Part shown: positions 1-64,000 of the stretch, piece after piece
Layout: each line of letters begins with the position of its first letter
How positions within the stretch are numbered: position 1 is the first letter of the stretch
Origin: Burkholderiales bacterium PBB6
GTDB lineage: Bacteria > Pseudomonadota > Gammaproteobacteria > Burkholderiales > Burkholderiaceae_C
Assembly (NCBI GenBank): GCA_002255925.1
Contig: NKIH01000001.1
Location: forward strand, 496,001 to 560,000
DNA: 64,000 nt
Direction of reading: 5' to 3'
The notes under the pieces: generated by a model
Seen by the model: the letters and a program-made list of their open reading frames with translations, nothing else
Told to the model about the DNA's origin: nothing
Database searches by the model: none
Position numbers and translations under genes: made by a program

Positions 1-1578
1 TTGCAACTGGCGCTGCGCGGTAGCAAGCCGGAGTTCACGCTCACCAGCCCGCTGACCGGCATGGCGCTGGAGTTGCCCGCGCCCCTGCACAAGCCGGCCG
101 AGGCCAGCTGGCCGCTGCGGGTGCAAACGGTGTTGTCCGGTGACCCGGTCGGCAGCCGCGACACCTTGCGGGTGGAGCTGGGCAGCCAGGCCCAGGCTGA
201 ATTCCAGCGTGATCTGACCGGCCCCTGGCCGCGCGTGCAACGCGGCGCGGTGGCCGTGGGTGAGCCGCTGCCCCCGCCCGCCCCGGGCCAGGTGCTGGCC
301 CATCTGAAGGTGGGGGCGCTGAACTTGGATGCGTGGTCGGAGCTGGCCCGTGCGCTGCAAGGCCCGGCGGGTGCCGCACCGGCAGACGGCCTCAGCGCGC
401 AGGCGCTGGCCAGCTACCAGCCCACCGACGTGCAGCTGCGGGCCAGCGAGCTGCTGGTGGAAGGACGCACGCTGCGGCAAGTGCAGATCGAGGCCCAGCA
501 CCGCCAGGGCACCGACGGCGCCCTGTGGCGGGCCACGGTGCAGAGCGAGCAGGCGCAGGGCCAGCTGGAGTTCAAGCCGGCGGCCGGCACGCAGGCCGCG
601 CGCTTCCATGCCCGGCTGTCACGGCTGGCGCTGCCACCGTCGGACGCCGACGCGGTCGACAGCCTGCTTGACCAGGCCTCCAGCAGCGTGCCGGCGCTGG
701 ACATCGTGGTCGACGATTTCGAGCTGCGCGGCCGCAAGCTGGGCCGGCTGGAAGTGGAAGCCCAGGTGCGTGGTGTGGACGGCCGCGACTGGCGGCTCTC
801 GCGCTTCAGCCTGGGGTTGCCCGAGGCGCGCCTGAGCGGCAGCGGCCAATGGGTGGGCGGCGCCCGCCGTCGCATGACGATGGACTTCAAACTCGACATG
901 TCGGATGGCGGCGCCTTGCTCGACCGCCTGGGGATGGGCGGCGTGGTGCGCGGCGGCAAGGGCCGCATGCAGGGCCAGTTGGCCTGGAACGGCTCGCCGC
1001 TGGCGCCCGACTGGGCGGCCATGACCGGCAGCATGAACATGCAGCTCGAGGGCGGGCAATTCCTCAAGGCCGAGCTCGGCGCAGCGCGGGTGCTGGGCGT
1101 GCTGAGCCTGCAGTCGCTGCCGCGGCGCTTCCTGCTGGACTTCCGCGATGTGTTCCAGCAGGGCTTCAGCTTCGACAGCGTGGGCGGCGACGTGACCCTG
1201 GCTGACGGCCTGGCGCGCACCCGCAACCTGCGCATCCGCGGCGTGCAGGCAGTGGTGCTGGTGGAAGGCCAGGCCGACCTGCGGCGTGAAACCCAGGACC
1301 TGCACATGTATGTGGTGCCTGAACTCAATGCCGGCACCGCATCGCTCTACTACGCCACCATCAACCCGGCGATTGGCCTGGGCACCTTCCTGGCGCAGGT
1401 GTTTCTGCGCAAGCCGCTGATGCAGGCCAGCACGCGCGAATTCCAGGTCACCGGAGCGTGGGCTGACCCGCAGGTCACGGCGATCGAGCGCAACGCGAAC
1501 TCGCCGGTGCCCGACACCGAAGAGCCTGCGGCCGCAGCCCCGGCGGCTGCGGCCAGCGCGCCACCCCGCCTGCCGTGA
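1..1578 (+). CDS. YhdP/AsmA-like envelope protein, C-terminal part
   Basis: The reading frame is open from the first base, so this is only the last 525 residues of a longer protein (YhdP-type proteins usually exceed 1,200 residues). The visible part has alternating beta-strand-like stretches and ends in the conserved AsmA-like C-terminal region, where the chain describes an outer layer that is 'lost' in low-complexity Pro/Ala residues (the last 25 residues are mostly A and P). YhdP-family proteins span the periplasm and help move phospholipid to the outer membrane; that role is family knowledge, not shown here. The stop codon lies 32 bases before the start of the nitrilase-family gene, which is typically encoded next to yhdP in Burkholderiales. 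The N-terminal signal anchor is outside the window. Family assignment is by overall resemblance, so moderate confidence. Confidence 0.7.
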   Translation: MQLALRGSKPEFTLTSPLTGMALELPAPLHKPAEASWPLRVQTVLSGDPVGSRDTLRVELGSQAQAEFQRDLTGPWPRVQRGAVAVGEPLPPPAPGQVLAHLKVGALNLDAWSELARALQGPAGAAPADGLSAQALASYQPTDVQLRASELLVEGRTLRQVQIEAQHRQGTDGALWRATVQSEQAQGQLEFKPAAGTQAARFHARLSRLALPPSDADAVDSLLDQASSSVPALDIVVDDFELRGRKLGRLEVEAQVRGVDGRDWRLSRFSLGLPEARLSGSGQWVGGARRRMTMDFKLDMSDGGALLDRLGMGGVVRGGKGRMQGQLAWNGSPLAPDWAAMTGSMNMQLEGGQFLKAELGAARVLGVLSLQSLPRRFLLDFRDVFQQGFSFDSVGGDVTLADGLARTRNLRIRGVQAVVLVEGQADLRRETQDLHMYVVPELNAGTASLYYATINPAIGLGTFLAQVFLRKPLMQASTREFQVTGAWADPQVTAIERNANSPVPDTEEPAAAAPAAAASAPPRLP

Positions 1579-1610
1579 CCATGGCGCAGGCCTGCGGCTA
1601 TGCTGCGGGC

Positions 1611-2411
1611 ATGAACATCGCTGCGCTGCAAATGGTCTCCACGCCCGACGTGGACCGCAATCTCGACACCGCCCGGCAGTTGATCGCCCAGGCGGCCGAT
1701 GCCGGTGCGCGCCTGCTGGCGCTGCCCGAGTACTTCTGCCTGATGGGCCTGCGTGATGACGACAAGCTGCGCATCGCCGAGCGCGATGGCGACGGCCCGA
1801 TCCAGAACGCGCTGGCAGAAGCGGCGGCGCGCCACGGCGTGTGGCTGGTGGGTGGCACGCTGCCGCTGCTGGCGAGCACGCCTGGGCGAGTGCGCAATGC
1901 CTGCTGCGTCTGGAGCCCGCAAGGCGAGCGCGTGGCGCGCTACGACAAGATCCACCTGTTCGCCTTCGACAACGGCCGCGAGAGCTACGACGAGGCCCGC
2001 GTGCTGGAAGCCGGTGACACGCCGGTGGCGTTTGAGGCCGATGGCCTGCGGGTGGGCTTGTCGATCTGTTATGACCTGCGCTTCCCCGAGCTGTACCGCC
2101 AGCTGATGCACCCGCCGTGTGATCTGCTGGTGGTGCCTGCGGCCTTCACCTACACCACGGGTCAGGCCCACTGGGAGTTGCTGCTGCGCGCGCGCGCCGT
2201 GGAAAACCAGTGCACGGTGCTGGCCGTGGCCCAGGGCGGGCTGCATGAAAACGGCCGCCGCACCTGGGGGCACAGCATGGTGATCGACCCCTGGGGCGAG
2301 GTGCAAGCCGTGCTGGCCGAAGGGCCCGGGTTGGCCCAGGGAGAGGTGAGCCTCGCACGGCGCGATGCCGTGCGAAGCCAGTTGCCGGCGCTGGCGCACC
2401 GGCGTCTCTGA
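1611..2411 (+). CDS. carbon-nitrogen hydrolase (nitrilase superfamily)
   Basis: A 266-residue protein beginning MNIAALQMVS, typical of the Nit/omega-amidase branch of the nitrilase superfamily. The catalytic Glu-Lys-Cys set is visible: Glu in LALPEYF near residue 42, Lys in YDKIHLF near residue 112, and Cys in GLSICYDLRFPELYR near residue 150. The family cleaves non-peptide C-N bonds; the likely substrate is a deaminated glutathione or omega-amide, but that is inference. I chose the ATG at 1611 rather than the GTG that overlaps the upstream stop, because family members start with this M-N/K-I-A-A-x-Q motif. It directly follows the YhdP-like gene and converges with the next gene with only three bases between the stop codons. 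Confidence 0.87.
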   Translation: MNIAALQMVSTPDVDRNLDTARQLIAQAADAGARLLALPEYFCLMGLRDDDKLRIAERDGDGPIQNALAEAAARHGVWLVGGTLPLLASTPGRVRNACCVWSPQGERVARYDKIHLFAFDNGRESYDEARVLEAGDTPVAFEADGLRVGLSICYDLRFPELYRQLMHPPCDLLVVPAAFTYTTGQAHWELLLRARAVENQCTVLAVAQGGLHENGRRTWGHSMVIDPWGEVQAVLAEGPGLAQGEVSLARRDAVRSQLPALAHRRL

Positions 2412-2414
2412 CGA

Positions 2415-3443
2415 TCAGGGACGGGCGATCGACATGCCGAAGTAATGCGTGTTGGTCGATTCGTAGCCGTAGACCGAGAAGCCGAAGCTCGAACGCAGGT
2501 TCATCACCAGGTTCGGGCCGTACGACGCCACGCTGCCGTCGCACAGGGTGCTGGAGCCCGCCTTGCGGAACTGCAGGCCGTCACGGCCGCTGTTCATCCC
2601 CCAGGTTTCCTTGCGGCAGTCTTCGTTGCGGCGGCGCACGAAGCTGTTGGTCGTCGCGTCGGTCGACAGGATGCGGAAGCTGTAGGCGGCCAGTGGCGAG
2701 TAGGTGCCGTTGCCCGGGAACTGCTTGTCCCAGTTGGCGAACTTGTCGCCGGCGGTCGGCAGGCTCAGCGGGTTGGCCTGGGCCAGCACGGTGATGGCGC
2801 CGAGGTTGGCATCCGGATCCACGCCGATCATGGCCAGCTTGCCGTCCTTGCTCTTGATCGGGAACAGCCAGGTCCGCACGCCTTCGGGATTGACCACCGA
2901 GAAGCCGCCGGCGGCTTCGGCCACCAGCGTGCCGAGCTTGAACTGCGTGCCGCAGTTCAGACCGGCGCTGTCGCAGTTGGTGCCCGTGACGCGGCCGGTG
3001 GCGGTCACTTCGAGCTTGCCGTTGTAGGTGTGCAGGATGCCGTCGGTGCCTTGTTCCTGGCGCATGTAGTTCCAGGTGCCGGCCAGGGCCTTGCGGGCCA
3101 CGACCTGCTTGGGCACCACCAGGGCGCCGCCGTTTTCGCCGGTCACCAGGAACACGCCCGAGGTATTGGCCACGCGCAGGGCCAGGCCCTCAGGCGTGGT
3201 GAAGGCGCACTTGTCGGCATCGGCCGTCAGCTGCTTGGGGCCGTTGGGCGTGGTCACCACCAGCGTCGTCGCGTCAACGCCCAGGGGCTCCACGCGGGTC
3301 GTCACGTCGCCGTCAAACGGGCCCAGCGCAACATAGTCGCCGGTCTTCAGGCCCGGGCAGTTGGCGGCGCCAACGGCGGCCTGGGCGGCCATCGGCAGGG
3401 TCAGGGCGGCCAGAGCGGCCAGGGCGGTGGATTTGAAGTTCAT
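2415..3443 (-). CDS. secreted protein of unknown function
   Basis: A 342-residue protein that I do not recognise. It starts at MNFKSTALAALAAL with a clean Sec signal peptide ending in AQA (residues about 1-22). The mature part has an early Cys (NCPGLKTGDY), many short beta-type segments, and repeated phrases such as 'YMRQEQGTDGILHTYNG' and 'GTNCDSAGLNCG', with several cysteines that could form disulfides in the periplasm or outside the cell. The frame is open 30 codons upstream, but that part is basic and Pro/His rich with no signal features, so the ATG at 3443 is the better start. It is flanked by convergent nitrilase and upstream phoD genes and probably has its own promoter in the 190-base gap at 3444-3637. 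Confidence 0.6.
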   Translation of the reverse strand: MNFKSTALAALAALTLPMAAQAAVGAANCPGLKTGDYVALGPFDGDVTTRVEPLGVDATTLVVTTPNGPKQLTADADKCAFTTPEGLALRVANTSGVFLVTGENGGALVVPKQVVARKALAGTWNYMRQEQGTDGILHTYNGKLEVTATGRVTGTNCDSAGLNCGTQFKLGTLVAEAAGGFSVVNPEGVRTWLFPIKSKDGKLAMIGVDPDANLGAITVLAQANPLSLPTAGDKFANWDKQFPGNGTYSPLAAYSFRILSTDATTNSFVRRRNEDCRKETWGMNSGRDGLQFRKAGSSTLCDGSVASYGPNLVMNLRSSFGFSVYGYESTNTHYFGMSIARP

Positions 3444-3637
3444 GGTGCTGCTGTGGTTGGTGTGCTGGGCAGGTGTCTTCTTGTGCCGCGCGCCCGTGGC
3501 TGCTTTGGCCACGGTTCGGCGGGGAGGATGCACCTTAGCCCCGCGGCCTGCCGCTGGGTATCGGCTATCGGGACGATGGACGGAGCGCGGCTTTCATAGC
3601 GCTGAACGGGGTTTGTCGCCGTTTTGGCTGGGCGTCT

Positions 3638-5167
3638 TCAAGCCGCCACCGGCCCCGGCTTGCCCGCCTCCACCACATAGCGCGCCGCCACCCGCACCGG
3701 GCTGGCCGGATCGGCCAGGTTGTCCACCGCCGTGAGCGTCGCTTCCAGGCGCTGCGGCGTCAGTACGAAGCTGATCGTGCCGCGCTGGTCGGCCCGGCCA
3801 TAGAGCACATGCGGATTGAACGGCAGTGCACCGGCCACCCGCGACTGCGGCAGTGACGGGCTGGTGATGGAGCTGCCGCAGAACTCGCTGGCGAGGATGG
3901 GCGAGGCGGGGTCACGCGCCACCCGGTGCAGCTGGCTGACATAGTGGGTGTGCACGTCGCCCCCCAGCACCACGGCATTGGCCACGCGCCGCGCAGCCAG
4001 GTCGTCCAGCAGCCGTTGGCGGGCCGGGGCATAGCCGTCCCAGCCGTCGGTCCACCAGGTGCCGCCTTCCGGGGCGCCGGGGTCGGTCCAGCTGAAAGGC
4101 GACATCAGCGTGGGCTGGGCCAGCAGGTTCCAGGGGCGGCGGTCGTCCCAGGCGTTGGCCAGCCACTGTTCCTGCGGGCGGCCCAGCAGGCTGCGGCCGG
4201 GCTCATCGAAGGCCGGGCAGGCTTGCCGCGTCAGCGTGTTCGAGCCGCCACGGCCGGGTTTGGGGCACACCTGCGGATCGCGGAACTGCCGCCCGTCGAG
4301 GCGGATCAGCCGCGCCAGCGCGCCCCAGTCGAGCGTGCCGTTGATGCGGGCTTCGCCGCGGTCCGGGCGCAGCGCCTGCGGGTAGGGCAGGTGCTCCCAG
4401 TGGGCCTGGTAGGCGGCGCCGCGCCGAAAGCGGAAGGCCGGATCCAGCGTCTGGCTCTGCAGGCCGGCATAGTCGTTCTCGACCTCGTGGTCGTCCCAGA
4501 TGCTGACCCAGGGGCAGGCGGCGTGGGCGGCCTGCAGCAACGGGTCAGACTGGTAGGTGGCGTAACGCGCCCGGTACTGATCGAGCGTGACGGTGGCGCC
4601 ACCTTCGTGACGCCGCAGCGCATCGGCGCGCGAGGCGTATTCGTAGATGTAGTCGCCGAGGAACACGACCAGGTCGGGCGCGTCGGTCACGGCTTGGCGC
4701 CAAGCGGCGAAGTGGCCGGCGTCATAACGCTGGCAGCTGGCGATCACGAAGCGCAGCGGCCGCACCGCGTCAGGTGCGGGCGTGCTGCGGGTGCGGCCGA
4801 CGGGGCTCTGGTCGCCGAGGGCGCGGAAGCGGTAGAAGTACCAGCGGTCGGGTGCCAGGCCTGCGGGCTCGGCGTGCACGCTGTGGGCCCAGGCGGCTTC
4901 GGCCATGTAAGTGCCCTTGGCCACCAGCTGGCTGAAGCGCTCGTCATGCGCCACTTCCCATTGCACCTCCACCCGCTCGGGCAGGTCGGGGCCGGTCAGG
5001 CGGGTCCACAGCACCATGCCGTCGGGCCTCGGAAAGCCGCTCGCCACACCCTGCGCGAAGCGGGGCTGGTCGGCCGCCCAGGCATGCCGGAGAAAGGCCG
5101 GTGCCAGGCCGGTGGCCAGGGCCGCACCCAGCCAGTGGCGTCGCTGCAGCGAATCAAGCGTGTTCAT
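3638..5167 (-). CDS. phoD: PhoD-type alkaline phosphatase/phosphodiesterase
   Basis: A 509-residue exported metallophosphoesterase. The N-terminus has a twin-arginine-like signal (LQRRHWLGAALATGL, cleavage near AWA at residue 31). The PhoD N-terminal beta domain follows (FAQGVASGFPRPDGMVLWTR), then the metallophosphatase core with its metal-binding blocks: ASCQRYDAG, FLGDYIYEY, SIWDDHEVENDYAG and GGDVHTHYV. PhoD enzymes use Ca and Fe to hydrolyse phosphate mono- and diesters in the periplasm or outside the cell to recover phosphate. Length fits the family (about 500). No clear Pho box was seen in the short upstream gap. A second, unrelated phosphatase (PhoX) lies at 47337-49295, so the organism seems equipped for organic phosphate use. 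Confidence 0.92.
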   Translation of the reverse strand: MNTLDSLQRRHWLGAALATGLAPAFLRHAWAADQPRFAQGVASGFPRPDGMVLWTRLTGPDLPERVEVQWEVAHDERFSQLVAKGTYMAEAAWAHSVHAEPAGLAPDRWYFYRFRALGDQSPVGRTRSTPAPDAVRPLRFVIASCQRYDAGHFAAWRQAVTDAPDLVVFLGDYIYEYASRADALRRHEGGATVTLDQYRARYATYQSDPLLQAAHAACPWVSIWDDHEVENDYAGLQSQTLDPAFRFRRGAAYQAHWEHLPYPQALRPDRGEARINGTLDWGALARLIRLDGRQFRDPQVCPKPGRGGSNTLTRQACPAFDEPGRSLLGRPQEQWLANAWDDRRPWNLLAQPTLMSPFSWTDPGAPEGGTWWTDGWDGYAPARQRLLDDLAARRVANAVVLGGDVHTHYVSQLHRVARDPASPILASEFCGSSITSPSLPQSRVAGALPFNPHVLYGRADQRGTISFVLTPQRLEATLTAVDNLADPASPVRVAARYVVEAGKPGPVAA

Positions 5168-5264
5168 GGGCTGGATTGTGCAGAAGGCCCGGCCTTGCGG
5201 GGGCCTCTGGTGAATGCGACAGGCTTGCGCTGGAACAGGCCCGCGTCAGGCATGGCTGCGCACA

Positions 5265-7133
5265 ATGACCGATTGCCCGCTTCTGGAAGCCCCGCTCGTG
5301 CCCAGCGCCTTCAACTTCGCCTTGTCGCCTTTTGATTGCCTGAGCAGCGACGAGCGCCAGGCCGTGCGTGACCACGTCGACATCGCCTACCTGCGCGCCG
5401 GTGACGTGGCGCTGGAGCCGGGCGTGGAGCCGGCCTGCCTGTTCGTCATCATCAAGGGCCATGTCGACCAGCTTGACGGCGACCAGGTGGTGGCCAGCTA
5501 CGGCCCGGACGACAGCTTCGACGGCCGCGCGCTGGTGGCTGGTCAGGCGGCCAGCCGGTTTGTCGCCACCGAAGAGGTGCTGGCCTACCAGCTGGCCCGC
5601 AGCACCGTGATGGCCTTGATCGCCAGCAACGCGACGTTTGGCGCGCTGCTGTTTGCGGATCTGTCGAACAAGCTCGGTGCGCTGGCCCGGCGCGGCAGCC
5701 AGCACGAGCTGCAATCGCTGGCGCTGGCCCGCGTGGCCGAGGCCAGCGTGCGGCCGGTGCACACGGTGCCGGCAGACACCGACATCGTCAGCGTGGTGCG
5801 CCTGTTCAGCGCCCAGCGCACCGACCATGTGCTGGTGCATGACGCCCGCAGCCAGCCGCCGCGGCTGGGCATCTTCACCACCACCGGTCTGCAGCGCGCC
5901 ATCCTGGCCGGACGGCCGCTCGACACCCTGCCGGTGGGTGAGCTCGCCTCGTTCACGCTGGTGCGCGTGCGGCCCGATGCCTACTTGTTTGATGCCCAGG
6001 CCATGATGATCCGCCACACGGTGCGCCGGGTGGTGGTGGCCGAGCCCGATGGGGCGGGCGGTGAACGCATCCTCGGCACGCTTGATCAGCTGGATTTGCT
6101 GAGCTTCCTGTCGAACCACTCGTACCTGATCACCCGGCAGATCATGGAGGCCACCGACCTGGCTGCGCTGGCCGTGGCCGCGGGCCAGGTGCAGCACCTG
6201 ATCGGCCTGCTGCACCGGGGCGGCACCCCCGTGCGGCTCATCGCGCGGCTGGTGCAGGAACTCAACGCCTTGCTGTTCGACGCCGCCTGGCGGCAGATCG
6301 CGCCGCCCGCGCTGGTGGCCAACAGCTGCCTGTTCGTGATGGGCAGCGAAGGCCGGGGCGAGCAGTTGCTGCGCACCGACCAGGACAACGGCCTGGTGCT
6401 GCGCGATGGCTACGAGCCACCGGCGGATCTGGCGGAGATCTGCGAACGGTTTTCCAAGGTGCTCGCCGAGTTCGGTTACCCCGAATGCCCGGGCCGCATC
6501 ATGCTCAGCAACCCGGCTTGGCGGCATGGCGCCACCGTGTTTGCACAGACCGTGCGCCGCTGGCTGTTTGCGCCCGATGCCGAGAGCCTGATGGCGCTGG
6601 CCATCTTCATCGACGCGCATGCCGTGAGTGGCGATGGCAGCTTGCTGGAAGGCCTGCGGCAGGAGCTGTTCCAGAGCGTGCTGGACAACGACGCGATGAT
6701 GGCCCGCTTCGCCTCGGCCATCGACGCCTTTGATGCCGGCCAGGGCTGGTGGATGCGCTGGCTGACGCTGGGCGACGGCGAGGAGCGGCTCGACATCAAG
6801 AAGGCCGGCCTCTTTCCGTTGGTGCACGGGGTGCGCAGCCTGGCGCTGGCCCACCGCATCACGGCCACCGGCACGGTGGCGCGCATCGAAGCGCTGGCGG
6901 CTGACCAGCGCCTGCCGCCGGATTTGGCCACCGCTCTCATCGACAGCCTGCATTTCTTCATGGGCCTGCGGCTGAAGGCCGGGCTGGAAGCGCTGGACAG
7001 CGGGCAACCGTATTCGGGCATCAGCGTGTCGCGGCTTTCCAGCCTTGATCGCGACTTGCTGAAGGACACGCTCGGCGTGGTCAAGCGCTTCCGCACGATG
7101 CTGGGCCAGCGCTTCCGGCTGGACATGCTGTGA
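5265..7133 (+). CDS. cyclic-nucleotide-binding/CBS/DUF294 nucleotidyltransferase-like protein
   Basis: A 622-residue multi-domain protein. Residues about 20-130 resemble a cyclic-nucleotide-binding fold (VALEPGVEPACLFVIIKGHV). Residues about 150-275 are a CBS pair. Around residue 360 the DUF294 nucleotidyltransferase motif GSEGRGEQLLRTDQDN appears, followed by the DUF294 C-terminal helical domain. This layout is that of a GlnD-like nucleotidyltransferase controlled by a bound nucleotide; the target protein is not known. I use the ATG at 5265 because the frame upstream to 5214 has no family character. The stop overlaps the GTG of the next gene (GTGA), so the two are translationally coupled; a DEDDh exonuclease beside this family is a common arrangement. 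Confidence 0.82.
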   Translation: MTDCPLLEAPLVPSAFNFALSPFDCLSSDERQAVRDHVDIAYLRAGDVALEPGVEPACLFVIIKGHVDQLDGDQVVASYGPDDSFDGRALVAGQAASRFVATEEVLAYQLARSTVMALIASNATFGALLFADLSNKLGALARRGSQHELQSLALARVAEASVRPVHTVPADTDIVSVVRLFSAQRTDHVLVHDARSQPPRLGIFTTTGLQRAILAGRPLDTLPVGELASFTLVRVRPDAYLFDAQAMMIRHTVRRVVVAEPDGAGGERILGTLDQLDLLSFLSNHSYLITRQIMEATDLAALAVAAGQVQHLIGLLHRGGTPVRLIARLVQELNALLFDAAWRQIAPPALVANSCLFVMGSEGRGEQLLRTDQDNGLVLRDGYEPPADLAEICERFSKVLAEFGYPECPGRIMLSNPAWRHGATVFAQTVRRWLFAPDAESLMALAIFIDAHAVSGDGSLLEGLRQELFQSVLDNDAMMARFASAIDAFDAGQGWWMRWLTLGDGEERLDIKKAGLFPLVHGVRSLALAHRITATGTVARIEALAADQRLPPDLATALIDSLHFFMGLRLKAGLEALDSGQPYSGISVSRLSSLDRDLLKDTLGVVKRFRTMLGQRFRLDML

Positions 7134-7795
7134 GTGCGGGCCTGAAGCCGCTGCCGCTGTGGCTGGCGCCCTGGCGCCGCCTGCACCGCGCGTGGATGTT
7201 GTGGCACCTGGCGGACCAGCGCCTGCGCCACCTCTATGACACGCCGCCACCCGATGAGTGGGTGTCGGTGGATTGCGAGACCACCGGCCTGAACCCGCAG
7301 CGCGATCAGATCATCGCCATCGGCGCGGTGCGCATCAAGGGCAACCGGGTGCTCACCAGTGAGCGCTTCAGCGTGCTCGTCAAGCCGAGCCGGGCGATTG
7401 CGGCCGACGCCGTCAAGGTGCACGGGCTGCGGGAGCAGGACGTGGCCGGTGGCCTGGCGCCTGATGAAGCCATGCACCAGTTGCTGCAGTTCATCGGGCC
7501 GCGGCCGCTGGTGGGCTACTACCTGGAGTTCGATGTGGCGTTGATCAACCGCGCCATCTTCCCGATGCTGGGGGTGCGGCTGCCGCAGCGCCAGATCGAG
7601 GTCTCGGCGCTGTATTACGACTGGAAGCAGCGCTCCTTGCCGCCCTACCAGCACGGCGCCAGCATCGATTTGCGCCTGTCGACGCTGATGGCCGACCTGG
7701 CCCTGCCCACGCGGCAGGCGCACGACGCGGTGAACGACGCCACCATGGCCGCGCTGGCCTTCGTGAAGCTGCGCGCGCTGCTGGGCGAGGGCTGA
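7130..7795 (+). CDS. DEDDh 3'-5' exonuclease (DnaQ-like)
   Basis: A 221-residue DnaQ-type exonuclease. The first acidic pair is in SVDCETTGLNP (D-x-E) near residue 45, the second Asp is in GYYLEFDVALIN near residue 137, and the closing His-Asp is in RQAHDAVNDA near residue 200. These four/five residues make the two-metal exonuclease site of the DEDDh class. A basic 40-residue N-terminal extension precedes the domain. The start is a GTG that overlaps the stop of the DUF294 gene by four bases, so the pair is one operon. The protein is probably not the polymerase III proofreading subunit but a stand-alone paralogue; its substrate (DNA repair intermediate or RNA) cannot be read from the sequence. 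Confidence 0.88.
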   Translation: MSAGLKPLPLWLAPWRRLHRAWMLWHLADQRLRHLYDTPPPDEWVSVDCETTGLNPQRDQIIAIGAVRIKGNRVLTSERFSVLVKPSRAIAADAVKVHGLREQDVAGGLAPDEAMHQLLQFIGPRPLVGYYLEFDVALINRAIFPMLGVRLPQRQIEVSALYYDWKQRSLPPYQHGASIDLRLSTLMADLALPTRQAHDAVNDATMAALAFVKLRALLGEG

Positions 7796-7837
7796 AGCCG
7801 GGCCAGGGCCAAGCCAGGCCCTGCAGCCCGAGGGCCT

Positions 7838-8911
7838 TCAGGCCACGCGCTTGAGGCGGTTGCGGGCCGGGGTGGACGCGCCGAGCGTGCCGCCGAACAG
7901 GTCTTTCGGGTCATCGAGTTGGGGCACCAGGTCGATCTGGCGCACGCCCTCGCGCTGGGCCTGCACCAGCGTGTGCAGGAAGTGCAGGGCAGAGAAGTCT
8001 TCCAGCGCAAAGCCGACCGAGTCGAACACCGTCAGCTCGTTGGCGGCAGAGCGGCCCGGGGCGTCGCCCGACACCACGTCAGCGAATTCGGTGACGCCGA
8101 AGCTGGCCGGCAGTTGCTGGATCTCGCCTTCGATGCGCGACTGCGGCTCGTATTCAACGAACACGCGGGCGTCAGCGCGCAGCAGAATGTCGGCGTGCAG
8201 TTCGGTCTTGCCGGGGCAGTCGCCGCCCACGGCATTCAGGTGCATGCCCGGCGCCACCATGTCGGGCGTCAGGATGGTGGCGTTGCGCTTGTCGGCCGTC
8301 ACGGTGGTCACCACGTCGGCGCCCTTCACGGCTTCGGCGGTGCTCTGGCAGATGACGATGTCGAGGTCGGCCAGGTCTGGCAGGCTGCGCAGGTTGCGGG
8401 CCAGCTTGGCGCTGGCGGCCGGGTCGGTGTCGAACAGGCGCAGCGTGCGGATGCCGACGATGCGGTGGAAAGCGATCGCCTGGAATTCACTCTGCGCGCC
8501 GTTGCCGATCAGGGCCATCACGCGGCTGTCCGGGCGGGCCAGCCACTTGGCGGCCAGGGCCGACATCGCGGCGGTGCGCAGCGCGGTCGTCAGGGTGAGC
8601 TCGGACAGCAGCAGCGGGTAGCCCGTGTCCACGTCGGCCAGCACGCCGAAGGCGGTCACGGTCAGCAGGCCGGCGGCCGTGTTCTTCGGGTGGCCGTTGA
8701 CGTACTTGAAGCTGTAGTGGCGGCCGTCGCTGGTGGGCATCAGCTCGATCACGCCGACGTCGGAGTGGCTGGCCAGTCGGGCGGACTTTTCGAACTGCCC
8801 CCAGCGGCGGTAATCAGCTTCGATGTGCCCGGCCAGGCGTTCGATGAAGGTGGCGGTGCCCAGTTCATGGACCAGGCGCTGGATGTCGGCCATGCCGATG
8901 TAGTCGACCAT
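7838..8911 (-). CDS. ornithine cyclodeaminase
   Basis: A 357-residue member of the ornithine cyclodeaminase/mu-crystallin family, which converts L-ornithine to L-proline and ammonia with NAD as an internal cofactor. The N-terminal substrate half contains VGVIELMPTSDG and FKYVNGHPKN. The Rossmann half begins with VMALIGNGAQSEFQA (a GxGxxS NAD motif) near residue 140, and ALRTAAMSALAAKWL precedes it as in the family. I chose the ATG at 8911 (MVDYIGMADI) because the 38 codons upstream look unrelated to the family. ProA, the normal glutamate route to proline, is encoded at 52628-53911. The 270 bases between this gene and the divergent amidase gene (8912-9183) hold the promoters of both; I see no clear operator there. 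Confidence 0.88.
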   Translation of the reverse strand: MVDYIGMADIQRLVHELGTATFIERLAGHIEADYRRWGQFEKSARLASHSDVGVIELMPTSDGRHYSFKYVNGHPKNTAAGLLTVTAFGVLADVDTGYPLLLSELTLTTALRTAAMSALAAKWLARPDSRVMALIGNGAQSEFQAIAFHRIVGIRTLRLFDTDPAASAKLARNLRSLPDLADLDIVICQSTAEAVKGADVVTTVTADKRNATILTPDMVAPGMHLNAVGGDCPGKTELHADILLRADARVFVEYEPQSRIEGEIQQLPASFGVTEFADVVSGDAPGRSAANELTVFDSVGFALEDFSALHFLHTLVQAQREGVRQIDLVPQLDDPKDLFGGTLGASTPARNRLKRVA

Positions 8912-9183
8912 GGTTTGTCTCTCGTTCTTGCTTGATGGATGCGCCGGCGTCCGCCCTTCGGGCACTGGCTGCTGGGCTGATTCTGAAGAGACGCTCAGCC
9001 AACAGGAAGCCATCAACCTGCACAAATCGCTTCAAAACTTGATCAGATCGTCAGCTTGCATTGGCGATATGGCATGTTTGAAGGCAAGGCCGAGACGCCG
9101 TCTGTTGCGGTGCTGGCACAGCCTGAGGGCCCGGGGGGTCTCCCTGCTGCGCAGTGCGGGCGGCTCAGGCAACATGCCTTTTC

Positions 9184-10764
9184 ATGAAACGACGCACCCT
9201 GCTGCAAGCCTCCGCCACCACCCTCGGCGCCGGCACCCTTGCAAGCGGCACCGCGGCCACCGCCGCACGCCTGCCTGCCTTCTCCCACGCTGAAGCCGGC
9301 GCCGCAGCGCTGAGCCAGGCCATGTCGCAGGGCCGCCTGTCGGCCGAGCGGCTGACGCGCGATTACCTGACGCGCATCGAGGCCGTCGATCGCCACGGCC
9401 CGACGCTGCGCAGCGTGCTGGCGCTGAACCCGGACGCGGTGCAGATCGCCCGCGAGCTGGACGCCGAGCGCAAGGCCGGCCGGGTGCGCGGCCCGCTGCA
9501 CGGCCTGCCTGTGCTGCTGAAGGACAACATCGCCACCGGCGACAAGATGGCCACCACGGGCGGCTCGCTGGCCCTGGCCGGTGTGCGTGCCAAGCGTGAT
9601 GCCTTCCTGGTGCAGCGCCTGCGCGCAGCCGGCGCCGTCATCCTCGGCAAGACCAACCTCAGCGAGTGGGCGAACATCCGCTCCACGCGCTCGACCAGCG
9701 GCTGGAGCGCCGTCGGTGGCCTGACCCGCAACCCGTATGCGCTGGACCGCAGCACGAGCGGATCGAGCTCCGGCACGGGCGCCGCCATGGCCGCTGACCT
9801 GGCCGCGCTGGGTGTGGGCACCGAGACCGATGGCTCAATCACCTCGCCCGCGTCCATCAACGGCCTGGTTGGTTTGAAGCCCACGGTGGGCCGCATCAGC
9901 CGCGACGGCGTGATTCCGATTTCGCACACGCAAGACACCGCCGGCCCGATGACCCGCAGCGTGGCCGATGCCGCGTTGCTGTACCAGGCCATGCTGGGCC
10001 GCGACGAGGCCGATTCGGCCACGCGCCGTGCCCCGGCCGACGATGCCGGCCTGCCGGCCCAGGCCCTGAAGGGCAAGCGGCTGGGTGTGTGCCGCAACTA
10101 CTTCACCGGTTTTGATGAGGCCGACGCCCTGATCGACAAGGCGATTGCGCAGCTCAAGGCACTGGGTGCCGAGATCATCGACAACGTCGAGCTGGCCCAA
10201 CCCAGCTACGGCGACGCCGAACTGGACGTGATGCTGTACGAGCTCAAGCACGACCTGGCACTGTGGCTGAAGGCCTTTGCGCCGGGCGCCAAGGTGCAGA
10301 GCCTGGCGGACGTGATCGCTTTCAACGAAGCCCACAAGACGCAGGAAATGGGCTGGTTCGGCCAGGAGCTGTTCATCAAGGCCCAGGCCCTCGGCGGCCT
10401 CGACAGCCCGGCGTACCTGCAGGCGCTGGCGGCATGTGCCAAAGGTTCGCAGGAAGAGGGCATCGACAAGGTGCTGAAGGCGCATCGCCTGGATGCGCTG
10501 GTGGCGCCCACGGGCGGGCCGTCGTGGTTGATCGACCCGATCGCGGGCGACCACTACGGCATGAGCTTCTCCAGCCCGGCGGCGGTGGCGGGTTATCCGC
10601 ACCTCACCGTGCCGGCGGGTTTTGTGCGCGGCTTGCCGATGGGCCTGTCGTTTGTCGGCCCGGCCTGGAGCGAGATGAGCTTGCTGGCGATGGGCCTGCA
10701 TTTCGAGCAGGCCACCAAGCACCGCCGGCCGCCGACCTACATGGCGCGCAGCGTGCCGCTGTGA
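9184..10764 (+). CDS. exported amidase (amidase signature family)
   Basis: A 526-residue amidase. It opens with a twin-arginine-like signal (MKRRTLLQASATTLGAG) and an Ala-rich cleavage region, so it is probably exported folded. The Ser-cisSer-Lys triad is visible: Lys in LPVLLKDNIATGDKM, the Ser pair in the Gly/Ser-rich signature STSGSSSGTGAAMAADL, with the usual TETDGSITSPASINGLVGLKPT following. Amidase-signature enzymes hydrolyse amides to acids and ammonia; the physiological substrate is unknown. The ATG at 9184 is chosen since the ten codons upstream have no function. Its stop abuts the stop of the convergent carrier gene as TGATCA, with no intergenic base. Confidence 0.9.
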   Translation: MKRRTLLQASATTLGAGTLASGTAATAARLPAFSHAEAGAAALSQAMSQGRLSAERLTRDYLTRIEAVDRHGPTLRSVLALNPDAVQIARELDAERKAGRVRGPLHGLPVLLKDNIATGDKMATTGGSLALAGVRAKRDAFLVQRLRAAGAVILGKTNLSEWANIRSTRSTSGWSAVGGLTRNPYALDRSTSGSSSGTGAAMAADLAALGVGTETDGSITSPASINGLVGLKPTVGRISRDGVIPISHTQDTAGPMTRSVADAALLYQAMLGRDEADSATRRAPADDAGLPAQALKGKRLGVCRNYFTGFDEADALIDKAIAQLKALGAEIIDNVELAQPSYGDAELDVMLYELKHDLALWLKAFAPGAKVQSLADVIAFNEAHKTQEMGWFGQELFIKAQALGGLDSPAYLQALAACAKGSQEEGIDKVLKAHRLDALVAPTGGPSWLIDPIAGDHYGMSFSSPAAVAGYPHLTVPAGFVRGLPMGLSFVGPAWSEMSLLAMGLHFEQATKHRRPPTYMARSVPL

Positions 10765-11898
10765 TCAGCTGTGCGGCCGCACCCCGAAGGCCCAGGCCAG
10801 CAGGGTGAAGCTGCCAAACGCGAGCAGCGTGGACGCGAGGATGATGCGCGCCACGCGGCCGTTGTCGGCGCCGTAACGCTCTGCCAGCAGTGACACATTG
10901 CTGGCGCTGGGCAGCGCGGCGGCCAGCGTCAGCACCATCAGCTGGAAGTTGCTCAAGGGCGCGCCCAGGCTGCGCGCACACGCACCCAGCAGCAGCACCA
11001 CCAGCGGGTGCAGCAGCAGCTTGATCAGGGCGACCGGCATGTAGGTGCTCATGGGTACGCCCAGACCGCGGCGCGGCAGGCTGCGGGTCAGTGCGTCGAG
11101 CCGGCCGGGTGAGGTGGGCGCCATGCCGCCCGCATCGCCCAGCGGCCACACGCTGGGCGCCTGGGAGTCTTCGCTGCGCAGCACCAGCGTGGCTTGCGCT
11201 TCCAGGCTGGAGGCCTTCAGCGGCACGGCGCGGGTGTGTTCACCGGCGCGCCACAGCACGGCGCCGATGGTGAACAGCGCCACCGGGCTGGCGGCATCGG
11301 CCAGCATCTTCACCACGGTGTTCACCGGCCCCGGCAGGCTCAAGCCCGCGATGCCCACCAGAGCCCCGAGGGCGATGGACCACGGCAGCGGGTTCGAGAA
11401 CGCCCCCTTGGCGGCTGCCAGCGCGGCTGCGCGCGGGCCCTGGCCGGTGGTGTCACGCGCCTGGGCAATCGCCAGGCAGGCCGAGCTGGTGACGATCATG
11501 TCGGCCAGCACCATGCAGATCACCGGGCCCGCCGCCGGCGGCCCGAGCAGCGCCACCAGCAGCGGCACGCCCATGAAACCGGTGTTCGGGAAGGCGGCCA
11601 CCAGCGCGCCGAAGGCGGCGTTCTTCAGGCTCAGGCCCGGCCCCAGCGTCATGGCGATGGTGAAGAACACGATGATCGCCGCCGTGAGCACATACACCGC
11701 GAGCACGGCCGGGTTCAGCAACTCGAACACCGGGGTCGTCATGCCGAAGCGGAACAGCATGCAGGGCAGGGCGAAGAACAGCACGAAGGCGTTCAGGCCG
11801 GGGATGGCCGCTTCCGGCAGGATGCGCCGCTGGGCCGCCAGCCAGCCGGCCAGTACCAAGGCGAAAAACGGAAGGGTGACGGAAAGAATGGCCTGCAT
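10765..11898 (-). CDS. AEC-family transporter (auxin efflux carrier type)
   Basis: A 377-residue polytopic membrane protein. Hydrophobic helices are spaced along the whole chain, starting with MQAILSVTLPFFALVLAGWLAAQ and ending LLAFGSFTLLAWAFG, with the typical AEC asymmetric pattern of about ten helices and a hydrophilic central loop (residues about 215-265). AEC proteins export or import small organic acids such as malate; substrate is not predictable here. A central insertion, rich in Ser and Pro, makes it about 60 residues longer than the second AEC carrier at 49481-50464, which is only about 327 residues. It converges with the amidase gene without a gap. Confidence 0.85.
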   Translation of the reverse strand: MQAILSVTLPFFALVLAGWLAAQRRILPEAAIPGLNAFVLFFALPCMLFRFGMTTPVFELLNPAVLAVYVLTAAIIVFFTIAMTLGPGLSLKNAAFGALVAAFPNTGFMGVPLLVALLGPPAAGPVICMVLADMIVTSSACLAIAQARDTTGQGPRAAALAAAKGAFSNPLPWSIALGALVGIAGLSLPGPVNTVVKMLADAASPVALFTIGAVLWRAGEHTRAVPLKASSLEAQATLVLRSEDSQAPSVWPLGDAGGMAPTSPGRLDALTRSLPRRGLGVPMSTYMPVALIKLLLHPLVVLLLGACARSLGAPLSNFQLMVLTLAAALPSASNVSLLAERYGADNGRVARIILASTLLAFGSFTLLAWAFGVRPHS

Positions 11899-11955
11899 GC
11901 GGGGGGCGAGTATCGCAGCCCGTCGGGCCGCGCCCGCCTGCAGGAATGCAGTGTC

Positions 11956-12822
11956 TCAATGCATCAGCGTTTCGGCGCCAGCGCAGGCCAGCTGGTGATC
12001 TGGCAGGCCTGCCGTCAGCGCTTCCACATCAAGGTTCATGTGGGCCAGCACGCCGGGGTGGGTCATGCGCAGCGCCTGGGCCACGTCATCACCCGCCTCG
12101 CGGCATTCGTCGACCACGCTGGCCAGGCGCAGGGCGGCGCCCAGCTCGTTGAAGGGGCGCACCACCATCGGATCAGCCGCCGCGCCGAAGGCCGTCACCA
12201 GGCCGCGCGGAAAGCCCCAGTGCCGCGCCAGCTCGGAGGTCACTTCCGGGTGGGTGCAACCGAGCACCACCGCTTCGAAGCCGATGCGGCTGTCGAGCTC
12301 CATCGCATGCAGGGCCACGTCGGCGCAGGCGCCGGCGTCTTCCAGCATCATCAGCAATTGGCCGGTGCGCAGCATCAGGCCGCCGAGGTAGGCGGTGTCG
12401 GCCTGCACCTTCAGGGCCGGCGCCATGGCCTGGGCGTAGGCGGCCACGGCCAGCGTGCCGCGCCAGAAGTGCATGCGATCGAACCCCGGCACCTCCGGGA
12501 AGGCGCGGGCCACGCAGGCGGTGAGGGTCAGGTCGCGCAGCGCGCGCAGGCCCAGGCGCTGCGCCGCATCATTCAGCGAGCTGACCTTGGCATGGTGGGC
12601 GTAACGGGCCGAGTTGGCCATGCGCAGCACCTGGGCCGACAAGGCCTGGTCGCGCCCGATCAGGCTGGCCACCTCGTGCAGGCTCAGGTCATCGCGGTCG
12701 AAGGAGGTCAGCAGCCGGGCTGCCACTTCGGGCATGGCCGGCAGGCTGCGGGCGCGTCGTACGTACGGGTCGGTCAGGGACAAGGCGGGCCTCCAAGGCG
12801 CAGCAGGGCGCAGCACGCTCAT
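11956..12822 (-). CDS. HDOD-domain signalling protein
   Basis: A 288-residue protein that is essentially one HDOD domain (residues about 20-220). The recognisable opening is YVRRARSLPAMPEVAARLL, followed by SLIGRDQALSAQVLRMANSARY, a standard HDOD block. HDOD proteins lack the metal-binding residues of HD phosphodiesterases and act as scaffolds in two-component, motility or c-di-GMP signalling; the role here is unknown. There is no second domain such as EAL or GGDEF. It is separated from the PfkB kinase gene on the same strand by 56 bases that hold a short hairpin (see 12846-12861), so it may be transcribed separately. Confidence 0.87.
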   Translation of the reverse strand: MSVLRPAAPWRPALSLTDPYVRRARSLPAMPEVAARLLTSFDRDDLSLHEVASLIGRDQALSAQVLRMANSARYAHHAKVSSLNDAAQRLGLRALRDLTLTACVARAFPEVPGFDRMHFWRGTLAVAAYAQAMAPALKVQADTAYLGGLMLRTGQLLMMLEDAGACADVALHAMELDSRIGFEAVVLGCTHPEVTSELARHWGFPRGLVTAFGAAADPMVVRPFNELGAALRLASVVDECREAGDDVAQALRMTHPGVLAHMNLDVEALTAGLPDHQLACAGAETLMH

Positions 12823-12845
12823 CGTCCCCGTGCACCGGCACGGAA

Positions 12846-12861
12846 TGAGGGTAAACCCTCA
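12846..12861 (-). terminator. small inverted repeat after the sugar kinase gene
   Basis: A perfect 6-bp inverted repeat with a 4-base loop (TGAGGG-TAAA-CCCTCA) lies 18 bases downstream of the PfkB kinase stop and 24 bases upstream of the HDOD start. On the minus strand it is preceded by TTTT rather than followed by a U-run, so it is at best a weak terminator or attenuator. Confidence 0.3.
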
Positions 12862-12878
12862 AAACGTGTCAGTGACTG

Positions 12879-13805
12879 TCAGTTCACGTCGTGGCGGCGA
12901 GGCAAATCAGCGCCTCGGCGGCCGCAGGTGATGGCCGCAGCACGGGCCGCAAAGTTCAACACCTCTTCCCAGGCGGCCAGCGCCACGTCGGGCAGGGCCG
13001 TGGGCGACAGCACGCCGCGCTCGGCCAAGGCGGTGAGCATCGCGGCCTGGAAGGTATCGCCAGCGCCCACGGTGTCGACCACCTCGGTGCGCACCGGCGC
13101 GATGTTGAGCTGCCCCTGGGCGGTCCAGGCTTGTGCGCCCTCGCCACCGCGGGTCACCACCACCGCGCACACGCCGGCGGCGCGCCAGCGGGCGGCCAGT
13201 TCGGCATGCGGCACGCCGGGGTAGAGCAGGCCCAGGTCTTCGTCGCTCACCTTGAGCAGGTGGGTGCGGGCGGCCATCCAGTCGAGCGTCTCGCGCCAGC
13301 GCTCCAGGCGGGGCTCCACGTTCAGGCGCACGTTCGGGTCATAGGCGATGACGCGCTGCTGGTGGTGCTGCTCGATCAGCGCGCGCTGGGTGCTGGCCAC
13401 GGGCTCAACCACCATCGCGTACGAGCCCACATGGATGGCCTGGGTGTGGGCGGGCACGGTGTCGAGCGCGGTCATCGGCAGCAGGCGATCCGCGCAGCCT
13501 TCGCCGTAGAAGCTGTATGACGGCACGCCCTGGGCATCGAGGCCGATCAGGCTGAGCGTGGTGGGGGCGTCGAGCAGGGCGACGCAGTCTTCCTTCACGC
13601 GTTCGGCGCGCAGGGCGGCCAGCAGGCGTTCACCCAGAAAGCCGCGCGACACGCCGCCCATGAAGGCCACCGGCTGGCCCAGGCGCTGCAGACCCACGGC
13701 CACGTTGAAAGGCGAGCCGCCGATGCGCGCGTCCAGCGCCATGCCGGTGGGCGTGTCACCCGCGGCGAACACGTCAAACAAGGCTTCTCCGCAAACCACA
13801 AACAT
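12879..13805 (-). CDS. PfkB-family sugar kinase, probably fructokinase
   Basis: A 308-residue ribokinase/PfkB kinase. The family N-terminal glycine block is VCGEALFDVF...IGGSPFNVAVGLQRLG, and the C-terminal signature with the catalytic Asp is VVDTVGAGDTFQAAML near residue 250. The CGEALFD opening and neighbouring FrcBCA-like transporter point to fructose (fructose to fructose-6-phosphate) rather than ribose or adenosine, but this is inference from context. The gene diverges from the ABC transporter genes, and the 224-base gap contains the inverted repeat at 13917-13939, so one regulator could control both directions. Confidence 0.87.
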   Translation of the reverse strand: MFVVCGEALFDVFAAGDTPTGMALDARIGGSPFNVAVGLQRLGQPVAFMGGVSRGFLGERLLAALRAERVKEDCVALLDAPTTLSLIGLDAQGVPSYSFYGEGCADRLLPMTALDTVPAHTQAIHVGSYAMVVEPVASTQRALIEQHHQQRVIAYDPNVRLNVEPRLERWRETLDWMAARTHLLKVSDEDLGLLYPGVPHAELAARWRAAGVCAVVVTRGGEGAQAWTAQGQLNIAPVRTEVVDTVGAGDTFQAAMLTALAERGVLSPTALPDVALAAWEEVLNFAARAAAITCGRRGADLPRRHDVN

Positions 13806-13916
13806 TGTCTTCTCCGTTGAATGAGGGGGCTTCGAGGCGCAGCACGCGCGCGCAACTCAAGGTGCCACGGGCCGCATCGTGCCTTGCAAGGCGGCGTTCA
13901 GGCTTGGGGGTTTTCC

Positions 13917-13939
13917 ATTAATCAATCCACTTGATTTAT
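13917..13939. promoter_or_regulatory. probable operator for the sugar locus (inverted repeat)
   Basis: Two 9-base arms, ATTAATCAA and TTGATTTAT, are separated by 5 bases (TCCAC); the arms are complementary at 8 of 9 positions. This AT-rich dyad stands out in a GC-rich genome and lies between the divergent kinase and transporter genes, overlapping the proposed -35 element. The locus encodes a ROK-family repressor, and ROK/Mlc/NagC proteins bind AT-rich inverted repeats of about this size. That the ROK protein at 17330-18571 binds it is inference. Confidence 0.6.
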
Positions 13940-13960
13940 TTATCGACCCTTGCGCACAAT
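13931..13960 (+). promoter_or_regulatory. candidate promoter of the sugar ABC operon
   Basis: TTGATT (13931-13936) and CACAAT (13955-13960) match the sigma-70 -35 and -10 boxes at 4 of 6 positions each, with an 18-base spacer. The -35 sits in the right arm of the inverted repeat, as expected for a repressible promoter. The ATG is 70 bases downstream. Confidence 0.45.
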
Positions 13961-14029
13961 CCACCTCGCCGGGGCCCTGGAAGGGCGATCGCCGGCCCAC
14001 AGCACGCCCAATATCCCCAGGAGACAACC

Positions 14030-15031
14030 ATGACCCATGCCCTGAAGACCGTGACGATGGCCGCCCTGTTCGCGCTGGCCGGCTCTGCCTTGGCCGCCGG
14101 TGAACCCGTGATCGGCCTGATCACCAAGACCGAAACCAACCCCTTCTTCGTGAAGATGAAGGAAGGCGCCGCCGAAGCCGCCAAGGCCAAAGGCGCGAAG
14201 CTGCTGACGGGTGCGGGCAAGGCCGACGGCGACAACGCCGGTCAGGTCACCGCCATGGAAAACATGATTGCCGCCGGCGCCAAGACCATCCTGATCACCC
14301 CGAGCGATTCCAAGGCGATCGTGCCGGCGATCAAGAAGGCGCGTGACAAGGGCGTGCTGGTCATCGCCCTCGACAGCCCGACCGATCCGGTCGATGGCAC
14401 TGACGCGCTGTTCGCCACCGACAACTACAAGGCCGGCGTGCTGATCGGCCAATATGCCAAGGCCACGATGGCCGGCAAGCCCGCCAAGATCGCCACGCTC
14501 GACCTGCTGCCCGGCCACCCGGTGGGCGCCCAGCGCCACAACGGCTTCCTGCAGGGCTACGGTCTGCAAAGCCTGGACGCCAAGAGCAACGAGCTGGCCA
14601 AGCCGGCTGAAGTGGTGTGCATGGCCGACAGCTTCGGCGACCAGGCCAAGGGCCAGACCGCCATGGAAAACTGCCTGCAGAAGAACCCCGACATCAACGT
14701 CGTCTACACCATCAATGAACCCGCAGCAGCCGGCGCCTACAACGCGCTGAAGAAGGCCGGCAAGGACAAGAGCGTGCTCATCGTCTCGGTCGACGGCGGC
14801 TGCCAGGGCATCAAGGACACGGCCGCCGGCAAGATCGCCGCGACCAGCCAGCAGTACCCGCTGAAGATGGCCGCGATGGGCGTGGATGCAGGCGTCGAGT
14901 ACGCCAAGTCCGGCAAGAAGCCCAGCGGCTACACCGACACCGGCGTGACGCTGATCGCCGCCAAGGCCGTGGCCGGCGTCGACAGCAAGGACACGGCAGT
15001 GGGCACCCAGCTCTGCTGGGGCAAGAAGTAA
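14030..15031 (+). CDS. frcB: sugar ABC transporter, periplasmic binding protein (FrcB-like)
   Basis: A 333-residue periplasmic binding protein of the ribose/fructose type. It has a Sec signal peptide (about 22 residues, ending SALA), then GEPVIGLITKTETNPFFVKM, which is the typical opening of FrcB-type fructose binders. The two Rossmann-like lobes of type I periplasmic binding proteins follow (ILITPSDSKAIVPAIKKA, ALDSPTDPVDGTDALFATDN). A clear AGGAGA ribosome site lies 6-11 bases before the ATG at 14030; the frame is open upstream but without such a site. It is the first gene of the operon with permease, ATPase, mutarotase and ROK genes. Fructose is the best-supported substrate by resemblance; ribose or another pentose cannot be excluded. 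Confidence 0.87.
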   Translation: MTHALKTVTMAALFALAGSALAAGEPVIGLITKTETNPFFVKMKEGAAEAAKAKGAKLLTGAGKADGDNAGQVTAMENMIAAGAKTILITPSDSKAIVPAIKKARDKGVLVIALDSPTDPVDGTDALFATDNYKAGVLIGQYAKATMAGKPAKIATLDLLPGHPVGAQRHNGFLQGYGLQSLDAKSNELAKPAEVVCMADSFGDQAKGQTAMENCLQKNPDINVVYTINEPAAAGAYNALKKAGKDKSVLIVSVDGGCQGIKDTAAGKIAATSQQYPLKMAAMGVDAGVEYAKSGKKPSGYTDTGVTLIAAKAVAGVDSKDTAVGTQLCWGKK

Positions 15032-15073
15032 ACCGCTGCGCCCACCTCACCACTCGTTGCCTGACTGATTGAC

Positions 15074-16033
15074 ATGAACGCCCTCAAGGACAAGCTGCCC
15101 CCGCTGGGCACGCTCGGCCCGGTCATCGCCCTGCTGATGGCCTGCGCCTTTTTTGCCACCCAGAGTGACCGCTTCCTGACGGGGCAGAACCTGTCGCTGG
15201 TCTTGCAACAAGTGATGGTGGTGGGTGTCATCGCCATCGGCCAGACGCTGATCATCCTGACCGCCGGCATCGACTTGTCGTGCGGCATGGTGATGGCGCT
15301 GGGCTCGGTGGTGATGACCAAGTTCGCCACCGAGCTGGGCATGCCGCCGGCGCTGGCTGTGCTGTGCGGCATCGCCGTGACGACGCTGTTTGGCCTGGCC
15401 AACGGCCTGCTGGTGACGCGCATCAAGCTGCCGCCCTTCATCGTGACGCTGGGCACGCTGAACATCGCCTTCGCCATCACGCAGCTGTATTCGCAGTCGC
15501 AGACCATCACCGACCTGCCCGAGCTGATGACTGGCCTGGGCAATACCTTCACCATCGGTGGCACCGAGGTGGCCTGGGGCGTGGTGGCGATGCTCGGCCT
15601 GTACCTGGTCGCCTGGTTCGCCCTGCGTGAAACCGCCCGCGGCCGCCATGTGTACGCGGTGGGCAACAGCCCGGAAGCCACCCGCCTCACCGGCATCCCG
15701 ACCCAGCGCATCCTGCTGGGCGTGTATGTGCTGGCGGGCTTCTTCTACGGCATCGCGGCGCTGCTGAGCGTGGCGCGCACCGGCGTGGGTGACCCGAACG
15801 CCGGCCAGACCGAAAACCTCGACGCCATCACCGCCGTGGTGCTGGGTGGCACCAGCCTGTTTGGCGGCCGCGGCATCATCCTCGGCTCCCTCGTGGGCGC
15901 GCTGATCGTCGGCGTCTTCCGCAACGGCCTGACGCTGATGGGCGTGTCGTCGGTCTATCAGATCCTGGTCACCGGCATCCTGGTGATTCTGGCGGTGGCT
16001 GCCGACCAGCTTTCCCACAAGGCCGGCCGTTGA
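15074..16033 (+). CDS. frcC: sugar ABC transporter permease (FrcC-like)
   Basis: A 319-residue inner-membrane permease of the RbsC/FrcC family, with eight or more hydrophobic helices from PVIALLMACAFF to ILVTGILVILAVAADQLS. Family blocks are visible: IGQTLIILTAGIDLSCGMVMALG (the permease EAA-like region), NSPEATRLTGIPTQR and GGTSLFGGRGIILGSLVGALI. It forms the membrane channel for the binding protein encoded 42 bases upstream. Its stop lies 20 bases before the ATPase start. Length is that of the family (about 320). Confidence 0.88.
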   Translation: MNALKDKLPPLGTLGPVIALLMACAFFATQSDRFLTGQNLSLVLQQVMVVGVIAIGQTLIILTAGIDLSCGMVMALGSVVMTKFATELGMPPALAVLCGIAVTTLFGLANGLLVTRIKLPPFIVTLGTLNIAFAITQLYSQSQTITDLPELMTGLGNTFTIGGTEVAWGVVAMLGLYLVAWFALRETARGRHVYAVGNSPEATRLTGIPTQRILLGVYVLAGFFYGIAALLSVARTGVGDPNAGQTENLDAITAVVLGGTSLFGGRGIILGSLVGALIVGVFRNGLTLMGVSSVYQILVTGILVILAVAADQLSHKAGR

Positions 16034-16053
16034 GCGCCCCGGAGCCCCACACC

Positions 16054-16854
16054 ATGACTGCATCCTCCAACACCGCACCGCTGGTGCTGCAAGCCAAGGG
16101 CCTGGTCAAGCGCTACGGTCAGGTCACCGCGCTTGATGGCGCTGACTTCGAGCTGCGCGCGGGCGAAATCCTCGCCGTGATCGGCGACAACGGCGCGGGC
16201 AAGTCCAGCCTGATCAAGGCATTGTCGGGCGCCGTGGTGCCCGACGAAGGCGAGATCCTGCTCGACGGCCAGCCCATCCATTTCCGCAGCCCGATCGACG
16301 CGCGCCGCGCCGGCATCGAGACCGTCTATCAAGACCTGGCCGTGGCCCCGGCCATGACGATTGCCGAGAACCTGTTCCTGGGCCGCGAGCTGCGCCGCCC
16401 GGGCTTCATGGGCAACGTGCTGCGCATGCTCGACAAAAAGGAAATGCTGGCGCAGAGCATTGCCCGCATGAACGATTTGAAGGTGGGCATCCGCTCGATG
16501 ACGCAGCCGGTGGAGACGCTCTCGGGTGGCCAGCGCCAGTGCGTGGCCGTGGCCCGCGCGGCGGCCTTCGCCCAGCACGTGGTCATCATGGACGAGCCCA
16601 CTGCCGCGCTCGGTGTGAAGGAGGGCAACATGGTGCTTGAGCTCATCCGCCGGGTGCGCGACAAGGGCCTGCCCGTGGTGCTCATCTCGCACAACATGCC
16701 GCATGTGTTCGAGGTGGCTGACCGCATCCACGTGGCCCGCCTGGGCAAGCGCGCGGCCGTGCTGAACCCGAAGAAGATCAGCATGAGCGACACCGTCGCG
16801 GTGATGACCGGCGCGATGCGGGCCGAAGACATTCCGGCCGATTGCCTGGCCTGA
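16054..16854 (+). CDS. frcA: sugar ABC transporter ATPase (FrcA-like)
   Basis: A 266-residue single-domain ABC ATPase. Walker A is GDNGAGKSSLIKALSG near residue 45, the signature is ETLSGGQRQCVAVARA near residue 150, Walker B is VVIMDEPTAALGV and the switch His is in VVLISHNMPHVFEVAD. Unlike RbsA or XylG, which carry two fused ATPase domains, this has one, as in FrcA, so a homodimer should energise the transporter. I chose the ATG at 16054, preceded by GGAG; an in-frame TTG at 16030 overlapping the permease stop is the alternative. Confidence 0.88.
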   Translation: MTASSNTAPLVLQAKGLVKRYGQVTALDGADFELRAGEILAVIGDNGAGKSSLIKALSGAVVPDEGEILLDGQPIHFRSPIDARRAGIETVYQDLAVAPAMTIAENLFLGRELRRPGFMGNVLRMLDKKEMLAQSIARMNDLKVGIRSMTQPVETLSGGQRQCVAVARAAAFAQHVVIMDEPTAALGVKEGNMVLELIRRVRDKGLPVVLISHNMPHVFEVADRIHVARLGKRAAVLNPKKISMSDTVAVMTGAMRAEDIPADCLA

Positions 16855-16872
16855 AGCGCGCCGCGACCTTCC

Positions 16873-17340
16873 ATGCTCAAAGGCATTCCTCCGCTGCTCA
16901 CGCCCGACCTGTTGAAGGTGCTGGCCCAGATGGGCCATGGCGACGAGATCGTCATCGCTGACGCCAACTTCACCGCCCACACGCTGGCCCAGGGGCCGCA
17001 CGGCCCCAAGCCGCTGATTCACCTGCCCGGCGCCTCGGTGCAGCAGGTGGCCGAGGCCGTGCTGGCGCTGCTGCCGCTCGACGCGGCGGTGGAGCAACCC
17101 GTGGCCTACATGCAGGTGTGTGCCCAGCCGCCGGGTTGGCAAAGCGCGCAGCAGCGCAGCGTCATCGAGATGCTGGTGCAGGGCGGCCATGCCAGCGCGG
17201 CACAATGCCAGCCCACCGAACGCTTTGCGTTCTACGACCGTGTGCGCCAGGCACATGCCATCGTCCTGACCGGCGAGTTGCAGCCCTACGGCAACTTCCT
17301 GTTCAAGAAGGGCGTGATCGGAGAAGTGCTTGTCCCTTGA
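16873..17340 (+). CDS. RbsD/FucU-family sugar mutarotase
   Basis: A 155-residue member of the RbsD/FucU family, which speeds interconversion of sugar anomers or pyranose/furanose forms so that the transported form can be phosphorylated. Visible family blocks are MLKGIPPLLTPDLLKVLAQMGHGDEIVIADANF at the start (the His in MGHGDE is catalytic in the family) and ERFAFYDRVRQAHAIVLTGE near the end (Tyr/Arg region). FucU members are about 140-150 residues and RbsD about 139, so FucU-like is more likely. It lies 18 bases after the ATPase and overlaps the ROK gene, in keeping with one sugar-uptake operon. Confidence 0.85.
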   Translation: MLKGIPPLLTPDLLKVLAQMGHGDEIVIADANFTAHTLAQGPHGPKPLIHLPGASVQQVAEAVLALLPLDAAVEQPVAYMQVCAQPPGWQSAQQRSVIEMLVQGGHASAAQCQPTERFAFYDRVRQAHAIVLTGELQPYGNFLFKKGVIGEVLVP

Positions 17341-18571
17341 TGCCCCCAGCCCCCACCCTGAAGGCCTGCGGCTGCGCCCGCGCGGCTCCAGCCAGGGGGG
17401 CTTGCGCCAGTACAACGAGCGTGTGGTGCTGCAGGCCATTCGCCTGCATGGCGCGCTGCCCGGGGCGGAACTGGCGCGACTGACACACCTGACGGCGCAG
17501 ACCGTCTCGATGATCACCAAGCGCCTGATCGATGAAGGCCTGCTGGTGAAAGGCGCGCCGCAACGCGGCAAGGTGGGCCAGCCCTCGGTGCCGCTGGGCC
17601 TGAACCCGGACGGCGCCTGGTCGATCGGCGTGAAGGTCGGGCGCCGCAGCCTCGATGTGCTGCTGATCGATTTTGAAGGCCGCGTGCGCGAGCGTTCCAG
17701 CTGCGACTACGCCTTCCCTGAACCCGCGCAGGTGCTGCAGGAAATCGCCGACCGGGTGCAGGCGCTGCGCGCGCATTTGGGTGCTGCCGGCTGCGAGCGG
17801 CTGCAGGGCATCGGCATTGCCGCGCCCTTGTCACTGGGGGGCTGGCAAGACCTGCTCAACATTCCGCAGGCGCTGGCGCAGGCCTGGGAGCGCATTGATC
17901 TGGGCGCCGAAGTCGAGCGCGTCACCGGCCTGCCCGTGGAATCGCTGAAGGACACCGCAGCCGCCTGTGTGGCCGAGCTGGTGGCCGGCCGGGGCCGCAG
18001 CGTGAAGTCGTTTCTCTACGTTTTCGTCGACACCTTCGTCGGCGGCGGCCTGGTCATCGACAGCCACTTGCGCGCCGGCCTGCACGGCAACGCCGGTGCC
18101 ATCGGCTCGATGCCGCTGGGGCTGGCGCAAGCCGGTGCGTCAGGCGCGCCACCGCAATTGCTGAGCGTGGCCTCGCTGCTGGCGCTGGAAACCCGTTTTT
18201 TGGCGGCTGGGCTGGAGGCGTCAGCGGCCAGCGATGCGCGCGCGCTGCAGGCGCCGTGGTTACCCATCACCCAGGCTTGGCTGGAGCAAGCGGCGGCGGG
18301 CATTGCCCTGGCCGCCAACAGCGCGACGTGCCTGCTCGATCTCGAAGGCGTGATCGTGGATGGCTCGATCAGCCGCGAACTGCTGGCCGAATTGCTGCGC
18401 AGCGTGAACGCCGCGTTCGAGCGCTACAGCTGGGAAGGCGTGGTGCGCCCCAGCGTGCTGCCGGGCGCGATCGGCTCAGATGCGCGCGCCATCGGTGGCG
18501 CGCTGCTGCCGCTCTACGCGAACTTCGCGCCCGACCGCGATCTGTTCCTCAAGGCCGCGCAGGCCAGCTGA
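17330..18571 (+). CDS. ROK-family transcriptional regulator
   Basis: A 413-residue ROK protein. Residues about 15-75 form a winged helix (NERVVLQAIRLHGALPGAELARLTHLTAQTVSMITKRL), and the remainder is the ROK sugar-kinase-like fold. The family's ATP-type motif appears only in degraded form (SLGGWQDLLNIPQ), and the CxCGxxGC zinc motif of typical ROK kinases is missing: the corresponding region (SHLRAGLHGNAGAIGSMPLG) has no cysteine cluster. It therefore looks like a regulator, not a kinase. The start is a TTG at 17330 preceded by GGAG at 17320-17323 and overlapping the mutarotase stop by 11 bases. It probably represses this operon and the divergent kinase through the dyad at 13917-13939, using the transported sugar as inducer. 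Confidence 0.85.
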   Translation: MSLDAPSPHPEGLRLRPRGSSQGGLRQYNERVVLQAIRLHGALPGAELARLTHLTAQTVSMITKRLIDEGLLVKGAPQRGKVGQPSVPLGLNPDGAWSIGVKVGRRSLDVLLIDFEGRVRERSSCDYAFPEPAQVLQEIADRVQALRAHLGAAGCERLQGIGIAAPLSLGGWQDLLNIPQALAQAWERIDLGAEVERVTGLPVESLKDTAAACVAELVAGRGRSVKSFLYVFVDTFVGGGLVIDSHLRAGLHGNAGAIGSMPLGLAQAGASGAPPQLLSVASLLALETRFLAAGLEASAASDARALQAPWLPITQAWLEQAAAGIALAANSATCLLDLEGVIVDGSISRELLAELLRSVNAAFERYSWEGVVRPSVLPGAIGSDARAIGGALLPLYANFAPDRDLFLKAAQAS

Positions 18572-18602
18572 CCGGTCTGCCGGTTCAGCTGCGTCTTCTT
18601 TG
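18566..18602 (+). terminator. hairpin after the ROK gene
   Basis: AGCTGACCGG and CCGGTTCAGCT form a 10-bp stem with one bulged base and a TCTG loop, overlapping the ROK stop codon and followed by the T-rich stretch GCGTCTTCTTT. It is a plausible end of the sugar operon and lies before the convergent chalcone-isomerase-like gene. Confidence 0.45.
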
Positions 18603-18607
18603 CTGGT

Positions 18608-19243
18608 TCAGCCGCCCGCGCCCGTGGCGCCGCTGACATCGCCCAGCAGACCGTTGCGCGTGGCTGGCCGCACCTTCGGTCCCATCCAGATCTTCATCAT
18701 CATCCGGAAGAAGTTTTCGCCCTGCATCGGCTCGCCGATGCGCTGGCCGTTCAGGGCGATGTCGGTGAGGGCGCTGGTCGGGTTGAAGTCCATGGTGACA
18801 AAGTCACCGCGGCTCAACTTGTTGCGGTTGCTGAAGGCCGAGCCGAACTGGGCGATCTGGATGAAACCAGCGGCAATTTCCTCGCGGGAAGCGTTCTGGC
18901 GCAGCCGGTCGAGGAAGGTGTTGGACAAGTCCTTCGCCGAGACCTCACGCAGGCTGTAGAAGCACAGACGCTTGGCGCCCGGCTCGGCCAGTGCGCCTTC
19001 CGCGGTGGTCTGCTTGCGCGGCAGGTACAGGGCGACCACGCTGGTGCGCACCGACAGGATGCTCGACACGGCCGCGCCGTTGAGTTGCAGCGCCTTGCCA
19101 GCCACCGTCATGGTGGGCTCGAACTTGAAACCGTCGATTTCAATCGGTGGATCGGCGGCCAACGCGGCCAGGGGCCAGCCCGCGGCTGTGGTGCCGGCGC
19201 CGGCCAGCAAGGCCAAGGTGTTTCTGCGTGTAAAAGTGACCAT
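18608..19243 (-). CDS. exported chalcone-isomerase-like protein
   Basis: A 211-residue protein with a signal peptide that has a twin-arginine-like start (MVTFTRRNTLALLAGAG, cleavage near ALA at residue 30). The body is the chalcone-isomerase-like fold: EIDGFKFEPTM near residue 36, then VVALYLPRKQT, LCFYSLREVSAKDLSNTFLDRL and DFVTMDFNPTSALTDIALNGQRIG. Bacterial members are periplasmic and seldom have known substrates; some bind fatty acids or act as folding-linked proteins. No flavonoid pathway is encoded nearby, so a true chalcone isomerase role is unlikely. The 165-base gap to the divergent outer-membrane gene is the likely shared promoter region. Confidence 0.82.
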   Translation of the reverse strand: MVTFTRRNTLALLAGAGTTAAGWPLAALAADPPIEIDGFKFEPTMTVAGKALQLNGAAVSSILSVRTSVVALYLPRKQTTAEGALAEPGAKRLCFYSLREVSAKDLSNTFLDRLRQNASREEIAAGFIQIAQFGSAFSNRNKLSRGDFVTMDFNPTSALTDIALNGQRIGEPMQGENFFRMMMKIWMGPKVRPATRNGLLGDVSGATGAGG

Positions 19244-19345
19244 GTGGTTGTGGTGGGTGAATGGGGAGCTGCTTCTACTCAGGCCGAAGCACGATGGCTA
19301 CAGTATCCATCTGTGGCTATCTCCACACAACGTGGGAATCCGCCG

Positions 19346-19375
19346 TTGGCAATCCCCTAATTGGCGGGGTATCTT
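19346..19375 (+). promoter_or_regulatory. candidate promoter of the outer-membrane protein gene
   Basis: TTGGCA (19346-19351) and TATCTT (19370-19375) are spaced by 18 bases and lie 34 bases before the ATG. The match to sigma-70 boxes is 5 of 6 and 4 of 6. Confidence 0.4.
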
Positions 19376-19408
19376 CCCGCCTCGAACAAAAATCACCAAG
19401 TCGACCCT

Positions 19409-20416
19409 ATGTCCCAACGTTTTGGCGCCAGTGCATTGACCCTGGCCATCATGGCCGCCTTCTTCGGCCCCGCCCAGGCGACTGAGAACCAGGCCGTGCG
19501 GGCCTTGCTCGGCGCACCTGGCCAGGAAATGACCACGCCGCAGCTGCCGGGCTGGTACGGCCAGGTCTGGGGCCAGAGCTACACCGCCACCAGCTTCCGC
19601 GACAGCGCCGGCAACGACCAGTCCGCCTCGGTGGGCAATGGCGTGACGGCCGTGCGTGGCGGCAAGATCAGCGCCGTGGCGCTGGTGCCGCGCGTCACCT
19701 ACGTCAGCGAAACCATGCTGGGTGATGGCCGACTCGGCATCTCGGCCACGCTGCCGATCGTCAACCTCGACGTCAACACGACCCTGACCGGTGTGTTCCC
19801 TGCCGGCTTCCCGGCCGCCATGGCCACCGCCGTGCAAGCCGGCCTGAACGCCAAGGCCGCCACCAGCTCGGGCACGGTCACCGGCCTGGCCGACATGGAG
19901 ATTGCCCCATTCATCGACTTCCAGGACGACGAATCGCGCCTGGTGCTGCTGGCCGCCGTGGTGGCCCCGACCGGCGACTACAAGGCGAGCCGCGCGGTGA
20001 ACACCGGCGCCGGCAAGTTCTGGACCTTCCGCCCCGGCTTCCTGTACGGTCGCGCCTGGGAAAACGGCTGGGAATTCGGCACCCGCGTGACCTACTCGTT
20101 CAACACCGAGAACAGCGACACCCAGGTGCGCTCGGGCCAGTACCTGCACGCTGATGCGTCGGTGATGTACCGCCTGAACGACCTGTGGCGCGTGGGCCTG
20201 AACGGCTACGTGCTGAAGCAGACCACCAAGGACAAGGGCCCGAACGTGGCCGCTGACGGCAACAAGGCTCAGATCCTGGCCGTGGGCCCATCGGTGGGCT
20301 ACACCTCCGAGAGCGGCGTCTGGGCGGCTGACCTGAAGGTGCTGCCTGAATTCAAGGTGCGCAACCGCCCTGAAGGCACCGTGGGCTGGGTGCGCCTGAT
20401 GATGCGTCTGGACTGA
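19409..20416 (+). CDS. outer-membrane beta-barrel protein (MetA-pathway phenol degradation type)
   Basis: A 335-residue protein with a Sec signal peptide (MSQRFGASALTLAIMAAFFG, ending AQA). The mature part alternates polar and hydrophobic residues typical of a beta barrel, and it ends in an aromatic/hydrophobic strand (VGWVRLMMRLD). Blocks such as LGISATLPIVNLDVNT, VVAPTGDYKASRAVNTGAGKFWTFRPGFLYGR and YLHADASVMYRLNDLWRVGLNGY are those of the Phenol_MetA_deg/SphA-like family, often called 'transporter'. These proteins are thought to help aromatic or hydrophobic compounds cross the outer membrane; the substrate is unknown. It is a single-gene unit with its own promoter and a strong terminator. 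Confidence 0.78.
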   Translation: MSQRFGASALTLAIMAAFFGPAQATENQAVRALLGAPGQEMTTPQLPGWYGQVWGQSYTATSFRDSAGNDQSASVGNGVTAVRGGKISAVALVPRVTYVSETMLGDGRLGISATLPIVNLDVNTTLTGVFPAGFPAAMATAVQAGLNAKAATSSGTVTGLADMEIAPFIDFQDDESRLVLLAAVVAPTGDYKASRAVNTGAGKFWTFRPGFLYGRAWENGWEFGTRVTYSFNTENSDTQVRSGQYLHADASVMYRLNDLWRVGLNGYVLKQTTKDKGPNVAADGNKAQILAVGPSVGYTSESGVWAADLKVLPEFKVRNRPEGTVGWVRLMMRLD

Positions 20417-20454
20417 TCTGGATGCCGCGCGCTGCCTGCGCGCGCACCAAGGAA

Positions 20455-20495
20455 AACGGCCGGCTGCCCCGTCAAGGGCAGCCGGCCGTTCTTTT
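20455..20495 (+). terminator. strong rho-independent terminator
   Basis: A perfect 15-bp stem (AACGGCCGGCTGCCC / GGGCAGCCGGCCGTT) with a CGTCAA loop is followed by CTTTT. It ends the outer-membrane protein transcript; on the other strand it has only a short T-run, but it could also serve the convergent lipoprotein operon. Confidence 0.9.
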
Positions 20496-20507
20496 GGGCT
20501 GTAGCGC

Positions 20508-21161
20508 TTACTTCGCTTGCTCAGGCAGGCGAGGGCCCGGCAGCACGCCGTTCTGTCGCACATGCGTGAACAGCCGCACGCTGGCCGTGTTGGCCACGCG
20601 GTGGCTGGCTTCCGTCGCCTGGTTGACGATCTGCGAAATGACCGCCTTGATCAGCATGCCGGCAAGGCCACCCTGGTTGGACTGCCCTTCGGCCGTGGAT
20701 GCCCAGGACGCGCCTTCCCACAGCAGTTTGCCGTCGCGCAGATCGACGATCTTGGCCTGCAGCACCACGGTGGCATCGCCGGACACCACGTTGTAGGACG
20801 TGCCGTACTGCTTGATGGTCATGTAGACCGCTGCGTCCGCACCGAAGATGCTGCGCAACTTCGCGGCATCGACGGCCTGGATGTCCGTCGGGGTGGTCAG
20901 GCCGTTTTCACGGAAGGTCTCGTCCACCAGCGTCACGGGCAAGACGTAATAGCCCGCTTCCGCCAGCGGCATCGTCGACTGCGCGAGCACGCTGTACGTG
21001 CCGCGAACATCCGGCGATTCGTTGATCGGAGGCATGATCAGCAGCGATGCCGGACGGGCCGCCTTGAACGCCGTGTAGTCGTAAGGCTTGGGTGGCGCGA
21101 CGCAGGCCGTCAGCACCAAGGCGGCCACCGCGATGGTGGTGCGCATGAACAACTGTTTCAT
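20508..21161 (-). CDS. DUF799/GNA1162-family lipoprotein
   Basis: A 217-residue lipoprotein. The signal peptide MKQLFMRTTIAVAALVLTACV ends in the lipobox LTAC. The body contains SLLIMPPINESPDVRGTYSVLAQ and AAVYMTIKQYGTSYNVVSGDATVVLQAKIVDLRDGKLLWEG, which are the core strands of the DUF799 (Neisseria GNA1162) family. Its start ATG shares a base with the stop of the DUF4810 gene (TGATG), and GGGAGG lies 6-11 bases upstream. It is the third gene of a CsgG-DUF4810-DUF799 triad conserved in beta- and gammaproteobacteria and believed to act at the outer membrane. The biochemical role is not known. Confidence 0.88.
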   Translation of the reverse strand: MKQLFMRTTIAVAALVLTACVAPPKPYDYTAFKAARPASLLIMPPINESPDVRGTYSVLAQSTMPLAEAGYYVLPVTLVDETFRENGLTTPTDIQAVDAAKLRSIFGADAAVYMTIKQYGTSYNVVSGDATVVLQAKIVDLRDGKLLWEGASWASTAEGQSNQGGLAGMLIKAVISQIVNQATEASHRVANTASVRLFTHVRQNGVLPGPRLPEQAK

Positions 21162-21544
21162 CACTTGCCTCCCGTCTTCGAGCGTTTCATCAACCAGTCC
21201 ACATAGGCGGCCGATTCCGGGAACAGCTTCTTCTCGCTTTCGAAGTGGGCGAAGGCCTCATCGGGCTTGCCGAGCTTCAGTTGCAGCAGGCCCAGGTGGG
21301 CGTGCAGGCCGGGTGGCACGCGGCCGCCCGACGACACGGTCTGTTGCAGCTGGGCGCTGAGGACGGCGTATTGATCCAGCGGGTTGCCACCTTCAGCGCG
21401 CAGGTGTTCGTACACCTGACCCTGGTAGGCGCCCCACACATACAGCGGCGGCTTGGCCGGCTGGGCGCAGCCGACCAATGCGGCAGCCGCGGCCAGTGCC
21501 ACGGTGGTGGCCGTGCGACGGGCCAGAACGGTCACTGGACTCAT
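21161..21544 (-). CDS. DUF4810-family lipoprotein
   Basis: A 127-residue lipoprotein. The signal has a basic start (MSPVTVLARRTATTVALAAAAALV) and a lipobox VGC. The DUF4810 core is YVWGAYQGQVYEHLRAEGGNP, followed by TPR-like helices with PGLHAHLGLLQLKLGKPDEAFAHFESEKKLFPESA. The start overlaps the stop of the CsgG-like gene by four bases (ATGA), and its own stop overlaps the next start, so all three genes are translationally coupled. Such coupling suggests the proteins are made in fixed ratio for one complex. I chose the ATG at 21544 over an in-frame start six codons upstream because of the overlap and signal peptide. Confidence 0.87.
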   Translation of the reverse strand: MSPVTVLARRTATTVALAAAAALVGCAQPAKPPLYVWGAYQGQVYEHLRAEGGNPLDQYAVLSAQLQQTVSSGGRVPPGLHAHLGLLQLKLGKPDEAFAHFESEKKLFPESAAYVDWLMKRSKTGGK

Positions 21545-22215
21545 GGCTTGCCGGCACCCCACTGGCCGCCGTCGAAGCCGGTGACCAGGTTGTTCACCGC
21601 TTCGCGAATCGCGAGGTCCAGCACCTTGCCGTTCAGCGTGGCGTCATAGGAGGCGGTGCCGCCAAAGCCGACCACCTCACGGGTGGACAGGCTGTATTCG
21701 CCCGACCCTTGCACCGAGAAGACGACTTCCGAGGTGTTGCTGTTGATGACGTTTAACGTCACCTTGGCATAGGCCACCTGCGACTTGCCGCGGCCCACCA
21801 GGCCGAACAGTTGCTGGTCGCCGACTTCCTTGCGGCCGAACTCGGACACATCTCCGGCGATCACGTAATCGGCACCGCGGATCGTCTGGGATTGGGTCTT
21901 GTACTGGGCTTCCTGCTTGGCTTCGCCCATGTTGTCGCGGTCCATCACCCCGAAGCGCTGCGATTGCTGCAGGTGGGACATGAGCACCGTCTTGGCCTGG
22001 CCGCCGAGGCGGTCGACGCTGTCGGAAAACACGCCGCGCATGAACGAGGAACGGTTCTCGAACTTGCCGACAACCACCGGGACGCGCTGGCCCTTGTAGA
22101 CGGTGGTGGCAGCTTCCACCTTGGTGACTGGAATGCTGCGCGACGCTTCGGTCGCACAGCCTGCGGTCAGCGCCGAAATGGCGACGCTGAAACCGCAAAG
22201 CATGAGTTTGCGCAT
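21541..22215 (-). CDS. CsgG/HfaB-family lipoprotein
   Basis: A 224-residue lipoprotein with signal MRKLMLCGFSVAISALTAGC (lipobox LTAGC). The CsgG-like core is visible: PVVVGKFENRSSFMRGVFSDSVDRLGGQAKTVLMSHLQQSQRFGVMDR, then ADYVIAGDVSEFGRKEVG and VTLNVINSNTSEVVFSVQGSGEYSL. In curli systems CsgG makes a secretion pore; here no curli genes are nearby and the neighbours are DUF4810 and DUF799, so the role is that of the GNA1162 triad instead. It is the promoter-proximal gene; 104 bases separate it from the ubiH gene on the same strand, and this gap (22216-22319) holds a 6-bp hairpin AGCAGG/CCTGCT and probably its promoter. Confidence 0.87.
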   Translation of the reverse strand: MRKLMLCGFSVAISALTAGCATEASRSIPVTKVEAATTVYKGQRVPVVVGKFENRSSFMRGVFSDSVDRLGGQAKTVLMSHLQQSQRFGVMDRDNMGEAKQEAQYKTQSQTIRGADYVIAGDVSEFGRKEVGDQQLFGLVGRGKSQVAYAKVTLNVINSNTSEVVFSVQGSGEYSLSTREVVGFGGTASYDATLNGKVLDLAIREAVNNLVTGFDGGQWGAGKP

Positions 22216-22319
22216 TTTTGATTTCCCTGGGATTGAGTGTCATCAAGCAGGATCGAGCCTGCTCAACGTCAACAGTTTATGTCCCAGAGAGGGCTCGCCC
22301 GCCCGGACTTCCCCTGCCT

Positions 22320-23564
22320 TCAACGCCGCCCGAACATCATCTGCCGCGCCAACGCTGATTTCAGCGGCGGCACCAGCTGCAGCAGGGCGAGCCCGAGGCC
22401 GCGTGCCGCGGGCAGTCCCGGCCATTGCCAGGTGAAGCTGCGGGCCAGGAAATCGGTTGCGGCGATCATGCTCCAGCGGTCGGGGGCGCGGGCCCATTCG
22501 ACCCGGCGCAGCGCCTGCTCGATGTCGGGTGTGCGGCGCAGCGTGTCGATGAGCGCAAATGCATCGCGCAGGCCCAGGTTCAGGCCCTGGCCGGCCACTG
22601 GGTGCAGCGTTTGCGCGGCGTTGCCGATGCGCACGGTGCGCCCCTGCACCAGGCTGCGCTCGGCGTTCAGGCCGAGCGCAAAGCACTTCAGCGGCCCCAC
22701 GCTCTGCAACTGGCCGGCGGCCTCGGGCAACACCGAGCGCAGCACGGCCAGGCGCTGGGCATCGTCCAGCGCGCTCACCGGGTCGTCATCGGCCGGCACG
22801 CACCACACCAGAGAGGCTTGACGCTGCCCAGATGCGCCGCCCGAACCCGGCTGCGGCGAGAGCGGAGGCAGAGGCAGCAGCGCGACAGGGCCGTGTCGGG
22901 TGAAGCGCTCGAAGGCCGCACCGGCCGGCACGCTGGCATCCAGCGTCACGGTGCCCACCCAGGCGTTCTGGCGGTAATCGTGCACCACGGCCTTGCGGGC
23001 CTGGTCGGCAAACACGCCACCTTCGGCCACCACGGCCAGATCAAAGGCGTCCATCACGCCGGCATCCACTTCCACGCCGCCGGGCACGTCCTTCAACGCC
23101 GCCACCGGCGTGCCAAACCGCATCGCGCAACGCTCCGGGTGTGCGGCGCAGGCGGCGGCCCAGGCGCGCTGCAGCGGCGCCACGATCTGGCCGTAGCGCA
23201 GCACGGCGCCCAGCATGGGCACGCCTTCGTCGCGTGCGCTCAGGGCCACTTCGGCGCGCAGGTGCTGGCCACCCAGCGTGGGCGGCGCCTGCGACACATG
23301 CACTTGAAGAATCGGTTGGGCCACCTCGGCCGGCCACACACCCAGGCGCTGCAGCAACTGCACGCTGCCGAGTGAAAGCGCCAGCGTGCGCGGATCGGCG
23401 CTCACGTCGCGGTCGGCCGGGCGCGCATCGAACACGGTGATGCGGGCATCGGGCAACAGGCGCTGGGCCAGCAAGGCCAGGGTCAGGCCGACCGGGCCGG
23501 CGCCGATCACCGCCAGGTGTTGTGGCACAGGTGAGACGCTGGGGCGGGGCGCAAAGGCTTCCAT
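22320..23564 (-). CDS. ubiH: UbiH-type ubiquinone biosynthesis FAD hydroxylase
   Basis: A 414-residue flavin monooxygenase of the UbiH/UbiF/COQ6 group. The FAD Rossmann motif is LAVIGAGPVGLTLALLAQ, the middle block carries RTLALSLGSVQLLQRLGVW, and the third motif is IGNAAQTLHPVAGQGLNLGLRDAF. In that motif the GNAAQ version (rather than GDAAH) is the one found in E. coli UbiH, which hydroxylates the ring in ubiquinone biosynthesis. I chose the ATG at 23564 because AGGAAA lies just before it; a second ATG at 23600 and a much longer open frame (to 24191) are less likely, the latter being antisense to the SPFH gene. Confidence 0.85.
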   Translation of the reverse strand: MEAFAPRPSVSPVPQHLAVIGAGPVGLTLALLAQRLLPDARITVFDARPADRDVSADPRTLALSLGSVQLLQRLGVWPAEVAQPILQVHVSQAPPTLGGQHLRAEVALSARDEGVPMLGAVLRYGQIVAPLQRAWAAACAAHPERCAMRFGTPVAALKDVPGGVEVDAGVMDAFDLAVVAEGGVFADQARKAVVHDYRQNAWVGTVTLDASVPAGAAFERFTRHGPVALLPLPPLSPQPGSGGASGQRQASLVWCVPADDDPVSALDDAQRLAVLRSVLPEAAGQLQSVGPLKCFALGLNAERSLVQGRTVRIGNAAQTLHPVAGQGLNLGLRDAFALIDTLRRTPDIEQALRRVEWARAPDRWSMIAATDFLARSFTWQWPGLPAARGLGLALLQLVPPLKSALARQMMFGRR

Positions 23565-23684
23565 GTGTTTCCTGAAGGGCGGGCGGGGCTGGATCTTCAT
23601 TTCCCAACGCGTATTATTCGCCGCGCCGGCATCTCTCGCCGGTGTGGCCGGCACATTGCCGGCGTCGACAGAAGGGGACTCGCC

Positions 23685-24734
23685 ATGGGCCTGATGGATT
23701 TCATCAAGAAACAGTTCATCGATATTCTGGAGTGGACGGAGTCCGGCGATGGCACGCTGGCCTGGCGCTTCCCGATGGCCGACAACGAAATCCAGAACGG
23801 TGCCTCGCTGACGGTGCGCGAGAGCCAGATGGCGATCTTCGTCAACGAAGGCAAGGTGGCTGACGTCTTCGGCCCCGGCACCTACAAGCTGACGACGCAG
23901 ACGCTGCCGGTGCTGACCTATCTGAAGAACTGGGACAAGCTGTTCAACAGCCCGTTCAAGAGCGACGTCTACTTCTTCAGCACCCGCCAGCAGATTGACC
24001 AGCGCTGGGGCACGGCCCAACCGATCACCATCCGCGACAAGGACTTCGGCGCGGTGCGCCTGCGCGCTTTCGGCAACTACGCCTACCGCATCACCGATCC
24101 GAAGAAGTTCCACGTCGAGATCTCGGGCACGCGTGAGCGCTACACCGCCGAAGACCTCGACGGCCAGTTGCGCGGCCTGATGCTGCAGCACATCAGTGAT
24201 GCGGTGGCCGCCAGCGGCATTCCCTTCCTCGACCTGGCCGCCAACCAGATCGAATTTGCCAAGCAGCTGAAGGAAGCCACGGCGGCCTCCTTCGACGCGC
24301 TGGGCCTGGCGCTGGAAAGCGTGACGCTGCAGAGCGTGTCGCTGCCGGAAGAGCTGCAGAAGATCCTCGACCAGAAGATCGGCATGGGCATGGTCGGTGG
24401 CGACATGAACAAGTTCATGCAGTACCAGACCGCGCAGGCCATTCCTAAGCTGGCCGAGGGCGTGGGCCAGGGCGGCGGCGTGGCCGGTGACGCACTGGGC
24501 CTGGGCGCCGGTGTGGCCATGGGTCAGATGCTGGCGCAGCAGATGTCGCAGGGCCTGAACGCGGCCACGCAGCCCGCTGCGGCCGCGGCAGCCGCAGCCG
24601 CAGCGCCGGCGGCGATGAGCCCCGACGCCGTGATGGCCACGCTGGAAAAGCTGGCTGATCTGAAGGCCAAGGGCATCCTGACCGACGAGGAATTCAGCGC
24701 CAAGAAGGCCGAGCTGCTGAAGAAGCTGGTCTGA
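23685..24734 (+). CDS. SPFH-domain protein with SHOCT C-terminus
   Basis: A 349-residue protein. The N-terminal 230 residues are a SPFH/YdjI-type domain ('virion core'-like): LEWTESGDGTLAWRFPMADNEIQNG, FVNEGKVADVFGPGTYKLTTQTLP and FGAVRLRAFGNYAYRITDPKKFHVEISG. An Ala-rich linker (residues about 290-315) leads to a short C-terminal SHOCT helix pair, LEKLADLKAKGILTDEEFSAKKAELLK. SPFH proteins organise membrane microdomains; SHOCT is a small oligomerisation element found in membrane-stress proteins. It starts a run of co-directional genes (DUF4178, DUF350, spermidine synthase-like, FAD oxidoreductase), the DUF4178 gene beginning only 10 bases after its stop. Confidence 0.86.
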   Translation: MGLMDFIKKQFIDILEWTESGDGTLAWRFPMADNEIQNGASLTVRESQMAIFVNEGKVADVFGPGTYKLTTQTLPVLTYLKNWDKLFNSPFKSDVYFFSTRQQIDQRWGTAQPITIRDKDFGAVRLRAFGNYAYRITDPKKFHVEISGTRERYTAEDLDGQLRGLMLQHISDAVAASGIPFLDLAANQIEFAKQLKEATAASFDALGLALESVTLQSVSLPEELQKILDQKIGMGMVGGDMNKFMQYQTAQAIPKLAEGVGQGGGVAGDALGLGAGVAMGQMLAQQMSQGLNAATQPAAAAAAAAAAPAAMSPDAVMATLEKLADLKAKGILTDEEFSAKKAELLKKLV

Positions 24735-24744
24735 CGGCTGCGCC

Positions 24745-26385
24745 TTGACCGAGCCAGCTTCCCCCGCATCGCCATCCCCACGCCCGCGCGCTCAGCGGGC
24801 CTGGCGCGCGGCGTGTCCGAATTGCGGCGCACCGGTTGATTTCGCTTCGGCGGCATCGGCCAGTGCGGTGTGCAGCTTTTGTCGCAGCAGCCTGCTGCGC
24901 GACGGCGACACCCTGCGCAAGATCGGCGAAAGCGCCGAGCTGTTCGATGACCACACGCCGCTGCAACTCGGCGCCAGTGGCCGTTGGCAGGGCGTGGGCT
25001 TCACGCTCGTGGGGCGTCTGCAATACCGCTACCCCGAGGGCACCTGGAACGAATGGCACCTGCTGTTCGACACCTCGGGCGACGGCCCGCCGCGCTCGGG
25101 CTGGCTGAGTGAGGACAACGCCGGCCATGTGCTGAGCTTCGACCAGAAGCCGCTGACCGACCCACCGGTGCTGGCCGAGTGGCATGCCGGCCAGCGCGTG
25201 CTGGTGGACGGCCGCGCCTGGACGGTGGCGTCGATCCAGCCCGTCACCCTGGGTGCGGCCGTGGGCGAATTGCCGCGCCCGCCGACCCTGGGTCACCCGC
25301 ACACGGTGGTCGATCTGCGCAATGAGCGCGATGAGGTCGGCACGCTGGATGACGCGGCCGGCCCCGCCCTGCAATGGGCCATCGGCAAGCCGATCAACCT
25401 CTCGGCGCTGTCGCTGACCGGCCTGCGTGATGACAACGCCGCCGCGGTGAGTGGTCGCACGCTGGAATGCCCGTCGTGCGGCGCGTCGCTCACCGCCACG
25501 CTGGCCAGCACGCAGGCCATCACCTGCGGCCAGTGCCATGCGGTGGTCGACATCTCTGCCGGCGCAGGCGCTGACCTGAAGCACTACGCGCAGAACAATT
25601 CTGGCGAGGCCGGCATCGGCCCGCAGATTCCGCTGGGCAGCACCGGCCGCCTGTCACTCGGCTACGAGGGTGCGCAAGACTGGACCGTGGTCGGTTACCA
25701 GGAACGCTGCGACATCCCGTCGCCGGGCGATGACGACGAGCAGACCTTCTGGCGCGAATACCTGCTCTACAACCGCCAGGCGGGTTTTGCCTTTCTGGTG
25801 GATGCCGAAGACGGCTGGAGCGCCGTGCGCCCGCTCACCGGTGCGCCGCAACAGCGCGGCAACGCCGCCACCTGGCAAGACCAGACCTACCAGCAGCGCT
25901 ACCGCTACGTGGCGGCCGTCACCTGGGTGCAGGGCGAGTTCTACTGGCGCGTCAAACGCGATGAGCGCGCCCGCGTCACCGACTTCACCGGCGCCGATGG
26001 CCGTGTGTTGTCACGCGAGGAAACCGGCAGCGAAGTCACCTGGTCGGCCGGCCGCAGGCTGGGTGCGGCGGAGATTGCGCGCGGCTTCAACCTGCCACCG
26101 GGGAGCCTCGGCGGCGACAGCCTGCCCACCTCCAGCCTCGGTGGTGGCGGCTTGGGCAGCAGCGGCATCAGCCAGGGCGTGATCATCCTGATCGTCGTGG
26201 TGGTGGTGATCCTGCTGATGAGCCGCTGCACCAGCCGCGACGACTGTGACCAGACGCGGGCCACCTTCGGTGAGGCCAGCGCTGAATACCAGCAATGCCG
26301 CCGCAGCAGCGGCAGCTCGGGCGGGCTGCGCACCGGCGGCGGATCTTTTGGCGGTTTTTCCAGCGGGGGCGGCGGCCACAAGTAG
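24745..26385 (+). CDS. zinc-ribbon/DUF4178 membrane protein
   Basis: A 546-residue protein. It has two zinc-ribbon knuckle pairs: CPNCGAPVDF...CSFC near residues 24-46 and CPSCG...CGQC near residues 237-262. DUF4178-like segments follow each (QGVGFTLVGRLQYRYPEGTWNEWHLLFDT; DWTVVGYQERCDIPSPGDDDEQTFWREYLLYN). Near residue 475 is one transmembrane helix (GVIILIVVVVVILLMS), followed by a Cys/Gly/Ser-rich tail, so most of the protein should face the cytoplasm. Its start is a TTG ten bases after the SPFH stop. DUF4178 proteins co-occur with DUF350 and spermidine-synthase genes in other bacteria; the molecular function is unknown. Confidence 0.82.
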   Translation: MTEPASPASPSPRPRAQRAWRAACPNCGAPVDFASAASASAVCSFCRSSLLRDGDTLRKIGESAELFDDHTPLQLGASGRWQGVGFTLVGRLQYRYPEGTWNEWHLLFDTSGDGPPRSGWLSEDNAGHVLSFDQKPLTDPPVLAEWHAGQRVLVDGRAWTVASIQPVTLGAAVGELPRPPTLGHPHTVVDLRNERDEVGTLDDAAGPALQWAIGKPINLSALSLTGLRDDNAAAVSGRTLECPSCGASLTATLASTQAITCGQCHAVVDISAGAGADLKHYAQNNSGEAGIGPQIPLGSTGRLSLGYEGAQDWTVVGYQERCDIPSPGDDDEQTFWREYLLYNRQAGFAFLVDAEDGWSAVRPLTGAPQQRGNAATWQDQTYQQRYRYVAAVTWVQGEFYWRVKRDERARVTDFTGADGRVLSREETGSEVTWSAGRRLGAAEIARGFNLPPGSLGGDSLPTSSLGGGGLGSSGISQGVIILIVVVVVILLMSRCTSRDDCDQTRATFGEASAEYQQCRRSSGSSGGLRTGGGSFGGFSSGGGGHK

Positions 26386-26409
26386 GCCGCTTCCCGCTGA
26401 TACAAGGAG

Positions 26410-26637
26410 ATGACGATGGACTTTGAATGGCTCAAGCCGGCGGTGGTGCTGGGTTCGGTGCTGTACGCCGTGATTGGCGTGGTGGTGCTGTGGGCGAGCT
26501 TCGTCGTGATCGACAAGCTCACGCCCTACAAGCTCTGGGAAGAGATCGTCGAACACAAGAACGTGGCGCTGGGCATCGTGGTGGCCGGCATGTTCGTGGC
26601 CATCGGCCAGATCGTTGCCGCAGCGATCCACGGTTGA
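26410..26637 (+). CDS. small DUF350 (YjfL-like) membrane protein
   Basis: A 75-residue protein with two hydrophobic helices (VLGSVLYAVIGVVVLWASFVVI and NVALGIVVAGMFVAIGQIVAAAI), matching the two-helix DUF350 unit of YjfL proteins. An AAGGAGATGACG stretch lies just before the ATG (AGGAG at 26404-26408), so translation should be strong. It lies 24 bases after the DUF4178 gene and 1-2 bases before the spermidine-synthase-like gene, in the same operon. DUF350 proteins are membrane components of polyamine/stress gene clusters; no reaction is known. Confidence 0.85.
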   Translation: MTMDFEWLKPAVVLGSVLYAVIGVVVLWASFVVIDKLTPYKLWEEIVEHKNVALGIVVAGMFVAIGQIVAAAIHG

Positions 26638-26638
26638 G

Positions 26639-28216
26639 TTGAACGCGCCCAAGTCACCCGACGCTGCCACCCCGACCTCGCGCGTGCACCCCGCCGAGGT
26701 GGTGCTGCTGGTCTCGGTATTCCTGATCGCCGCCTGCGGGCTGGTGTACGAGCTGGCCGCTGGCGCCTTGGCCAGCTACCTGCTGGGCGACTCGGTCCTG
26801 CAGTTCTCCACCATCATCGGCGCCTACCTGTTCGCGATGGGCGTGGGCTCGTGGCTGTCGCGCTTGATCGAGCGTCAACTGGTGGCGCAGTTCCTGCGCA
26901 TCGAGCTGCTGGTGGGGCTGGTGGGCGGCCTGATGCCCGCCGCGCTGTTCGTGGCGCACAGCAGCCTGAACGGCACGGGGCAGCTGTCTTTCAAGATCCT
27001 GCTTTACGGCTTGGTTGGCCTGGTGGGGGCCTTGGTCGGGCTGGAAATTCCGCTGGTGATGCGCATCCTCAAGCGCCAGTTCAGCCACCGCTATGCGCTG
27101 AAGGACCTGGTCTCGCAGGTGCTGACGTTCGACTACCTCGGCGCGCTGGTGGTGGCGGTGGCGTTTCCGCTGCTGCTGGTGCCGCACCTCGGGCTGATCC
27201 GCACCGGGCTGCTGTTCGGCCTGCTCAACACCGCGGTGGCCATCTGGGCGCTGTTCATGTTCCGCGACGAGCTGCCGCGCTGGCGCAGCCATGCGCTCGC
27301 CTGCGCGGGTGTGGTGCTGGCGCTGGGCGCCGCGGTGGGCGGTGCTGACCACCTCACCACCTGGGCTGAAGACCGCTTTTACGGTGAGCACATCGTCTAC
27401 CGCAGCAGCAGCCCTTATCAGCGCATCGTGGTGACGCGCAGCGGTGCCGGCACGCGCCTGTTCCTCAACGGCAACCTGCAGTTCCACTCGCGCGACGAGT
27501 ACCGGTATCACGAGGCCCTGGTGCACCCCGCCATGGCTGCGCATGGTGCGCCGAAGAAGGTGCTGGTGCTGGGCGGTGGTGACGGCATGGCGGTGCGCGA
27601 AATCCTCAAGTACTCGTCGGTCGAGCAGGTGACGCTGGTCGAGCTGGACCCGGCGATGACGCAGTTGTTCAGCACCGAGCCGATGCTCACGCGGCTGAAC
27701 GGCAACGCGCTCACGTCACCCAAGGTGCGCATCGTCAATACCGACGCCTCCGGCTGGCTGGAAAGCCACGACGAGGTGTTCGACGTGATCGTGGTCGACT
27801 TCCCCGACCCGACCAATTTCGCGCTCGGCAAGCTCTACACGACCAGCTTCTATGCGCTGCTCGATCCGCACTTGTCGGCCGGTGGTTTTGCCGTGGTGCA
27901 GACCACCTCGCCGCTGATCGCCCGCAAGAGTTTCTGGACCGTGGCCACCACCATCGAGGCCGTGGGCCTGCACACCACGCCGTACCACGCGCATGTGCCG
28001 AGCTTTGGTGAGTGGGGCTTCATCCTGGCGGGCCGCCGGCCCTGGCAGCCGCCCCGGCAGTTGCCTGACGGACTGCGCTTCCTGACCGTGGCTGGTCTGC
28101 CCGCGCTGCTCGACTTTCCGCCCGACATGGCCCGCGTGCCGGCTGAGCCGAACCGCTTGTCGAACCAGGGCCTGGTGCACACGTTTGAAGACGAGTGGGG
28201 CCGGGTGCACCAGTGA
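26639..28216 (+). CDS. polytopic spermidine-synthase-like aminopropyltransferase
   Basis: A 525-residue membrane form of spermidine synthase. Residues about 20-225 hold about seven transmembrane helices (VVLLVSVFLIAACGLVYELAAG onward). The C-terminal 280 residues are the catalytic fold: VLVLGGGDGMAVREILKY (decarboxylated-SAM binding), TLVELDPAMTQLF, and VIVVDFPDPTNFALGKLYTTSFYALL. Spermidine synthase transfers an aminopropyl group from decarboxylated SAM to putrescine or a similar amine. The start is probably the TTG at 26639, one base after the DUF350 stop; a TTG at 26615 that overlaps it is the alternative. Its stop shares bases with the start of the FAD gene (TGATG). Decarboxylated SAM would come from the AdoMet decarboxylase at 33453-33845. 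Confidence 0.88.
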   Translation: MNAPKSPDAATPTSRVHPAEVVLLVSVFLIAACGLVYELAAGALASYLLGDSVLQFSTIIGAYLFAMGVGSWLSRLIERQLVAQFLRIELLVGLVGGLMPAALFVAHSSLNGTGQLSFKILLYGLVGLVGALVGLEIPLVMRILKRQFSHRYALKDLVSQVLTFDYLGALVVAVAFPLLLVPHLGLIRTGLLFGLLNTAVAIWALFMFRDELPRWRSHALACAGVVLALGAAVGGADHLTTWAEDRFYGEHIVYRSSSPYQRIVVTRSGAGTRLFLNGNLQFHSRDEYRYHEALVHPAMAAHGAPKKVLVLGGGDGMAVREILKYSSVEQVTLVELDPAMTQLFSTEPMLTRLNGNALTSPKVRIVNTDASGWLESHDEVFDVIVVDFPDPTNFALGKLYTTSFYALLDPHLSAGGFAVVQTTSPLIARKSFWTVATTIEAVGLHTTPYHAHVPSFGEWGFILAGRRPWQPPRQLPDGLRFLTVAGLPALLDFPPDMARVPAEPNRLSNQGLVHTFEDEWGRVHQ

Positions 28217-29865
28217 TGCGCCGCCGCCAGGTGTTGACGATGGCAGGTGCCGCGCCGCTTGCGGGCCTGGGCTTGCAAGCGTGCACGCCCGCGCCTGAGG
28301 CATCAAAGCGCGAGGCGCTGAACCAGGTGCCCGTGCGCTGGGTCGGTGCCAATGCCGAGCGCGGCCACCAGCTGCGCGACGGCTTTGGCCAGGGCAAATC
28401 AGGCAGCCTGCCGCTGGTGGCCGTGCAGCGCCAGACTGGCGTGCTGGTGGTGGGTGGCGGCGTGGCGGGCCTATCGGCCTTGCATCACTTGGTGAAGGCC
28501 GGTGTGGACGACGCCGTGCTGCTGGAGCTGGAAGACCAGGTCGGTGGCAACAGCCGCGGCCACAGCGTGGGCGGCCTGGCCTGTCCGCTCGGGGCGCACT
28601 ACCTGCCGGTGCCCGGCCCGGCCGCCATCGAGGTAGGCGCCTGGCTGCACGACATCGGCCTGCTGCGCTCCACCGCGGCCGGCGTGGTGCCGAATGAGCG
28701 TTACCTGTGCCACGCCCCGCAAGAGCGCCTGTTCATCGACGGCGCCTGGCAGGACGGCCTGTTGCCTGCTGCCGATGGCCGGCCCGCCACCCAGGCCCAG
28801 TACCGCCTGTTTGCGCGGCTGGTGGATGGTGCCCAGCGCCAGCTCGGCTTCAACCTGCCCACCCATGCCGGGCGCTTCACCGCCGACCATGCGGCGCTGG
28901 ATGCCCAGACCTTCGGGGCGTGGTTGCAGGCCCAAGGGGTGAGCGACCCGCACCTGCTGGGCTACCTCGATTACGCCTGCCGCGACGACTACGGCGCCGG
29001 CATTCATACCGTGTCGGCCTGGGCCGGGCTGCACTACTTCGCCAGCCGCCACGGTTTCCACCCGCCCGGTGATGACAGCGCCGAGCGCGACGCCGTGTTC
29101 ACCTGGCCCGAGGGCAATGCCTTTCTGGTGCGCGAGTTGGCCGCGCCGCTGCAGCCGCGCCTGCAGTCAGGCCGCACCGTGCTGCGGGTGACGGCCGAGC
29201 GGCAAGGCGTGCAGGTGCTGGCCTTTGACCACGCCGCACGGCAGCTCGAAGCCTGGCGCGCCCACACCGTGGTGCTGGCCACGCCGCTGTTCATTGCCCA
29301 ACGCCTGCTGCAAGGCGCCGAGGCTGCGTTGCAGCAGGCCCTGGCCGAGGCGGCAGCCGCCACCCGCTACGCGCCCTGGCTGGTGGGCAACCTGCTGCTG
29401 CGCGGCCCGCTGCAAGAGCGCGTTGGGGCACCGGCCGCCTGGGACAACGTGGCCTACGCGCCTGCCGGGGGCAATGCGGCGCTGGGTTATGTGAATGCCC
29501 AGCACCAGTCCTTGCGGCCCGACGCGGGGCTGACCGGCCCGCAACTGCTCACCACGTACCACGCGCTGCCGGTGGCTGAACGTGCATCGCTGCTCCAGCA
29601 ACCCGCGGCCAGCTGGCTGGCCCGCATCGTGGCCGACCTGCAAGCCGTGCATCCAGACCTGCCCGAGCAGCTGCAGCAGGCCGAGCTGATGCGCTGGGGC
29701 CACGCCATGAGCATCCCGGTGCCGGGGGTGCGCAGCCAGGCGGCGCGCACGGCCTTGCGGCAGGCCCGCGGCCGTATACGTTTTGCGCATGCGGATCTGG
29801 CGGGCTATTCAGTTTTCGAAGAAGCCTTCACACTAGGCGCTGTGAGCACAAGGCAGATCCGGTAG
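28216..29865 (+). CDS. exported FAD-dependent oxidoreductase (amine-oxidase-like)
   Basis: A 549-residue flavoprotein. It opens with a twin-arginine-like signal (MRRRQVLTMAGAAPLAGLG) followed by a lipobox-like LQAC, so it is probably exported folded, perhaps as a lipoprotein. The FAD/NAD motif is VLVVGGGVAGLSALHHLVKAG, with the acidic end of beta-2 in LLELEDQVGGNSRG, as in flavin amine oxidases. The C-terminus has RIRFAHADLAGYSVFEEAF, the usual flavin-closing region. It is coupled to the spermidine-synthase-like gene by a TGATG overlap, so polyamine oxidation is an obvious hypothesis, but the exact substrate is not shown. Confidence 0.78.
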   Translation: MRRRQVLTMAGAAPLAGLGLQACTPAPEASKREALNQVPVRWVGANAERGHQLRDGFGQGKSGSLPLVAVQRQTGVLVVGGGVAGLSALHHLVKAGVDDAVLLELEDQVGGNSRGHSVGGLACPLGAHYLPVPGPAAIEVGAWLHDIGLLRSTAAGVVPNERYLCHAPQERLFIDGAWQDGLLPAADGRPATQAQYRLFARLVDGAQRQLGFNLPTHAGRFTADHAALDAQTFGAWLQAQGVSDPHLLGYLDYACRDDYGAGIHTVSAWAGLHYFASRHGFHPPGDDSAERDAVFTWPEGNAFLVRELAAPLQPRLQSGRTVLRVTAERQGVQVLAFDHAARQLEAWRAHTVVLATPLFIAQRLLQGAEAALQQALAEAAAATRYAPWLVGNLLLRGPLQERVGAPAAWDNVAYAPAGGNAALGYVNAQHQSLRPDAGLTGPQLLTTYHALPVAERASLLQQPAASWLARIVADLQAVHPDLPEQLQQAELMRWGHAMSIPVPGVRSQAARTALRQARGRIRFAHADLAGYSVFEEAFTLGAVSTRQIR

Positions 29866-29940
29866 AAAACGGGTGGGTGGCCATGCAGTCGCGCCTTCTG
29901 GGCGCAAACAAGTAACATTCTGCAAACAATCAAGCAGAGC

Positions 29941-31002
29941 ATGGCGTCGTCAGCAGTATCCAGGAGGCGTTGGGGAGTAGGCACCTTGGCCGCCGCCGCT
30001 GCATGGCCAATGGCGGCACGGGCCGGCAATGACGTGCTGCGCGTGCTGGCCTGGCCGGGTTACGCCGAGCCCGAAGTGGTGGCCGAATTCGAGCGCCGCC
30101 ACGGCTGCCGGGTGGAAGTCAGCGAGATCGACTCCGACGCCACCCTATGGCAGCGCGTGCGTGAGCGCAATGGCGCTGACTTCGATGTTTTCGCCGTCAA
30201 CACCGCCGAGCTGCAGCGCTACCTGCGCGCCAACTTGGCCCTGCCGCTGACCCCCGCCTTGCTGCCGCTGCTGTCCCGGCAGGAAGACCGCTTCCGGGAC
30301 GTGAGCGCGCTGCCCGGCATTGCCCGCAACGGCCAGCGCTGGGCCGTGCCCTTCGCCTGGGCCGAGATGGGCCTGATCCACGACCGCCGCCGCTGCCCCG
30401 AGCCCCCTGACAGCATCCATGCGCTGTGGGATTCACGCTGGCGCGGCCAGGTGCTGGCCTACAACGGTGGCACGCACAACTTTTCGCTCGCCGCCCAGGC
30501 GCTGGGCTGGTCCGACCCCTTCCAGATTGCCGAAACCCAATGGACCCCGGCGGTGCACAAGCTGATTGCGCTGCGCCGCAACGTCAGCGGCTTCTACACG
30601 CAGCCTGAGGAAGCGGTGCGGCTGTTCCGCCAGCGCCAGGCCGCGATCATGTTCGCCAACTACGGCACCCAGCAATTGCACCTGCTGCGCGCAGCGGGTG
30701 TGGATGCGGGCTATGTCATTCCGCGGGAGGGCGCACTGGCCTGGCTGGACTGCTGGGTGATGGCCCGCGGTGCGCGCAACACCGCGCTGGCGCACGCCTG
30801 GATCAACCACCTGCTGGACCAGCCCGCCAGCGACCTGCTGCGTCAGCGGCAGGGGCTGAACAACACCACCGGTGGCGGTCTGTCGCCGCAGGCCGGCGGC
30901 CGGCTGGTCTGGCTGGCCCCGGTGGAAAGCGAAGATCGCCGCAGCCGACTCTGGTCGCGCATCTTTTCGGGTGACAACGCCACCAAGGTGCTGGGCACAT
31001 GA
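29941..31002 (+). CDS. PotD/NspS-like periplasmic polyamine-binding protein
   Basis: A 353-residue periplasmic solute-binding protein of the PotD/PotF group. The N-terminus is a twin-arginine-like signal (MASSAVSRRRWGVGTLAAAAAW, ending ARA). The mature part opens VLRVLAWPGYAEPEVVAEFERRHGCRVEV, typical of spermidine/putrescine binders, and contains VPFAWAEMGLIHDRR and NYGTQQLHLLRAAGVDAGYVIPREGALAWLDCWVMA. No potABC transporter genes accompany it; instead its stop overlaps the start of a diguanylate cyclase (ATGA). That is the layout of Vibrio NspS-MbaA, where the binding protein senses polyamine and passes the signal to a GGDEF protein. The role as sensor rather than transporter is inference. 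Confidence 0.82.
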   Translation: MASSAVSRRRWGVGTLAAAAAWPMAARAGNDVLRVLAWPGYAEPEVVAEFERRHGCRVEVSEIDSDATLWQRVRERNGADFDVFAVNTAELQRYLRANLALPLTPALLPLLSRQEDRFRDVSALPGIARNGQRWAVPFAWAEMGLIHDRRRCPEPPDSIHALWDSRWRGQVLAYNGGTHNFSLAAQALGWSDPFQIAETQWTPAVHKLIALRRNVSGFYTQPEEAVRLFRQRQAAIMFANYGTQQLHLLRAAGVDAGYVIPREGALAWLDCWVMARGARNTALAHAWINHLLDQPASDLLRQRQGLNNTTGGGLSPQAGGRLVWLAPVESEDRRSRLWSRIFSGDNATKVLGT

Positions 31003-32729
31003 GGCTGCGCATCAGCTTCAAGCTGGCGATCCTGCTGGCCTTGGTGGGTGCGCTCGCCGCGGGCCTGACGGGCTTTTATGCCTATGAGGCCAGCCGCAAG
31101 CTCCAGCTGAATTCGGCCCGCACCGAGCTGCTCACCTCGACCCAGATGCTGGCCCGACGCATCACGCTGATGCAGGGCGAAATCACGCGCAACCTGCAGA
31201 TGCTCACGCGCCATCCGGTGGCCCTGGCCACGCTGCAGCAAGGGCATCCGAGCGATGCCGACCAGGTGGCCACCCTGTTCGACGGCGTCATGACGGCCAA
31301 CCCGGCCTACCTGCAGGTGCGCCTGATCTCGGCCGATGGCCACGGCATGGAGCGGGTGCGCCTGGACCGCATCGGCAGCCTGGCCGTGCGGCTGGTGGGG
31401 GACGACCTGCAGGAGAAGGGCCATTTCCCCTATGTGGCCGACGCGCTGCGGCTGCCGCTGGGCGGCACCTGGCTGTCGCGCATCTCGATCAACCACGAAA
31501 CGGGCACCTATGCCGGCCTGGATCAACCCCTGCTGCAGCTCGCCATGCCGGTGATGGACGCCCAGGGCGCGGCCCGCGGGGTGGTGGTCATCAACGTCGA
31601 CCTGAACGGCCTGTTCGGCCTGCTGGCGGCCGATCTGCCGGGCAGCTACCAGCTCTACCTGGCCAACGGCGCCGGTGATGTGCTGATCCATCCTGACGCC
31701 ACCCAGACCTTCGGTTTCGACCGGGGCCGGCGGGTGCTGTTGCAGAGCGAGTTTCCGGACACGGTGTCGCTCTTCACCGGCCAGGCCGCGCCCGTGCTGA
31801 TCGACCGCAGCGAAGCGCTGCCGGGCCGGCCGCCGCAGGTGGCGGCCTTCATTCCGCAGTCGATCGAATCGCCCGACAACGACAACCGCCTGGTCATCGG
31901 CCTGGCGCAGCCGTTGTCGTTCGTGCTGGCGCGCAGCGATGAGGTGGGCAGCGCCATCGTGCGCATCGTGCTGGGCCTGTGCGCCTTGAGTGCGGCGCTG
32001 GCCGTGCTGGTGTCGCGCGCGGTGTCACGGCCGATCAATGCGGTGACCGAGGCCGCGCGGCGCTTCGAGACCGGGGAATCGGCCGGCGAGTTGCCGGTGG
32101 AGCGGCAGGACGAGATCGGATCACTCGCGCGCAGCTTCCAGAAGATGCAGACCCGCATCGCCCAGCAACTGCTCGACCTGAAGGACAAGCAGGACCAGCT
32201 GGAGCACCTGTCGCACCACGACACCCTGACCGACTTGCCGAACCGCCGCCTGTTCAGCGACCGCCTTGCGCAGGCGCTGGCCTATGCCCGACGGCATGGC
32301 GAAGAAGTGACCGTGCTGTTCCTCGACCTCGATGACTTCAAGCGCATCAATGACGAGTTTGGCCACGAGGCCGGCGACTTGTTGCTGCAAGGCCTGGCGC
32401 GCCGCCTGCAGGCCCAGATGCGCGAGGTGGACACCGTCGCCCGGCTGGGTGGTGACGAGTTTGTGGTGCTGCTCGGCACACCCGCGCACCCGGTGCATGC
32501 GGGCCAGATCGCCGAGAAGCTGATGGCCTTGATCGGCGAGCCGGTGGATTCACCGATGGGCTTGTTGCGGGTCGGGGTCAGTGTCGGCATCAGCCAGTAC
32601 CCGCGCGACGGCGAGACCGCCGACCAGATCATGGCCAATGCCGACCGGGCCATGTATGCGGCCAAGAAAGTGGCCGGATCCAGCTACCGGTTTGCCGCCG
32701 ACACGCCACCGCGCAACACGGCCGACTGA
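30999..32729 (+). CDS. membrane diguanylate cyclase (Cache-HAMP-GGDEF)
   Basis: A 576-residue membrane protein. A transmembrane helix near residues 8-29 is followed by a periplasmic double-Cache-like sensor (about 35-310), a second helix (about 318-338), a HAMP region (about 340-390), and a GGDEF domain (about 405-565). The active site motif GGDEF is intact (residues 484-488), and the inhibitory site RxxD (R475, D478) lies five residues upstream, so it should make c-di-GMP with product feedback. There is no EAL domain. The start overlaps the PotD-like stop by four bases (ATGA), implying coupled synthesis, and the periplasmic half is a natural docking surface for that protein. Confidence 0.9.
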   Translation: MRLRISFKLAILLALVGALAAGLTGFYAYEASRKLQLNSARTELLTSTQMLARRITLMQGEITRNLQMLTRHPVALATLQQGHPSDADQVATLFDGVMTANPAYLQVRLISADGHGMERVRLDRIGSLAVRLVGDDLQEKGHFPYVADALRLPLGGTWLSRISINHETGTYAGLDQPLLQLAMPVMDAQGAARGVVVINVDLNGLFGLLAADLPGSYQLYLANGAGDVLIHPDATQTFGFDRGRRVLLQSEFPDTVSLFTGQAAPVLIDRSEALPGRPPQVAAFIPQSIESPDNDNRLVIGLAQPLSFVLARSDEVGSAIVRIVLGLCALSAALAVLVSRAVSRPINAVTEAARRFETGESAGELPVERQDEIGSLARSFQKMQTRIAQQLLDLKDKQDQLEHLSHHDTLTDLPNRRLFSDRLAQALAYARRHGEEVTVLFLDLDDFKRINDEFGHEAGDLLLQGLARRLQAQMREVDTVARLGGDEFVVLLGTPAHPVHAGQIAEKLMALIGEPVDSPMGLLRVGVSVGISQYPRDGETADQIMANADRAMYAAKKVAGSSYRFAADTPPRNTAD

Positions 32730-32735
32730 GGCGCC

Positions 32736-33443
32736 TCAGCGGTTCAGCGCGTCCAGCCGCTCGATGGTGCCCACGTCGGTCCACGCGCCGGGCCACAGTG
32801 CCGCACCCAGCCGATGTGCACTCAAGGCCGCTTCCAGCTTGGGCCGCAGCGCCAGGCGCGTGCCCACCGGCACGTCGGTGAACAAGCTTGGGCGGAACAA
32901 GCCCACGCTGGCCCAGGTGAACTTGTCTGCGGCGTCGCGCGTGGCCAGGCCGTCGGGCGTGATGCCGAAGTCGCCACCCGGGTGGTGCGGCGCGTTGGGC
33001 ACCAGCCAGAGCTGGGCGTCGAGCGCGCAGCGCGCGAAGCGGTCGGCGGCATCCGCCGGGAAGGTGAAGCCGGGCAGGAACACGTCGCCCGACACCACCC
33101 AGAACACCTCGTCGCCCGCGGGCGCCAGTTGGGGCAGGGCCTTGGCAATGCCGCCTGCGGTTTCCAGCGCGCCGCCGTGGTCACGGCCTTCCATCGAGTA
33201 GTGCAGCGTCAGGCCCCAGCGGCTGCCGTCGCCCAGGGCGTCCGGAAACTGCTCTTCCAGCCAAGCGGTGTTGATCACCACTTCGCGCACACCGGCCCGC
33301 GCCAGCGCTTCCAGATGCCATTCGATCAGCGGCTTGCCCTGCACCCGCAGCAGCGGCTTGGGCGTGGCATCGGTGAGGGGGCGCATGCGCTCGCCGCGAC
33401 CGGCGGCGAGGATCAGCGCGCGGGGGGCGAGCGGGGCTGTCAT
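32736..33443 (-). CDS. murU: N-acetylmuramate 1-phosphate uridylyltransferase (MurU-like)
   Basis: A 235-residue nucleotidyltransferase. The N-terminal motif ALILAAGRGERMRPLTDATPKPLL is the sugar-nucleotide pyrophosphorylase loop (GxGxRxRPxT...KP), and the C-terminal block WTDVGTIERLDALN is typical of the MurU/Mannose-1-P subgroup. MurU makes UDP-MurNAc from MurNAc-1-phosphate in the peptidoglycan recycling route that bypasses fosfomycin-sensitive MurA. The usual partner kinase gene amgK is not in this window; it would be expected immediately adjacent, so the assignment rests on sequence alone. Its stop forms a 14-bp palindrome with the convergent cyclase stop. Confidence 0.8.
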   Translation of the reverse strand: MTAPLAPRALILAAGRGERMRPLTDATPKPLLRVQGKPLIEWHLEALARAGVREVVINTAWLEEQFPDALGDGSRWGLTLHYSMEGRDHGGALETAGGIAKALPQLAPAGDEVFWVVSGDVFLPGFTFPADAADRFARCALDAQLWLVPNAPHHPGGDFGITPDGLATRDAADKFTWASVGLFRPSLFTDVPVGTRLALRPKLEAALSAHRLGAALWPGAWTDVGTIERLDALNR

Positions 33444-33452
33444 GTCCGCAGT

Positions 33453-33845
33453 TTAGGTGGCCGGGCGCAGGCTGCCGCGCTGCAGACGGCCGCGTGTCAC
33501 CTGTGTCGGCGCAAAGGCGGCTTCGAGCGCAGCCAGCACGGCTTCTGCGCGGTCGCTGTTGTCACGCCCGAGGTTGCACACGTACACGTCGAGCGTGACC
33601 CCGCCCAGCTCCGGCCAGGTGTGCACCGCCAGGTGCGATTCAGCCAGCAGCACCACGCCGGTGATGCCGGCCGGCCCGGCCTCACCCGGTGCGGGCGCGA
33701 AGCGGTGAAACAGCTCGGCCACGCCGCTCAATCCCCCTTGCGCCACGGCCGCCACGCAGCAGCTGCGCAGGGCTTCCGGGTTGGTCATCAGGGGCAGTGA
33801 AGGGTCGACGCCGAGCAGGTCGGCCGTCAGGTGCAATCCGTGCAT
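33453..33845 (-). CDS. speD: S-adenosylmethionine decarboxylase (pyruvoyl)
   Basis: A 130-residue short-type AdoMet decarboxylase, starting MHGLHLTADL, a common opening for the family. The self-cleavage site is in LLAESHLAVHTWPE: cutting between Glu69 and Ser70 turns Ser70 into the pyruvoyl cofactor; His75 and the WPE block are also conserved. The enzyme supplies decarboxylated SAM for spermidine synthesis, and the matching aminopropyltransferase is at 26639-28216. The frame is open about 53 codons upstream, but that part reads through the 12-bp repeat and would give a Phe/Leu-only stretch. No good ribosome site is visible before the chosen ATG. Confidence 0.85.
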   Translation of the reverse strand: MHGLHLTADLLGVDPSLPLMTNPEALRSCCVAAVAQGGLSGVAELFHRFAPAPGEAGPAGITGVVLLAESHLAVHTWPELGGVTLDVYVCNLGRDNSDRAEAVLAALEAAFAPTQVTRGRLQRGSLRPAT

Positions 33846-33862
33846 GTGAGGGCGTTGGGCCG

Positions 33863-33922
33863 AGAGGAAAAAGAAGAGGGAAATGAAGAGGAAAAAGAAG
33901 AGGAAAAAGAAGAGGAAAGAGA
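33863..33922. repeat. 12-bp tandem repeat, purine-rich, five copies
   Basis: Five consecutive 12-base units read AGAGGAAAAAGA, AGAGGGAAATGA, AGAGGAAAAAGA, AGAGGAAAAAGA and AGAGGAAAGAGA on the plus strand. The array is nearly all purine, an exception in this GC-rich region, and sits 18-77 bases upstream of the AdoMet decarboxylase start, inside its leader. Tandem purine arrays can form triplex DNA and change copy number by slippage; no effect is shown here. The rest of the 298-base gap (33846-34143) contains nothing else I recognise except a TAAAAT box at 34056-34061 before transketolase. Confidence 0.92.
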
Positions 33923-34143
33923 AGAGCCGAAAGGCAAGAACGGGCTGGATGCTAACCCGCTTGAAATGGCGCCGGAGGAGGCCTCGAAACGTGTTCAAAA
34001 ACACGCTCTTCAGGGCCTGAAAAATCGCGTGAAGCTGCTGTCAGGCAGGCCCGGCTAAAATCGAGGGTTCTCCCTTCCCGATCCCAACCCCGACGGCGCC
34101 ACACCCGCGCTGCCGGCCGCCACGATCCGACTCGGAACCACCT

Positions 34144-36192
34144 ATGTCCACAGCCAACCTCCGCCCCGAACACCCCCAGATGGCCAACGCGATCCGCGCG
34201 CTGGCGATGGACGCCGTCCAGCAGGCCAACTCCGGTCACCCCGGCGCGCCCATGGGCATGGCCGAAATGGCGCAGGCACTGTGGAACCGTCACCTGAAGC
34301 ACAACCCGCAAGGCCCGAAGTGGTTTGACCGCGACCGCTTCGTGCTGTCGAACGGCCACGGCTCCATGCTGATCTACGCGCTGCTGAACCTGACCGGTTA
34401 CGCGCTGCCGATCTCCGAGCTGAAGAACTTCCGCAAGCTGCACAGCCTGACCCCGGGCCACCCGGAAGTCGACGTGACGCCGGGCATCGAAACCACCACC
34501 GGCCCGCTGGGTCAGGGCATCACCAACGCCGTGGGCATGGCCCTGGCTGAAAAGCTGCTGGCGTCCGAGTTCAACAAGGAAGGCCACACCGTGGTCGACC
34601 ACCGCACCTACGTGTTCATGGGTGACGGCTGCCTGATGGAAGGCATCAGCCACGAGGCCGTGGCCCTGGCTGGCGCCTGGAAGCTGAACAAGCTGGTGGC
34701 CCTGTACGACGACAACGGCATCTCGATCGACGGTCAGGTCGCCCCTTGGTTCATCGACAACACCGCCCAGCGTTTCACTGCCTGCGGCTGGAACGTCATC
34801 GGCCCGGTCGACGGCCACGACGTGGACGCGATTGATGCCGCGCTGGCCAAGGCCAAGCAGAGCAGCGACAAGCCGAGCCTGGTGATCTGCAAGACCAGCA
34901 TCGGCAAGGGCTCGCCGAACCGCGCCAACACCGCCAAGGCCCACGGCGAACCGCTGGGTGGCGAAGAAATCAAGCTGACCCGCGAAGCCCTGGGCTGGAC
35001 CGACGAGCCCTTCGTCATTCCCACCGACGTGCGCACCGCCTGGGACGCCACCGAAGCCGGCGCTGCCGCCAACGCCGAGTGGGACGTTCGCTTCGAAGCC
35101 TACGCCGCCGCTTTCCCGGAAGCCGCTGCCCAGTTCGTGCGCCGCATGTCGGGCGAGCTGCCGGAGAACTTCGCCGAGATCGCCGTGCAAGCCGTGGCCG
35201 GCGCCCACGACAAGGCTGAAACCGTGGCCAGCCGCAAGGCCAGCCAGCTCGCGCTGGAAGTGTTCACCGCCGCGCTGCCGGAGCTGCTGGGCGGCTCGGC
35301 CGACCTGACCGGCTCGAACCTGACCAACACCAAGTCCACCCCGAACCTGCGCTTTGATGCCGCCGGCGCCTTGGTGAAGAACGAAGCTGGCCAGGGTGGC
35401 CGCCACATCAACTACGGTGTGCGCGAATTCGGCATGGCCGCCATCATGAACGGCGTGGCCCTGCACGGTGGCTACATCCCCTACGGCGGCACCTTCCTGA
35501 CCTTCAGCGACTACAGCCGCAACGCCATCCGCATGGCTGCGCTGATGAAGCAGCGCGTCATCCACGTGTTCACCCACGACTCCATCGGCCTGGGTGAAGA
35601 CGGCCCGACCCACCAGTCGGTGGAGCACGCCGCCAGCCTGCGCCTGATCCCGAACCTGGACGTCTGGCGCCCGGCCGACACCACCGAAACCGCGGTGGCC
35701 TGGACCATGGCCCTGGCCAACCGCAACCGCCCGAGCGCGCTGCTGTTGTCGCGCCAGAACCTGCCTTACCTGCCGAAGGAAGACGCGGACGTCATCACCA
35801 AGGGCGCGTATGTGCTGTCCGAGCCGGTGGACGTGGGCATGAAGAAGGCCGCCCAGGCCGTCATCATCGCCACCGGCTCTGAAGTGCAGCTGGCCCTGCG
35901 TGCGCAGGAAGAGCTGGCCAAGGCCAAGATCGCCGTGCGCGTGGTGTCGATGCCGTCGACCACCGTGTTCGACCGCCAGGACATGGCCTACAAGCTCGAA
36001 GTGCTGCCGGCCAAGCTGCCGCGCATCGCCATCGAGGCCGGCGTGACCGAAGGCTGGTGGAAGTACGGCTGTGCCGCCGTCATCGGCCTGGACCGCTACG
36101 GCGAGTCGGCCCCGGCTGGTGACCTGTTCAAGCTGTTCGGCTTCACGGTCGACAACCTCGCGCTGACGGTGCGCAAGGTGCTGGGCCGCTGA
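34144..36192 (+). CDS. tkt: transketolase
   Basis: A 682-residue transketolase, the usual family length. The thiamine diphosphate-binding motif is [14 protein letters not shown]...[15 protein letters not shown] (GDG then about 27 residues to N). The first-domain His pair is in NSGHPGAP and [13 protein letters not shown], and the second half holds [15 protein letters not shown] (catalytic Glu region) and [15 protein letters not shown] (His/Asp). The enzyme moves two-carbon units between pentose and triose/hexose phosphates. It is followed, after 272 bases, by gap on the same strand; both have strongly G/C-biased codons, as expected for highly expressed genes. A TAAAAT box 83 bases upstream is the likely -10, without a clear -35. 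Confidence 0.97.
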
Positions 36193-36194
36193 TC

Positions 36195-36434
36195 TTGTTC
36201 TCGCGCCGTTGCCCTTCCATGACGCACAATTTCAGTTTTGACGTGCACATGGGCGAAGAGCAGCGGCCGATGATCAGGATGTGGACACAAGGCAAGGCGC
36301 AGTTGGCAGCACGGCTGTCGGCTGCGCTTTTGTCTTTGCGGGCGCTGTGCTTGCTGGCTCTCTTGATGATGGGCGCGGCCGGTGCGGCGCACGAAGGTGT
36401 CATCCACGTCCCCTGCATCAAGCTCGACATTTGA
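36195..36434 (+). CDS. possible small membrane protein between tkt and gap
   Basis: A 79-codon open frame fills most of the 272-base gap between transketolase and GAPDH. Its second half has a hydrophobic helix (AALLSLRALCLLALLMMGAAGA) that could be a signal peptide or membrane anchor. Several in-frame starts exist (36195, 36219, 36270), none with a good ribosome site. I do not recognise a family, and the frame may simply be open by chance in GC-rich DNA; alternatively the gap is an untranslated leader of gap. Confidence 0.25.
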   Translation: MFSRRCPSMTHNFSFDVHMGEEQRPMIRMWTQGKAQLAARLSAALLSLRALCLLALLMMGAAGAAHEGVIHVPCIKLDI

Positions 36435-37466
<1,032 letters not shown>

Positions 37467-37520
37467 TCTCGCGCTGATGGCTCCCGGATGGCCTCAGGCT
37501 GTCCGCGAGTTGTCTCAAGA

Positions 37521-37543
37521 AAAGGCCCTGAGGGGCCTTTTTT
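37521..37543 (+). terminator. rho-independent terminator after gap
   Basis: AAAGGCCC and GGGCCTTT form a perfect 8-bp stem with a TGAG loop, followed by TTT, 54 bases after the gap stop. Confidence 0.85.
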
Positions 37544-37641
37544 CATGACTGAATGGTGTGCATGTGTGAACCGCACATGAAACGGCAACATCAGCAAAGC
37601 TAGACTGGCGTACAAGTTTCCGAGTTGCTTGAGGTATTGCC

Positions 37642-40164
37642 ATGTTCCGTGTCCGCCCCCTGGTTCCTCTGCTCACCGCTGCGGCGCTGGCCGTCGCTTC
37701 GATGACGCTGGCAGCGGCGGAAACCAACCCCGTTCGTCGCGCGCCTGCCGCTTCGGTGGCCGCTGCCGAAGGGCGCGTCATCGTCAAGTACCGCACCAAC
37801 GCCAGCGTGCTCGGCAGCAGCAACAGCAGCAACACAGCACGCGCACTGGGCACGGCGGTCGATACCGGCCCGCAACTCGCACAGGCCATGGGCAACCGGC
37901 TGGGGCTGACACTCAGCGACGGCCGCGCCATTGCCGCCCGCACGCAGGTGGTCAAGTCGGCCGTGCTCGACAGCCGCAGTCTGGCCGCCAAGCTGGCCGC
38001 CGACAGCGATGTGGAATGGGCGGTGGTCGACCAGCGCCGCTTCGCCACCACCGCACCGAATGACCCGCTTTACGCCGGCAGCCAGACCAGCACCACACCG
38101 GTGGTGGGCCAGTGGTACCTGCGCGCCCCCAGCGGCGAGGTGAAAAGCTCGCTCGACATTGAAACCGCCTGGAACGTGACGCAGGGCAGCACCAGCGTGG
38201 TGGTGGCCGTGCTCGACACGGGCGTGCGCAAGGACCACCCGGATCTGACGTCCAAGCTGCTGGACGGCTACGACTTCATCAGCGATGCCAGCACCGCCAA
38301 TGACGGTGGCGGTCGTGATGCCGATGCGTCGGACCCCGGTGACTGGATCACCACGTCTGAGAACACGGCGGGTGTCTTCAAGGATTGCGGCGTCGGCGAC
38401 AGCTCCTGGCACGGCACGGCGGTGTCGTCGCTGCTAGGGGCGGCCACCAACAACGGCGTCGGCATGGCGGGCGTCGCGCCCAACGTCAAGATCTTGCCGG
38501 TGCGGGTGCTGGGCAAGTGCGGCGGCTACGACTCCGACATCATTGCCGGCATGCGCTGGTCGGCCGGCTTCAGCGTGGCCGGTGTGCCCACCAATGCCAA
38601 CCCGGCGCGGGTGCTCAACCTGAGCCTGGGCTCGTCGGGCGCGTGCAGCCCCGCTTATCAAGATGCCGTGACCGCCGTGACGGCTGCCGGCGTGGTGGTG
38701 GTTGCAGCCTCGGGCAACGAAGGCCTGGCGGTGGGCGTGCCCGCCAACTGCACCGGCGTGATTTCGGTGGCGGGCGTGCGCCACACCGGCACCAAGGTGG
38801 GTTTCTCCAACCTCGGCCCTGAAAACACCATTGCCGCACCCGCTGGCAACTGCGTGAACGCCACCGGCGCCTGCCTGTACCCGCTGATCGCGGCCACCAA
38901 CACCGGCACCACGGTGCCGTCCACCAACAGCTACTTCACCAGCTTCGCCTACGAGTTGGGCACCAGCTTCGCCTCGCCACTGGTGGCGGGCACGGCTGCG
39001 TTGATGATCTCGGCCAACAGCAGCCTGACGCCGTCTGACGTGAAGGCGTTGATGCGCTCCACCGCGCGCGCCTTCCCGACCACCGGGGCGGATGCCGGCG
39101 TGGGCACTTGCCAGGCGCCCAGCGCCACCGCCCAGGACAGCGAGTGCTACTGCACCACCAGCACCTGCGGCGCCGGCCTGCTGAACGCAGGTGCCGCCGT
39201 GGTGGCCGCGGCCCCGCAGACGCCGACCGTGGCCATGGCCCTGTCGGCCAGCGTGGTCAGCCAGGGCAGCAGCGTGACGATCGATGCCTCCGGCTCGTCG
39301 GCGGTCAACGGCTCCACCATCAGCAGCTATGCCTGGAGCATCACCAACGGCAGCTCGGCGGCGCAGTTCACCACCGGCACCACCGGCAGCAGCGTGAGCC
39401 TGCTGGGCACCGGCGTCGGCAGCGTCACCGTCAGCCTGACGGTGACCGACAGCCAGGGCCGCACCTCCACCGACACCCGGTCGTTCAGCGTCACCGCCCC
39501 GTCGCCGACGGCCGCCTTCACCGTGTCGAATGCCACGCCGGCCATCGGCAACACCGTGGCGCTGGACGCCAGCACCTCCACGGCCGGCAGCGGCCAGACC
39601 CTGAGCACCTACCAATGGCTGGTCACCACCGGCACCAACCTGGCCAGCTTCCAGGGCGCCACCAACGCCGCCCAGGCCAGCCTGAAGTTCACGAGCTCGG
39701 GCACGGTGGTGGTGCAACTGGTGGTCACCAACAGCGCCGGCGTGACGAGCTCGACCTCGAAGACCTTGACCGTCACTGCGGCACCGGTCGCCAGCTTCTC
39801 GCTGAGTGATACCTCGCCGCAAGTCGGCGACAGCATCGGTCTGGACGCCTCGGCGTCGAGGGCCGACACCGGCCGCACGGTGCAGGGCTACGAGTGGACG
39901 CTGACGGCGGGCAACACGCTGGCCAACTTCGTTGGCAGCTCGACCAACCCCACCGCCACCCTGCAGTTCACCGGCACCGGCACCGTCACGCTGCAGTTGA
40001 CCGTGACCGACAGCGCCGGCGTGGCCACCAGCGTCAGCCGCACCCTCACGGTCACGGCCGCCTCGTCGTCGTCCGGCGGTGGTGGCGGCGGTGCCATGGC
40101 CCCGTGGTGGGCCGCCGGCCTGGCCTTGCTGGGCCTGGCGCTCGGCCGCCCGCGCCGCCGCTGA
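37642..40164 (+). CDS. secreted subtilisin-like (S8) protease with PKD-like repeats and GlyGly-CTERM
   Basis: An 840-residue exported protease. Signal peptide residues 1-26 (LAAA); a propeptide to about residue 135; then the S8 catalytic domain with Asp192 in VVVAVLDTGVRKDHPDL, His257 in DSSWHGTAVSS, the oxyanion Asn359 in ASGNE, and Ser442 in GTSFASPLVAG. After residue 520 come three Ig/PKD-like repeats of about 90 residues, each with the phrase VxLDASxSxAxxG(Q/R)T...YxW. The C-terminus is a Gly run, a hydrophobic helix (APWWAAGLALLGLALG) and basic PRRR, a GlyGly-CTERM signal processed by rhombosortase in other species. The tail should anchor the protease and let it be released at the surface. 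A paralogue follows 133 bases later. Confidence 0.92.
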   Translation: MFRVRPLVPLLTAAALAVASMTLAAAETNPVRRAPAASVAAAEGRVIVKYRTNASVLGSSNSSNTARALGTAVDTGPQLAQAMGNRLGLTLSDGRAIAARTQVVKSAVLDSRSLAAKLAADSDVEWAVVDQRRFATTAPNDPLYAGSQTSTTPVVGQWYLRAPSGEVKSSLDIETAWNVTQGSTSVVVAVLDTGVRKDHPDLTSKLLDGYDFISDASTANDGGGRDADASDPGDWITTSENTAGVFKDCGVGDSSWHGTAVSSLLGAATNNGVGMAGVAPNVKILPVRVLGKCGGYDSDIIAGMRWSAGFSVAGVPTNANPARVLNLSLGSSGACSPAYQDAVTAVTAAGVVVVAASGNEGLAVGVPANCTGVISVAGVRHTGTKVGFSNLGPENTIAAPAGNCVNATGACLYPLIAATNTGTTVPSTNSYFTSFAYELGTSFASPLVAGTAALMISANSSLTPSDVKALMRSTARAFPTTGADAGVGTCQAPSATAQDSECYCTTSTCGAGLLNAGAAVVAAAPQTPTVAMALSASVVSQGSSVTIDASGSSAVNGSTISSYAWSITNGSSAAQFTTGTTGSSVSLLGTGVGSVTVSLTVTDSQGRTSTDTRSFSVTAPSPTAAFTVSNATPAIGNTVALDASTSTAGSGQTLSTYQWLVTTGTNLASFQGATNAAQASLKFTSSGTVVVQLVVTNSAGVTSSTSKTLTVTAAPVASFSLSDTSPQVGDSIGLDASASRADTGRTVQGYEWTLTAGNTLANFVGSSTNPTATLQFTGTGTVTLQLTVTDSAGVATSVSRTLTVTAASSSSGGGGGGAMAPWWAAGLALLGLALGRPRRR

Positions 40165-40297
40165 GCGAACGTTCGCCCGACGGCCCCGCGGGCACATCTG
40201 CGCGGGCCTTGGGTTTGGGCAACACCGGCCGATAAGGAACAGAGGCCTTCACCCGCAGGGGTGGGGGCCGCCTGTCCGCTCAGCCTCCGGATTGCCC

Positions 40298-42280
40298 ATG
40301 TTGTTACCCCGAATCACCCGAAGTGCGGCGGCCGTCGTCGCCCTGGCGCTGGCCTGGCCTGCCTTGGCCACCGCGCCGTGGCGCGATGCTGCTGCGTCGA
40401 CCGCCACGTCACTGACACCCGGTCTGGCGACGGCCGAGGTGCCCGTTGCGCCCGTGCGGGGCTTCATCGTGCAGATGCGCGATGCGGTGCCGCATGCGCC
40501 GGCTGGCGCCGGTCGGGCCTCGGCCTTGCAGGCGAACACGACCGGCCAGGTTGAGGCTGCCAGCACCGTGGCCGCCCGCCAGCGGGTACAGCGCCAGTGG
40601 CGGCGTCTGCTGTCCACCTCGGCCACGCCGCCCGGCTTGTCTGCGCTGCGCTTGCGTGCAGTGGGGGCGTCCCAGCATGAATTGCGTTCTGAGCGTGCGC
40701 TCACATCGTCAGAGGTCAAGGCCTGGCAGGCCTGGCTGAGCGAGCAGCCCGAGGTGGCCTGGGTGGTGCCCGATCAGCGCGAGATGCGCCTGCAGGACCA
40801 GGTGCTGCTGCCGGACGACCCGCTGTTTGCCGGGGTGTCGCAGCAGTGGTGGCTACAACCCGTGAGCGGCGGCAATGCCGATGTGCTGGCGGCGCGCCTG
40901 CGCGGCGTGCCGGGTTTCCAGACCGCCTGGAGCACCAGCACCGGCAGTGCGGCCACGGTGGTGGCCGTGCTCGATTCCGGCGTGACCAGCCACCCCGACC
41001 TCGACCCGCAGCGTCTCTTGCCCGGCTTCGACATGGTCAGCGACTGGGACAGCGCGCTGGGCCGCGGTTACGCCAACGACGGCGATGGCCGTGACGCCGA
41101 CCCGAGCGACCCCGGCGACTGGGTCAGCGCGGCCGATCAAACCCAGGATGCTGGCCGCTACGCCAGTTGCGGTTTGCAGGACAGCAGCTGGCACGGCAGC
41201 ATCGTCACCGGCCTGCTGGCGGCCCGCACGGGCAATGCGCTGGGCGTGGCCGGCATGGACGCCGCCGCGCGCATCCTGCCGGTGCGGGTGGCCGGCAAAT
41301 GCGGCGCCTCGGTGGCGGACATCGTCGACGGCATGCGCTGGGCCGCAGGCCTGGCGGTGTGCCAGCGCTGGTCAAGCACCGATGCCAGCGGCAGCTGCGC
41401 CGAATGGGCCCCGCTCAACCCGACGCCGGCCCGGGTGGTGAACATCAGCTTTGGCGGAGCGCTGGCCTGCAACGCGGCCTACCAAACCGCCATCGATGAG
41501 CTGTGGTCGCTGGGCGTGGTGGTGGTGGCTGCGGCCGGCAACCAGCATGCCGCCCCGACCCGACCCGCCAATTGCGAGAAGGTGATTGGCGTGGCGGCGC
41601 TGAACCGCGACGGCTTCAAGGCCAATTATTCGAACTTCGGCGCCGCCCTGCGCATCGCGACGGCGGGCGGCGACGACACCGGCGGCCTGTGGGGCGGCCT
41701 GCTGGCCGATGGCGGCTTGTTCACGCTCGGCAATACCGGCGTGCAAGGCCCTGGCCTGGGCAGTTACGAGCGCCACAGCGGCACCAGCTTTGCCGCACCG
41801 CTGGTGAGCGGCACGGTGGCCTTGATGCTGGCCGTGAACCCCGGTCTGACGCCGGCGCAGATCAGCGCGGGCCTGGCTGCGTCGGCGCGCCCGCATGTGC
41901 AGTCGAGCTGGATGGCGGCGTGCAGCAGCGCCAACCCGGGCCGCTGCCTGTGCACCACCAGCACCTGCGGCGCCGGCATCCTCGATGCCCCGCAAGCCCT
42001 GCAATGGGCCCAGGCGGCGGCACAAGGCCGTGGTTATGCGCCCCCGGACTGGGTGGCGGGCTGGATCGACACGCCCGAATTGCGTGCGGCGGTGGCACTG
42101 GGGCAAGACCGCGAAGCAGCCGCAGGCACGGGCGGCACCGATGGCACGAGCACCTCAGGCGGCAGCAACAACAACAGTGGCAACAGCGGCGGGGGCGGCA
42201 TGGATGCCTTGGCGGCCCTGTTGCTGCTGGCGCTGGCCTGGGCGCTGGGCGCTCTGCCGCGAGGCGTTCAGAAGCCCTGA
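40298..42280 (+). CDS. second secreted subtilisin-like (S8) protease with GlyGly-CTERM
   Basis: A 660-residue paralogue of the preceding protease, without its PKD-like repeats. Signal peptide residues 1-25 (ALA), propeptide to about 165, then Asp226 in VVAVLDSGVTSHPDL, His299 in DSSWHGSIVTG, Asn415 in AAGNQ and Ser497 in GTSFAAPLVSG. The C-terminus is Asn/Ser/Gly rich (NNNSGNSGGGG) followed by a hydrophobic helix (DALAALLLLALAWALGAL) and a short basic end, again a GlyGly-CTERM type signal. I start it at the ATG at 40298, which gives a proper signal peptide; the frame is open further upstream through Arg/Pro-rich sequence. It shares the CGAGI/CGAGL end-of-domain cysteine motif with its neighbour, which supports a tandem duplication. 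Confidence 0.9.
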   Translation: MLLPRITRSAAAVVALALAWPALATAPWRDAAASTATSLTPGLATAEVPVAPVRGFIVQMRDAVPHAPAGAGRASALQANTTGQVEAASTVAARQRVQRQWRRLLSTSATPPGLSALRLRAVGASQHELRSERALTSSEVKAWQAWLSEQPEVAWVVPDQREMRLQDQVLLPDDPLFAGVSQQWWLQPVSGGNADVLAARLRGVPGFQTAWSTSTGSAATVVAVLDSGVTSHPDLDPQRLLPGFDMVSDWDSALGRGYANDGDGRDADPSDPGDWVSAADQTQDAGRYASCGLQDSSWHGSIVTGLLAARTGNALGVAGMDAAARILPVRVAGKCGASVADIVDGMRWAAGLAVCQRWSSTDASGSCAEWAPLNPTPARVVNISFGGALACNAAYQTAIDELWSLGVVVVAAAGNQHAAPTRPANCEKVIGVAALNRDGFKANYSNFGAALRIATAGGDDTGGLWGGLLADGGLFTLGNTGVQGPGLGSYERHSGTSFAAPLVSGTVALMLAVNPGLTPAQISAGLAASARPHVQSSWMAACSSANPGRCLCTTSTCGAGILDAPQALQWAQAAAQGRGYAPPDWVAGWIDTPELRAAVALGQDREAAAGTGGTDGTSTSGGSNNNSGNSGGGGMDALAALLLLALAWALGALPRGVQKP

Positions 42281-42284
42281 GGCC

Positions 42285-43148
42285 TCAATCGGCGCAGGCC
42301 TGCCAGCGGGAGTTGCTGCGCAGGGCCAGCAGGCGAGGGCCTGCGGCGCCGGGCTGATCAATGCGCAGCCGGTGTTCCACCTGGCCGGGCGCCAGCGCCA
42401 CCACACGGGCCGTGCGCACACCGCGCTGCTGCAGCTGGCCCAGCCGCACCTGGGCTTCGGCATTCGAGCCGAACTGGCCCAGTGACAGACCCGGCGTGAA
42501 TTCGGCCACGCCGCTGAACTCGGAGAACGGCAGACGCATGCGACGCAGCTCGTCCGCCTTGCGTTCCAGCTGATCGCGGTCGGCGAAGCGGCCCATGTAG
42601 AGCATCCAGCGGCCCGGCTTCTCGCGGCGAATGTCCAGCCAGTCACCGGTGCGCAGGCCGGCTTGCAGCAATTCCCGCTGGGCGGTGGCCACGTCGGCTT
42701 CGCTCAGGGTGGTGGTTTGCAGGCAGGCGGTGGCCGGGTTGTTGGCGGCTGCGAAGGCGGGCAGGGAGGCGGCGGACGCTGGGGAGGCTGCCGATGCCGC
42801 GATAGATGCATTGACGGCGCTCGCGGCCGACGCTGAGGACGCTGGCGCGCCGGGAGCCACGCCGCTGGCCGCAACAGCAGCCACACCGCTGGAAGCCACA
42901 GGGCCCGTCGCCGACGAGGTGCCCGACGACGCCGCCGTGTTGCCGCCATTGGCGCGGCCCGCCGCAACCGCCGGCAGGCCTTCGGACGACACCACGCGCA
43001 GCGCGTCGGCGTTGATCTGGCGCTGCAGCCGGTAAGGCTCGCTGTCGCCCACGGCGGGCATGCCCAGCGCGTCGCGCACGGCCGGCTGGTGGCCCGCCCA
43101 GAACAGCAGGTTGGCCAGCAACAGCAGCAGGATGACCAGGCGCAGCAT
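42285..43148 (-). CDS. SPOR-domain protein
   Basis: A 287-residue inner-membrane protein. One N-terminal helix (MLRLVILLLLLANLLFWAG) is followed by a long Ala/Ser-rich linker (residues about 70-140), and a C-terminal SPOR-like domain (GDWLDIRREKPGRWMLYMGRFADRDQLERKADELRRM...SLGQFGSNAEAQVRLGQLQQRGVRTARVV). SPOR domains bind denuded peptidoglycan at division sites. The gene follows birA with a five-base gap, and its stop forms a palindrome with the protease stop (TGAGGCCTCA). A longer open frame starting at 43295 overlaps birA and lacks the signal anchor at its start, so the ATG at 43148 is preferred. Confidence 0.85.
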   Translation of the reverse strand: MLRLVILLLLLANLLFWAGHQPAVRDALGMPAVGDSEPYRLQRQINADALRVVSSEGLPAVAAGRANGGNTAASSGTSSATGPVASSGVAAVAASGVAPGAPASSASAASAVNASIAASAASPASAASLPAFAAANNPATACLQTTTLSEADVATAQRELLQAGLRTGDWLDIRREKPGRWMLYMGRFADRDQLERKADELRRMRLPFSEFSGVAEFTPGLSLGQFGSNAEAQVRLGQLQQRGVRTARVVALAPGQVEHRLRIDQPGAAGPRLLALRSNSRWQACAD

Positions 43149-43153
43149 CGTTG

Positions 43154-44011
43154 TCAGTGGCCCGGCGCTGGTGGCAGCTCGGTGGCATGCGCACGCACGC
43201 TCACCTCGCCGCTGACGATGCGGTGTATCCGCTCGCCTTGCTGCACGCGCAGCGCGCCGTCGGTGTCCACGCCGCGGGCGATGCCGGCGGCGCACTGCGC
43301 GTCGGTGGTGGCCACGGGCAAGCCGCTCAGCAAATCAAGCGGCGCGTAAGCGGGCAGGAACGGGGCGAAGCCTTGCTGGTCGAAGCGCTGCAGGGCCTGG
43401 AGCAGGGCGGGCATCACGCGGGCCAGGGCGGCGGGCGGCGTGGCCTCGGGCCAGATTTCCGTGAGCGCGCCAGTCGGGCGGTCGGGCACGGCTTGCGGGC
43501 GCACATTCAGGCCGAAGCCGATGACCGCGATGCGCCGATGGCCGACGTTCACCGCCTCGATCAGCACGCCGCCGGCCTTGCGGCCCAGCGGCTGGCTGGC
43601 GTCGCGCAGGCACAAATCATTCGGCCACTTCAGGCCGAGGTGCTGGCCAGTCGCATCCAGTGCATTCGCCAGGGCCACACCCACGGCGAGCGACAGCCCC
43701 GACCAATCGGCGCGGTCAATCGGCAGGCACAAAGAAGCGGTGAGGGCGCTGTCGGGGTCGGCCAGCCACGGGCGGCCCAGGCGGCCGCGGCCGCTGGTCT
43801 GGCGGCGCGCCACCAGCAGCACGGGCAGCACGGCGTCGTCAGGCACCTGGCCGCCGGCATGCACCACCGCCAGGCGGCGCAGGCGGTCAGTCAGTTCGAC
43901 ATTGGTCGAGCCGATCTCGTCGACCAGCTCCACGCTCAGGCCCGGCCACACCGGCTGCAGCGCAGACCACAAGGCCTCGATGTCCCAGTCGCCCGGCGTG
44001 AGCACGCTCAT
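43154..44011 (-). CDS. birA: biotin-[acetyl-CoA carboxylase] ligase
   Basis: A 285-residue biotin protein ligase without the N-terminal DNA-binding domain of E. coli BirA (group I type), so it should attach biotin but not repress transcription. The key motifs are STNVELTDRL, the biotinyl-AMP loop TSGRGRLGRPW and KWPNDLCLRD (Lys-Trp-Pro-Asn-Asp), then AGGVLIEAVNVGHRRIAVIGFGLNV. It modifies the biotin carboxyl carrier protein of acetyl-CoA carboxylase. It is transcribed with the SPOR gene downstream and the SET-domain gene lies seven bases upstream on the same strand. Confidence 0.93.
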   Translation of the reverse strand: MSVLTPGDWDIEALWSALQPVWPGLSVELVDEIGSTNVELTDRLRRLAVVHAGGQVPDDAVLPVLLVARRQTSGRGRLGRPWLADPDSALTASLCLPIDRADWSGLSLAVGVALANALDATGQHLGLKWPNDLCLRDASQPLGRKAGGVLIEAVNVGHRRIAVIGFGLNVRPQAVPDRPTGALTEIWPEATPPAALARVMPALLQALQRFDQQGFAPFLPAYAPLDLLSGLPVATTDAQCAAGIARGVDTDGALRVQQGERIHRIVSGEVSVRAHATELPPAPGH

Positions 44012-44018
44012 CGGTCGG

Positions 44019-44540
44019 TCAGCCCCGGCCCTGACGCTTGGGCGACAGCATCGTGCGGCGGCAGTCAGGCGCGCCGCAGTGGCAGGCGTAACGCGCCTTC
44101 AGCTTCGGCGTGTAGCGCTCGTCGATGGTCAGCCCGTAGTCGTAGAACAACTCTTCGCCCGGGGCGATGGGTTGCAGCGCCTTGATGAAGACGCGGCCGT
44201 CGTCACGCTCTTCGGCTTCGCAGTTCGGGTTGCAGGCATGGTTGATCCAGCGCGAGGCGTTGCCGCCGTACAGCGCGTCGATCACCTGGCCGCCCTCGAT
44301 CTGGAAATAGAAGGTGTGGTGCGGATCCATCGGGTTGTGCGGATGGCGGCGCAGCGCTTCGTCCCAGTCGATCAGCTGGCCGGTGTACTCGATGAGCACC
44401 TCGCCAGGTTCGAGGGCTTGCACGGCGAAAACACCCTTGCCATGCACGCCGCTGCGGCGCACCTGGATGCGACGGCCCTTGGCCGTGGCTGATGGGGCCG
44501 CAGGGGTAGCGCGAGAAGGGGCTTGCTTGGCAGGCTTCAT
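44019..44540 (-). CDS. SET-domain protein (lysine methyltransferase fold)
   Basis: A 173-residue SET-domain protein. After a basic, Ala/Pro-rich start (about 22 residues) comes IQVRRSGVHGKGVFAVQALEPGEVLIEYTG, then the pseudoknot block SRWINHACNPNCEAEERDDGRVFIKALQPIAPGEELFYDYGL with the canonical NH and Tyr residues, and a post-SET-like cysteine trio in YACHCGAPDCRRTML. SET proteins methylate lysine in proteins; in bacteria the targets are mostly unknown. I start at the ATG at 44540; two in-frame ATGs up to 44558 are possible. It diverges from topB, the 108-base gap including the palindrome at 44570-44579. Two residues (the C-x-C-x4-C pattern) suggest a zinc site as in eukaryotic post-SET domains. 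Confidence 0.86.
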   Translation of the reverse strand: MKPAKQAPSRATPAAPSATAKGRRIQVRRSGVHGKGVFAVQALEPGEVLIEYTGQLIDWDEALRRHPHNPMDPHHTFYFQIEGGQVIDALYGGNASRWINHACNPNCEAEERDDGRVFIKALQPIAPGEELFYDYGLTIDERYTPKLKARYACHCGAPDCRRTMLSPKRQGRG

Positions 44541-44569
44541 TGGGTACATTGAAAGCATGGGCGCGTGCG

Positions 44570-44579
44570 CGTGTACACG
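44570..44579. promoter_or_regulatory. perfect palindrome between SET gene and topB
   Basis: CGTGTACACG is a perfect 10-bp palindrome flanked by alternating purine-pyrimidine GCGCGTG and GAGCGCGC, in the divergent gap upstream of both genes. It could be an operator, or a Z-DNA prone stretch; function unknown. Confidence 0.3.
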
Positions 44580-44648
44580 TGAGCGCGCGAGACGGCCGAT
44601 TGTAGGCACGGGTTTGCAAGGACCCGTCTGGAACACGAACACATACAC

Positions 44649-47273
44649 ATGAGCAAGTCACTGATCATTGCGGAAAAGCCCAGCGTGGCGCAGGACATCG
44701 TGCGCGCGCTGACGCCCGTGTCCGGCAAGTTCGAAAAAGCCGCAGACCACTTCGAGAATGACCAGTACGTCGTCACCTCGGCGGTTGGTCACCTGGTGGA
44801 AATCAAGGCGCCCGAGGAATACGACGTCAAGCGCGGCAAGTGGAGCTTCGCCAACCTGCCGGTGGTGCCGCCCCACTTCGACCTCGCTCCGATCGACAAG
44901 GCCAAGGCCCGGCTGAGCGCCGTGGTGAAGCTGGTCAAGCGCAAGGACGTCACCAGCCTCATCAACGCCTGTGACGCGGGCCGCGAGGGTGAACTGATCT
45001 TCCGCCTCATCGTGCAGTACGCCGGCACGGCCAAGGCGCAGGTGAACAAGCCGGTGCAGCGCCTGTGGCTGCAGAGCATGACGCCGCAGGCCATCCGCGA
45101 CGGCTTCGACAAACTGCGCAGTGACGAGCAGATGCTGGGCCTGGCCGACGCCGCCCGCAGCCGCTCGGAGGCCGACTGGCTGGTGGGCATCAACGGCACG
45201 CGGGCCATGACGGCCTTCAACTCACGCGATGGCGGCTTCTTCCTGACCACCGTGGGCCGGGTGCAGACGCCGACGCTGTCCATCGTGGTGGAGCGCGAGG
45301 AAAAGATCCGCAAGCACGTGGCCCGTGATTACTGGGAAGTGAAAGCCGGGTTCGAGGCTGCCGCGGGCAGCTACGAAGGCAAGTGGTTCGATCCGAACTT
45401 CAAGAAGGACAAGGCCATCGGCCCCGACGCCGGCAACCCGGTGCCCGAGGCCGACCGCCGCGCCGACCGCATCTGGACCGAAGCGCAGGCCAAGGCCATC
45501 AACGATGCGGTGCTGGGCAAGACCGGCACCGTCACGGAAGAGGCCAAGCCGAGCAACCAGAGCAGCCCGCTGCTGTATGACCTGACCACCCTGCAGCGCG
45601 AGGCCAACAGCCGCTTCGGTTTCTCGGCCAAGACCACGCTGTCGATCGCCCAGGCGCTGTACGAAAAGCACAAGGTGCTGACCTACCCGCGTACCGATTC
45701 ACGGGCCCTGCCGGAAGACTATCTGGGCACGGTCAAGCAGACCTTCGAGATGATCGCCAGCGAAGACCTGCCCGGTCCGCTGCGCGAGCTGGCCATGCAT
45801 GCCCGCAAGGGCCTCAACGCAGGCTATGTGAAGCCCACCAAGCGCGTTTTTGACAACGCCAAGGTGTCGGATCACTTCGCCATCATTCCGACGCTGCAGG
45901 CCCCGAAGAGCCTGACCGAGATCGAAGCCAAGCTGTACGACATGGTCGTCAAGCGCTTCATCGCGGTGTTCTATCCGCCGGCCGAGTTCATGGTCACCAC
46001 CCGCATCACCAAGATCGGTGCGCCGGGGGCCGAGCACCACTTCCAGACCAACGGCAAGGTGCTGGTCAACCCGGGCTGGCTGGCCGTCTACGGCAAGGAA
46101 GCGCAGGACGAGGACGCCAACCTGGTGGCCGTGCTGCCGGGCGAGCAGGTGCCCAACGAGCATGTGAGCGTGAACGCGACCAAGACGCGCCCGCCCGCCC
46201 GCTACACGGAAGCCACCTTGCTGAGCGCGATGGAAGGCGCCGGCAAGATGATCGACGACGACGAACTGCGCGAAGCCATGGCCGAAAAGGGCCTGGGCAC
46301 GCCAGCCACCCGCGCGCAGACCATTGAAGGTTTGATCCTGGAAAAGTACATGCTGCGCGAAGGCCGCGAGCTGGTGCCCACGGCCAAGGCCTTCCAGCTG
46401 ATGACGCTGCTGCGCGGCCTGGGCGTGGAAGACCTCTTCCGCCCCGACCTGACCGGCCAGTGGGAGCACCAGCTCTCCGAGATGGAGCAGGGCAAGCTGC
46501 AGCGCGATGTCTTCATGCAAGGCATCGCCGAGATGGCCGAGCGCATCGTCAAGAAGGCCAAGGAATACGACCGCGACACCATCCCGGGCGATTACGCCAC
46601 GCTGAAGACCGCCTGCCCGAACTGCGAGGGGGTGGTGAAGGAAAACTACCGCCGCTTCACCTGCACGGGCAAGGACGGCGCGTCAGAGGGCTGCGGCTTC
46701 TCGATCACCAAGATCCCGGCGGGCCGCAGCTTCGAGCTGCCCGAGGTGGAGCAGTTCCTGGCGAACAAGCAGATCGGCCCGCTGGAAGGTTTCCGCTCCA
46801 AGGCGGGCTGGCCCTTCACCGCCGAGATGAAGCTGGTGTTCGACGACGAGATCCGCAACTGGAAGCTCGAATTCGACTTCGGCGACGATGCCAAGCAGGC
46901 CGAGGAGGGTGAGCCCGTCGACTTCACCGGCCAGACCAGCCTGGGCGCCTGCCCGAAGTGCGCGGGCCATGTGTTCGAGCACGGCAGCAACTACGTCTGC
47001 GAACGCTCGGTGGCGGTGCCCGCGACCTGCGACTTCAAGACCGGCAAGATCATCCTGCAGCAGCCGGTGCCGCATGAGCAGGTGCAGAAGCTGCTGACGG
47101 TCGGCAAGACCGACCTGCTGGAGAACTTCGTCTCGAACAAGACCAAGCGCAAGTTCAAGGCCTTCCTGGCCTGGGACAAGAAGGAAGGCAAGGTCGGCTT
47201 CGAGTTCGAACCGCGCGCCGCCAAGGCGCCCGCTGCCCGCAAGACCACCAAGAAGGCCGCTGCGACCGAATAA
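44649..47273 (+). CDS. topB: DNA topoisomerase III
   Basis: An 874-residue type IA topoisomerase. The Toprim domain opens SLIIAEKPSVAQDIVRAL, with the acidic DxDxE-like triad in INACDAGREGELIF. The active-site Tyr is in VLTYPRTDSRALPEDYLG near residue 345. Two C-terminal four-cysteine zinc ribbons follow (CPNCEGVVKENYRRFTC...GCGF; CPKCAGHVFEHGSNYVCERS) and a basic KAPAARKTTKKAAATE tail. It relaxes and decatenates DNA, with RecQ-type partners. The divergent SET gene shares the short upstream gap. The zinc ribbons and tail make it longer than E. coli TopB (about 650), as usual in betaproteobacteria. Confidence 0.95.
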   Translation: MSKSLIIAEKPSVAQDIVRALTPVSGKFEKAADHFENDQYVVTSAVGHLVEIKAPEEYDVKRGKWSFANLPVVPPHFDLAPIDKAKARLSAVVKLVKRKDVTSLINACDAGREGELIFRLIVQYAGTAKAQVNKPVQRLWLQSMTPQAIRDGFDKLRSDEQMLGLADAARSRSEADWLVGINGTRAMTAFNSRDGGFFLTTVGRVQTPTLSIVVEREEKIRKHVARDYWEVKAGFEAAAGSYEGKWFDPNFKKDKAIGPDAGNPVPEADRRADRIWTEAQAKAINDAVLGKTGTVTEEAKPSNQSSPLLYDLTTLQREANSRFGFSAKTTLSIAQALYEKHKVLTYPRTDSRALPEDYLGTVKQTFEMIASEDLPGPLRELAMHARKGLNAGYVKPTKRVFDNAKVSDHFAIIPTLQAPKSLTEIEAKLYDMVVKRFIAVFYPPAEFMVTTRITKIGAPGAEHHFQTNGKVLVNPGWLAVYGKEAQDEDANLVAVLPGEQVPNEHVSVNATKTRPPARYTEATLLSAMEGAGKMIDDDELREAMAEKGLGTPATRAQTIEGLILEKYMLREGRELVPTAKAFQLMTLLRGLGVEDLFRPDLTGQWEHQLSEMEQGKLQRDVFMQGIAEMAERIVKKAKEYDRDTIPGDYATLKTACPNCEGVVKENYRRFTCTGKDGASEGCGFSITKIPAGRSFELPEVEQFLANKQIGPLEGFRSKAGWPFTAEMKLVFDDEIRNWKLEFDFGDDAKQAEEGEPVDFTGQTSLGACPKCAGHVFEHGSNYVCERSVAVPATCDFKTGKIILQQPVPHEQVQKLLTVGKTDLLENFVSNKTKRKFKAFLAWDKKEGKVGFEFEPRAAKAPAARKTTKKAAATE

Positions 47274-47290
47274 GCGGTTTCTGCCGAACG

Positions 47291-47318
47291 AAAAAAACGG
47301 GCCCCGAGGGGCCCGTTT
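47291..47318. terminator. bidirectional terminator between topB and PhoX gene
   Basis: AAACGGGCCCC and GGGGCCCGTTT form a perfect 11-bp stem with a two-base loop. On the minus strand it is followed by a seven-base T-run, so it works best for the PhoX-like transcript; on the plus strand the tail is only TTTCC. Confidence 0.85.
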
Positions 47319-47336
47319 CCGTTGGCGCTGTCAGGC

Positions 47337-49295
47337 TCAGGCGTTGAGCTTGATCTGCGTGCCGGTGGTGGTGAGGTAGCCCACGGCCGAGGCGAAGCGG
47401 TCGGCGTAGTTGGCGCGCACCAGCGGGTCCAGCGTCGGCTTGACGATGTTGTGCATCGGCGTTTCCCAGTCGCCCACGTGCTGGAAGTTGCTCATCACGT
47501 AGGTGAAGCCGTTGATGTCATCGGCCACGAACAGGCCCGTGCACTCGGCGCCGGCCGGGGCCGACAGCACGCGGCTCAGCACCTTGGTGTCGACGTTGTA
47601 GGCCCACACGAAGTTGTTGACGTGCGTGTTGCTGTCTTCGCCGATGAACAGCGTGCGCAGCTTGGCCGAGAACTTCAGGTTGTCCGGCGTGGCGATCTTG
47701 TCCGCGTTGGCATAGTTGCCCAGCGCGTCCTGTGCAGCCTTGATCGGGTACGGCGTGGTGGGCGTGGCACCCAGGTCTTCGCTGATCAGGGCCGGCACGG
47801 CGGCCATGTCGACCGGCACCCATTCGCTGGTGATGGCGGCGCCGGCGGTGTCCTTCTGGCCACCCTTCAGGTTCTGTGCGTACACGGCGCCCGAGTATGG
47901 GCCCTGCACCTTCACGTCGCCCGAGCCGTTGAGCATCGAGGCTTCGATGCGCGACATGGCGATGTAGGCGATCTTGTCCTTGGCGTTCACGGTGGTGCCT
48001 TCCCACTTGGTGAAGCCCAGCGAGCCACCCATCAGGGCCGCATAGCGGTGGGTTTCCAGGAAGGCGGCAGCCTTCTCCATGCCCGGCTTGACCTTGATCC
48101 AGTTGAACTTGCCGCTGTACGGGATCTTCGTGTAGGTGGTGTCGACCGGGTCGACCGTCTTCACGTCCATGATGTCGGCGGCCTTGATGCCACCGTCCAC
48201 CAGGGCCTTGATCTCGGCGCTCGTGGTGCTGCCGAGCTTGATCCAGGTCAGCGTGGCGGCGCCCGGTCCGGTGCCCGAGGTCTGCGTCCACTTGGCCACG
48301 TACAGCGTGCCTGCGGAAAGGTCCTTTTCCTTGTCGGCGATGAACATGAAGGCGCCGCCGTTGGTCCAGTCGTCGCCCATCAGCACGGTGCGGTTGTCAG
48401 GCATCACGCACACCAGCTCCTTCGAGATGCGGCCGGTGCCGTAGTGCTTCTTGATGGTGCCGGTGCCGTCCGGGTTGACGGTGACTTCCGGCAGGTGGCC
48501 GTAGTTGTACGGGTTGGCCTTGGTGGCATCGCCGAAGGTGTTCAGGCTGTAGGCCTGCAGCTGGGTGTTGACGGCCACGGTGGCGTCAGGTTCGTACTCT
48601 TCGCTCGACAGGTGGGTGTTCCACGGCGACAGGCTGGAGCCGCAGGTGATCCACAGGCCGTTCACGCCCGAGGTGTCGACGTTGCTGTACTTGACCAGGC
48701 TGAGCTTGCCGGTGGACTTGTCCTGGTCCAGCGTCAGCACGGCGATGGGCGAAGGCAGCAGGCCGTACATCGACGACTGCGCCAGGTTGCGGGTGGTGTA
48801 TTCGAATTGCACCACGGCGAACACGGTGTTGCCCTTGACGCCAGCCACGGTCGGGTTGGCGACGGTCAGCAGCGAGGTGCCGTCCGGGCTGTCCGAGAAG
48901 AATTGGCGCGAGGTGCCGGCCACCGAGGTGTCCAGGATCGGCTCGTTCTTGATGTTGTAGTAGCCGCCGGCCACCACGGTGCCGCCCTTGCCGTCCGGCA
49001 CCAGGTCGCCGGTCTTGAAGAACGAGGCGTAGCCCAGGCTGTATTCCTGCTTGCTGCCGTCGCTGAAGTTGGCAACCAGGCCGCCGGTGACGGTGGTGGT
49101 GGCCATGGCAGCGGCGTTGGCCAGCGTGGGCGCAGCCATCGTGGTGAAGCTGGTGGCGGTGAGCGTCGGGTCGTCGCTGCCGCCGCAGGCGGTCAGCAGG
49201 CCGGCGCTGGCCAGCGACGAGGCCAGCGGCAGCATGGGCGCGCCGGCCAGGAAGCGCAGCATGTGGCGGCGGGTGGGTTGGTTGAGTTGGCTCAT
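47337..49295 (-). CDS. phoX: PhoX-type alkaline phosphatase (DUF839)
   Basis: A 652-residue exported protein of the PhoX/DUF839 family. It starts with a twin-arginine signal (TRRHMLRFLAGAPMLPLASS) and a lipobox-like LLTACGG, so it may be lipid-anchored. Family blocks include LWITCGSSLSPWNTHLSSEE (metal/phosphate region) and VCVMPDNRTVLMGDDWTNGGAFMFIADK. PhoX enzymes use calcium and iron and recover phosphate from esters. The ATG at 49295 gives the cleanest Tat signal; an in-frame ATG at 49316 is seven codons upstream. It diverges from the second AEC carrier, and a 16-base dyad lies in the gap. Confidence 0.85.
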   Translation of the reverse strand: MSQLNQPTRRHMLRFLAGAPMLPLASSLASAGLLTACGGSDDPTLTATSFTTMAAPTLANAAAMATTTVTGGLVANFSDGSKQEYSLGYASFFKTGDLVPDGKGGTVVAGGYYNIKNEPILDTSVAGTSRQFFSDSPDGTSLLTVANPTVAGVKGNTVFAVVQFEYTTRNLAQSSMYGLLPSPIAVLTLDQDKSTGKLSLVKYSNVDTSGVNGLWITCGSSLSPWNTHLSSEEYEPDATVAVNTQLQAYSLNTFGDATKANPYNYGHLPEVTVNPDGTGTIKKHYGTGRISKELVCVMPDNRTVLMGDDWTNGGAFMFIADKEKDLSAGTLYVAKWTQTSGTGPGAATLTWIKLGSTTSAEIKALVDGGIKAADIMDVKTVDPVDTTYTKIPYSGKFNWIKVKPGMEKAAAFLETHRYAALMGGSLGFTKWEGTTVNAKDKIAYIAMSRIEASMLNGSGDVKVQGPYSGAVYAQNLKGGQKDTAGAAITSEWVPVDMAAVPALISEDLGATPTTPYPIKAAQDALGNYANADKIATPDNLKFSAKLRTLFIGEDSNTHVNNFVWAYNVDTKVLSRVLSAPAGAECTGLFVADDINGFTYVMSNFQHVGDWETPMHNIVKPTLDPLVRANYADRFASAVGYLTTTGTQIKLNA

Positions 49296-49369
49296 CGAGT
49301 TATCCGTTCCTGACATGTTGATTGGCGGCCCTTCTCGGGCTCAAGCGGCGCGATTTTGTGAAGCGCCCG

Positions 49370-49385
49370 TGTCAGGACCGTGACA
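49370..49385. promoter_or_regulatory. short dyad in the PhoX/AEC divergent gap
   Basis: TGTCA and TGACA, perfect complements, flank six bases (GGACCG). This 16-bp dyad sits 75 bases from the PhoX start and 95 from the AEC start. It is not arranged as the direct repeat of a Pho box; a regulator site is possible but unproven. Confidence 0.25.
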
Positions 49386-49480
49386 AAGCCGTACAAGGGA
49401 TGTTGGGTGTGTGGACACCACGCACAGGCGAGCCAATCAGGCCAAGGCATCATGCAAAACCCGCCTGTTGAAGCCGCACC

Positions 49481-50464
49481 ATGACCCTGCCCATCCTCTA
49501 CAAACTGCTTGCATTGGTGGCCATCGTGGCGCTGGGCTGGGTGGTCGGCCGGTTGCGCTGGCTGGGTGATGAATCCGCCGATCCGGCCCGTGTACTGTCG
49601 AATGCGGCCTTCTATTTGTTTGCGCCGGCGTTGTTCTTTCGCGCCACGGCGCGGGTTGATCTGGCCCATTTGCCCTGGGGCATGTTGAGTGCGTTTTTCC
49701 TGCCGGTGGTGGGCGTGATGCTGGGGGTGTACGGCTGGCAGAAGTGGCGAGCCGGGCTGCCGGGCCACGCCGGGGCGCCGGTGGCCGCGCCGGCGGTGCG
49801 TGCCATCACGGCCAGCTTTGGCAACTCGGTGCAGATCGGCATTCCGCTGGCCGCCGGCATCCTGGGCGAAGCCGGCCTGGGCCTGCACCTGACGCTGGTC
49901 AGCATGCATGCGCTGGTGCTGCTGCTGGTCGTCACCACCTTGGTCGAGATGGACCTGGCGCGCGCCCATGCCGATGGTGCGGCCGGCCTGGGGCAGGTGC
50001 TGCTGGGCACGGCCCGCAATGCGCTGATTCACCCGGTGGTGCTGCCCGTGCTGGTGGGCCTGGCCTGGAACCTCACCGGCCTGGGGTTGGCTGAGCCGGT
50101 GGACGAAGTGCTGCAGGTGCTGGGCTCGGCCGTGGTGCCGCTGTGCCTGACGCTGATCGGCATGTCGCTGGCCTACCTGGGCCTGCCCAAGTCACTGGCC
50201 GGTGCGCTCACCATCTCCGGCATCAAGCTGCTGCTGCAACCGGCGCTGGTGCTGGCCGTGGCCTGGGGGGTGTTTGGCCTGCGCGGGCTGACCTTGTCGG
50301 TGCTTGTCTTGATGGCCAGCCTGCCGGCCGGCAGCAACGCGCTGATGTTCGCGCAGCGCTACCGCGCGCTGGAGGGTGAGACCGCGGCGGTCAACGTGCT
50401 GTCGACCCTGGCCTTCGTGGCGGTGGCGCCGTTCTGGCTGTGGGTGCTGTCGCTTCTGCATTGA
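49481..50464 (+). CDS. AEC-family transporter (second paralogue)
   Basis: A 327-residue polytopic protein of about ten helices, from ILYKLLALVAIVALGWVVG to NVLSTLAFVAVAPFWLWVLSLL, with the family's central SFGNSVQIGIPLAAGILGEAG motif near residue 115 (the repeat glycine/asparagine region) and a second conserved LPAGSNALMFAQRYR near residue 280. It transports an organic acid or similar solute; which one is unknown. It is shorter than the first AEC protein of this window because it lacks the central insertion. It stands alone and diverges from phoX. Confidence 0.87.
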   Translation: MTLPILYKLLALVAIVALGWVVGRLRWLGDESADPARVLSNAAFYLFAPALFFRATARVDLAHLPWGMLSAFFLPVVGVMLGVYGWQKWRAGLPGHAGAPVAAPAVRAITASFGNSVQIGIPLAAGILGEAGLGLHLTLVSMHALVLLLVVTTLVEMDLARAHADGAAGLGQVLLGTARNALIHPVVLPVLVGLAWNLTGLGLAEPVDEVLQVLGSAVVPLCLTLIGMSLAYLGLPKSLAGALTISGIKLLLQPALVLAVAWGVFGLRGLTLSVLVLMASLPAGSNALMFAQRYRALEGETAAVNVLSTLAFVAVAPFWLWVLSLLH

Positions 50465-50584
50465 ATATCGGGCGCTGTTTGATGCAGATTGGGCGGGAAT
50501 TGACGCCGGTTTGTTAGCATTTGTGACTTCTAGGGAGGCCGTGCACCCACCGCAAGCGTCGGGGCCGGAGCAGTAGGAGTCACC

Positions 50585-52576
50585 ATGTCACAGAGCATGC
50601 CGGCGTCGGTTTCGCCGACCGACGAGCCGTTGTTCGATGTTTTTGCGACCCGCCGCAGCGGCGTGTCGGTGGACCAGGTTCGCCAGATGGCGCTGGACCA
50701 GGGCCAGATGCCCGCCACCAAGATCGACCGCCTGACGCAGGCGCTGGCCACCCAGCCGCGTGTGCAGCTGGGCAAGGAAGTGCCGCGTTCACGCGCCCAC
50801 AAGGCCCGCATCGACCTCGAAGCCATCGGCTTGCGGGTGGAAGTGGTGCCGGTGCTGAGCCTGAAGCCGATGGGCGAAGACGCGGTCGATCCGACCACCG
50901 AATGCCCCGCCTGCGGTGCCCGCGCCGACATGGGGCCGGAGCGCCAATGCCCGGCCTGCGGCGTGTACGTCGACAAGGTGAATGCCGACCTGCAGTTGCG
51001 CAAGAAGCTGCTGGAAGAAGAGCGCGGCCGGCTGGAGCAGACCGTGGCCCGCGAGCAGGCCGACGCCAAGAAATTCAACCGCGAGGCGATGGAGCAGGCG
51101 ATGCGCCGGCAGATCCGCGCCGAGCTGGAGCGCCAGTACGGCCGCCAGCAAGGCCGCCTGGCGCGCTTTGCCCAGCAGCCCGCGATGGTGGGCGTGGTGG
51201 TGCTGTCGCTGGCGGTGCTGAGTTTTGGCCTGGGCTTCGGCGCCACCCGCCTGGTCGGGCCGGGCGCCGGTGCGCTGGTGGCCAAGCCGCGCAACATCAA
51301 GGTGCAGGATCTGGACGCGCTGCTGGCCCAGATGAACGTGGCGCCACCGGCGGCCGGTGACGCTGAGCCCGGCGGCGGTGACATGGCCGAAGCCGCCGTG
51401 ATGATGGCCAGCCAGCAGGCCGAGGCTTCGCTGGTGCGCGGCCTGGGGCAGGCTTCACCAGCGACGCGCAGCGCGGCGCTGGCCAAGGCTCTGGTGGACA
51501 TGGAGCCGGGCCTGCCGCCCGCCGTGGTGCCGGCTGGCGACGATGTGACGGCCGGCCTGGGCGCCGCCGACAAGGCCCAGCTGGTGGGCACTTTCGCCCT
51601 GGGGTTGGCCGAGATGGGCCAGGCGCGCCGCGGCCAGGAAGTGCTGGACACGCTCAAAAGCTGGCGTGCGCGCAGCACCGACACCGCGGTGCTCGCCCGG
51701 CTGCTGGCGACCGAATTGCAGATCGAAGCCTGGGCCATCCAGGAAGCGCCGGCGATTGAAACCCGCCGCCGCACCGAGTTGCTGCGCACCCGCCTGGCCG
51801 GTGTGACGGATGCGCTGACGCGCGCGGAGGCCGGCTCGGCCGTGGCCGCGGTGCTGGCCCGCCAGCCCGATCTGCCCGACACCCTCGCACAGGGCTTCCT
51901 GCAACTGGCGTCTGACAGTGCCAAGGCCATCGAGAACGACGAGCAACGCAGCCGCGCCGTGACCGTGTGGATGCAGGCCCTCGGCGACACCCTGGCTGCG
52001 CAGGCTGAGCGCCACGCCGCCGCCGGCCACCGCGCCACGGCCGACGGCCTCGCCGCGCAATTGGTGCAGCTGCAGCAGCAAACCCTGCCCGGGCCCACCT
52101 CGGTGCATCTGCTGGGCTTGTGGCACCACACGGCGCGCATGCTGGGCCAGCGTCAGGCGGGTGAGCAGGCCCTGGCGGATGCGCTGGCGCAGATCGGCCA
52201 GATGAGCTCACTCGACGACCGTGCGGCGGCGCTGCAAGACCTGGCGCGCATCACTGATTCGGTGGCCCAGCCCGCGCTGGCGCAGGCCGCCGAGCAGGTG
52301 ACCGACGCGGCCCGTCACGCCAATCGCCCTGATTTGCAGGCACGCGCGCTGGCGGCCCTCTCGTTGCTGGCTTCGCGCCATGGGCAGCCCGAAGTGGCCA
52401 GCCGCTGGCAACGCCAGGCGCTGCAGGTGCCGGGCCTGGCGCCCCAGCGTGCGCAGCAGATGCGGGCCGAGTTGCTGGTGACCGGCGAGCTGGCCCGTGC
52501 CGGCGCGCAGCGCCACGACGGCCTGTATGCCCAGGCGGATGACCGCTTGCAGAAGCTGGCCGGCGTGTTGTTGTGA
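50585..52576 (+). CDS. zinc-ribbon membrane protein of unknown function
   Basis: A 663-residue protein that I do not recognise. After a 100-residue start with helical and basic parts comes one four-cysteine ribbon (ECPACGARADMGPERQCPACGVYVDK, near residues 105-130), a charged coiled coil (LQLRKKLLEEERGRLEQTVAREQADAKKFNREAMEQAMRRQIRAELERQYG) and a transmembrane helix near residue 205 (AMVGVVVLSLAVLSFGLGFG). The remaining 430 residues are Ala/Gln/Leu-rich helices, probably periplasmic repeat helices. There are no catalytic motifs I can name. The layout (ribbon-coil-membrane-helical) suggests a scaffold. The AGGAGTCACC just before the ATG gives a clear ribosome site; proA follows 51 bases later. 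Confidence 0.75.
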   Translation: MSQSMPASVSPTDEPLFDVFATRRSGVSVDQVRQMALDQGQMPATKIDRLTQALATQPRVQLGKEVPRSRAHKARIDLEAIGLRVEVVPVLSLKPMGEDAVDPTTECPACGARADMGPERQCPACGVYVDKVNADLQLRKKLLEEERGRLEQTVAREQADAKKFNREAMEQAMRRQIRAELERQYGRQQGRLARFAQQPAMVGVVVLSLAVLSFGLGFGATRLVGPGAGALVAKPRNIKVQDLDALLAQMNVAPPAAGDAEPGGGDMAEAAVMMASQQAEASLVRGLGQASPATRSAALAKALVDMEPGLPPAVVPAGDDVTAGLGAADKAQLVGTFALGLAEMGQARRGQEVLDTLKSWRARSTDTAVLARLLATELQIEAWAIQEAPAIETRRRTELLRTRLAGVTDALTRAEAGSAVAAVLARQPDLPDTLAQGFLQLASDSAKAIENDEQRSRAVTVWMQALGDTLAAQAERHAAAGHRATADGLAAQLVQLQQQTLPGPTSVHLLGLWHHTARMLGQRQAGEQALADALAQIGQMSSLDDRAAALQDLARITDSVAQPALAQAAEQVTDAARHANRPDLQARALAALSLLASRHGQPEVASRWQRQALQVPGLAPQRAQQMRAELLVTGELARAGAQRHDGLYAQADDRLQKLAGVLL

Positions 52577-52627
52577 GGCTGCGGCGGCCCGCCGCAAGGC
52601 CGGGCCGCATCCGGGATAATCCGGAGC

Positions 52628-53911
52628 ATGAGCACCCCGCACGACATCCCTGCCTACATGGCCCAGATGGGCGCTGCCGCCCGCGAAGCCGCCACGGCCA
52701 TGGCCCGGGCCAGCACCCGCGCCAAGAATGCCGCCCTGACCGAGCTGGCCCGCCTGCTGCGTGACGCCGGCGAGCCACTGCAGGCCGCCAATGCGGTGGA
52801 CATTGCCGCTGCCGAGGCCAACGGCCTGGCCGGCCCGATGGTCGACCGCCTGCGCCTGCCGGCCAAGGTCATCGACACGGTCGCCGAGGGCTGCGACCAG
52901 CTCGCCGCCATGCCCGACCCCGTGGGCGAAATCACCGGCGTGAAGCGCCGCCCCACCGGCATCAGCGTGGGCCAGATGCGCGTGCCGCTGGGCGTGTTCG
53001 GCATGATTTACGAAAGCCGCCCGAACGTCACGATCGAGGCTGCGTCGCTCGCCATCAAGAGTGGCAACGCCTGCATCCTGCGGGGCGGTTCTGAAGCGCT
53101 GCATTCCAACCTCGCGCTGTGGAAGCTGGTGCAGCAGGCGCTGGTCTCGGCCGGCCTGCCCGCCACCGCCGTGCAGCTGGTGGAAACCACCGACCGCGCC
53201 GCCGTGGGCCGGCTGATCGCGATGCCCGAGTTTGTCGACGTGATCATTCCGCGCGGCGGCAAAGGCCTGATCGAGCGCATCAGCGCCGAGGCCAAGGTGC
53301 CTGTCATCAAGCACCTGGACGGCAACTGCCACACCTACATCGATGCGCAGGTCGACATCGCCCAGGCGCTGGTGGTGACCGACAACGCCAAGACCCAGAA
53401 GTACAGCCCCTGCAACGCCACCGAAAGCCTGCTGGTGCATGCCGACAGCGCGGCGGCCTTCCTGCCGCAGATCGGCGCCATCTTCGCGGCCAAGGGTGTG
53501 GAGATGCGTTGTGACGCCGCCGCCAAGGCCGTGCTGCAGGCGGTGCCCGGCGCGAAGCTGGCCGACGCCACCGAAGCCGACTGGGCCGAGGAATACCTGG
53601 CGCCCGTCATCAGCGTGAAGGTGGTGGCCAGCCTGGATGAGGCTATCGCGCACATCAACCAGTACGGCTCGCACCACACCGACGCCATCCTGACCAACCA
53701 CCACCCGAGCGCGATGCGCTTCCTTCGGGAAGTGGATTCGGCCAGCGTGATGGTGAATGCCAGCACCCGCTTTGCCGACGGCTTCGAGTACGGGCTGGGC
53801 GCCGAAATCGGCATCAGCACCGACAAGTTCCACGCCCGCGGCCCGGTGGGCCTGGAAGGCCTGACCTCGATGAAATGGGTGGTGCTGGGCCAGGGCGAGG
53901 TGCGCTCGTGA
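52628..53911 (+). CDS. proA: glutamate-5-semialdehyde dehydrogenase
   Basis: A 427-residue ALDH-fold enzyme, the right length for ProA. Blocks: [40 protein letters not shown] (NADP site), [14 protein letters not shown], and the catalytic Cys in [14 protein letters not shown] near residue 261. It reduces gamma-glutamyl phosphate to glutamate-5-semialdehyde in proline synthesis. Its stop overlaps the queC start by four bases (GTGA), so queC depends on this transcript. The partner proB is not in the window. Confidence 0.95.
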
Positions 53912-54678
53912 GCACGCCGGCGGGTGCCGTGAACCCTGCAGCCGCCGCTGGCCGCAAGGCGCTGGTGCTGTTCTCGGGTGGGCAGGATTCCACCGTCTGC
54001 CTGGCCTGGGCGCTTGAGCGATTCGCGCAGGTGGAGACGCTGGGCTTCGACTACGGCCAGCGCCACCGCATCGAGCTGGATTGCCGGCTGACCGTGCGCG
54101 AGCAGATCAAGCAGCAGTTCCCGCAGTGGGCCGCGCGCCTGGGCGACGACCATGTGCTGGATTTGTCGCTGCTGGGCCAGATCTCTGACACCGCACTCAC
54201 CAGCGAACGCGCCATCGAGCTGCAGGCCAACGGCCTGCCCAATACTTTCGTGCCCGGCCGCAACCTGCTGTTCCTCGGCTTTGCGGCCACGCTGGCGTAC
54301 CGCCGTGGCGCCTCGGTGCTGGTGGGCGGCATGTGCGAGACCGACTATTCGGGCTACCCGGATTGCCGCGACAACACCTTGAAGGCGCTGCAGGTGGCGC
54401 TCAGCCTCGGGCTGGACACACCGATGACGCTGGAAACCCCGCTGATGTTTCTGACCAAGGCGCAGACCTGGGCCTTGTCGAAGCAACTCGGCGGTGACCA
54501 GCTCAACGAGTTGATTGCCGAGCACACCCACACCTGCTACCTCGGCGAGCGTGGCGTGCGCCATGCCTGGGGCCATGGCTGCGGCGAATGCCCGGCGTGT
54601 GCCCTGCGTGCGGCGGGCCATGCCGAATGGCTGGCCAGCAGTAGCGCCGCGTCGGCTGCTGTTCAGGCGGTTGGCTGA
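53908..54678 (+). CDS. queC: 7-cyano-7-deazaguanine synthase
   Basis: A 256-residue QueC. The PP-loop ATPase motif is [17 protein letters not shown] near residue 20, and the zinc-binding cysteine cluster is in [16 protein letters not shown] near residue 235. QueC makes preQ0 from 7-carboxy-7-deazaguanine with ammonia and ATP, for queuosine in tRNA. The GTG start overlaps the proA stop (GTGA). FolE, whose product dihydroneopterin triphosphate is the shared precursor of folate and queuosine, is encoded about 1 kb downstream on the other strand. The LemA-like gene follows after one base. Confidence 0.93.
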
Positions 54679-54679
54679 G

Positions 54680-55243
54680 ATGGCCGCGCTGTGGCCTGAC
54701 CTGTGGGACTGGCTGCTGCGCCTGGCGCTGCTGGCCGTGCTGATGGGCTGGATGGTGGGCGCCTACAACCGGCTGGTGCGGCTGCGCACGGCGCTGGTCA
54801 CGGCCTGGGGGCAGATCGACGAATTGCTGACGCGCCGCTCGGCTGCGCTGGAGCCCATGATCGAAGCCCTGCGTGAGCCGATGGCCGCCGAGGCCAACAC
54901 GGTGCAGGCGCTGGAAGCCGCCTTGCTGAAGCAGCAGGAAGCGGCGCGCACGGTGCGCGCCCGCCCGAGTGCGGCGGAAGCCTTGTCTGCGTGGGTGCTG
55001 GCCGAGAGTGAGCTGGGCTCACCGTTGGCGCGGGTGCAAGCCTTGGTTGAGCAGCACCCCGAGGTGGCGCACACCGACCCGGTGCGGCCGCTGCGCAAGC
55101 AGCTGGAAGAGCTGGGGCCGCGCATCGGGTACGCGCGGCAGGGCTTCAATGAGCAGGCCGATGCCTACAACGAGGCGATCCAGGCCTTCCCGACCCGCCT
55201 GCTGGTGGGCTTGTTCAGGTTCAAGCCCACCGCCCGGGTCTGA
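54680..55243 (+). CDS. LemA-like membrane protein
   Basis: A 187-residue protein with a single N-terminal membrane helix (LWDWLLRLALLAVLMGWMVGAYN) and a LemA-like helical domain: YNRLVRLRTALVTAWGQIDELLTRRSAALEPMIEALR, then GPRIGYARQGFNEQADAYNEAIQAFPTRLLVGLF, the conserved LemA end (ARQxFNxxxxxYNxxxxxFPxxL). The function of LemA proteins is unknown; they are thought to be in the membrane with the helical bundle outside. The ATG at 54680 lies one base after the queC stop. Its stop abuts the BLUF stop as TGATCA. Confidence 0.85.
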   Translation: MAALWPDLWDWLLRLALLAVLMGWMVGAYNRLVRLRTALVTAWGQIDELLTRRSAALEPMIEALREPMAAEANTVQALEAALLKQQEAARTVRARPSAAEALSAWVLAESELGSPLARVQALVEQHPEVAHTDPVRPLRKQLEELGPRIGYARQGFNEQADAYNEAIQAFPTRLLVGLFRFKPTARV

Positions 55244-55669
55244 TCAGGCCTGGCCCATGATGGCCGCGGTGGCCACCATTTCCTCGAATAGTGCGGCCGT
55301 GGCACGGCCCGACACGGCGTACGGATCGAGCGTCGCGGTTTCCGAGTACTTCAGCAGCATCGCCGGGTTCAGGCGCGTCATGTTGACCTGGCCCATCGAC
55401 CAGCCGGCGAAGCGCCGCTCGGCGATTTCCTCGTAGCTCAGCAGCGTCGCGTCGGTGTGGCGGGTGTCGCTGACGATCTTGTTGTAGAGCGCATTGACGG
55501 CTGCGCGGCCGCCTTCCAGCACCTGGATGTAGATGCCGTCTGAATAGCACAGCACACCCGTCACACCGGCAGCCGGGTTGGTCTGCTTGGACTGTTTCAG
55601 GATGGTGAGCAATTCGTCGTGCTGCACGGCATTGGCGGCGCGGCTCGCGTACATGAGGCGTACAAGCAT
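55244..55669 (-). CDS. BLUF blue-light photoreceptor
   Basis: A 141-residue stand-alone BLUF protein. All the residues known from AppA to shape the flavin site and photoswitch are present at a constant offset of 14: Tyr7 (AppA Tyr21) in LMYAS, Asn31 (Asn45) in NPAAGVTG, Gln49 (Gln63) in IYIQVLEGG, Trp90 (Trp104) and Met92 (Met106) in GWSMGQVNM. So it should bind FAD and respond to blue light. There is no effector domain, so it must act through a partner protein. Its start lies two bases after the folE stop, so both are in one transcript; co-expression with folate/biopterin synthesis is striking. The C-terminal 35 residues are helical and may bind the partner. Confidence 0.9.
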   Translation of the reverse strand: MLVRLMYASRAANAVQHDELLTILKQSKQTNPAAGVTGVLCYSDGIYIQVLEGGRAAVNALYNKIVSDTRHTDATLLSYEEIAERRFAGWSMGQVNMTRLNPAMLLKYSETATLDPYAVSGRATAALFEEMVATAAIMGQA

Positions 55670-55671
55670 GG

Positions 55672-56421
55672 TCAGTCCTTCTTGGAGAGCAACGACAGGA
55701 ATTCGCGGCGCAGGTTCGGGTCTTTCAGGAAGGCCCCGCGCATCACGCTGTTGACCATGGCGGAGTCGGTGTCCTTCACGCCACGCCAGTGCATGCAGAA
55801 GTGGTCGGCTTCCATCACCAGGGCCAGGCCATCGGGCTTGACGCGCTCTTGCAGCACGTCGGCCAGCATGATGACGGCCTCTTCCTGGATCTGCGGACGC
55901 GACATGATCCAGTCGGCGATGCGGGCGTACTTCGACAGGCCGATCAGGTTCGAGTGCTCATTGGGCAGCACGCCGATCCAGATCTTGCCGATGATCGGGC
56001 ACATGTGGTGCGAGCAGGCGCTGCGCACGGTGATCGGGCCGACGATCATCAGCTCGTTCAGACGCGAGATGTTCGGGAACTCGGTCACGTCCGGCATCGG
56101 CTGGTAACGGCCGCGGAAGACTTCCTCGATGAACATCTTGGCCACGCGCTTGGCCGTTTCCTGCGTGTTGTGGTCGCTGCTGGTGTCGATCACCAGAGCC
56201 TTCAACACCTCGGCCATCTTGGCCTGCACTTCGGCCTTCAGCTCTTTCAGCTCACCCTCACGCACGAACTCGGAGATGTTGTCGTTGGCGTGATAGCGGC
56301 GGCCGGCATTCACCAGCCGGTAGCGGATCCGCTCGGAAGCGGGCTGAGCGGACAGATCAGCTTCGTTCAACATCAATGCGCCGCGGCTCGGGGCGGCTTG
56401 TTCGGGCGTGTCTTGAGGCAT
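55672..56421 (-). CDS. folE: GTP cyclohydrolase I
   Basis: A 249-residue GTP cyclohydrolase I. The zinc site is in RSACSHHMCPIIGKIWIG (C-S-H-H in place of the C-E-H-H of E. coli FolE) and the third ligand Cys in ADHFCMHWRGV; the substrate/His region is LNELMIVGPITVRSACSHH. It makes 7,8-dihydroneopterin triphosphate, the entry to folate and queuosine. The N-terminus is about 30 residues longer than the core, polar. I chose the ATG at 56421; the frame is open further upstream in a Pro/Arg-rich stretch. The BLUF gene follows after two bases. The promoter must be in the gap to the divergent rsmB gene (56422-56522). Confidence 0.9.
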   Translation of the reverse strand: MPQDTPEQAAPSRGALMLNEADLSAQPASERIRYRLVNAGRRYHANDNISEFVREGELKELKAEVQAKMAEVLKALVIDTSSDHNTQETAKRVAKMFIEEVFRGRYQPMPDVTEFPNISRLNELMIVGPITVRSACSHHMCPIIGKIWIGVLPNEHSNLIGLSKYARIADWIMSRPQIQEEAVIMLADVLQERVKPDGLALVMEADHFCMHWRGVKDTDSAMVNSVMRGAFLKDPNLRREFLSLLSKKD

Positions 56422-56522
56422 GCCGTGGCTCCTGGGTCGCTGAGAGCGACCGTGCGGTGTCGGGACGCCGATTGTGGGCCAATCGCTTCGACCCTGTTGG
56501 GTGGGATGGTTAGACTCCTGCG

Positions 56523-57857
56523 GTGAATTCTCCTTCCCCTGCTTCCCCCCCGCTGTCGCGCCTGCTGGCGCTGACCGCTGACGCCGTGGCTGCCGTTCGT
56601 GGTGGCCGCTCTTTGACTGATGTGCTGGCCCAGGTGCCGGCGGTCTCTCGCCCCGGCACCCAGGCGCTGGCCTTTGCGGTGCTGCGCCGCCTGGGCAGCG
56701 CCACCGCTGCCCGCGAAATCCTGGCGCCGCGCAACCCGCCCGCTGCGGTGGACGCGCTGCTGGTGTCGTCGCTGGCGCTGCTGTGGCCCGACGAAGCGCC
56801 GCCATACCCCGACCACACGCTGGTCGACCAGGCCGTGACGGCCGCGCGCAAGAAGGTGCCGGCCGCCGCGAACTTCATCAACGCCGTGCTGCGCCGCTTC
56901 ATCCGTGAGCGCGACGCCGTGGTGGCCCAGGCCGCCCGCCAACCCCAGGGCGCCTGGAACCACCCGGCCTGGTGGATCGACCGCGTCAAGGCAGATTGGC
57001 CCGCGCATTGGCAAACCCTGCTGACCGAAGCCCAGCGCCGCCCGCCGATGACGCTGCGGGTGAATGCCCGGCGCGGCAACGTGGCCGACTACCTGGCGCG
57101 CCTGAGCGCCGAGGGCATCAGCGGCCACGCGGTGGAGGGCGCCGGCCTGGAGCAGGCCATCGTATTGACCCAGCCTTGCGGCGTGGACCGCCTGCCGGGC
57201 TTTGCCCAGGGCGATGTGTCAGTGCAGGATTTGTCGGCCCAGCGTTCTGCGGCGCTGCTGATCGGCGCGGGCCTGGCCCCGGGTGCCCGGGTGCTGGACG
57301 CCTGCTCGGCCCCCGGCGGCAAGACCGCGCACGTGCTGGAGCTGGCCGATGTGGACATGCTGGCGCTGGACACCGACGCCACCCGCCTGGCCCGGGTGCA
57401 GCAAACGCTGGAGCGCCTGGGCCTGAACGCCCGCACCCGTGCTGCCGACGCCCGCAACGTGGCCAGCTGGTGGGACGGCGAGCTGTTTGATGCCGTGCTG
57501 CTTGACGCCCCGTGCACGGCCTCGGGCATCGTGCGGCGCCACCCCGACATCCGCTGGCTGCGCCGGCCTGACGACGTGGCCGCACTGGCCCGCACCCAGG
57601 CCGAGTTGCTGGAGGCGCTGTGGCCGCTGGTCAAGCCGGGCGGTGTGTTGCTGTATGCAACCTGCTCCATCTTTCGTGACGAGGGCGACCATCAAGTCGA
57701 TGCGTTTTTGCAACGACACGTCGCGGAAGGCCTCCGGGTCAACCCGGAATCACCGGGGCATCTGCTCCCGCTCGCCGACAATCCCCAGCACGCCGCCGCG
57801 GCCAGTCTGGCTGACGGCTTCTACTACGCGCTGCTGCGCAAGCCTGATCGCCACTGA
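56523..57857 (+). CDS. rsmB: 16S rRNA m5C967 methyltransferase
   Basis: A 444-residue RsmB. Residues about 1-140 are a NusB-like RNA-binding domain (LALTADAVAAVRGGRSLTDVL). The methyltransferase domain follows: DACSAPGGKTAHVLELAD (SAM binding), then the two Cys loops DAPCTASGIVRRHPDIRWLR and LLYATCSIFRDEGDHQVDAF, of which the TCS Cys is the nucleophile. The start is a GTG at 56523. It heads the conserved betaproteobacterial order rsmB-DUF4390-ntrY-ntrX-like, and the DUF4390 gene follows after eight bases. Confidence 0.93.
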   Translation: MNSPSPASPPLSRLLALTADAVAAVRGGRSLTDVLAQVPAVSRPGTQALAFAVLRRLGSATAAREILAPRNPPAAVDALLVSSLALLWPDEAPPYPDHTLVDQAVTAARKKVPAAANFINAVLRRFIRERDAVVAQAARQPQGAWNHPAWWIDRVKADWPAHWQTLLTEAQRRPPMTLRVNARRGNVADYLARLSAEGISGHAVEGAGLEQAIVLTQPCGVDRLPGFAQGDVSVQDLSAQRSAALLIGAGLAPGARVLDACSAPGGKTAHVLELADVDMLALDTDATRLARVQQTLERLGLNARTRAADARNVASWWDGELFDAVLLDAPCTASGIVRRHPDIRWLRRPDDVAALARTQAELLEALWPLVKPGGVLLYATCSIFRDEGDHQVDAFLQRHVAEGLRVNPESPGHLLPLADNPQHAAAASLADGFYYALLRKPDRH

Positions 57858-57865
57858 GCCCACCC

Positions 57866-58486
57866 GTGAGTTGTACCGAGACGGTTTCTGGATGCTCCGG
57901 CCACCGTGTCTGTACGCGAGTGGCCGTTTGGCGTGCCCGCTTCGCGCGGGTCTTGATGCCGCTGGCGCTGCTCTTCAGTCTGCTGCTGGCGGTGCCGGCG
58001 CAGGCGCAGTCCATTGACCTGCTCTCACTCGAAGCGTCCCGGCAAGACAGCCAGGGCATCAGCATCGACTTCGATGTGCGCCTGAGCTTGAGCAAAGCGG
58101 TGGAAGAAGCGCTGCACCGCGGCGTGCCGCTGTACTTCACGGCGCAGGCCAATGTGTATCGGGGGCGCTGGTACTGGCGCGACGAGCGCGTGTCTCGGGC
58201 CAGCCGCAGCTGGCGCGTGGCCTACCAGCCACTCACGTCCAGCTGGCGGGTCAGCTTCGGCGCGCTCAGCCAGAGCTTTCCGACGCAGCAGGCCGCCATG
58301 GCCATGATTTCCCGTGTCAGCCGCTGGAAGATCGCCGAAGCCGATCAGGTGGATGCCGGTGAGCGCTACTACCTCGAGTTCAGCTACCGCCTCGACAGCT
58401 CGCAGCTGCCGCGACCGATGCAGCTGGACCTGGCCGCCCAGTCTGACTGGCGGCTGGCGGTGGAACGCACCCTCAAGATTGATTGA
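57866..58486 (+). CDS. exported DUF4390-family protein
   Basis: A 206-residue protein with a signal or anchor helix (LMPLALLFSLLLAVPAQAQ, ending near residue 48) and a periplasmic domain with beta strands: LYFTAQANVYRGRWYWRDERVSRASRSWRVAYQPLTSSWRVSFGALSQSFPT, which is the family's hallmark. Function unknown; it is always found next to ntrY-type kinases in betaproteobacteria, so it may act in sensing. The start codon is uncertain: the GTG at 57866 gives 47 residues before the cleavage site, longer than usual, and a start closer to the helix is likely. The ntrY gene follows after 27 bases. Confidence 0.82.
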   Translation: MSCTETVSGCSGHRVCTRVAVWRARFARVLMPLALLFSLLLAVPAQAQSIDLLSLEASRQDSQGISIDFDVRLSLSKAVEEALHRGVPLYFTAQANVYRGRWYWRDERVSRASRSWRVAYQPLTSSWRVSFGALSQSFPTQQAAMAMISRVSRWKIAEADQVDAGERYYLEFSYRLDSSQLPRPMQLDLAAQSDWRLAVERTLKID

Positions 58487-58513
58487 CCTGACCGCGTCAC
58501 TCGCCCACGCACC

Positions 58514-60808
58514 ATGAAAACTTCGTCCCGCTGGGGTTGGGGCATTGCGGTGCTCGCGGTGTCGGGCATGGGCCTGGTGCTGGCCTTCGTGCTGTCGCTG
58601 CTCACCCAGGGGCCGATGCAGTACGAGCGCCACATCGGCTGGCTGTTCTGGGTGAACGTGGCGGTGGCCACAGTGCTGCTGCTGGTGCTGGCCGGCGCGG
58701 CGGTGCGCTTGTTCCTGCGGGTGCGGCGCGGCAAGTTCGGCAGCCGCCTGCTGCTGAAGCTGGCGGGCATCTTTGCGCTGGTGGGCGTGCTGCCCGGCGC
58801 ACTCATCTACACGGTGAGCTATCAGTTCGTCTCGCGCAGCATCGAGGCCTGGTTCGACAGCCGCGTGGAAAACGCGCTCGATGCGGGCCTGGCGCTGGGC
58901 AAGGGCACGCTTGATGCGCTGTCGGTAGACCTGGCCACGCGCACCCGCAATGCCGCTGACCGATTCGCCGAGCCGGGCAACCCGCCGGAATTGCTGTCGC
59001 TGGAGCGCCTGCGTGACCAGCTGGGCGCGGAAGAGGTGTCGCTGCTCACCGGCAACGGCCAGTTGCTGCTGACGGTGGGTGGCAGCGCGGCGATTCCGGT
59101 GGAGCGGCCCTCGGTGGCCATGCTGCGCCAGGCGCGCAACAACCGCTCGGCCAGCCAGCTCGAAGGCCTGGAAGACGACACCGTGGGCGGCGCGCCGCCG
59201 GTGCTGGCGGGTGACGGCCCGCAAGGCCGGGTGCGGGCAGTGGCCTGGATCCCCAATGGCCAGATTGCCATCACCGGCAACTCCGAGCGCTACCTGATGG
59301 TGGTGCAGCCGCTGCCGCGCGCGCTGACCAGCAACGCGCTCATCGTGCAGGCCGCGTACCGCGAATACCAGCAGCGCATGCTGGCGCGCGACGGCCTGCG
59401 GCGCATGTACATCGGTACGCTGACGCTGTCGCTGGTGCTCTCGGTGTTCGGTGCGGTGCTGCTGGCGTTTGTGCTGGGCCGCCAGCTGGCGCGGCCGCTG
59501 CTGCTGCTGGCCGAAGGCATGCGCCAGGTGGCCGCGGGTGACCTGGGCGTGAAGCCGGTGATGACCTCTCGCGACGAGCTGGGCGGCCTGACCCGCAGCT
59601 TCGCCGACATGACCCTGCAACTGGGCACCGCGCGTGAGCAGGCCGAGCGCGGCGTGCGCCAGCTGGAGGCCGCGCGCACCCGGCTGCAGACCATCCTCGA
59701 CAACCTGAGTGCCGGCGTCATCATGTTCGACCGCCAGCGCCACATCGACACCGTGAACCCCGGCGCCACGCGCATCCTGCGCGCGCCGATGTCGGCGTGG
59801 GTGGGCCGTGATCTGGCCGATGTGCCCGGCCTGGCGGACTTTGCCGTGGCTGTCTGGCAGCGCTTTGATTTGCACCAGAGCCACCCCGAAGACGGCGAGC
59901 GCGACCTGTGGCAGGAGTCCTTCGAGCTGCAGGTGGGCGACCGCGACGACAGCATCACGCTGCTGGTGCGCGGCGCGATGCTGCCCGGCCAGGCGCGGCT
60001 GATGGTGTTCGACGACATCACCGAGGTGGTGTCGGCGCAGCGCTCAGCCGCGTGGAGTGAGGTGGCGCGGCGCCTGGCGCATGAGATCAAGAACCCGCTG
60101 ACGCCCATCCAGCTGTCGGCCGAGCGCTTGCAGCACAAGCTCGAATCGAAGCTGAGCGAGCCCACCGACCAGACGCTGCTGGTGCGTTCGGTGGCCACCA
60201 TCGTCAACCAGGTGCAGGCGATGAAGCAGCTGGTGAATGAGTTCCGCGACTACGCGCGCCTGCCGGCGGCACAGCTTCAGGCGATTGATCTGAACGGCTT
60301 GGTGAACGAGGTGCTGGCGCTGTATGGCGATGATGTTGACAAGGGCCGGCTGCAGGCGCGCCTGCAGGCTGCGCTGCCCAACATCCGGGGTGACGCGACG
60401 CAGTTGCGGCAGGTCATTCACAACCTGCTGCAGAACGGCCTGGACGCCGTGACGGGGCGCGAAGATGGCCGCGTGAACATCGCAACCGAAGCCGAATTCC
60501 ACGAGGATGGGCGCCTGCGCGTCGTGCGACTGAAAGTGTCGGACAATGGCCCCGGATTTGGCGAGAAGGTGCTCAAACGCGCCTTCGAGCCGTATGTCAC
60601 CACCAAGAGCAAAGGCACGGGCCTCGGGCTGGCGGTGGTTAAAAAGATCGCCGACGAACACGGCGCGCGAGTACGCATCGTCAATCTCCCATCGCAGCAC
60701 GGGGAAGACGATGTACCGGGAGGCGCGCAAGTTTCGTTATCATTTTCGGGCTTCACTGAACAGAGGAATCCTGCGGTGGCGAGTTCCCCAGACCCACGGG
60801 GCGTTTGA
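58514..60808 (+). CDS. ntrY: NtrY-like sensor histidine kinase
   Basis: A 764-residue membrane kinase. About four N-terminal hydrophobic helices (residues 10-110, then near 300) flank a periplasmic region of about 180 residues. A HAMP domain follows near 330-380, then a PAS region, then the His-kinase domain with phosphoacceptor HEIKNPLTPIQLSAERLQ (His near residue 524) and the ATPase boxes N (VIHNLLQNGLDAV), G1 (SDNGPGFGEKVLKRAF) and G2 (SKGTGLGLAVVKKIADEHG). It responds probably to nitrogen or redox state and phosphorylates the regulator encoded 18 bases downstream. Signal is inferred from NtrY family knowledge only. Confidence 0.9.
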   Translation: MKTSSRWGWGIAVLAVSGMGLVLAFVLSLLTQGPMQYERHIGWLFWVNVAVATVLLLVLAGAAVRLFLRVRRGKFGSRLLLKLAGIFALVGVLPGALIYTVSYQFVSRSIEAWFDSRVENALDAGLALGKGTLDALSVDLATRTRNAADRFAEPGNPPELLSLERLRDQLGAEEVSLLTGNGQLLLTVGGSAAIPVERPSVAMLRQARNNRSASQLEGLEDDTVGGAPPVLAGDGPQGRVRAVAWIPNGQIAITGNSERYLMVVQPLPRALTSNALIVQAAYREYQQRMLARDGLRRMYIGTLTLSLVLSVFGAVLLAFVLGRQLARPLLLLAEGMRQVAAGDLGVKPVMTSRDELGGLTRSFADMTLQLGTAREQAERGVRQLEAARTRLQTILDNLSAGVIMFDRQRHIDTVNPGATRILRAPMSAWVGRDLADVPGLADFAVAVWQRFDLHQSHPEDGERDLWQESFELQVGDRDDSITLLVRGAMLPGQARLMVFDDITEVVSAQRSAAWSEVARRLAHEIKNPLTPIQLSAERLQHKLESKLSEPTDQTLLVRSVATIVNQVQAMKQLVNEFRDYARLPAAQLQAIDLNGLVNEVLALYGDDVDKGRLQARLQAALPNIRGDATQLRQVIHNLLQNGLDAVTGREDGRVNIATEAEFHEDGRLRVVRLKVSDNGPGFGEKVLKRAFEPYVTTKSKGTGLGLAVVKKIADEHGARVRIVNLPSQHGEDDVPGGAQVSLSFSGFTEQRNPAVASSPDPRGV

Positions 60809-60826
60809 ACACCGTTGTGAGCATCC

Positions 60827-61543
60827 ATGGCAACGATACTTGTAGTCGACGATGAGATGGGCATTCGTGCCCTGCTGTCGGAAATCCTGACCGACGAAGG
60901 CCACACCATTGAGCTGGCCGAGAACGCCGCCCAGGCGCGCAGCGCCCGTGAGCGCGTCCGCCCCGATCTGGTGTTGCTCGACATCTGGATGCCCGACGTG
61001 GACGGCATCACCCTGCTCAAGGAGTGGGGCGCCACCGGCCAGCTGAACATGCCCGTGGTGATGATGAGCGGCCACGGCACCATCGACACCGCCGTGGAAG
61101 CCACCAAGTACGGCGCCACCGCCTTCCTTGAAAAGCCCATCACGCTGCAAAAGCTGCTGCGCGCCGTGGAGCAGGCTCTGGCCCGCACCCCGCCCAAGCC
61201 GCCCGCACCGGCCGCGCTGGCCAACGCGCCGATCATCAGCAGCTTCCGCGGCCCCGACGTGAGCCTGACGGTGGAAGCCGCCATGACCGGTGGCCTGGGC
61301 CTGCCGGCCAGCATGCCCGTTGACCTGGGCCCGCAGTCGGAACAGAGCTTCGACCTCGACCGCCCGCTGCGCGAAGCGCGCGACGCCTTCGAGAAGAGCT
61401 ACTTCGAATTCCACCTCGCCCGCGAGAACGGATCGATGACCCGCGTGGCCGAAAAGACCGGGCTGGAACGCACCCACCTGTATCGCAAGCTCAAGCAACT
61501 CGGCGTTGACTTGTCTCGCAACAAACGCGGCGGTGTTGCCTGA
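60827..61543 (+). CDS. NtrX-like response regulator lacking the AAA+ domain
   Basis: A 238-residue regulator. The receiver domain (residues 1-120) has the acidic pocket DDE (8-10), phosphoacceptor Asp52 in LVLLDIWMPDVDG, and Lys in AFLEKPIT near 104. A Pro/Ala linker (about 122-150) leads to a C-terminal Fis-type helix-turn-helix (RVAEKTGLERTHLYRKLKQLG). It lacks the sigma54-interacting AAA+ ATPase that separates these two parts in NtrX/NtrC, so it should not activate sigma54 promoters by itself; it is closer in layout to PrrA/RegA types. It is coupled with the NtrY-like kinase. The tRNA-Phe promoter overlaps its 3' end. Confidence 0.88.
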   Translation: MATILVVDDEMGIRALLSEILTDEGHTIELAENAAQARSARERVRPDLVLLDIWMPDVDGITLLKEWGATGQLNMPVVMMSGHGTIDTAVEATKYGATAFLEKPITLQKLLRAVEQALARTPPKPPAPAALANAPIISSFRGPDVSLTVEAAMTGGLGLPASMPVDLGPQSEQSFDLDRPLREARDAFEKSYFEFHLARENGSMTRVAEKTGLERTHLYRKLKQLGVDLSRNKRGGVA

Positions 61544-61565
61544 GGCTTTAAAGTAGTGCTATACT
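61536..61565 (+). promoter_or_regulatory. promoter of tRNA-Phe
   Basis: TTGCCT (61536-61541) and TATACT (61560-61565) with an 18-base spacer match sigma-70 boxes at 4 of 6 and 5 of 6 positions. The start of transcription would be about 7 bases after the -10, some 10 bases before the tRNA. The -35 overlaps the end of the response regulator gene. Confidence 0.6.
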
Positions 61566-61581
61566 GCTAGCTTCAGCAGAT

Positions 61582-61657
61582 GGCCTGGTAGCTCAGTTGG
61601 TAGAGCAGCGGATTGAAAATCCGCGTGTCGGTGGTTCGATTCCGCCCCAGGCCACCA
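61582..61657 (+). tRNA. tRNA-Phe (anticodon GAA)
   Basis: A 76-base cloverleaf: acceptor GGCCTGG pairs with CCAGGCC, D-arm GCTC/GAGC, anticodon arm GCGGA/TCCGC with anticodon GAA at 61615-61617, T-arm GGTGG/CCGCC with loop TTCGATT, and the 3' ACCA encoded. Canonical for phenylalanine. Confidence 0.97.
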
Positions 61658-61667
61658 AGAAATTCAA

Positions 61668-61704
61668 GGGGTTAGCTTGTAACGAGCTAGCCCCTTTGTC
61701 TTTT
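61668..61704 (+). terminator. terminator after tRNA-Phe
   Basis: GGGGTTAGCT and AGCTAGCCCC form a 10-bp stem (one G-T pair) with a 7-base loop, followed by TTTGTCTTTT. It separates the tRNA from the bufferin-like genes. Beyond it, 61705-61891 holds nothing I recognise; the whole gap 61658-61981 is 324 bases. Confidence 0.85.
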
Positions 61705-61891
61705 CTGCCGGTAAACCTTGGATCGCCGGCTTGTTGGCATCCCGCAGTGGCGCACCAGCTCGCCCTCAAATCGCACCGCCGCGCGATTTCGCGGTGTGAT
61801 GCCCAGACGTGTCAGGCCGTGACGGCCGACGTGATGAACAGCGTGATGATCCGCACCATGGGGCCAGCCCCAACATTTTTCGCCTTGCCCT

Positions 61892-61916
61892 GTAAGGCCA
61901 GGCCGGTCTCTCCGAC
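61892..61916 (+). promoter_or_regulatory. possible ECF-sigma promoter of the bufferin-like gene
   Basis: GTAAGG (61892-61897) and CGAC (61913-61916) with a 15-base spacer resemble the GTAAC-N16-CGAA/CGTC type used by ECF sigma factors that control bufferin loci in other bacteria. It lies 66 bases before the ATG. Match is by eye and weak; no ECF gene is in the window. Confidence 0.25.
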
Positions 61917-61981
61917 TGAAGAAGGACCGCAGCATGCGTTGGCTTGCGGCGGCAACTTCAACTCACCACCCGGAGATTCCC

Positions 61982-62260
61982 ATGTCGATTCAATCTGCTT
62001 CCGCTTTCCTGCTGGCTGCCAGCGCACTGGCCCTGGCCACCGCTGCTGGCGCTGTCGAAGCCCCGAAGGGCTCGTCGGGCAAGGCCGTCGGCGCTGCTGA
62101 CACCGTGCATTGCTACAACGTCCACGACTGCAAGGGCAACAGCGACTGCAAGACCGCCGAGCACGCCTGCAAGGGCCAGAACGCCTGCAAGGGCCACGGC
62201 TTCAAGGCTGTTACCGCCAAGGCCTGCTTCGACCAGAAGGGCACCATCGGCGATCTGTGA
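61982..62260 (+). CDS. bufA: small exported six-cysteine peptide, bufferin-like (BufA2 type)
   Basis: A 92-residue precursor. It has a Sec signal peptide ([20 protein letters not shown], cleavage near residue 24, AGA-VEA). The mature part has six cysteines at 44, 50, 56, 63, 69 and 82, four of them in a CKG/CKT repeat ([25 protein letters not shown]). This spaced-Cys, Lys/Gly repeat is that of the bufferin-type precursors whose cysteines are turned into copper-binding thiooxazole groups by an MNIO enzyme. The gene directly precedes the MNIO-DUF2063 ORF. The ATG at 61982 is preceded by CGGAGATT; longer in-frame starts add only a non-signal extension. Copper binding is inference from the family. 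Confidence 0.83.
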
Positions 62261-62276
62261 TGTGCTGATGCTTCCA

Positions 62277-62306
62277 GGCCTCCCGCACCTTCGGGAGGCC
62301 CGTTTT
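62277..62306 (+). terminator. hairpin between the peptide and maturase genes
   Basis: GGCCTCCCG and CGGGAGGCC form a perfect 9-bp stem with a CACCTT loop, followed by CGTTTTCC. It lies 16 bases after the peptide stop and 15 bases before the maturase ATG, so it is a partial terminator or attenuator inside the operon. Confidence 0.6.
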
Positions 62307-62321
62307 CCTTGAAAGCCCGTC

Positions 62322-64000
62322 ATGCAGCCACTTCCGCTGGCCCCCGGCCCCCACCGCGTTTCGCCAGGTTTTGGTCTGGGCCTTCGCACGCCCCATTACG
62401 CTGACTTTCTGGCGGGCCGCCAAGCGGTGGACTGGCTGGAAGTCATCACCGACAACTTTCTGGTGGACGGCGGCAAGCCGCTTGTCATGCTGGACACCTT
62501 CCGGCGCGACTACCCCATCGCCCTGCACGGCGTGGCCATGTCACTGGGCTCAGCTGATGGCGTGGACACGGCCTATCTGCGGCGCGTGAAGCAACTCGCT
62601 GATCGCATCGACGCGATGTGGGTGTCCGACCACCTCTGCTGGACCGGCCCGCTCGGCCAGCCCCTGCATGATCTTTACCCGCTGCCCTACACCGAAGAGT
62701 GCGCCCGGCTGCTGGTGAACAACATCCGCCAGGCGCAAGACGCGCTGGGCCGCCGCCTGGTGCTGGAGAACGTGTCGAGCTACGTGCGCTTCAGCGCCTC
62801 GGGTGTCAGTGAATGGGACTTCCTGGCGCACCTGGCCGTTGAGGCCGATTGCGAGCTGCTGGTGGACGTCAACAACATCTACGTCAGCAGCGTCAACCAC
62901 GGCTTCGACCCTGTTGAATACCTGCGCGCGCTGCCTGCCCAGCGGGTGCGGCAGATTCACCTCGCAGGCCATTCGCGCAGCGGCGATTTCATCATCGACA
63001 CCCACGACCACCCGGTGTGCCCGGAGGTGTGGGCGCTCTATGCCCAGGCGTGTGTGCTCTACGGCCCGACGGCCACCATGATCGAGCGCGACGACCACAT
63101 CCCGCCGTTGCCTGAACTGCTGGCCGAGCTGCAGCACGCGCGCGATGTGGCCGATGCGCACGGCGCCGTGAATGCCGCGCCTGGTCAAGCCCGCGGGCCT
63201 GCATTGCGATTCCCGCCGGCGGCTGCATCGGCCAATCCGCTGGCGCTGGGGCCAACCCAGCAACTGATGGCCGGCTTGGTGCTGGGCCCGCAACCCGACC
63301 ACGTGCCCGCCGCGCTGGACGCACCCGGCCCCCTGCCTGCGCTGCGTGGCCTGGAGATTTATCACAACGCCTACCGCAGCCGCTTGGTGGAGGTGCTGGC
63401 CGACCACTACGCCAAGACCCTGCTCTACACCGGCAGCGACACCTTTGACGAACTGGCGCGCGACTACGTTGAGCGGCACGCGCCCCAAGGCCATCACCTG
63501 GGCCGCTATGGCGACCAATTTGCCGCGCACCTGGCGCAGGCCTACCCCAGCTACCCCGCGCTGCATGAGCTGGCCGAACTGGAGTGGGCCTTGCGCGCCG
63601 TGTTCGACGCAGCCGACCAGCCGGCGTGGGACTTGGCACGGGTGCAGCGCATGGGCGCCGACGCCTGCCTGACCCAATGGCCGGTGCTGCACTCAACCGT
63701 GCGCTTCCGCACCCAACGCACCAACGCGATCGCCATCTGGAAGGCCATTGCCGACGATGTGGACGTGCCCGAGGCGCACCTGCGCGATCAGCCCACCACC
63801 GTGATCGTCTGGCGCTGGGGCCTGCAGCCGCATTTCAGTGGCCTGGACGCGGACGAAGCTGAGTTCCTGCAGGCCTTGGCTGCGCCCGAGCGCAGCATTG
63901 CCGACGTCGCTGAAACACAGATGGCCAACCAGCGGCTCAGTGACCCGGCGAAGCTGGGGCAGTGGCTGCATCGGTGGTGGGAGCAGGAGTTGTTGCGGGC
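62322..64000 (+). CDS. bufB: MNIO (DUF692) enzyme fused to a DUF2063 domain, C-terminally cut by the window
   Basis: The frame is open for 559 codons from the ATG at 62322 to the window end without a stop. Residues about 15-275 are the DUF692/MNIO domain: [25 protein letters not shown] (His69), WVSDHLCW (His104), LVLENVSSY (Glu149), [16 protein letters not shown] (Asp182, His193), IHLAGHS (His213, His217), THDHP (His228, His230) and [10 protein letters not shown] (Glu255), the His/Asp/Glu set that binds two or three irons in MNIO enzymes. After a Pro/Ala linker (about 276-305) residues 306-559 match DUF2063 (BufC): [32 protein letters not shown] and [21 protein letters not shown]. In known buf operons these are two proteins. 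Here one chain would bind the precursor and modify its cysteines. Confidence 0.9.

Follow-up and report, generated by a model that had tools for sequence, protein, structure and literature searches.

A bufferin precursor gene followed by a fused bufB–bufC gene

The DNA that we analyzed (the window) is a stretch of 64,000 nt from Burkholderiales bacterium PBB6 (GCA_002255925.1, contig NKIH01000001.1, 496,001–560,000 of the forward strand). Near its end, a gene for a small cysteine-containing peptide is followed by one long gene encoding both an MNIO enzyme and its partner protein. The features of this locus, in window coordinates, are:

61582-61657: tRNA-Phe gene, upstream of bufA2
61982..62260, + strand: bufA2, exported six-Cys bufferin precursor (ORF list and NCBIfam NF050166)
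62277..62300, + strand: GC-rich hairpin with a T-rich tail in the bufA2/bufBC gap, a possible attenuator or mRNA stabiliser (scan for terminator-like sites)
62322..64000, + strand: bufBC fusion gene, 560 aa, with its TGA beyond the window at 64002-64004 (ORF and genome continuation, L003 6322-8004)
62370..63152, + strand: MNIO / BufB domain, residues 17-277 (Pfam PF05114, NCBIfam NF050167, Foldseek)
63153..63257, + strand: Ala/Pro-rich linker, residues 278-312 (composition, and model confidence of 61-69 over residues 281-310)
63258..63533, + strand: DUF2063 domain that opens the PME1 partner, residues 313-404 (Pfam PF09836)
63702..63983, + strand: RRE-like winged helix, residues about 461-554 (AlphaFold2 models and fold matches of the C-terminal half)

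Continuity, domains and predicted folds of the fused chain

The ORF (62322–63998) is open to the window edge, which falls four bases before the bufBC stop codon ends; the continuation of the genome closes the frame at the TGA at 64002–64004, giving a chain of 560 residues with a computed mass of ~62 kDa. An earlier note on this DNA had described a single ORF with no stop or frameshift between its halves and a Pro/Ala-rich linker joining them. Both descriptions hold: the linker occupies residues 278–312, and the frame is unbroken here and in the 40 named fused loci introduced below. No break between the halves was found in an independent assembly, and other genomes carry the same join. In 41 fusion sequences the linker is 29–60 residues long, contains 23% Ala and 14% Pro and is always in frame, although its sequence is not conserved. 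Because the frame is kept while the linker drifts, the downstream half must be needed; an advantage of joining does not follow from the frame alone.

A Pfam and NCBIfam profile search on the completed ORF placed both domains in one chain: MbnB_TglH_ChrH (PF05114) at residues 17–277 (E 2.2e-104) and DUF2063 (PF09836) at 313–404 (E 2.5e-15; 57 bits against a cut-off of 27.2), the latter within the 306–559 segment in which the earlier note had placed it. The MNIO half also passes the curated model NF050167 (MNIO_BufB; 361 bits, cut-off 310). The whole chain falls below the curated cut-off for HvfB (250 vs 360 bits), and the C-terminal half falls below that for HvfC (31.5 vs 142 bits). The HvfC shortfall we count against the bufferin-system explanation developed below, together with the result that no NCBIfam BufC model matched the C-terminal half.

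For the whole chain (38 fusion sequences), AlphaFold2 gave a pLDDT of 89.9 and a pTM of 0.85; confidence was low for the N-terminus and the linker. The C-terminal half by itself reached a pLDDT of 93.9 (47 sequences, fused and split). The N-terminal half matches the folds of 3bww (Foldseek TMt 0.87), TglH and MbnB. When solved structures were searched by sequence, the C-terminal half gave chance matches only, so we compared its model by fold: just three matches to solved structures had E ≤0.001, namely NGO1945 (3dee; E 2e-5, prob 1.00) and TglI (8hci_A and 8hi7_A), and MbnC was matched only at E 6.3. After the DUF2063 domain, the model has an RRE-like domain in the order strand-helix-strand-strand-three helices; this part is assigned by fold because Pfam NGO1945_C gave no match at E up to 1. 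The earlier reading of MNIO followed by DUF2063 thus stands, with both domains above their Pfam cut-offs, but it fell short for the C-terminal half, whose predicted structure is that of an entire PME-type-1 partner, with an RRE-like winged helix in addition to DUF2063. That a maturase and a recognition protein share one chain here, instead of being encoded by separate genes, is a point on which the curated models and the fold tests agree.

H69, H104, E149, D182, H213 and E255, which we take to be metal-site residues of the MNIO half, are invariant in 38/38 aligned fusions. N184, D226 and H228 are likewise invariant (12/12 and 38/38) and correspond, when aligned via 3bww, to HvfB N175, D242 and H244. 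Substitution of any of these three in HvfB is reported to abolish activity (PMC13419390).

The bufA2 precursor and the intergenic hairpin

The bufA2 product scores 99.7 bits against NF050166 (Cu_RiPP_BufA2, NCBIfam; cut-off 60), in line with the earlier suggestion that a six-cysteine bufferin-type peptide precedes the fused gene. The peptide has a signal-peptide-like N-terminus (a hydrophobic stretch, by inspection), then a part with DCKT and, further on, ACF. The four inner cysteines lie in CK(G/T) contexts and the first and last do not; these two may pair like the outer cysteines of Buf1 bufferins, which are reported to do so (PMC12452194). Exactly six cysteines are found in 43/43 aligned precursors from distinct fused BufA2 loci. 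With ten copies of fused loci among the split-labelled rows of the alignment disregarded, the first Cys reads HCYN in the precursors of the 42-member fused clade described below and mostly HCYG in the nearest split rows; L099, which is split yet has HCYN, is the exception.

The region scanned contains three terminator-like sites against a mean of 2.3 in shuffled sequences, which is not significant alone. A strong GC-rich hairpin in the gap between precursor and enzyme genes occurs at 22/43 fused BufA2 loci, 14/35 other BufA2 loci and 2/36 BufA1 loci, counts that were controlled with mononucleotide shuffles and come from rows that are not independent. The hairpins keep their position from locus to locus and differ in sequence. 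We rejected the hairpin as a hallmark of fusions, since split BufA2 loci carry it too; it may have a role in holding precursor above enzyme levels.

Surroundings of the locus and a second operon in the same genome

On the upstream side of bufA2, a response regulator gene precedes the tRNA-Phe gene. Downstream, hipA and a small hipB-like HTH gene lie on the minus strand (L003 8016–9715, corresponding to window coordinates 64016–65715) and converge on bufBC. A promoter scan gave a single site, 5′ of the tRNA gene, and none from there to bufA2. When three flanking proteins were searched in 58 loci, the only good match was a HipA relative (43%) near the fusion in L057 (at 5453–6658), along with a weak NtrY-like match in L055. 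The window’s genome has the same genus code as G076, whose locus belongs to Ideonella paludis; neither the response regulator nor the tRNA-Phe gene was found in the 3–4 kb of flank examined in the congener.

The earlier note had suggested looking downstream for a DoxX/BufD gene and an ECF sigma gene, and neither was found as far as L003 position 15000 (ORFs ≥90 aa; phmmer with the genome’s own DoxX and ECF proteins). A missing ECF gene is expected, since no sigma-factor genes are reported for the Buf2 type (PMC12452194). DoxX is described as core to bufferin clusters (PMC12452194); its absence makes bufA2–bufBC a two-gene unit and is counted against the bufferin-system explanation, as is the finding of no metal-related neighbour or copper regulator in L003.

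Elsewhere in the same genome (L004 7923–11244, G000:C26), a second bufferin operon has bufA1 (DUF2282), MNIO, DUF2063 and DoxX as separate genes, along with a divergent sigma-70-family gene; the products of all five exceed Pfam cut-offs. With its separate DUF2063 protein, a partner could act in trans, a further point counted against the bufferin-system explanation; the operon also offers a natural internal control for the fusion.

Distribution of the fusion

MNIO matches were found in 188 of 299 genomes from the family, and at least 12 of these genomes, from 11 genera and including the window’s own, encode a full-length, uninterrupted fusion of the window’s type. BufA2 lies directly upstream in 12/12 of these family fusions, and a separate BufC was detected downstream in 0/12 within the stretch examined. 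Two peptide patterns taken from the C-terminal half of the fusion, scanned against the contigs of 84,980 species, gave 53 named loci. Of these, 40 are fused and 11 are split Buf2 operons; L070 is a fused fragment whose partner half contains a stop, and in L102 no MNIO was detected. Such a query favours fusions, so 40/53 is not a frequency. BufA2 is again upstream in 40/40 of the named fused loci. Ten of these are copies of family genomes, leaving 42 distinct Buf2-type fusions. Fusion genera include Ideonella, Aquabacterium, Hydrogenophaga, Undibacterium, Acidovorax, Limnohabitans, Curvibacter, Rhodoferax, Hylemonella, Inhella and Chitinimonas.

Among 299 genomes from across the phylum, 97 had a match, and among the matches listed the full-length uninterrupted form was found only in the window’s own genome. 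On plasmids, 353 of 72,556 records matched, all at <60% identity, and the best 15 of the 353 were all in two pieces. In viral contigs, 49 stretches fit the pattern and none encodes the C-terminal half.

Other fusions and the number of origins

Fusions of the same layout exist outside the window’s clade. The family search gave examples in G121 and G098 (with BufA1) and in G049 (with an HvfA-like precursor). Using one Buf1-type and one Hvf-type fusion as queries, we also searched 321 genomes that span the class; the 19 regions taken from the matches listed, which include split controls and one already known locus, add at least five fused genomes: G514, G440 and G552 (BufA1 upstream), G389 (BufA2) and G544 (L174), which is Hvf-type by its place in the tree and has no detected precursor. 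In all eight chains both MNIO and DUF2063 exceed their Pfam cut-offs, narrowly so in G544 (27.6 vs 27.2). The G049 chain (L048 2866–4812) passes both curated Hvf models (HvfB 387 vs 360 bits, HvfC 182 vs 142 bits), and just upstream of it lies an HvfA-like precursor in which the motifs AQGKCG and AGQCG occur. By these sequence models L048 is a natural HvfB–HvfC fusion; L174 is probably a natural counterpart of HvfBC as well.

Of the 155 distinct MNIO ORFs in the scanned loci, 51 are fused, 96 are split and 8 have no detected partner. The MNIO tree holds 153 of them; the partial L070 and one partial L040 row were dropped and the eight partnerless ORFs counted as split. All 42 Buf2 fusions form one clade (SH-aLRT 99) with no split row inside, among BufA2-linked enzymes. 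The fused/split label needs eight changes, five of them forced by starred branches; since the tree is unrooted, these changes are gains or losses. In the partner-domain tree (145 rows, the eight partnerless ones dropped), the same 42/42 group together (SH-aLRT 100), the label changes seven times, and the split rows that lie closest to the window have a BufA2 link.

AU tests on 79 rows, with groupings chosen after the first tree, rejected a single origin for all fusions (p 2e-7), one origin for the five Buf1 fusions (p 4e-9) and an origin shared by Buf2 and Hvf fusions (p 2e-11). Also rejected were L046 and L047 placed with the Buf2 fusions (p 0.0006) or with L126 and L169 (p 0.005). The tests did not reject L046 with L047 (0.295), L170 with the Buf2 fusions (0.07), L048 with L174 (0.6) or L115 with L126 and L169 (0.168). 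From these trees, which were quick and in which several fused rows are long branches, the fusion appears to have arisen more than once, in the Buf2, Buf1 and Hvf types, and we use four origins as a working minimum.

Proposed function and alternatives

We think it likely that bufA2 and bufBC together make up a bufferin (captophorin) system reduced to two genes, in which bufBC would be a single-chain synthase that installs thiooxazoles on a peptide buffering copper in the periplasm. By analogy with bufferins (PMC12452194) and other PME1-dependent MNIOs (PMC13097082), the RRE/DUF2063 half would recognize the BufA2 precursor before export, presumably through the signal-peptide region. The MNIO half would then use a mixed-valent diiron site to convert the cysteines of the Cys-Lys-(Gly/Thr) motifs to 5-thiooxazoles, and the mature peptide would be exported by Sec and buffer copper in the periplasm. 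Throughout, the flexible linker would keep the partner permanently attached to the MNIO half.

What joining might contribute is suggested by work on HvfBC (PMC13419390, a July 2026 preprint). There, the bound partner is reported to be needed for the active mixed-valent Fe(II)/Fe(III) state; enzyme and partner bind weakly, and a fusion engineered to study the cofactor made markedly more product than the co-expressed pair. This result and the partner-dependent cofactor make a functional gain from natural fusion plausible. Tentatively, and with rather less than even confidence, we suggest that natural captophorin synthases made as one chain represent an enzyme architecture in its own right. It would have evolved four times or more (Buf2, Buf1, Hvf) because the attached partner holds the diiron site mixed-valent, the partner being a cis-acting activation domain and the hairpin balancing precursor output.

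A serious rival to any such benefit is a neutral join: a small mutation would have connected overlapping or in-frame bufB and bufC, and the join would persist, with no gain over a two-protein complex, because the downstream half would have lost its own start. The bufB and bufC ORFs overlap by four bases in 12/27 split BufA2-linked rows, and in L187 (G886) and L188 (G436) they share a frame with a single TAA between them, possibly a step before fusion; from either arrangement, one small change would give a joined chain. Once the BufC start is lost, a ratchet of this kind would retain the frame without any benefit. However, the more than one origin across Buf2, Buf1 and Hvf suggests at least no cost, the 42-member clade holds no split row, and the engineered HvfBC fusion is reported to out-yield the separate pair (PMC13419390). 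We regard the neutral account as a real contender, though it would not be our first expectation.

It is improbable that the one ORF yields two proteins, with BufC freed by internal initiation or by cleavage of the linker. In favour of this, the linker is Ala/Pro rich, flexible and modelled poorly, and Met316, at the start of the partner half, is the sole Met between residues 271 and 361; but its column has no majority residue in the consensus of 38 fusions, and the linker sequence is unconserved, so no shared cleavage motif is apparent.

We are similarly doubtful that the fused enzyme makes a different modification or serves another precursor, with BufA2 a mere neighbour. MNIOs catalyse many reactions, and we know of no characterised product for the window’s fusion clade. 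Yet BufA2 is directly upstream at every family and named fused locus, the MNIO half falls among BufA2-linked enzymes, and PME1-dependent MNIOs have been suggested to make thiooxazoles broadly (PMC13097082).

Finally, the idea that faulty assembly or sequencing erased a stop can be dismissed: two split relatives do have a genuine in-frame stop between the halves and L070 has one inside its partner half, but the join is repeated in 42 distinct copies from the 12 family genomes and 40 named loci, including the two-contig genome G298.

Comparison with known systems

The closest relatives of the one-chain bufferin synthase that we favour are the bufferin operons themselves (bufA-bufB-bufC-doxX, Buf1 and Buf2), with which the locus shares the BufA2 family, a BufB equivalog MNIO, a DUF2063-plus-RRE partner and the order A-B-C. 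In those operons B and C are separate and doxX is frequent, whereas here B and C are one chain and there is no doxX. Fusions of bufferin domains and an MNIO–nitroreductase fusion have been described (PMC12452194), and we saw no MNIO–DUF2063 fusion among those given there; nor did we find a report of a natural one in the open-access literature searched.

The engineered HvfBC fusion (PMC13419390) likewise has MNIO then PME1 partner in one chain and in the same order, but it is man-made, lacks a linker and is of the Hvf type, while bufBC is natural, has a linker and is of the Buf2 type. MovX (MNIO plus a C-terminal RRE) and ChrH (MNIO plus an extra C-terminal domain, thought to be a fusion; PMC12636315) are also natural MNIOs with an accessory domain in the chain; both are named as exceptions to the partner rule in PMC13419390, where DUF2063 is not described for them, and their substrates and products differ from those proposed for bufBC. 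MbnBC and TglHI share the MNIO fold (MbnB, TglH) and the partner fold (TglI) but, unlike bufBC, are two-chain complexes that act on other precursors.

Natural joins supply ready one-chain enzymes for structural work, spectroscopy and biocatalysis, and they raise a testable question, namely whether the partner does no more than dock the substrate or exerts control over the iron cofactor. By its precursor, enzyme and partner the bufBC locus is a bufferin system, and by its one-chain architecture it is a variant of one.
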